A stretch of DNA of 20,866 nt from assembly GCA_913009315.1 (NCBI GenBank), contig CAJVZA010000030.1:1-20866 (forward strand), written 5' to 3'. Position numbers and translations under genes: made by a program. Source of the DNA: an uncultured Hippea sp. Lineage in GTDB: Bacteria > Campylobacterota_A > Desulfurellia > JAADFJ01. Of this stretch, positions 1 through 20,866 are shown piece after piece. Each line of letters starts with the position of its first letter. The first letter of the stretch is position 1. The notes under the pieces were generated by a model. The model was not told the DNA's origin. It made no database searches and worked only from the letters and a program-made list of their open reading frames with translations.

Positions 1-98
1 TTGTTTTTTTTGTTTATCTTTTTTTTTTTTTTCAAGCAGAAGACGGCATACGAGATATATCAGTGTGACTGGAGTTCAGACGTGTGCTCTTCCGATCT
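1..98. other. Illumina adapter and poly-T artefact at contig start
   Basis: Positions 33-56 match the Illumina P7 flow-cell oligonucleotide, 57-64 are an 8-base index (ATATCAGT) and 65-98 match the TruSeq read-2 adapter, ending GCTCTTCCGATCT. Positions 1-32 are a T-rich homopolymer run of the kind seen when reads continue past the adapter. The mirror-image sequence stands at the other contig end. None of this is genomic DNA; the organism's sequence begins at about 99. Confidence 0.98.
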
Positions 99-187
99 AG
101 AGATGTTCTAACTAATTTCTCCACCCTGCATTGTTAAAAGATAATTTAATATTCAGCTTTTGTCAAGAAAAAAACAATGTAAATTTG

Positions 188-215
188 TTGTAAGTTGATG
201 TTCTAATATTATAAT
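188..215 (+). promoter_or_regulatory. Possible sigma70-type promoter for the DUF6765 gene
   Basis: TTGTAA (188-193) and TATAAT (210-215) are separated by 16 bases and lie about 85 bases upstream of the ATG at 300. The surrounding 99-299 region is very AT-rich, with a TAATATT/AATATTA dyad at about 204-224, so chance matches are likely. I see nothing else convincing in 99-299. Confidence 0.3.
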
Positions 216-299
216 ATAATATTAAGCTATACGTGTTATCTACCTATACGGCAAACGGGGATTTTGTGTAGAAAACTATTTATGGCAGAGGAGGGATCT

Positions 300-1373
300 A
301 TGCAGATTGACGGACATCATGCGCTAACCTATATAGCTGCACGTTTTGCCGGCTTCGACAAGCGCCAGGCAGCTGTAATTGCGTACAGTGCGCAATACGT
401 TGATGATGCAACGAATTTCGGAGTTATTCATTTTAACAATGGTGCAATGTATAGCCGAATATCATCAGCGCACAAAATGCTGGATTATCGGAATTCCGAA
501 GCCTTGGCTAATCACAGAGTGTGGGTTCCATTCCATTTTCTACCCGGAAATGGTAATAAACCGGCCGGGGAAAATCCGACAGGATCTTTTATAAATAAGT
601 TGGTATGTTTTCCCAATAGTTACGTTGCTATAAACATGCTGCAAGCTTGTGCCTATGATTTTGATAAGCCGTATGCTCTTCACAGACTTGGGGTTGCAAT
701 GCATGCATATGCCGACACATGGACACACCAAAATTTTGCCGGTGTTAATAACAAAATCAATGAAGCGAGCAATATTGTAAGCAGTAGCAAATCCATGGAT
801 AAAAGCTTTGTCAATAAAATTGTCAATTACTTTCTAAGTGAAGCATTTCCGCTTGGTCATGGTGCCGTACTCAGCTATCCGGATCGTCCATACCTGGTTT
901 GGGAATACCGGAATGGTTTTGATCGATTGATTAAACGAAATAATCCGGAGATTTTCATAGATGCAACGGACAAAATGTGTCGTGCGATGCAATGTTTTCG
1001 CGCGTCTGATCTGACAATGAATCTTGAGTCAATGCCTGGGCTTCCTGTCGATGATGCCGAAAAAATAAGGTCTCTTCTCGAATCTGTGAAAAATGACAAC
1101 GGTGAAGATCGACACAAAAAATGGCTTGCAGAAATTGAAAAAGGTAGTTTTTCGTTCGGTCCGGAAAAGGTGCAATATACCGCCAAAGGAAAAGGTTCAT
1201 GGAAACATCAATCCATTGGTCAGTTGAATGCCGTAGATACCGGCAAAGAAGTGTTTGAGTATAAAAAATCATTCTTATCTTCTAACTGGAAACTCTTTCA
1301 TGATGCATTGCAGGCACATCGCTTTGATATTCTGCATGATGTGTTGCCAAAATATGGAATATGCGCCGCTTAA
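300..1373 (+). CDS. DUF6765 family protein
   Basis: A 357-residue protein of unknown function that I recognise as the DUF6765 family. Family hallmarks are the N-terminal MQIDGHHALTYIAARFAGF, then QYVDDATN, SAHKMLDYRN and WVPFHFLPGN. Around residue 145 is HAYADTWTHQNFAG, giving an H-x3-D-x3-H pattern. This resembles the metal-binding HxxxD helix of zinc-dependent phospholipase C / S1-P1 nuclease folds, so a metal-dependent hydrolase fold is a reasonable inference but not shown. I place the start at the ATG at 300 because AGGAGGGA lies just upstream and family members begin MQID; an in-frame TTG at 264 would add 12 residues that look unrelated. There is no signal peptide. It appears to be a single-gene unit, followed by gene debris. 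Confidence 0.85.
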   Translation: MQIDGHHALTYIAARFAGFDKRQAAVIAYSAQYVDDATNFGVIHFNNGAMYSRISSAHKMLDYRNSEALANHRVWVPFHFLPGNGNKPAGENPTGSFINKLVCFPNSYVAINMLQACAYDFDKPYALHRLGVAMHAYADTWTHQNFAGVNNKINEASNIVSSSKSMDKSFVNKIVNYFLSEAFPLGHGAVLSYPDRPYLVWEYRNGFDRLIKRNNPEIFIDATDKMCRAMQCFRASDLTMNLESMPGLPVDDAEKIRSLLESVKNDNGEDRHKKWLAEIEKGSFSFGPEKVQYTAKGKGSWKHQSIGQLNAVDTGKEVFEYKKSFLSSNWKLFHDALQAHRFDILHDVLPKYGICAA

Positions 1374-1451
1374 GCATATAAATTGGCACAACAATCGCAT
1401 ACACTTGGGCAGACGAAAGCGTTATACGAACAAAAAAATGGAGGAATATTT

Positions 1452-1717
1452 ATGATTGAAACTTATCGTGGAGTTGTCTATCCGAATCAGAAGGAAGGCC
1501 TGCCGTCTTTCGGAGAATGTTAAAAATAGATGAGATCAGCTTTGGAATCAATGAAGATCCGGTTACAGGATCTTCGCATTGCACGCTTGTCCCGTATTGG
1601 AGCAAAAAGTTAAACAAGGCGGATTTACATGTTATACAAGTTTCCGATAGAGGAGGCGAATTATATTGCAAGCATATTGGAAATAGAGTTATTATTTCAG
1701 GAAAGGCTGTTTGCTAG
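1452..1717 (+). pseudogene. Composite remnant: thioesterase 5' end plus PhzF-family 3' end
   Basis: Two gene fragments abut here. At 1452 an ATG with a good GGAGG site starts MIETYRGVVYPNQ, which matches the N-terminus of hotdog-fold acyl-CoA thioesterases (recalled family pattern METYRGVVYP). It loses similarity after about 13 codons and stops at 1523. In another frame, 1517-1717 encodes 66 residues containing FGINEDPVTGSSHC, LVPYWSKKL, SDRGGELY and VIISGKAV. These are the C-terminal hallmarks of PhzF-family isomerases/epimerases, which are normally about 260-300 residues, so roughly the first three quarters are missing. A deletion joining two neighbouring genes would explain this. A functional short protein from 1517 cannot be excluded, but no catalytic N-terminal half is present. 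Confidence 0.7.
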
Positions 1718-1754
1718 TATGAAAGGAAGCATTACTATTTAGCATCGAGAGGGG

Positions 1755-1775
1755 GTCTCAGCAGGCTGTTGAGAC
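1755..1775. repeat. Palindromic hairpin downstream of ssrA
   Basis: GTCTCA (1755-1760) pairs with TGAGAC (1770-1775). Inside it, the 15-base core TCAGCAGGCTGTTGA (1758-1772) continues the dyad. Flanking GGG and CCC extend the stem. It lies about 40 bases beyond the tmRNA 3' end on the minus strand, so it could be a transcription stop for ssrA, but no U-run follows on either strand. The core recurs with two base differences at 10405-10419. Confidence 0.5.
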
Positions 1776-1813
1776 GCGACTCCCGAAGAGAATATGGATT
1801 GTGTGTTTCAATT

Positions 1814-2167
1814 GGTGGAGGTGGCGGGAATCGAACCCGCGTCCAGTAAATGGTTACCCGATGAACGCTACATGCTTAGTCATCTTTGAGTTTTAGATTT
1901 TACCTTTAAGATGACAAATCGGTAAAATCTTCAGCTTTGTAATACAAGTCTGAAACCACAAAGCTATTCATTTCAGACCGCCTTCCTTTTAATTAGAGAT
2001 TATAAGCACCTCAGAAGGTTAAGTTGGATATAATCCCTTAGCTGACTAAGCAGCTAACGCGTAACTATTTTCGTTTGCGTTTATTTGTTTTGCACCTGTT
2101 TAACGAGCACAGTGCAACCTCGGCATGCTCTCATCTTCCTCCATTTCTGTCGAGTCCAATCACCCCC
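1814..2167 (-). ncRNA. ssrA: Transfer-messenger RNA (tmRNA)
   Basis: A one-piece tmRNA of 354 nt that rescues ribosomes stalled on mRNAs lacking a stop codon. Reading the minus strand, the 5' acceptor strand GGGGGTG (2167-2161) pairs with CACCTCC near the 3' end, with one G-U pair. The 3' end has a T arm (GCGGG, TTCGATT, CCCGC), discriminator A and an encoded CCA ending at 1814. GGACTCGAC near the 5' end and GCATGCCGAGG further in are typical tmRNA segments. The resume codon GCA opens a tag frame encoding ANENSYALAA. The 5' 37 nt lie within the smpB coding region on the same strand. I see no clear internal promoter directly upstream of 2167, so co-transcription with smpB followed by RNase P processing is likely. 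Confidence 0.96.
2046..2078 (-). CDS. ssrA: tmRNA proteolysis tag (ANENSYALAA)
   Basis: Within the tmRNA, 11 codons starting at GCA (2078-2076) and ending with TAG encode ANENSYALAA. The AN start and ALAA end are the usual form of bacterial tags, which are added to stalled proteins and recognised by ClpXP-type proteases. It has no start codon because translation resumes here from the alanyl-tmRNA. Confidence 0.93.
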   Translation of the reverse strand, partial: ANENSYALAA

Positions 2168-2622
2168 TTTATTTGTCTCAGGGCATCTCTGTTTTGATCC
2201 TCTTTCTTAAGAGCCTCACGCTTGTCGTACAGCTTTTTTCCTTTAGCGACGGCAATCTCTATTTTTACCCTTCCGTTTCTAAAATATAGCCTGAGCGGGA
2301 TAATTGTCAATCCCGTTTTCTTTATTTCCGAAGATATTTTCAATATCTCTTTTTTGTGCATCAAGAGTTTTCTGTCTCTATCCGGATCAGGTATAAAACT
2401 GCCGCTGTTCGAATATGCGGCAATATGAAGACCGGTTATAAACAGTTCTCCCTTGATCAGGTAAACATATCCGTCTTTTAGAGATGCCTTATGAGAGCGT
2501 ATTGATTTTACTTCTGAGCCCAAAAGCACAATTCCGGCTTCGTATTTTTTAAGTATAACATAATTGTGGAAAGCCTTTCGGTTGGTTACCGCAATATTTT
2601 TGTTATCAGTTTTTGACGACAT
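2131..2622 (-). CDS. smpB: SsrA-binding protein SmpB
   Basis: A 163-residue SmpB, the partner that delivers tmRNA to stalled ribosomes. Recognisable segments are NRKAFHNYVILKKYEAGIVLLGSEVKSIR near the N-terminus (OB fold), SLKDGYVYLIKGEL, HIAAYSNS, and the basic tail GKKLYDKREALKKEDQNRD. The last eleven residues (GVIGLDRNGGR) and the stop codon are read from the 5' end of ssrA, so this part of the tail is fixed by tRNA-like sequence and looks like an extension of the normal SmpB C-terminus. The start at 2622 overlaps the end of pilQ by 17 bases, so smpB is probably translated from the pil transcript. Confidence 0.95.
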   Translation of the reverse strand: MSSKTDNKNIAVTNRKAFHNYVILKKYEAGIVLLGSEVKSIRSHKASLKDGYVYLIKGELFITGLHIAAYSNSGSFIPDPDRDRKLLMHKKEILKISSEIKKTGLTIIPLRLYFRNGRVKIEIAVAKGKKLYDKREALKKEDQNRDALRQIKGVIGLDRNGGR

Positions 2623-4714
2623 GAGTTGTGATAAATATCAGCAGCTCATTTCTTGGATGCGACTCGCTTTTATTTTTGAAAAGCCATCCAAAAAAAGGTA
2701 TTCTTGAAAGACCGGGGATACCTGAGGTATTACTTTTATCGGTCTTTGAAAATATACCTCCAAGAACTATCGTGCTATTGTTTTTGACGATTACATTGGA
2801 TACGATTTGATTTGTATTAATAGCCGTAGCAGTTGAGCCCGGAACAATGGTCGGTGTATCCTTAGTGGCTTTGATGTTGAGAAGTATAGTTCCGGAAGCC
2901 GTTATATGAGGTGTTACATCAAGTTCTAAATTTGCCTGTTTAAAATCTGTTGTCGGAGGGCCGCCATTGGTACCGGCTATAACATAGGGTATTTGAATGC
3001 CATGCTTTATAGTCCCCTTTTCATTATCGAGAGTAATGATTTTTGGGGTGGATATGGTTTTTGTATATCCGTTTATTTCTCCGAGTGAAAGCTTTAGAGA
3101 GAGATTGTAAGTTCTTGCTACATTGCCGATTGCAAGACCAATGTTGCCCAATGGATTTGCACCCGGAAGATTAACAACAAAATTGTCGCTGCTTGGAACA
3201 GTGCCTCCTAAAGAACTTGTGCCTGTACTGCCGCCGCCAAGTGAAATCATCGTTGTATTGTTCGAGATGTTATTATTGAAGTTTCCTCCCCATTGAATTC
3301 CAAAATTTTTCTCATTTGTTTTTGTAACTTCTACAATTCTCGCGTCAATCTCTATCACCGGTTTTCTTTTGTCGATCATTTTTATAACCCGTTTTATTTC
3401 CCGGACATTCTTTTTGGTTTCCGAATAAAGGATGGCGTTGTTGCTCTTATCTGCAACGATAAAACCGTTTCCTTTCGGCGAACCTGCGTAGACAATCTTT
3501 TGAATCATAGATACTGCATTGCCGGCTTTAATATAACTTAACGGGATTGTGCCTGTTATCGGTTTCTCTATTACGGACAAACGCTCTTTGGCTTTAATTG
3601 AAGCAAGTCTCTGCTGACTTTGCCTTTCCATCACACCGATAGGTGCAATACGTATGACATTTCCGATTCTCTCTTTCTCTAACCCTTTTTGTTTCAATAT
3701 AAGATTAAGCAGCTGATCCCATGGAATGTTTTTTACCTGGATCGTTATTTTTCCTTTTACCGAATCATCAGCTATAATATTCAGCTTGCTGATGTTCGCT
3801 ATCATTCTAAGAAGATCTATCACATCTGCGTTTTTTACATTAACGCTGACCCGTTTTCCTGTATACTTGTTTACCTGCCTGCTTTTCTTACCGTTTAGAA
3901 TAACAGCCTTTACGGATTTTTTTGCATTCACCAGAGTAATATATATATGAGTATTATCAGATGAAAAATGTACAAAGCTGTGTCTCTTTAGTTTTATGTT
4001 GATTACGGATGTTGTTCCGTTTTGAGCAGTTGTTATTTGAGATATGATTTTTGATCTGTCCGAAACATTCCGATTGAATATTACATTCTTTGCAAATTTC
4101 GAATCGCGAATCACAATTCTTATGTCTCTATTTTTTATTGTTTTGTTCCAGCCGTCTATTCTGCTTGCTCTTACTGCAATCTGTTCGTATCGCTTTTTGC
4201 TGAGAAACAGAATCTCTTTTATGGTATTTTGTCGAAGTTTATTGTTTTTGAAAGTGATTTCAAATTCTGTTTCAGTTGATTTATTAGAAAAGTGCACAGA
4301 TTTAACAGTTCTGTTGAACGCAAAGACCATTCTGAAGAATCTCATTCTTCCTCTTTTACGAAAGGCATATCTGACATATTTAGTGTTTCTCATATTGAGC
4401 TGTTTTATGCCGTTCCTATTGTTGTAAAAATATCTTATACCTACAAGATCCACTACCACTCTGTTTCCCCGTTTCAGAATAAACCATCTGCTCTTCAGTT
4501 TTTTCCCTATGAGTGATATTTTTGTCCGGTCGGTAGAATCGAAAACAGTTATACCGTAAAGCTTTGAAAAATCTGTTTGAGCTGATCTTATTACCTGCGA
4601 GGCTCCAATGGCCGCCATATTTTTAGTTTCTTCAGAGTATGCCTTAACTGAGAATAGACATATCAATAAAAAACTGATGAATATTTTATATGAGAAACGT
4701 AATCTCTTATTCAT
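2606..4714 (-). CDS. pilQ: Type IV pilus secretin PilQ
   Basis: The outer-membrane secretin through which the type IV pilus exits; about 702 residues. In order: signal peptide (MNKR... to about residue 27), an AMIN-like peptidoglycan-binding region (about 48-155), a second more diverged AMIN-like region (about 183-263), a secretin/TonB short N-terminal domain (about 287-360, KRVSVNVKNADVIDLLRMIA), an N1 domain (about 383-455) and the secretin beta-barrel to the end. The barrel carries the GIPGLSRIPFFGWLFK signature and ends in ELLIFITTHVVK. I start at the ATG at 4714, which has GGAGAG in front; a TTG at 4735 would add seven residues. It is unusually rich in Lys, Arg and Asn, consistent with an AT-rich genome. 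It is the last pil gene and overlaps smpB. Confidence 0.95.
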   Translation of the reverse strand: MNKRLRFSYKIFISFLLICLFSVKAYSEETKNMAAIGASQVIRSAQTDFSKLYGITVFDSTDRTKISLIGKKLKSRWFILKRGNRVVVDLVGIRYFYNNRNGIKQLNMRNTKYVRYAFRKRGRMRFFRMVFAFNRTVKSVHFSNKSTETEFEITFKNNKLRQNTIKEILFLSKKRYEQIAVRASRIDGWNKTIKNRDIRIVIRDSKFAKNVIFNRNVSDRSKIISQITTAQNGTTSVINIKLKRHSFVHFSSDNTHIYITLVNAKKSVKAVILNGKKSRQVNKYTGKRVSVNVKNADVIDLLRMIANISKLNIIADDSVKGKITIQVKNIPWDQLLNLILKQKGLEKERIGNVIRIAPIGVMERQSQQRLASIKAKERLSVIEKPITGTIPLSYIKAGNAVSMIQKIVYAGSPKGNGFIVADKSNNAILYSETKKNVREIKRVIKMIDKRKPVIEIDARIVEVTKTNEKNFGIQWGGNFNNNISNNTTMISLGGGSTGTSSLGGTVPSSDNFVVNLPGANPLGNIGLAIGNVARTYNLSLKLSLGEINGYTKTISTPKIITLDNEKGTIKHGIQIPYVIAGTNGGPPTTDFKQANLELDVTPHITASGTILLNIKATKDTPTIVPGSTATAINTNQIVSNVIVKNNSTIVLGGIFSKTDKSNTSGIPGLSRIPFFGWLFKNKSESHPRNELLIFITTHVVKN

Positions 4715-4735
4715 AATCTCTCCTTGTTCATTCAA

Positions 4736-5173
4736 CTATTTTGGTAATTCAAGCTTTACAACAACAGATTTTTCTACATTTTTATCTCTGTATGTCCCTT
4801 TTATGCTTATGAGTGAATTTTTTATTCCTACAACTGTTGCTTGTTTGCCGATATGATCATCAATCTTTACAATATATACACTGCCGTTTGACACAATTAA
4901 TGCTCTTTTGCCAAGTTTTCCGGTCATAATGCCGACAAGCGATATAGCTCTTATTTTTGCAATAATTTCACTTTTATTGGCATTCTCTTCGACTGTTCTT
5001 TCTTGTGCGTTTAATATTTTCAATTTTTCAAGATCAATAAACGGATCTCTGCCGCTGTATCTGAATCTTTCGATTTGAGTGTTTCCGGCAATTATACTTT
5101 TTGCGGCCATTACCGGATTAGGCAAAAAAATCAGACCTATAACAAATACTAATGTAATATAGTTTTTTCTCAT
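4736..5173 (-). CDS. pilP: Type IV pilus assembly protein PilP
   Basis: A 145-residue periplasmic pilotin-like protein that links the PilMNO inner-membrane platform to PilQ. It shows a signal peptide (MRKNYITLVFVIGLIFLPNPVMA), the RDPF motif (YSGRDPFIDLE, about residue 42) typical of PilP, and a C-terminal beta-sandwich region (ISLVGIMTGKLGKRALIV). Many PilP proteins are lipoproteins with a lipobox Cys; here none is visible at the cleavage region, so it is probably released by signal peptidase I or anchored by its N-terminus. The start codon overlaps the pilO stop by four bases, indicating translational coupling. Confidence 0.92.
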   Translation of the reverse strand: MRKNYITLVFVIGLIFLPNPVMAAKSIIAGNTQIERFRYSGRDPFIDLEKLKILNAQERTVEENANKSEIIAKIRAISLVGIMTGKLGKRALIVSNGSVYIVKIDDHIGKQATVVGIKNSLISIKGTYRDKNVEKSVVVKLELPK

Positions 5174-5736
5174 TTTTTTCGACTATTTTTAAAATAGTAT
5201 GTAGAAAGCCGGAGTGCTATATGCGCAGTCGCCAGATTTTCTGATTTTGTTGTTACGCCCGTTATCAAAATTTCCCCGGGTATTATGATGCGTTTTTCAT
5301 CGGACAGATCTGTAATAAACTTGCCCAAAGACGCATAATTTGAAATCAGATCCAGATTTATATTGACAGTGTTATAAAACTTTTTTTTATTGACAACAAG
5401 CGAGGGGTTGAAACGGTTAACGACAATTCTGTTTCTTTGAGCCAGACTTACGACCCTTTTAATAAGATTTGGTATCTCTTTCTTATTCGGTAAATTTTTA
5501 GATAAAATTTTAAACTGTCTTGTATATCGAGCCAGACTTTTTTTTACAAGAGGCAGTTTATTGCTGATAATCTGAAGTTTGACCACATCTCTTTTTAATT
5601 GATTGAGTGTTGTATTCTTCGGCAGATAACTGTAATGTGCAAAGAAATATAGCGGTGCTGCTATAATTGCGATAATGATTATAGCCTTTTGAATAATTGG
5701 GGCTTCGTTAAGCGATTCCGATATAGGGTTTGCCAT
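5170..5736 (-). CDS. pilO: Type IV pilus inner-membrane protein PilO
   Basis: A 188-residue bitopic membrane protein of the pilus alignment subcomplex. After a short cytoplasmic N-terminus there is one membrane segment (AIIIIAIIAAPLYFFAHYSY, about residues 18-37), then a charged coiled-coil-like stretch (about 40-90, with KNLPNKKEIPNLIKRVVSLAQ) and a ferredoxin-like periplasmic domain (NINLDLISNYASLGKFITDL). Position between pilN (one-base gap) and pilP (ATGA overlap) supports the assignment. Confidence 0.93.
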   Translation of the reverse strand: MANPISESLNEAPIIQKAIIIIAIIAAPLYFFAHYSYLPKNTTLNQLKRDVVKLQIISNKLPLVKKSLARYTRQFKILSKNLPNKKEIPNLIKRVVSLAQRNRIVVNRFNPSLVVNKKKFYNTVNINLDLISNYASLGKFITDLSDEKRIIIPGEILITGVTTKSENLATAHIALRLSTYYFKNSRKK

Positions 5737-5737
5737 C

Positions 5738-6250
5738 TTATTTAAACCTTATTCTGAATGAAACTATCGGATTTTGCGGTGTACCGCCCGACCTTGATAA
5801 GCCTTTACCTTCAAAACTAACATTTTTGAAACCTCCTTTTTTCTCAAGAGAGATCATGTATCTTGCGACGGAAGCATAGGAAAATGCCTTTCCCGAAACG
5901 GTTATTGTTCTGCCTTTTGAAAGATAGTCTATCCATATATCAGGCACAGTGGCGTCGCCAAATCGATTCATAAAAGATATATCGCCGTAACGCATTGATT
6001 GGAGCTTTTTTATGCTATTCGATTTAGATTTTATTATTTTTGTTTTATTCTCAAGTTTTTTGACAATAGAGGCAACATATTTTAAGCCGTTCTTTCTTGC
6101 CTGAAGAGAATTTATAGCAGAATTTTGATATAAATAGGCTGTCGCAAAAGTAAGCAGCTCAATTATGATAATTGCTATAAGAATTATAGAGTACGAAAGG
6201 ACAATATGTTTTTTAGGTTTTTTGGATTCAATAAGATTAATAAGTATCAT
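5738..6250 (-). CDS. pilN: Type IV pilus assembly protein PilN
   Basis: A 170-residue inner-membrane protein that heterodimerises with PilO and whose cytoplasmic tip binds PilM. The N-terminus MILINLIESKKPKK is a reduced form of the INLLPW-type PilM-binding motif. One membrane segment follows (about residues 18-41), then a coiled-coil stretch rich in Lys and Ile, and a ferredoxin-like periplasmic domain (TVSGKAFSYASVARYMISLE). The start codon directly follows the pilM stop codon with no spacer. Confidence 0.92.
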   Translation of the reverse strand: MILINLIESKKPKKHIVLSYSIILIAIIIIELLTFATAYLYQNSAINSLQARKNGLKYVASIVKKLENKTKIIKSKSNSIKKLQSMRYGDISFMNRFGDATVPDIWIDYLSKGRTITVSGKAFSYASVARYMISLEKKGGFKNVSFEGKGLSRSGGTPQNPIVSFRIRFK

Positions 6251-7297
6251 TTAAAATATGTTCCTCAGAGCCAATCCTATCGAAGTGGAATAGATTGCCT
6301 CTTTGCCTTTTATTGATCTGATACTGACGCCGGAGGGATCAATGAGAATAGCTTTAAACGGATTCATTACCATTACATCCGTTGCAAGTTTTTCTTCAAA
6401 ATAAGGTTGAAGACCGGATATTAAAGCTCCTCCGCCGGAAATATATATCGGAATTTGCTGCGATGTTGTATATTCACTTTCATTGTTTTTTAAGAAAAAT
6501 TGGATAGAGCTTGTTGCGGCTGCTACTATGGTTTCATAACTTTCATCAAACATATTTTTTATTTCGGGATAATTTTCCGTTTCTTGTTTATTTATATCAA
6601 AGTTTTGAACCAGATGCTCGGCATCACTGACACCGATATTCAATCTTTTGGATATTTTGTTTATAAGCTCTGTTGTGCCTATAGGCATATCTCTTGCAAA
6701 AAGTGTTATGTTGTTATCCACTATGTTAAGTTTAGTATAACTTTTGCCTATATCAAGCAAATATATGAGACCCTTTATATCGTCATAGTTCTGTTCAAAA
6801 CAGTTGGCGATTGCAAGACTGTCTATATCGATAATCTCAGCATTCAGGCCGGCTTCTCTGATAATTTCCTTACGTTTTTCAACCGTTTCTTTCTTGGCCG
6901 CCGCAATCAGAACATTTACTTTTTCGCTATCATCAGATGGCAAGAGCTGAAACCCGATATTAACATCATTTATATTGTACGGTATATATTGCTCAGCTTC
7001 CCAGATTACAGCCTGTTTAAGCTCAGAGATATCTACAGCCGGCAATGATATATTCTTCACTATTACATCGTTGCCGTGCAGTGATACGCAAACGGTTTTA
7101 TCTTTTATCTTATTCTTTTTGAACAGTTTCTTAATGAATTCGGCTATGGATTTTGCGTCTAAATTTTCATAGTCCAGATTATCGGAATATGCTTCAATGG
7201 CAAGTTTGGCAGCTATTATATCGCTCTTTGCGTGTTTTAGCTTTGCAACTTTAATGCTGTAGCTACCTATGTCAAGTCCTACCATTTGGCGTTTCAT
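6251..7297 (-). CDS. pilM: Type IV pilus actin-like ATPase PilM
   Basis: A 348-residue cytoplasmic actin/FtsA-fold protein that caps the PilN N-terminus inside the cell. Phosphate-binding motifs are visible at VGLDIGSYSIKVAKL (about residue 6) and YLLDIGKSYTKLNIV (about 189), and the adenosine motif at IYISGGGALISGL (about 289). AVIWEAEQYIPYNINDV and the MNPF segment are also family hallmarks. AAAGGAG precedes the ATG. This is the first gene of pilMNOPQ-smpB-ssrA, with a recognisable promoter 74 bases upstream. Confidence 0.95.
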   Translation of the reverse strand: MKRQMVGLDIGSYSIKVAKLKHAKSDIIAAKLAIEAYSDNLDYENLDAKSIAEFIKKLFKKNKIKDKTVCVSLHGNDVIVKNISLPAVDISELKQAVIWEAEQYIPYNINDVNIGFQLLPSDDSEKVNVLIAAAKKETVEKRKEIIREAGLNAEIIDIDSLAIANCFEQNYDDIKGLIYLLDIGKSYTKLNIVDNNITLFARDMPIGTTELINKISKRLNIGVSDAEHLVQNFDINKQETENYPEIKNMFDESYETIVAAATSSIQFFLKNNESEYTTSQQIPIYISGGGALISGLQPYFEEKLATDVMVMNPFKAILIDPSGVSIRSIKGKEAIYSTSIGLALRNIF

Positions 7298-7370
7298 CAG
7301 ATTTGATACTCCTTTGCGGTTAAATCATATATATCAGCAACCTATCAACCTATAACAAGCATACTTAAAT

Positions 7371-7398
7371 ATAATATCATAGAACATTGTTCTGTCAA
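7371..7398 (-). promoter_or_regulatory. Sigma70-type promoter of the pil operon
   Basis: On the minus strand TTGACA (7398-7393) is followed after 16 bases by TATTAT (7376-7371), about 73 bases upstream of the pilM ATG. The -35 box is a perfect consensus and no other gene lies between. A perfect palindrome fills most of the spacer (separate entry). Confidence 0.65.
7381..7393. promoter_or_regulatory. Candidate operator palindrome in the pil promoter
   Basis: AGAACATTGTTCT is a perfect 13-base dyad (6+1+6) lying between the -35 and -10 boxes of the pilM promoter and touching the -35 box. A dimeric repressor bound here would block RNA polymerase. The half site AGAACA is compatible with several HTH regulator classes (for example GAAC-type LexA sites), so I assign no regulator. 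Confidence 0.45.
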
Positions 7399-7554
7399 AT
7401 TCTGTGATTAAAATATCATACAGATACTATCTTGCTTGTCAAATTATACAAAAAGAACGGCCTTATTTACAAGGGTGAGATTGATTAACTCGCCTTACAC
7501 GCTAAAGACAAGTCTATACTATAGCTGTTGCGGCGGCAAGGTTCCGATGCAATG

Positions 7555-7761
7555 TTATACTGTTTTATGCGCTATGCGCAGCAACCCGGGGAACGTTGGA
7601 CGAAGAATTGCGGTCGGCATTGCAGTTGTGATATTTTTGCCGATATTTGCAATATGCGGTGTACTTGCGGCTGTATGACGAACAGGGGGCAGGGGATTCG
7701 CTTTGTATCCACAGCCTGCCAATAATATAAGTAGTATAACCGAAAAAAACTTTTTTCTCAT
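7555..7761 (-). CDS. Small putative lipoprotein
   Basis: A 68-residue protein starting MRKKFFSVILLILLAGCGYKANPLPP. This is a textbook lipoprotein signal peptide with lipobox LAGC (Cys at residue 17), followed by a CGYKANPLPP-type segment like that of small LptM/YifL-type lipoproteins, whose mature part is short and Pro-rich. The rest (about 40 residues) has no recognised domain. The start is the ATG at 7761; an in-frame TTG at 7770 is possible and no strong ribosome site is visible. No obvious partner gene is adjacent. The opposite strand has an open frame (7436-7678) that I do not believe. The 7762-7938 gap towards def holds nothing I can identify. Confidence 0.55.
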   Translation of the reverse strand: MRKKFFSVILLILLAGCGYKANPLPPVRHTAASTPHIANIGKNITTAMPTAILRPTFPGLLRIAHKTV

Positions 7762-7938
7762 TACCGACAATTATAAATAATAATTTCGTAAATTCCAGCA
7801 ATGTTTTGATAAAAGTTTTGGGTCGGCTTGATGCGTTTTTGCAAGATGCCGATGGTGCAGTGTCTCATTGTGTCAATATAAAAGGCAATTCCGTTAATTC
7901 CGTGCGTTCCGCATCAATTAATAGATATCCCTTAAATT

Positions 7939-8439
7939 CTACCCGTCAGCTCTTTTATACAGGTCTTGCTTTAATGACGTAATGCGATCAAGAAAAAGAT
8001 AACCGTCCAAATGGTCTATCTCGTGCTGAATTGCAACTGATTCATATCCTTTTGTGTCTATTGCCTGAAAATTTCCATCTATATCGTTATATTCCACTCT
8101 GATTCTCCTCGCTCTTGTCACAATTCCGAAATAATCAGGCACGCTCATGCATCCCTCTCTTCCGATTTGCTCACCTTCCCTGTGGGTAATCTTTGGATTT
8201 ATCATAAGAAGCTGTCCATGATTATTCCATCTTCCTTTTTTGTGTTTCGAGACATCTACAACTACTATTCTTAATAGTTTGCCTACTTGAGGAGCTGAGA
8301 TTCCGATACCGTACGGTTTGTTTTTCATTGTTTCTACAAGATCATTACAGAACTCTTTAATATTTTCGTCGATCGCATTAATGTACTGTGAAATTTTTTT
8401 GAGAATAGGATCCGGAAACAGAATAATTTTATATATCAT
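7939..8439 (-). CDS. def: Peptide deformylase
   Basis: A 166-residue metal-dependent enzyme that removes the N-terminal formyl group from new proteins. All three family motifs are present: GIGISAPQ (residues 44-51), EGCMS (95-99, Cys97 metal ligand) and QHEIDH (138-143, two His ligands and the catalytic Glu). The second motif has Met where Leu is usual. AAGGA lies seven bases before the ATG. It sits 14 bases downstream of the ACT-domain gene on the same strand and is probably co-transcribed with it. It is separate from fmt, its common neighbour in other bacteria. Confidence 0.96.
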   Translation of the reverse strand: MIYKIILFPDPILKKISQYINAIDENIKEFCNDLVETMKNKPYGIGISAPQVGKLLRIVVVDVSKHKKGRWNNHGQLLMINPKITHREGEQIGREGCMSVPDYFGIVTRARRIRVEYNDIDGNFQAIDTKGYESVAIQHEIDHLDGYLFLDRITSLKQDLYKRADG

Positions 8440-8453
8440 TGGTTGTCCTTATA

Positions 8454-8984
8454 TTAAAGTGCAGTTCCGTTCAGTTGCTTGGCCGATATGTTCAAATTTT
8501 GCTCAGTCTTAATCTTTGCCATCAGTTTTTCTAACATGTCAAAGGTATAGTCCTTTGGAAGCTCAACCTCAAAACTTGCAATATAGGCCGGATTGTCTTC
8601 GCTCCCGACAACTCTTGTGTCAAGGTCTATAATATTTATCCCGTATTTTGCCAAAGGGGTACTTACGCCGTACAGAATGCCGGGTCTATCGGCTGCATAA
8701 ACGGTAATTAACGCATGTTCGTTGTTTCCTTTGACAGTTCTTGCGCCTTCTATTTGATGTATTGCAACATACAGATCAAGCGCTTCAGAAACGCCCTTGA
8801 ACGATTCTCTTAGATCATTCTGCGATATGTTTCCCGAAACAACTAAGATTGTAGAGAATTCGCCTGCCAGTATGGTCGAACTGCCGTCCTCTATGTTCAT
8901 TCCATTTTCATAAATTACCTTGCTTATTCCTGCTATTATCCCTGGTTTGTCTTTGCCTATAACAGCTACCATAAAATTTGCCAT
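8454..8984 (-). CDS. Two-ACT-domain regulatory protein (GcvR-like)
   Basis: A 176-residue protein with two tandem ACT domains. The first is at about residues 1-75 (VAVIGKDKPGIIAGISKVIYENGMNIED) and the second at about 88-170 (ITVYAADRPGILYGVSTPLAKYGINIIDLDTR). Each starts with the (D/K)-(K/R)-PGI ligand-binding turn. This architecture is that of GcvR, the glycine cleavage repressor accessory protein, and of UPF0237-like amino-acid sensors. No DNA-binding domain is present, so it would act by sensing an amino acid and binding a partner. I choose the ATG at 8984 because AGGAGG is four bases before it; an ATG at 9005 with its own G-rich site would add seven residues. Confidence 0.82.
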   Translation of the reverse strand: MANFMVAVIGKDKPGIIAGISKVIYENGMNIEDGSSTILAGEFSTILVVSGNISQNDLRESFKGVSEALDLYVAIHQIEGARTVKGNNEHALITVYAADRPGILYGVSTPLAKYGINIIDLDTRVVGSEDNPAYIASFEVELPKDYTFDMLEKLMAKIKTEQNLNISAKQLNGTAL

Positions 8985-9024
8985 CATTCCTCCTGATTTT
9001 ATCATACAAAATCCCCCCTATCAT

Positions 9025-9053
9025 TTGACATTATAAGGTTACAAAACTATCCT
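9025..9053 (+). promoter_or_regulatory. Promoter of the serine palmitoyltransferase-like gene
   Basis: TTGACA (9025-9030) and TATCCT (9048-9053) are 17 bases apart in the 87-base divergent gap, giving a start of transcription about 30 bases before the ATG at 9093. TATAAT on the opposite strand (9035-9030) could serve the ACT-def unit, so the two divergent promoters would overlap. Confidence 0.55.
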
Positions 9054-9092
9054 TGTAGGGTCAATACCAAAATGAAATGAAAAGGGGAATAG

Positions 9093-10292
9093 ATGGACCT
9101 ATTTGAAAAATGCTATAATTTTGAGGAAGCGGATCAAGCGAAAGCAATGAATCTTTATCCATATTTCCAGCCGATTGAAACAGAACAGGGAACAGAAGTG
9201 TCAATTGACGGGAAAAAGCTTTTAATGCTGGGTTCGAACTCATATCTTGGACTGACCACCGATGAACGAGTAAAGCAGGCATCAATAGAAGCCATCAGGA
9301 AGTATGGCACAGGCAATGCAGGTTCCAGATTTCTCAATGGAACACTCGATCTTCATGTAGAGCTTGAAGAGAAACTGGCTGAGTTTGTCGGAAAAGAGGC
9401 GGCTTTGCTGTTTTCTACCGGATTTCAGGCAAATCTTGCGATATCTGCTCTGGTGGAAAAAAATGATGTTGTTATTATAGATAAATCTGATCATGCAAGT
9501 ATTATTGACGGAACAAGGCTTGGTTTTGGAAAAGTAAAACGTTTCAGACATAATGATATGAATTCTCTTGAATCGTCAATAAGACGTTTGGATAGTCAAG
9601 CAGGTAAATTTGTTGTTGTGGATGGTGTTTTTAGTATGGAAGGAGATATTGTCAACCTTCCTGAACTTGTAGATTTGAGAGAGAAATACGGATTGAGAAT
9701 AATGGTTGATGATGCGCATGCCCTCGGCGTAATAGGAAAGAACGGCAGCGGAACGGCCGATTATTTCGGACTTACCGCCCAAACCGATATTATTATGGGG
9801 ACATTCAGCAAATCATTTGCTTCGCTCGGCGGATTTTTGGCATCGGACAAAAAAGTGATTGACTATCTCAAGCATCATGCGCGTTCGCTGATTTTTTCTG
9901 CAAGTATTACTCCTGCGGCTACGGCTGCAGTTTTAAAGGCGCTTGAGATAATGAAATCGGAACCTGAAAGAATAGAAAAACTGTGGGAAAATACAACATT
10001 TATGAGAAAGGGACTCAATGATCTGGGATTCAATACCGGAAACAGTGTAACTCCGATAATTCCTGTAGTGTCCGGAGACACAATGAAAACACTAAAGATG
10101 TGGAGAACTCTTTTTGACAGCGGTTTGTTTGTGAATCCTGTTCTTCCTCCTGCTGTTCCGCTTAATGAAGGATTAATCAGGGTATCATTGATGGCAACTC
10201 ACACGAAAGAGCAGCTCAAAACAGCTTTAGAAAAATTTGAGCAAGCCGGTAAACAAATAGGGATAATCGATAGATTGGAGGCCGGGTCTTGA
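9093..10292 (+). CDS. spt: Alpha-oxoamine synthase, serine palmitoyltransferase type
   Basis: A 399-residue PLP enzyme that condenses an amino acid with an acyl-CoA or acyl-ACP. Key features: [14 protein letters not shown] (71-84, glycine-rich loop), KSDHAS with the PLP-stacking His134, [11 protein letters not shown] (Asp206/207 and His209) and [12 protein letters not shown] with the Schiff-base Lys240. The N-terminal YPYFQPIE...QGTEV and the [11 protein letters not shown] form match Bacteroides-type serine palmitoyltransferases better than glycine C-acetyltransferase (Kbl) or AONS (BioF), which usually have a GTLGKA-type lysine segment. The predicted reaction is serine plus acyl thioester to 3-keto-sphinganine, the first step of sphingolipid synthesis. 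The start has an AGGGGA site. A downstream acyltransferase-like gene supports a lipid role. Substrate is inferred, not proven. Confidence 0.72.
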
Positions 10293-10318
10293 GAATAGTT
10301 TGCCCGAAAACTTTGTTT

Positions 10319-10400
10319 TGTTGTTGCGGACGTTTGAGGGATGCATAGCAATCTGATTTGGGAAAGATTGCGTCGATTACCTTGTTCCCTTGTAATGACA
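10319..10400. repeat. Degenerate intergenic inverted repeat
   Basis: Read on the minus strand, this begins TGTCATTACAAGGGAAC and runs through CGCAATCTTT, CCCAAATCAGATTGC. It resembles a decayed copy of the widespread TGTCATTGCGAGG...GCAATCT mobile repeat found in many deltaproteobacterial genomes (pattern recalled, not searched). A perfect 7-bp stem GCAATCT/AGATTGC spans 10348-10371. It separates the spt-like gene from the acyltransferase gene. No U-run follows, so it is unlikely to be a simple terminator. Confidence 0.5.
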
Positions 10401-10404
10401 TTTA

Positions 10405-10419
10405 TCAACAGCCTGTTGA
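10405..10419. repeat. Perfect 15-base palindrome
   Basis: TCAACAGCCTGTTGA (7+1+7) lies between the degenerate repeat and the acyltransferase gene. It shares its core with the hairpin at 1758-1772, differing at two positions. It may be a binding site, an insertion scar or a small repeat family; a role cannot be read from sequence. Confidence 0.5.
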
Positions 10420-10543
10420 ATTTTGAGTTGCCCTTAAATTTCAGAATTTAGAAAGCAGCGCATGGGGGAGAATTTGAACTTGATCTGTGCAGCATTATTT
10501 GATCCCCAATTGCATAAAAAATAGATTGCTGGAGGCAAAATTT

Positions 10544-11650
10544 ATGATAGAGATTATAGATGCCGATGACAAACAACTGAGAGATGATTTTATAAATGTT
10601 CCTTACTCTCTTTATCCGAAAAGCTCGTTTTGGGTGCCTCCGCTGAGATCCGAAGAAAAAAAGTTGTTTTCCGAAAAGAATCCGTTCTGGAAAGAAAATC
10701 GATTCAAGCTGTTTATAGCCCGAAAAGACGGTAGAAATGCAGGCAGAATAGCTGCTATCATCAACAAAGAACACAATGATTATTATCACGACAAAACCGG
10801 TTTTTTTGGATTTTACGAATCGATAAACGACAAAGCGGTATCATCTTCTCTAATCGATGCCGCATCAAAATTTTTGAAGAACAGCGGGTTGAAAACGATA
10901 AGAGGTCCCGTTAATCCATCGATGAATGATACTTGCGGAGTGCTTGTTGAAGGCTTTTATCAGCCTCCTGTCTTTATGATGCCGTATAATTTTCCCTATT
11001 ATGATAAGCAGCTGACCTCTGCCGGACTCTCAAAAGCAATGGACCTTTACGCATGGTATCTGACGCTTATTAATCCTATAGAGAGGCTTGAGAAACTTGA
11101 ACAAAAGGTTATTAAAAGGGAAAAGTTGTCAACAAGGAAGTTTTCAAAAAAGCATTTCAAACGTGATATCGAATATATATGGGAACTTTATTGCAATGCA
11201 TGGAAAGATAATTGGGGATTTGTGCCTCCCACAAAAGAGCAATTTTTTTATGGAACCAAAGATTTTAAAAATATGCTGGAAGAAGATTTTGTATTTTTCG
11301 TTGAAAACGAAGGGAAACCGATTGCATTTTCCGTGTTTATGCCCGATTTTAACACAGTCTTAAAAAAATATGATGGAAATCTGCATTTTTGGCAGCTGCC
11401 ATTTCTTTTGAGATCGATAAAAAAGATAAGAAATGCGAGAATGCCTCTTTTAGGTATACGGGACGGCTATCGCGGAAGAGGCATTGATCTGGTTCTTTAT
11501 ATTGAAGGTTTCAAGATTGCAAAAAAGCATGGTTTTGCCGGTGGGGAAATGAGCTGGATACTGGAAACAAACGGCCGCATGAACGGAGGAATAAAAAAGA
11601 TGGGAAGCGAGCTTTACAAGCGGTATCGGATTTATGAGAAAACGATATGA
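10544..11650 (+). CDS. GNAT-fold acyltransferase, possible N-acyltransferase
   Basis: A 368-residue member of the two-lobed GNAT-like family whose members begin with a WVPPL...F(F/W) segment (YPKSSFWVPPLRSEEKKLF). It continues GRIAAIINKEHN, TGFFGFYES, RGPVNPSMNDTCGVLVEGF, MDLYAWYL and NWGFVPPTKEQF. It ends with an acetyl/acyl-CoA-type loop (LGIRDGYRGRGIDLVLY, EMSWILETN). Members are usually annotated only as N-acetyltransferase; my recollection is that the bacterial ceramide synthase of Caulobacter belongs to a GNAT-like acyltransferase family, but I cannot confirm that this is the same branch. I choose the ATG at 10544 because GGAGG is eight bases upstream; an in-frame upstream start at 10487 has no such site. 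It overlaps nadK by four bases and heads a five-gene operon. Confidence 0.75.
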   Translation: MIEIIDADDKQLRDDFINVPYSLYPKSSFWVPPLRSEEKKLFSEKNPFWKENRFKLFIARKDGRNAGRIAAIINKEHNDYYHDKTGFFGFYESINDKAVSSSLIDAASKFLKNSGLKTIRGPVNPSMNDTCGVLVEGFYQPPVFMMPYNFPYYDKQLTSAGLSKAMDLYAWYLTLINPIERLEKLEQKVIKREKLSTRKFSKKHFKRDIEYIWELYCNAWKDNWGFVPPTKEQFFYGTKDFKNMLEEDFVFFVENEGKPIAFSVFMPDFNTVLKKYDGNLHFWQLPFLLRSIKKIRNARMPLLGIRDGYRGRGIDLVLYIEGFKIAKKHGFAGGEMSWILETNGRMNGGIKKMGSELYKRYRIYEKTI

Positions 11651-12552
11651 CGATAGACCCGCTTTTTAGAAAACCGGGTATAATAGCTCTTAGTTCGGAG
11701 CACTCTATTCAGGTTGTTCAAAATCTTATATCGATTCTCAAGAAATATAAAATAGAGCCGCTTCTTTACGGTAATACTGCAAAACTTTTAGAAAAAAAGG
11801 CAGACAGTGATTTTTTTAATCGAATATCCGTTTTAATAGTTTTGGGTGGAGACGGCACATTTATTTCAGCGGCAAGAGATGTTGCGGGACATAATATACC
11901 GATGATCGGGATAAACCTCGGAAGAATGGGTTTTTTGACTGAGATTCCCGTTTCACGCATGGAACAGTTTTTTAATGATGCTGTCAATGGCCGCTACAGC
12001 ACACAGAATAGAATGCTTTTTGAGCTGTCGCTAATTAGGAAAGAGGTTGTTTTTCAAAAATGGATTGCATTCAATGATGTTGTAATAAGCAGACATGCTT
12101 CAAGCGGTATCATTCATATACAGATTTTATCAAAAGAGGGCGAAATCGATTGCCAGGGTGCGCTTGATACGGACAAACTCTATCCTGTTTCGGGCTTTAG
12201 GGCTGACGGAGTAATAATATCAACGCCAAGCGGTTCAACAGCATATAGTCTTTCAGCCGGTGGTCCTATAGTGACTCCCGGTCTTGCTGCAGTAATTATA
12301 ACTCCCGTTGCGCCTCATACACTCTCAAACAGACCAATCGTGCTTCCTGCTGAGACAGATTTAGTGATCCAGGTCAAAGATTGCGACAATTTCCATCTTT
12401 CTGTTGACGGACAGATCGGTTTGGTGGCAGATGAGCAGGATCTGATCTGCATCAGTCGTTCGGATAAATTTGTAAAGACGATCGGTTTTGAGGATAGAAA
12501 CTACTTTGAAGTATTAAAAGAAAAATTAGGCTGGGAAACAAGACAAATTTGA
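11647..12552 (+). CDS. nadK: NAD kinase
   Basis: A 301-residue ATP-NAD kinase that makes NADP from NAD. Diagnostic motifs are GGDGT (67-71, catalytic Asp), INLGRMGFLTEI (89-100), FNDVVI (substrate-binding NE/D motif) and TPSGSTAYSLSAGGPIV (glycine-rich loop). PVAPHTLSNRPIV and LSVDGQ near the C-terminus are also conserved. It overlaps the upstream acyltransferase stop (ATGA) and its own stop overlaps the TTG start of recN. The nadK-recN pairing is common in bacteria. Confidence 0.97.
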   Translation: MTIDPLFRKPGIIALSSEHSIQVVQNLISILKKYKIEPLLYGNTAKLLEKKADSDFFNRISVLIVLGGDGTFISAARDVAGHNIPMIGINLGRMGFLTEIPVSRMEQFFNDAVNGRYSTQNRMLFELSLIRKEVVFQKWIAFNDVVISRHASSGIIHIQILSKEGEIDCQGALDTDKLYPVSGFRADGVIISTPSGSTAYSLSAGGPIVTPGLAAVIITPVAPHTLSNRPIVLPAETDLVIQVKDCDNFHLSVDGQIGLVADEQDLICISRSDKFVKTIGFEDRNYFEVLKEKLGWETRQI

Positions 12553-14123
12553 TTGCATCGCTCGATATAAAAAATTTTCTGACCATTAAAGATTCAAAAA
12601 TATTATTTTCGGATAATATTACATGCTTTACAGGAGAAAGCGGATCGGGCAAATCGGTTCTGGCATCCGTGTTGTTTTTTTTGTTCGGTGAGGAAATAAA
12701 AACTAAAATCAGCTTGAAGGATGTGTCAATTACCGCAAATATCAAATCTGCAGTTCTTGCGGGACATCTGCGGAATTCAGGCTTTCAGATAAAAGAAGAT
12801 TTTTATCTTACAAGGGAATTCAAAGGCAACAGAAGCAGATTTCTTATTAATGATAAACCTATCGGAAAATCCGATGTCAGAAATATTTTTCTTCCGTATC
12901 TTATAACTACTCATCAAAATCTCAACTATTTAAGGAATGAAGTTTATATAGAGCTGCTTTCGGATTTCGATATGTCAAAATATAAATTTCTTTTCGATAA
13001 ACAGGCGGCAGTGAAGAAAAGATATCAAGAGATCGGAGTGAGAATTGCCGGAGACAAAGAAGAATATGAAAAATCGAAAAAACTCATAGAAAGAATTAAA
13101 AAACTGAAACCTTACAGAGGTGAAATAGAAGAACTCAGAAAGAAAATAACCGGCATAAGATCAGCTGAAAAAATAAAAGAAATAGACGGGCAAATAAATA
13201 TTCTTTTATATGGAGACGGCAAATTGCTTGAACATCTCCTGCTTTTAAAAAAGCTTCTGATTCAAAAAGAGGAGCTGCAGGGAGGAGACTTGTCTGCATC
13301 TGTCGGAGACATAATAATAAATTTTGAAAACGGCGAGTTTCAAGCTGATGACATTACCGAAAGCGGAGAACTTGAGAAAATAAAAAAGCGTTTGAGCGAC
13401 CTCCGGATGCTTGAATTCAGGATGCAGCAGCCGCTTGATGAGGTCATGGATAATCTAACCGATATGGAGAAATTTGTCAGAAAATATGATGAGAATTGTG
13501 CGGAGCTTTCCGATATGAAGCAAGATATCAATCAGCTGCATAATAAGATTGTCGGGCTTGCCGGTGATATACATGACAGACGTTTGAGGGCTGCCTTAGA
13601 TATAGAAAAAAGATTAAGCGAAGCACTGAAGGGTCTCGGTATAGATTGTTCTATCCGTTTTCATTTTGAGAAAACCGACCCGAACAGGTTTGGAACCGAT
13701 AAGATAAGCCTTCTTTTTTCATCCAACCCCCAAATAGTGCCTCAGGAGATAAACCTGGTTGCATCGGGGGGTGAAAAGAGCAGAATTTTACTAAGTTTAT
13801 TGACAATTAAGAATAAAAACAAGATCCTGATTTTAGATGAGATTGATGAAGGAACGAGCGGCAGCACAACTCAAAAGATAGCTTCGATTCTTAGATTAAT
13901 TTCGCAGCATTGCCAGATTGTTATTATTACTCACAAACCTCAGATAGCTGCTGTTGCCGATATTCATTGCAAAGTGAGTAAGCTTACGATTGACAATCAA
14001 GCCGTTACGACAATCAGAAGTCTGTCTATGCAGCAGAGAGTCGGTGAGCTTGCCTCATTAATAAGCACTGAGAGTTCATCCGAGGAGGCCAGACGATATG
14101 CAGAGAAGCTTCTTAAAAACTGA
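12549..14123 (+). CDS. recN: DNA repair protein RecN
   Basis: A 524-residue SMC-like ATPase acting in double-strand break repair. The N-terminal head has Walker A GESGSGKS (29-36), followed by a long coiled-coil region (about 140-370, many Glu/Lys heptads) and a C-terminal head with the signature ASGGEKSR, Walker B KILILDEIDEG and the H-loop ITHKPQIAA. Usual family forms are GETGAGKS and SGGELSR, so this copy is diverged, and it is slightly shorter than the usual 550 or so residues. The TTG start at 12549 overlaps the nadK stop by four bases, indicating coupling; no strong ribosome site is seen. Confidence 0.93.
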   Translation: MIASLDIKNFLTIKDSKILFSDNITCFTGESGSGKSVLASVLFFLFGEEIKTKISLKDVSITANIKSAVLAGHLRNSGFQIKEDFYLTREFKGNRSRFLINDKPIGKSDVRNIFLPYLITTHQNLNYLRNEVYIELLSDFDMSKYKFLFDKQAAVKKRYQEIGVRIAGDKEEYEKSKKLIERIKKLKPYRGEIEELRKKITGIRSAEKIKEIDGQINILLYGDGKLLEHLLLLKKLLIQKEELQGGDLSASVGDIIINFENGEFQADDITESGELEKIKKRLSDLRMLEFRMQQPLDEVMDNLTDMEKFVRKYDENCAELSDMKQDINQLHNKIVGLAGDIHDRRLRAALDIEKRLSEALKGLGIDCSIRFHFEKTDPNRFGTDKISLLFSSNPQIVPQEINLVASGGEKSRILLSLLTIKNKNKILILDEIDEGTSGSTTQKIASILRLISQHCQIVIITHKPQIAAVADIHCKVSKLTIDNQAVTTIRSLSMQQRVGELASLISTESSSEEARRYAEKLLKN

Positions 14124-14152
14124 CAGCGGCAGATGAAAATGGAATTTTGGAT

Positions 14153-14707
14153 ATGATACTGGATTATAAGAAACATCGTCTTGATGTAGCAGGTGCGATG
14201 AGAAGAGGTAAAGTTGCTATTTTCCCAACCGATACTATTTACGGCATCGGAACTATCTGGAATAGTCCGAATAATTCAAAAATATTCAGGATAAAAAAGC
14301 GTAAAAAAGATAAGCCGCTGCTGATTTTGTCTGATTTTAAATGGATTGATGAATTTGCGGATTTAGGCGGGTTGAAAGAGGAATTGGAGCGATATTGGCC
14401 CGGACCGTTTACTTTGATTATAAACACAAAAATATGTTTGCCATGGTGGATTTCAGATGGCAGAAGTGCTGCATTCAGGGTTCCGCGCAACAGAGAATTG
14501 CTGGAATTGATCAGGGCTGTCGGTGCGCCTATAACAGCTACAAGTGTTAATTTTTCAGGAGAAGCTCCGCTAAATGATATAACAAAAATAAAGAGAATTT
14601 ATGCAAAACATGTTGATATTATCGCAGAAGATGATAGTTTTGTTCCTGCGAAACCCTCGAAAGTTATTGATTTGAGGGAAATTTCAACTAAAAGGAGAAT
14701 AAGATGA
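14153..14707 (+). CDS. tsaC: L-threonylcarbamoyladenylate synthase (TsaC/Sua5/YrdC family)
   Basis: About 184 residues. It makes threonylcarbamoyl-AMP for the t6A37 modification of tRNAs that read ANN codons. Motifs: VAIFPTDTIYGIG (nucleotide and threonine site), KKRKKDKPLLIL (the KxR...KP basic motif), YWPGPFTLI, AFRVPRN and ITATSVNFSGE. It is the short TsaC form without the extra C-terminal Sua5 domain. The start at the ATG at 14153 is likely; an in-frame TTG six bases earlier is possible. The stop overlaps the speE ATG. Confidence 0.92.
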   Translation: MILDYKKHRLDVAGAMRRGKVAIFPTDTIYGIGTIWNSPNNSKIFRIKKRKKDKPLLILSDFKWIDEFADLGGLKEELERYWPGPFTLIINTKICLPWWISDGRSAAFRVPRNRELLELIRAVGAPITATSVNFSGEAPLNDITKIKRIYAKHVDIIAEDDSFVPAKPSKVIDLREISTKRRIR

Positions 14708-15576
14708 CAAAGATAAAAGAAGACAAGTTTCTGCCGCCGGAATCACCTGAAATTTGGTTTACCGAGAAGCATACAAATAATTGCGGAATAACATTTAAGG
14801 TCAACAAAACATTATACAGCGGCCGGAGCAAATATCAGAGAATTGATATATTGGAGACGCCTGAGTTTGGAAGAGTGATGCTTCTTGACGGTCTTGTAAT
14901 GCTTACTCAAAAAGACGAGTTTGTTTATCATGAAATGATTACTCAGATTCCGCTGTTTACTCATAAAAATCCTAAAAGTTATCTTGTGATAGGCGGAGGA
15001 GATGGGGGTACTGTAAGCCGTGTGGCACTTCATCCTGAGATTGAAAAGATTACCGAGGTTGAAATAGATGAGGATGTTGTAAATGTCTCTAAGCGATTTT
15101 TTCCTGAAATAGCAAGTGGATATAACGACAGAAGAACGAAGCTTATCATTGATGACGGAATCAAATTTATAGAGAATTCCGAGAGCAAATATGATATAGT
15201 TACTGTCGATTCCACTGATCCGTTCGGACCCGCAGAAGGTTTGTTCAGCGAAAAATTTTATAACGATATCTATAACTCTTTGACTGATACAGGTATTTTA
15301 ACGGTCCAATCTGAAACGCCGTTTTATGATATTGACGCAACGAAAGTGATATATAAAAATTTGAAAAAAAGTTTCCCGATTGTAAGAGTCTATCTGGCTT
15401 TTATTCCTACATATCCTGCCGGCGTATGGTCGTTTTGTCTGGCCTCAAAAATGTATGATCCTCTGATAGATTTTGATGAGAAACGATTTTCTGCAGTTTC
15501 ACTGCCTCTGAAATATTACAACAAGCAGATACATAAGGCGGTATTTGCACTTCCCTCTGTATATAATGTATTTTGA
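14704..15576 (+). CDS. speE: Spermidine synthase (polyamine aminopropyltransferase)
   Basis: A 290-residue aminopropyltransferase that transfers the aminopropyl group of decarboxylated SAM to putrescine. N-terminal beta domain: GRVMLLDGLVMLTQKDEFVYHEMI. SAM-binding fold: VIGGGDGGTVSRVALHPEIEKITEVEID (about 96-123) and IIDDGIKFI. The catalytic loop VDSTDPFGPAEGLFSEKFY contains the conserved Asp, and PTYPAGVWSF is typical of SpeE. No speD is visible in this window, so the source of decarboxylated SAM lies elsewhere. It is the last gene of the acyltransferase-nadK-recN-tsaC-speE operon. No clear terminator follows. Confidence 0.95.
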   Translation: MTKIKEDKFLPPESPEIWFTEKHTNNCGITFKVNKTLYSGRSKYQRIDILETPEFGRVMLLDGLVMLTQKDEFVYHEMITQIPLFTHKNPKSYLVIGGGDGGTVSRVALHPEIEKITEVEIDEDVVNVSKRFFPEIASGYNDRRTKLIIDDGIKFIENSESKYDIVTVDSTDPFGPAEGLFSEKFYNDIYNSLTDTGILTVQSETPFYDIDATKVIYKNLKKSFPIVRVYLAFIPTYPAGVWSFCLASKMYDPLIDFDEKRFSAVSLPLKYYNKQIHKAVFALPSVYNVF

Positions 15577-15678
15577 AGTTTAATGATTTGATTTGCGTAC
15601 GGCATAACTCTTTTTACTTTTTTGTCTTGAAAAGTCTGTATAAATTACAAATATTAGTATATACTATCTAAGGAAAAT

Positions 15679-15774
15679 ATGAAACAGGTTTTTCTATCTC
15701 CTGTTCGGCCTCTGCGGGGGTCTGGGCGGGAATGCGCGAATTTGAATCGTTTTGCGGCAGATGCTGCTAATTGA
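15679..15774 (+). CDS. Possible short leader ORF upstream of the ThiC-family gene
   Basis: AAGGA lies four to five bases before an ATG that opens a 31-codon frame beginning MKQVFLSPVRPLRGSG and ending AADAAN-stop, 60 bases before the ThiC-family start. Candidate -10 and -35 elements lie in the AT-rich stretch just upstream (about 15630-15668). It could be a regulatory leader peptide, a remnant of another gene, or chance. The 15577-15834 gap otherwise shows only a small ACAGG/CCTGT hairpin (15684-15704); I could not find TPP or cobalamin riboswitch motifs. Confidence 0.25.
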   Translation: MKQVFLSPVRPLRGSGRECANLNRFAADAAN

Positions 15775-15834
15775 AAAAAAGGTTCATACTGCATTTGATA
15801 ATTACAGCCGAATGGGGTCATTTAAGGAGGATAG

Positions 15835-17121
15835 TTGACAGAAATTGAGTTAGCTAAAAATGGAATCATAAGCGATAATGTTAAAAAGATTGCCGTTAGA
15901 GAAGGCGTCGATCCGGAACTGATTTCGCAGGATATTGCTAAAGGGCATACCGTTATTTTAAAAAATAATACGCATAATGTTGAACCGGTTGCCGTCGGGA
16001 AAAGTCTTGCGACGAAAGTAAATGCAAACATCGGAACCTCCAGTGATATTTCCGATATTGATCTTGAAATAAAAAAAGCAATTGTTGCCATAAAGGCGGG
16101 CGCTGATACAATTATGGATCTTTCTACCGGAGGTGATTTGGATTTGGCAAGAAGAAAAATCATGAAGGCGGCTAATGTCGTGATCGGCACTGTGCCCATA
16201 TATCAGGCTGCAAGTGAAATTGCCGAGTCGGAAGGGACGATTGATCTGATGAGCGAGGATCTGCTTTTTGATGTTATTGAAAGACATCTTGAAAGCGGTG
16301 TCGATTATTTGACGATACATTGCGGCGTCACCTGGCATACCATCGATACGGAAAGGACATCGGAAAGAATTCAGGGAGTCGTGAGCAAAGGCGGATCTTT
16401 GCTGGCTAAATGGATGATAGCAAACAAAAGAGAAAATCCGCTGTATGAGAATTTTGACAGACTGCTTGAACTTACAAAGCGATATGATGCAACGCTATCT
16501 CTCGGAGATGCATTTCGCCCGGGTGCCATTGACGATGCTTCAGACAGATGTCAGATAGAGGAGCTTATAACATTGGGCAGACTGCATAATCGCGCCCTGG
16601 ACTATGGCGTGCAAAGTATGATAGAGGGTCCCGGCCACATTCCCATAGATCATATCTTACCCAATCTGAAAATGGAGAAATCGTTGTGCGATGGAGCTCC
16701 GTTTTATGTATTAGGCCCGCTTGTTACCGATATTGCTCCGGGATATGATCATATCACAGCTGCAATCGGAGGGGCGCTGATTGCTGCTTACGGCGCTGAT
16801 TTTCTGTGTTATGTAACTCCTGCCGAACATTTGAATCTGCCGGAGATAAGCGATGTCAAAATGGGCGTGATTGCCTCTAAAATAGCCGCTCATGCGGGTG
16901 ATATAGTCAAAGGGATAAACGGGGCAAAAGAGTGGGATAAAAAAATGTCTATCGCCAGAAAAAGCAGCGATTGGAATATGATGCAGAAGCTGGCAATTGA
17001 TCCGGATGCAGTAGCCTATGCGAGGGAGAAATATCCTCCTTCGGATCCAAAGAGCTGCACAATGTGCGGAAAATTTTGCGCTGCAAAAATTCTTGATGAA
17101 AAGTTGATGATAGAATCTTAG
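15835..17121 (+). CDS. thiC: ThiC-family radical SAM enzyme (HMP-phosphate synthase ThiC, or BzaF)
   Basis: A 428-residue enzyme converting aminoimidazole ribotide either to the thiamine pyrimidine HMP-P (ThiC) or to 5-hydroxybenzimidazole, the lower-ligand precursor of B12 (BzaF). Motifs: VNANIGTSSD, GADTIMDLSTGGD, TVPIYQA, HCGVT, RPGAIDDA, MIEGPGHIPIDHI and GPLVTDIAPGYDHI. The C-terminal cluster-binding motif is Cys408, Cys411, Cys415 (CxxCxxxC), the form I associate with short anaerobe-type proteins; long ThiC has CxxCxxxxC. The TTG start is supported by AAGGAGG five bases upstream. No other thiamine or benzimidazole gene is adjacent and no riboswitch was found, so the choice between the two activities stays open. 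Confidence 0.85.
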   Translation: MTEIELAKNGIISDNVKKIAVREGVDPELISQDIAKGHTVILKNNTHNVEPVAVGKSLATKVNANIGTSSDISDIDLEIKKAIVAIKAGADTIMDLSTGGDLDLARRKIMKAANVVIGTVPIYQAASEIAESEGTIDLMSEDLLFDVIERHLESGVDYLTIHCGVTWHTIDTERTSERIQGVVSKGGSLLAKWMIANKRENPLYENFDRLLELTKRYDATLSLGDAFRPGAIDDASDRCQIEELITLGRLHNRALDYGVQSMIEGPGHIPIDHILPNLKMEKSLCDGAPFYVLGPLVTDIAPGYDHITAAIGGALIAAYGADFLCYVTPAEHLNLPEISDVKMGVIASKIAAHAGDIVKGINGAKEWDKKMSIARKSSDWNMMQKLAIDPDAVAYAREKYPPSDPKSCTMCGKFCAAKILDEKLMIES

Positions 17122-17138
17122 CAACATCGGGGTCATAT

Positions 17139-17285
17139 CTCAAGAATCTGTTGAAAAACTCCATACCGGACGATACAGTGAAGAAACCGACTGATTTCTC
17201 TAAACTGCACTCTTTGGGCTGGCATCACAAAGTGGATCTGGAAAAGGGCATTGAAAGATTATACAAATGGTATACGAAAAGATGA
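17139..17285 (+). pseudogene. 3' remnant of a GDP-L-fucose synthase-like gene
   Basis: Directly after the ThiC-family stop, an open frame without a start codon encodes about 48 residues ending at TGA: LLKNSIPDDTVKKPTDFSKL, then HSLGWHHKVDLEKGIERLYK, WYTKR. The order D-x-S-(K/R)-L-x-x-LGW, then a basic stretch, L-E-x-GI and Y-x-W-Y/F is the C-terminus of GDP-L-fucose synthases (Fcl/WcaG) and close SDR epimerases, normally about 310 residues. More than 80 percent of the gene is missing. It is a relic left by a deletion or rearrangement that brought the ThiC-family gene next to it. Confidence 0.75.
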
Positions 17286-17427
17286 ATTATCGGTATGCTG
17301 ATACACTGATAACAAATAGGTTATGAATGATATTAAAATGAAAGATAATAAAGTAACTGATAAAAATTATAAAACCGCCGCACAATAAACATAGGAGAAT
17401 GCGTCTTAAACTTTTTTTAAATATGCC

Positions 17428-17455
17428 TTGACAATGATGCTCAGCATAGTATCAT
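17428..17455 (+). promoter_or_regulatory. Promoter of the TRAP transporter operon
   Basis: TTGACA (17428-17433) and TATCAT (17450-17455) are separated by 16 bases in an AT-rich gap, about 130 bases before the dctP start, giving a long 5' leader. The remainder of 17286-17583 shows no gene and no clear regulator site. Confidence 0.55.
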
Positions 17456-17583
17456 AAACAATGGTTGATTAATATTTTACGATTATTTAAGATCTAATAT
17501 ATAATTAACAGAATAGCCGGGTTATATTTATGATATGAGAGTTGAGGGGAAAAATTAGAAAAATATTAACAAAAGGGGGCATT

Positions 17584-18636
17584 ATGGTGAAAAGATTTTG
17601 GGGATTATTTATGTCGTTTATTCTGGGTGTATTTTTAACTCTTGGACTTAGCACCCAAGCAATTGCCGGTAAAAACGTATCACAGAACTACCATTTCAAG
17701 TGGCGACTCTCTCAGGTTATGCCGGTAGGCGGACCCACTGATATTATGGCAAAGGCTTTTGCAAAAGAGGTTAAGAAGGCAACCGATAACCGCGTTGACA
17801 TTAAAGTATATTCCGGAGGTGTATTAGGAGATTGGGTAGATATATATTCTTATGTGATGCAGGGCAGCGTAGAGATGGCTCTTCAGCCGATAGCGCCAAC
17901 CTATGATCCGAGATTAAATGTTGCTTACTATGTGCCTTATATGTTTACCGATACGGAAGAAGCTAAAAAAGGGTATGCGATCGGCGGATGGATTTATCGT
18001 TTGGTCAGTCCTATGTTAAAAGAAGAAAATATTAAATTAATTTCATTCTATCCATCAGGCTGGGCAGGTATGACTATATCGGAAATTCCCAAAGGTTGGC
18101 AAAGTATGAAGCCGAATGGGATGAAACTTAGAGTTATGCCTCTTAAAGCTACTGAACTAACATGGAAAGCTTTGGGTTATGTGCCGACTACTATTCCCTA
18201 TAATGAGGCCTATAGTGCTATTAGTAAGGGAGTCGTGCAAGGTGAAAGCGGCGGACCGCCGCATCAGGGATATCAGTTCAGAGATGTACAAAAGGTATGG
18301 ATACAATATAATGATTTTATGGAGCCCTATGCTCTATTTATAAATTCAAAAGATTGGGCAAAACTTTCCAAACATGATCAGCAGGCTATTGTTAGTGCTG
18401 CTAGAAACATGGATCAAAAACGTTGGACGGATTTTCAGAGATCAGCAAAGCTATTCTTGAAAAAAATGAAAGATTACGGCATGACGATTATTATTCCTTC
18501 CGAAAAGCAGCTTCAGAGCTTTGCAAAAAAAGTCAGAGCTGTTGTGTGGCCTCAAATGGATAAGATGGTCGGTAAAACCGTAATGAATGATGTAAGAAAA
18601 CATGCCGGTCCTCTAAATTTATTAGGAACAAAATAG
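17584..18636 (+). CDS. dctP: TRAP transporter solute-binding protein, DctP family
   Basis: A 350-residue periplasmic receptor that delivers an organic acid to the DctQM membrane complex. It has a signal peptide (MVKRFWGLFMSF... to QAIAG, about 29 residues) and typical DctP segments: GGPTDIMAKAFAKEVKKAT, VDIKVYSGGVLGD, GSVEMALQPIAP, and GMKLRVMP with the Arg that usually binds the ligand carboxylate. TTIPYNEAYSAISKGVVQGESGGP follows. The start is the ATG at 17584, with AGGGGG six bases before it; an upstream in-frame start at 17542 would spoil the signal peptide. Substrate cannot be read from the sequence. It is first in dctPQM and separated from dctQ by a folded RNA element. Confidence 0.93.
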   Translation: MVKRFWGLFMSFILGVFLTLGLSTQAIAGKNVSQNYHFKWRLSQVMPVGGPTDIMAKAFAKEVKKATDNRVDIKVYSGGVLGDWVDIYSYVMQGSVEMALQPIAPTYDPRLNVAYYVPYMFTDTEEAKKGYAIGGWIYRLVSPMLKEENIKLISFYPSGWAGMTISEIPKGWQSMKPNGMKLRVMPLKATELTWKALGYVPTTIPYNEAYSAISKGVVQGESGGPPHQGYQFRDVQKVWIQYNDFMEPYALFINSKDWAKLSKHDQQAIVSAARNMDQKRWTDFQRSAKLFLKKMKDYGMTIIIPSEKQLQSFAKKVRAVVWPQMDKMVGKTVMNDVRKHAGPLNLLGTK

Positions 18637-18670
18637 TCTAAACACCAAGATTCATAGTATAAAAAATTTT

Positions 18671-18756
18671 AAAGCAGGGAGTGTGCGGAATGTTTCAACT
18701 TCTACTATTTGAAGGTAACTTGTGCAGGTTTGCAGCTGCACCGCATCCCTTGCTTT
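18671..18756 (+). ncRNA. Structured intercistronic RNA element (three-way junction)
   Basis: In the 137-base gap between dctP and dctQ the transcript can form a closing stem: AAAGCA, GGGA and TGCGG (within 18671-18688) pair with the segments of CCGCATCCCTTGCTTT (18741-18756), with a three-base bulge and a single-base bulge. Inside it are two hairpins: TTCAA (18694-18698) with TTGAA (18709-18713), and TGCAG (18723-18727) with CTGCA (18736-18740). No U-run follows. By analogy with stem-loops after binding-protein genes, it may protect dctP mRNA and lower dctQM expression; this is inference. Confidence 0.5.
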
Positions 18757-18773
18757 AGAATGAAAACATTATA

Positions 18774-19292
18774 ATGTTTGGAATAATCTGGTGCGGGATA
18801 GTTAGATTTCTTAGGTTATTGATGGTAATTGGAGCATATGCATGCGCTGTTCTAATCTTTATTGAGGTCTTTTTTCGCTATGTACTGAATACACCTATTT
18901 TCGGGATCAACGAATTAGTTCTTTTAATTGGAATATGGCTGTATTTTATTGCTTCAGCTTATGGAGCATTCGAAAAATCCCATATTCAGGTGAGTATTAT
19001 GCATCTTGTCCTTAATGATAAGATGCTTGCAGTATCAAAGTCATTGGCGTCCGCAATAACAACCTTTCTATCAGTCACGATGATTCAATGGAGCTATACT
19101 TATTTAGCATGGAACGTTATGAAACATGGAGTAACTCCAGCCTTAAGAATACCTCTTATATTTTATCAGAGCGCCATTCTTTTCGGTGCCGTATTTATGT
19201 CGATATACTTTTTTGCAGAATTTATCGATAATTTTCTTCAAATTTTCGGTAAGCGTGCTTTATTTGCTCAATTATCTAATAGATGCCGCTAA
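18774..19292 (+). CDS. dctQ: TRAP transporter small permease, DctQ family
   Basis: A 172-residue inner-membrane protein with four predicted membrane segments (about residues 8-29, 43-62, 84-106 and 127-149). Family hallmarks are FIEVFFRYVLNTPIFGINEL near the first loop and GAFEKSHIQVSIM after the second helix, followed by TPALRIPLIFYQSAILFG. It pairs with DctM to form the sodium-driven transport unit. The ATG at 18774 has no strong ribosome site, which fits lower expression than dctP. The stop codon directly abuts the dctM ATG. Confidence 0.9.
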   Translation: MFGIIWCGIVRFLRLLMVIGAYACAVLIFIEVFFRYVLNTPIFGINELVLLIGIWLYFIASAYGAFEKSHIQVSIMHLVLNDKMLAVSKSLASAITTFLSVTMIQWSYTYLAWNVMKHGVTPALRIPLIFYQSAILFGAVFMSIYFFAEFIDNFLQIFGKRALFAQLSNRCR

Positions 19293-20618
19293 ATGCACAT
19301 TGCAATTGATTTTATAATTCTGCTGGTTACGCTTCTTTTGGGTGTGCCTGTCCCTTTTGCCTTTATGGCAGCCACTTTTTATATGATGACGGTAGACCAT
19401 ATCAGTGCGTCATTTTTGATAGCTAACGGATTTCATGGGATCAATAATACCGCTATACTGGCCGTACTTTTTTTTATTTTAATGGGGAGTATAGCGAGTG
19501 ACAGCGGGATTGCCGATCGCATAATAGGTCTTTTTGACCCTTTTTTAGGTAGAAAAAAAAGCGGATTAGGAACACTTTCTATTTTCGGTTCGGCTTTCTT
19601 CGGGGCCATAGCAGGAACAAGCAGTGCTGCTGTTGCCGCTATAGGCAGCATAATGATTCCTAAAATGGTTGAAAGAGGTTATCCAAGAGGCTATGCTACA
19701 TCTCTGATTTCTGCTGCTTCCATTGAAGGACAACTTATACCTCCGAGTGTGCCTATGATTCTCTATGCCTGGGTAGCATGGCAGCCGGTGTCGGTAGTAT
19801 TTTTAAGTACAGTAGTTCCAGGTCTGATGCTTCTTGTAGCGTATAGTATTGCAAATGCGATTATTGTTAAAAAATATCCTATTAAGGTTTTACCCGAGGA
19901 AAGTATAAAGGTTAAAATCAAAAAATTTAATATTAATATGCGTGGTGGAATTTTTGCCGTATTAATGCCTGTTATTGTGTTGGGCGGTATTTTTGGAGGA
20001 ATTTTTACGCCGACTGAATCTGCCGCTATAGCTACGATATATGCTCTAATAATAGGTATTTTTGTTTATAAAAAGTTGAATATCAAAAATATTGTGCGCT
20101 CAACAGTGTTCGGTGTAACAACAACCGGGGTTATTTTGCTTATGGTATTTTTTATTTTAGCTTTAAGTAAGATATTTATTATGGAAAATCTTCCCGGCAA
20201 ACTAATCGCTTTACTTTTAACTATTACAAGCAATAAGATTCTTTTACTGTTATTAATTAACGGTTTTTTGATAATGATTGGAATGCTTATGGATGATTTT
20301 AGCGGGACTCTTTTATCGGCTATCGTTTTAGGCCCTGTCATACATAACCTTGGCGTCAGTCCCATACAATTTGCGGCAATTTTAGGCACGAATTTGGGAC
20401 TTGGCAACAAAACTCCGCCAACGGCACCGATACTTTATCTGGCTTGTCGTATCGGCAACGTTCCTGTTGAGAAAGTTATAAAACCGCAGCTTGTATTTAT
20501 ACTGACATGTTCATTGCCGGTTACTCTGCTGACAACGTTTTTTCCTCCAATTTCACTGCTGTTGCCGCATCTTTTAATGCCGAGTCTCGTTCCGCATGTT
20601 CCTCTTTTTATATCATAA
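19293..20618 (+). CDS. dctM: TRAP transporter large permease, DctM family
   Basis: A 441-residue transport subunit of the DctM/SiaM type (about 12 membrane segments). Hallmarks: LLLGVPVPFAFMAA at the N-terminus, ILAVLFFILMGSIASDSGI, SAFFGAIAGTSSAAVAAIGS, SLISAASIEGQLIPPSVPMILYA (hairpin with substrate and sodium residues), GGIFTPTESAA and GLGNKTPPTAPILYLAC. It begins immediately after the dctQ stop with no spacer, so it depends on translational coupling. The C-terminus looks complete, ending about 160 bases before the adapter. Confidence 0.95.
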   Translation: MHIAIDFIILLVTLLLGVPVPFAFMAATFYMMTVDHISASFLIANGFHGINNTAILAVLFFILMGSIASDSGIADRIIGLFDPFLGRKKSGLGTLSIFGSAFFGAIAGTSSAAVAAIGSIMIPKMVERGYPRGYATSLISAASIEGQLIPPSVPMILYAWVAWQPVSVVFLSTVVPGLMLLVAYSIANAIIVKKYPIKVLPEESIKVKIKKFNINMRGGIFAVLMPVIVLGGIFGGIFTPTESAAIATIYALIIGIFVYKKLNIKNIVRSTVFGVTTTGVILLMVFFILALSKIFIMENLPGKLIALLLTITSNKILLLLLINGFLIMIGMLMDDFSGTLLSAIVLGPVIHNLGVSPIQFAAILGTNLGLGNKTPPTAPILYLACRIGNVPVEKVIKPQLVFILTCSLPVTLLTTFFPPISLLLPHLLMPSLVPHVPLFIS

Positions 20619-20651
20619 TAAGACTGCTGAACAATAAGCACATTCACAGCT

Positions 20652-20746
20652 TTTTATGAGGTTTTCTATAGACAAGGCAAACTTCTGAAGGACTAACGGG
20701 TTAATTCAAAGAAGCAAAACGCAAGTATATGGGAAACCTCATAAAA
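20652..20746. repeat. Large palindromic element after dctM
   Basis: TTTTATGAGGTTT (20652-20664) and AAACCTCATAAAA (20734-20746) form a perfect 13-bp inverted repeat. The stem continues six more pairs, two of them G-U, to 20670 and 20728. A second stem lies inside: CTTCT-GAA (20682-20689) with TTC-AA-AGAAG (20705-20714). The size, nested symmetry and intergenic position suit a small non-autonomous mobile repeat (MITE-like) or a transcript end structure. There is no U-run, and only one copy is in this window. Confidence 0.6.
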
Positions 20747-20776
20747 CCCGCAGGGAAGGCTATATTGGGCAATCTT

Positions 20777-20866
20777 AGATCGGAAGAGCACACGTCTGAA
20801 CTCCAGTCACACTGATATATCTCGTATGCCGTCTTCTGCTTGAAAAAAAAAAAAACTAAAACATAC
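20777..20866. other. Illumina adapter and poly-A artefact at contig end
   Basis: From 20777 the sequence is the TruSeq adapter starting AGATCGGAAGAGC, then index ACTGATAT, then the P7 complement to 20842, then an A-run and low-quality tail. It is the exact reverse complement of the adapter at 33-98 and carries the same index. Genomic sequence ends at about 20776. Confidence 0.98.

Follow-up and report, generated by a model that had tools for sequence, protein, structure and literature searches.

Overlap of smpB with the 5' end of the tmRNA gene in an uncultured Hippea species, and its recurrence in other bacterial lineages

The window analyzed is the whole 20,866-nt stretch of contig CAJVZA010000030.1 (assembly GCA_913009315.1), from an uncultured Hippea sp. 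with a genome of about 1.7 Mb. On its minus strand smpB and ssrA follow one another and share DNA (Table 1). The tmRNA is called by ARAGORN at 1813-2167, with the tag ANENSYALAA, and matches RF00023 from 2167 to 1813 (model positions 1-374, not truncated; 183.7 bits vs. a gathering score of 47; E 1.1e-73). The RNA features an alanine-type acceptor with a G3-U pair, a CCA end and a tag frame ending in ALAA; a G3-U pair is typical of alanine acceptors. The product of smpB is an SmpB equivalog (TIGR00086, 188.2 bits, cut-off 119.1; PRK05422, 200.1 bits, cut-off 130), and the match to the family model stops at residue 152, right where the tmRNA-encoded extension begins. The gene is flanked by overlaps on both sides, and ends a run of pil-like genes (4736-7297 upstream).

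Table 1. Features of the smpB-ssrA region of the window
Feature	Positions	Strand	Basis or remark
smpB CDS, 163 aa	2131..2622	(-)	ATG 2622-2620, TGA 2133-2131; ORF and SmpB equivalog match
ssrA/tmRNA, 355 nt, CCA encoded	1813..2167	(-)	ARAGORN; RF00023; fold z-score -4.5
smpB/ssrA overlap, 37 nt, same strand	2131..2167	(-)	tmRNA nt 1-37 = smpB 3' end
Acceptor stem, 5' strand GGGGGUG	2161..2167	(-)	RF00023 alignment; predicted RNase P site 2168/2167
Acceptor stem, 3' strand CACCUCC	1817..1823	(-)	RF00023 alignment; followed by ACCA at 1816-1813
smpB stop TGA	2131..2133	(-)	tmRNA nt 35-37; predicted paired in helix 2, minimum-energy fold
Tag reading frame ANENSYALAA*	2046..2078	(-)	ARAGORN, gene positions 90-122
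Candidate ssrA promoter TTGACA-N16-TATATT	2283..2310	(-)	in LTIIPLRLYF codons; 11/12 consensus match
pilQ-like gene/smpB start overlap, 17 nt	2606..2622	(-)	ORF list; pilQ-like stop 2608-2606

The first base of the tmRNA (G1, 2167) is the third base of the Lys152 codon AAG (2169-2167), and tmRNA nucleotides 2-37 encode SmpB residues 153-163 (GVIGLDRNGGR) and the stop. The overlap covers the 5' strand of the acceptor, the D-like region and the 5' strand of helix 2. Pairing of GGGGGUG with CACCUCC, G3-U included, is read directly from the sequence and found in the RF00023 alignment. A start of the tmRNA at the last base of an smpB Lys codon, the peptide and stop lying inside the RNA, and the acceptor pairing had all been claimed in the preliminary description, which had named beforehand a covariance-model 5' end downstream of 2131 as evidence to the contrary; ARAGORN and RF00023 (model position 1) concur on 2167. 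An alternative 5' end is ruled out by the two programs and the acceptor pairing. Because the same -37 junction occurs in the separate assemblies of both congeners, and is thus common to three of them, an assembly artefact is ruled out as well. The overlap at these coordinates is confirmed. No second copy of ssrA was seen in the genome (assembly 88% complete).

Within the genus, represented by three genomes only, the -37 overlap is identical in both other species (G001 and G002), and the peptide is the same or nearly the same. In neither congener does smpB stop earlier while ssrA starts at the same place, a combination which would have spoken against the original claim. In the sister family f2 (G005) smpB and ssrA are 67 nt apart, and the SmpB tail counts 19 residues after DKR. 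In the sister families f3 and f4 tails are 18-20 residues long, and no tmRNA 5' motif adjoins smpB; in several of these genomes the two genes are far apart or on different contigs. Since sister families lack it, the overlap is, on this comparison, derived. A full-length tmRNA was not found in G003, G007 and G014, at an estimated completeness of 94-100%; these are probably assembly gaps, as smpB lies at a contig end in G003, and G007 is without smpB too.

The SmpB tail of this genus is 28 residues long after DKR vs. 18-20 in the sister families. The tails align without gaps, ALKKEDQNRDALRQIK followed by GV in this genus, VLKEKELRREKERALK followed by EY in the sister, so that the junction falls at the native SmpB C-terminus. 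The native tail of this genus is at residue 17 by the junction, and the last 11 residues are therefore a run-on. By the same alignment, sister tails finish 1-3 residues beyond the predicted cleavage point, the cut thus falling 1-3 residues before the usual SmpB C-terminus. According to frame, a run-on would measure 8, 37 or 87 nt, and the actual frame is the middle case. In the simplest history, the ancestor of the genus would have lost the native stop of smpB and the spacer between the two genes, presumably by deletion, and the smpB frame would then have stayed open into ssrA until an in-frame stop was first met, 37 nt inside; this order of events rests on one sister genome with adjacent genes. 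The run-on may have been tolerable because smpB encodes nearly the whole normal tail before the junction, and the tmRNA frame is open for 12 codons.

The order smpB-ssrA, with the two genes adjacent, is found in many bacteria. Overlaps elsewhere were monitored in 386 phylogenetically spread genomes, a sample of bacteria which is not random, with sequence patterns that linked the DKR codons of SmpB to the conserved 5' end of the tmRNA. The first pattern missed Clostridia-type 5' ends (12 of 42) and was loosened; the smpB locus was then read in about 100 protein-similarity lineages. Overlaps of 1-36 nt were found in seven further lineages from these genomes and one named contig, the counts from the pattern part being lower bounds. 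Overlaps measure 36 nt in G256 (gaps of 129 and 163 nt in the family members G385 and G118), 24 nt in the three genomes of g80, 11 nt in G170 and in the Atribacteria contig L038, the named one, 10 nt in G345/G070, 8 nt in G062, and a single nucleotide in G329, where the tmRNA begins (G1) with the G of the smpB TAG stop. The g80 tmRNAs (L215-L217) are missed by ARAGORN and detected by Infernal at 122-125 bits. SmpB proteins of this lineage have only 12 tail residues before the tmRNA start; seven tmRNA-encoded residues then bring the tail to the usual 19.

In at least five more lineages the two genes are separated by 0-2 nt, and overlap is hence the extreme of a continuum of close spacing. Overlapping and abutting genes share the same order, and differ in that RNase P would leave the smpB stop intact in the latter. 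In g86, tmRNA G1 directly follows the smpB TAA stop, with zero spacer. As judged from these genomes, smpB/ssrA overlap is rare but recurrent, in several unrelated bacterial lineages. Pattern matches in L144, L145, L218, L224, L226, L232 and L234-L237, without adjacent smpB, were dropped as chance, and L148-L153 were set aside as chance from reading the sequences alone; the apparent overlap in L095 was rejected, ssrA being upstream of smpB.

Constraint on the overlap was measured between the genome analyzed here (G000) and G002, the most diverged pair of the genus. In the 420 nt of smpB upstream of the junction 69 of 140 third codon positions differ (49%), along with 15 first and 8 second positions. 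None of the 12 third positions in the overlap has changed, as RNA constraint predicts. The single change in 37 nt hits a second codon position, and is nonsynonymous for SmpB (Ile to Thr). In this comparison constraint shows at the RNA level, and not at that of the extra peptide. The notion that both readings are constrained is thus borne out for the RNA only, selection at the peptide level on the extension being unsupported, as the one substitution alters the peptide.

The tmRNA-encoded residues (GVIGLDRNGGR here, GGERSRR in g80) might still be a working part of the SmpB tail, which extends into the mRNA channel as a helix (PMC4151336); g80 needs its seven residues to reach the usual length. 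Such a role is very improbable, as the native tail of this genus is about complete before the junction, the added residues are glycine-rich and open to the Ile to Thr change, and the sequences are wholly different between lineages. A function of the 11-residue extension, entertained earlier, found no support for the first of these reasons.

No spacer is available in this junction to hold an ssrA promoter. The candidate promoter found inside smpB has its -10 box 115 nt before tmRNA G1, and is present in all three congeners, every hexamer base being retained in G002. Codon and promoter statistics were drawn from 400 kb of this genome, in which equally good sites number 28 outside long ORFs, 10 inside sense ORFs (306 kb, i.e. 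about 1 per 30 kb) and 2 in antisense orientation. This distribution indicates that a sigma-70-like consensus is meaningful in this genome. Under genome codon usage, the chance that LTIIPLRLYF carries such a site is 0.015. At the same SmpB codons, TTGACA-N16-TATAYT is found in the abutting lineages L221/L288, L222/L291, L223 and L228-L230, and TTGACA with a TATTTT box in g80.

The association was assessed over 101 protein clusters with the LTxxPLxxYF motif, in an exploratory test prompted partly by the same data. Promoter scores of 10 or more at the motif occur in 8 of 20 lineages with gaps of 30 nt or less vs. 5 of 81 others (Fisher p = 0.0004), TTGACA in 6 of 20 close-gap vs. 3 of 81 other clusters (p = 0.0017); restricted to LT proteins, the p values are 0.004 and 0.009, respectively. 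Abutting and overlapping lineages thus seem, in this exploratory analysis, to often carry a sigma-70-like promoter in these codons. A good site at the motif is absent in the overlapping lineages G256, G170, G345/G070 and G062. Promoter-like sites reside at the motif also in L282, L307 and L367, where no tmRNA was found adjoining smpB. The embedded-promoter pattern suggests where ssrA may be transcribed when a spacer is absent, and in the genome analyzed here much tmRNA probably starts at the internal site 2310-2283. A broader scheme, with many independent origins, would have the LTxxPLxxYF codons of abutting and overlapping lineages double as ssrA promoter and the smpB 3' end as tmRNA 5' end, promoter choice and RNase P setting the SmpB:tmRNA ratio; we regard it as unlikely.

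We hold with moderate confidence that a real, derived overlap is here combined with tmRNA made largely from the internal promoter, and with ribosome/RNase P competition, non-stop smpB mRNA and tagging on long transcripts. Short transcripts from the internal promoter would supply most tmRNA, and longer operon transcripts (pil genes-smpB-ssrA) would carry both genes. On the long transcript, a ribosome completing SmpB would unfold tmRNA nucleotides 1 to about 50, and RNase P, requiring a folded, closed acceptor stem, would compete with it; translation and cleavage would therefore be mutually exclusive in time. In E. coli it is established that RNase P matures the 5' end of tmRNA and that non-stop mRNAs lead to tagging (PMC3985003). 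Cleavage at 2168/2167 would, as the preliminary description had it, leave an smpB mRNA without stop, ending in AUA and two bases (AA) of the Lys152 codon. At this end ribosomes would be expected to halt, Ile151 occupying the P site, and tagging by tmRNA-SmpB would yield SmpB 1-151 followed by Ala and the tag. Non-stop cleavage, SmpB tagging and feedback are here inferences. The further suggestion that each shared transcript yields either smpB mRNA or tmRNA is weakened by the good promoter-like site within smpB, 115 nt before G1, from which most tmRNA would probably originate.

A strong promoter-like site within smpB would also suit separate smpB and ssrA transcripts, the smpB mRNA ending or being processed elsewhere and the overlap remaining a DNA-level curiosity, of no consequence in vivo. 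We judge this distinctly unlikely, since an smpB mRNA that includes its stop has to run to 2131 or beyond, and the minus strand from 2131 to the tmRNA body showed no terminator-like site, which makes read-through into ssrA likely.

If long transcripts are cut as proposed, RNase P could make SmpB synthesis self-limiting, a feedback put forward in the preliminary description and, for Carsonella, by Hudson et al., and the overlap might be kept for this reason, as an adaptive switch akin to the non-stop arfA mRNA of E. coli, whose product is controlled, and whose message is repressed, by trans-translation (PMC10107115). The overlap is conserved across the genus and has arisen repeatedly. In the assembly, 88% complete, no ArfB was evident, the only two RF-1 family proteins having release-factor length (339 and 346 aa), so that a non-stop smpB mRNA would depend on tmRNA. 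Yet the overlap is rare (about 2% of surveyed genomes) and missing in closely related genera, its lengths and frames vary by lineage (-1 to -37) in a way resembling chance run-on, the tmRNA alone explains the constraint on the overlap, and an internal promoter would uncouple most tmRNA from smpB. A selected switch is accordingly doubtful. Variation of lengths and frames among lineages, taken with the lack of peptide constraint, leads us to favour negative coupling as a tolerated cost, a by-product rather than useful regulation. The similarity to arfA would be that a rescue factor has a non-stop message, and hence a tmRNA-SmpB substrate. The arfA message is cleaved by RNase III, and its product is a backup factor (as cited in PMC4131195); in contrast, the cut would here be RNase P maturation of the tmRNA, and the target the own partner of the tmRNA.

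Feedback by non-stop mRNA is not a new idea. In Carsonella smpB overlaps ssrA in half of the strains, tmRNA maturation should give non-stop smpB mRNA, hence feedback, and no other case of overlap turned up among about 2,000 genomes (Hudson et al. 2014, PMC4131195); the overlap in Carsonella ruddii goes back to Mao et al. 2009, as cited in PMC4131195. The junction described here is of the same type, the genes lying on the same strand, smpB upstream, with the smpB stop within the mature tmRNA and a non-stop smpB mRNA expected. The Carsonella SmpB has lost both its tail and its central loop, and carries extensions of random appearance (PMC4131195); in contrast, a full-length SmpB equivalog with an intact tail is encoded here, in a genome of about 1.7 Mb, and three species share the identical overlap. 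Loss of the tail, a trait of the Carsonella SmpB not needed for overlap, is not observed. A same-strand overlap of tRNA genes with the 3' ends of upstream CDSs has been tabulated in 250 cases (PMC4131195). There too, processing of the RNA takes the stop codon away from the upstream gene, but the RNA is a tRNA, bearing no relation to rescue.

As the prior report concerned only a degenerate insect symbiont, the overlap could be dismissed as genome decay. The finding of the overlap alongside an intact SmpB in several unrelated lineages is new, as is the embedded-promoter pattern. Overlaps found at least seven times beyond this genus, in genomes of about 1.2-2 Mb with intact SmpB, make non-stop feedback testable in a clean construct. 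Natural comparisons with and without overlap are provided by G256 vs. G385 and G118, and by G005 vs. the genus analyzed here.
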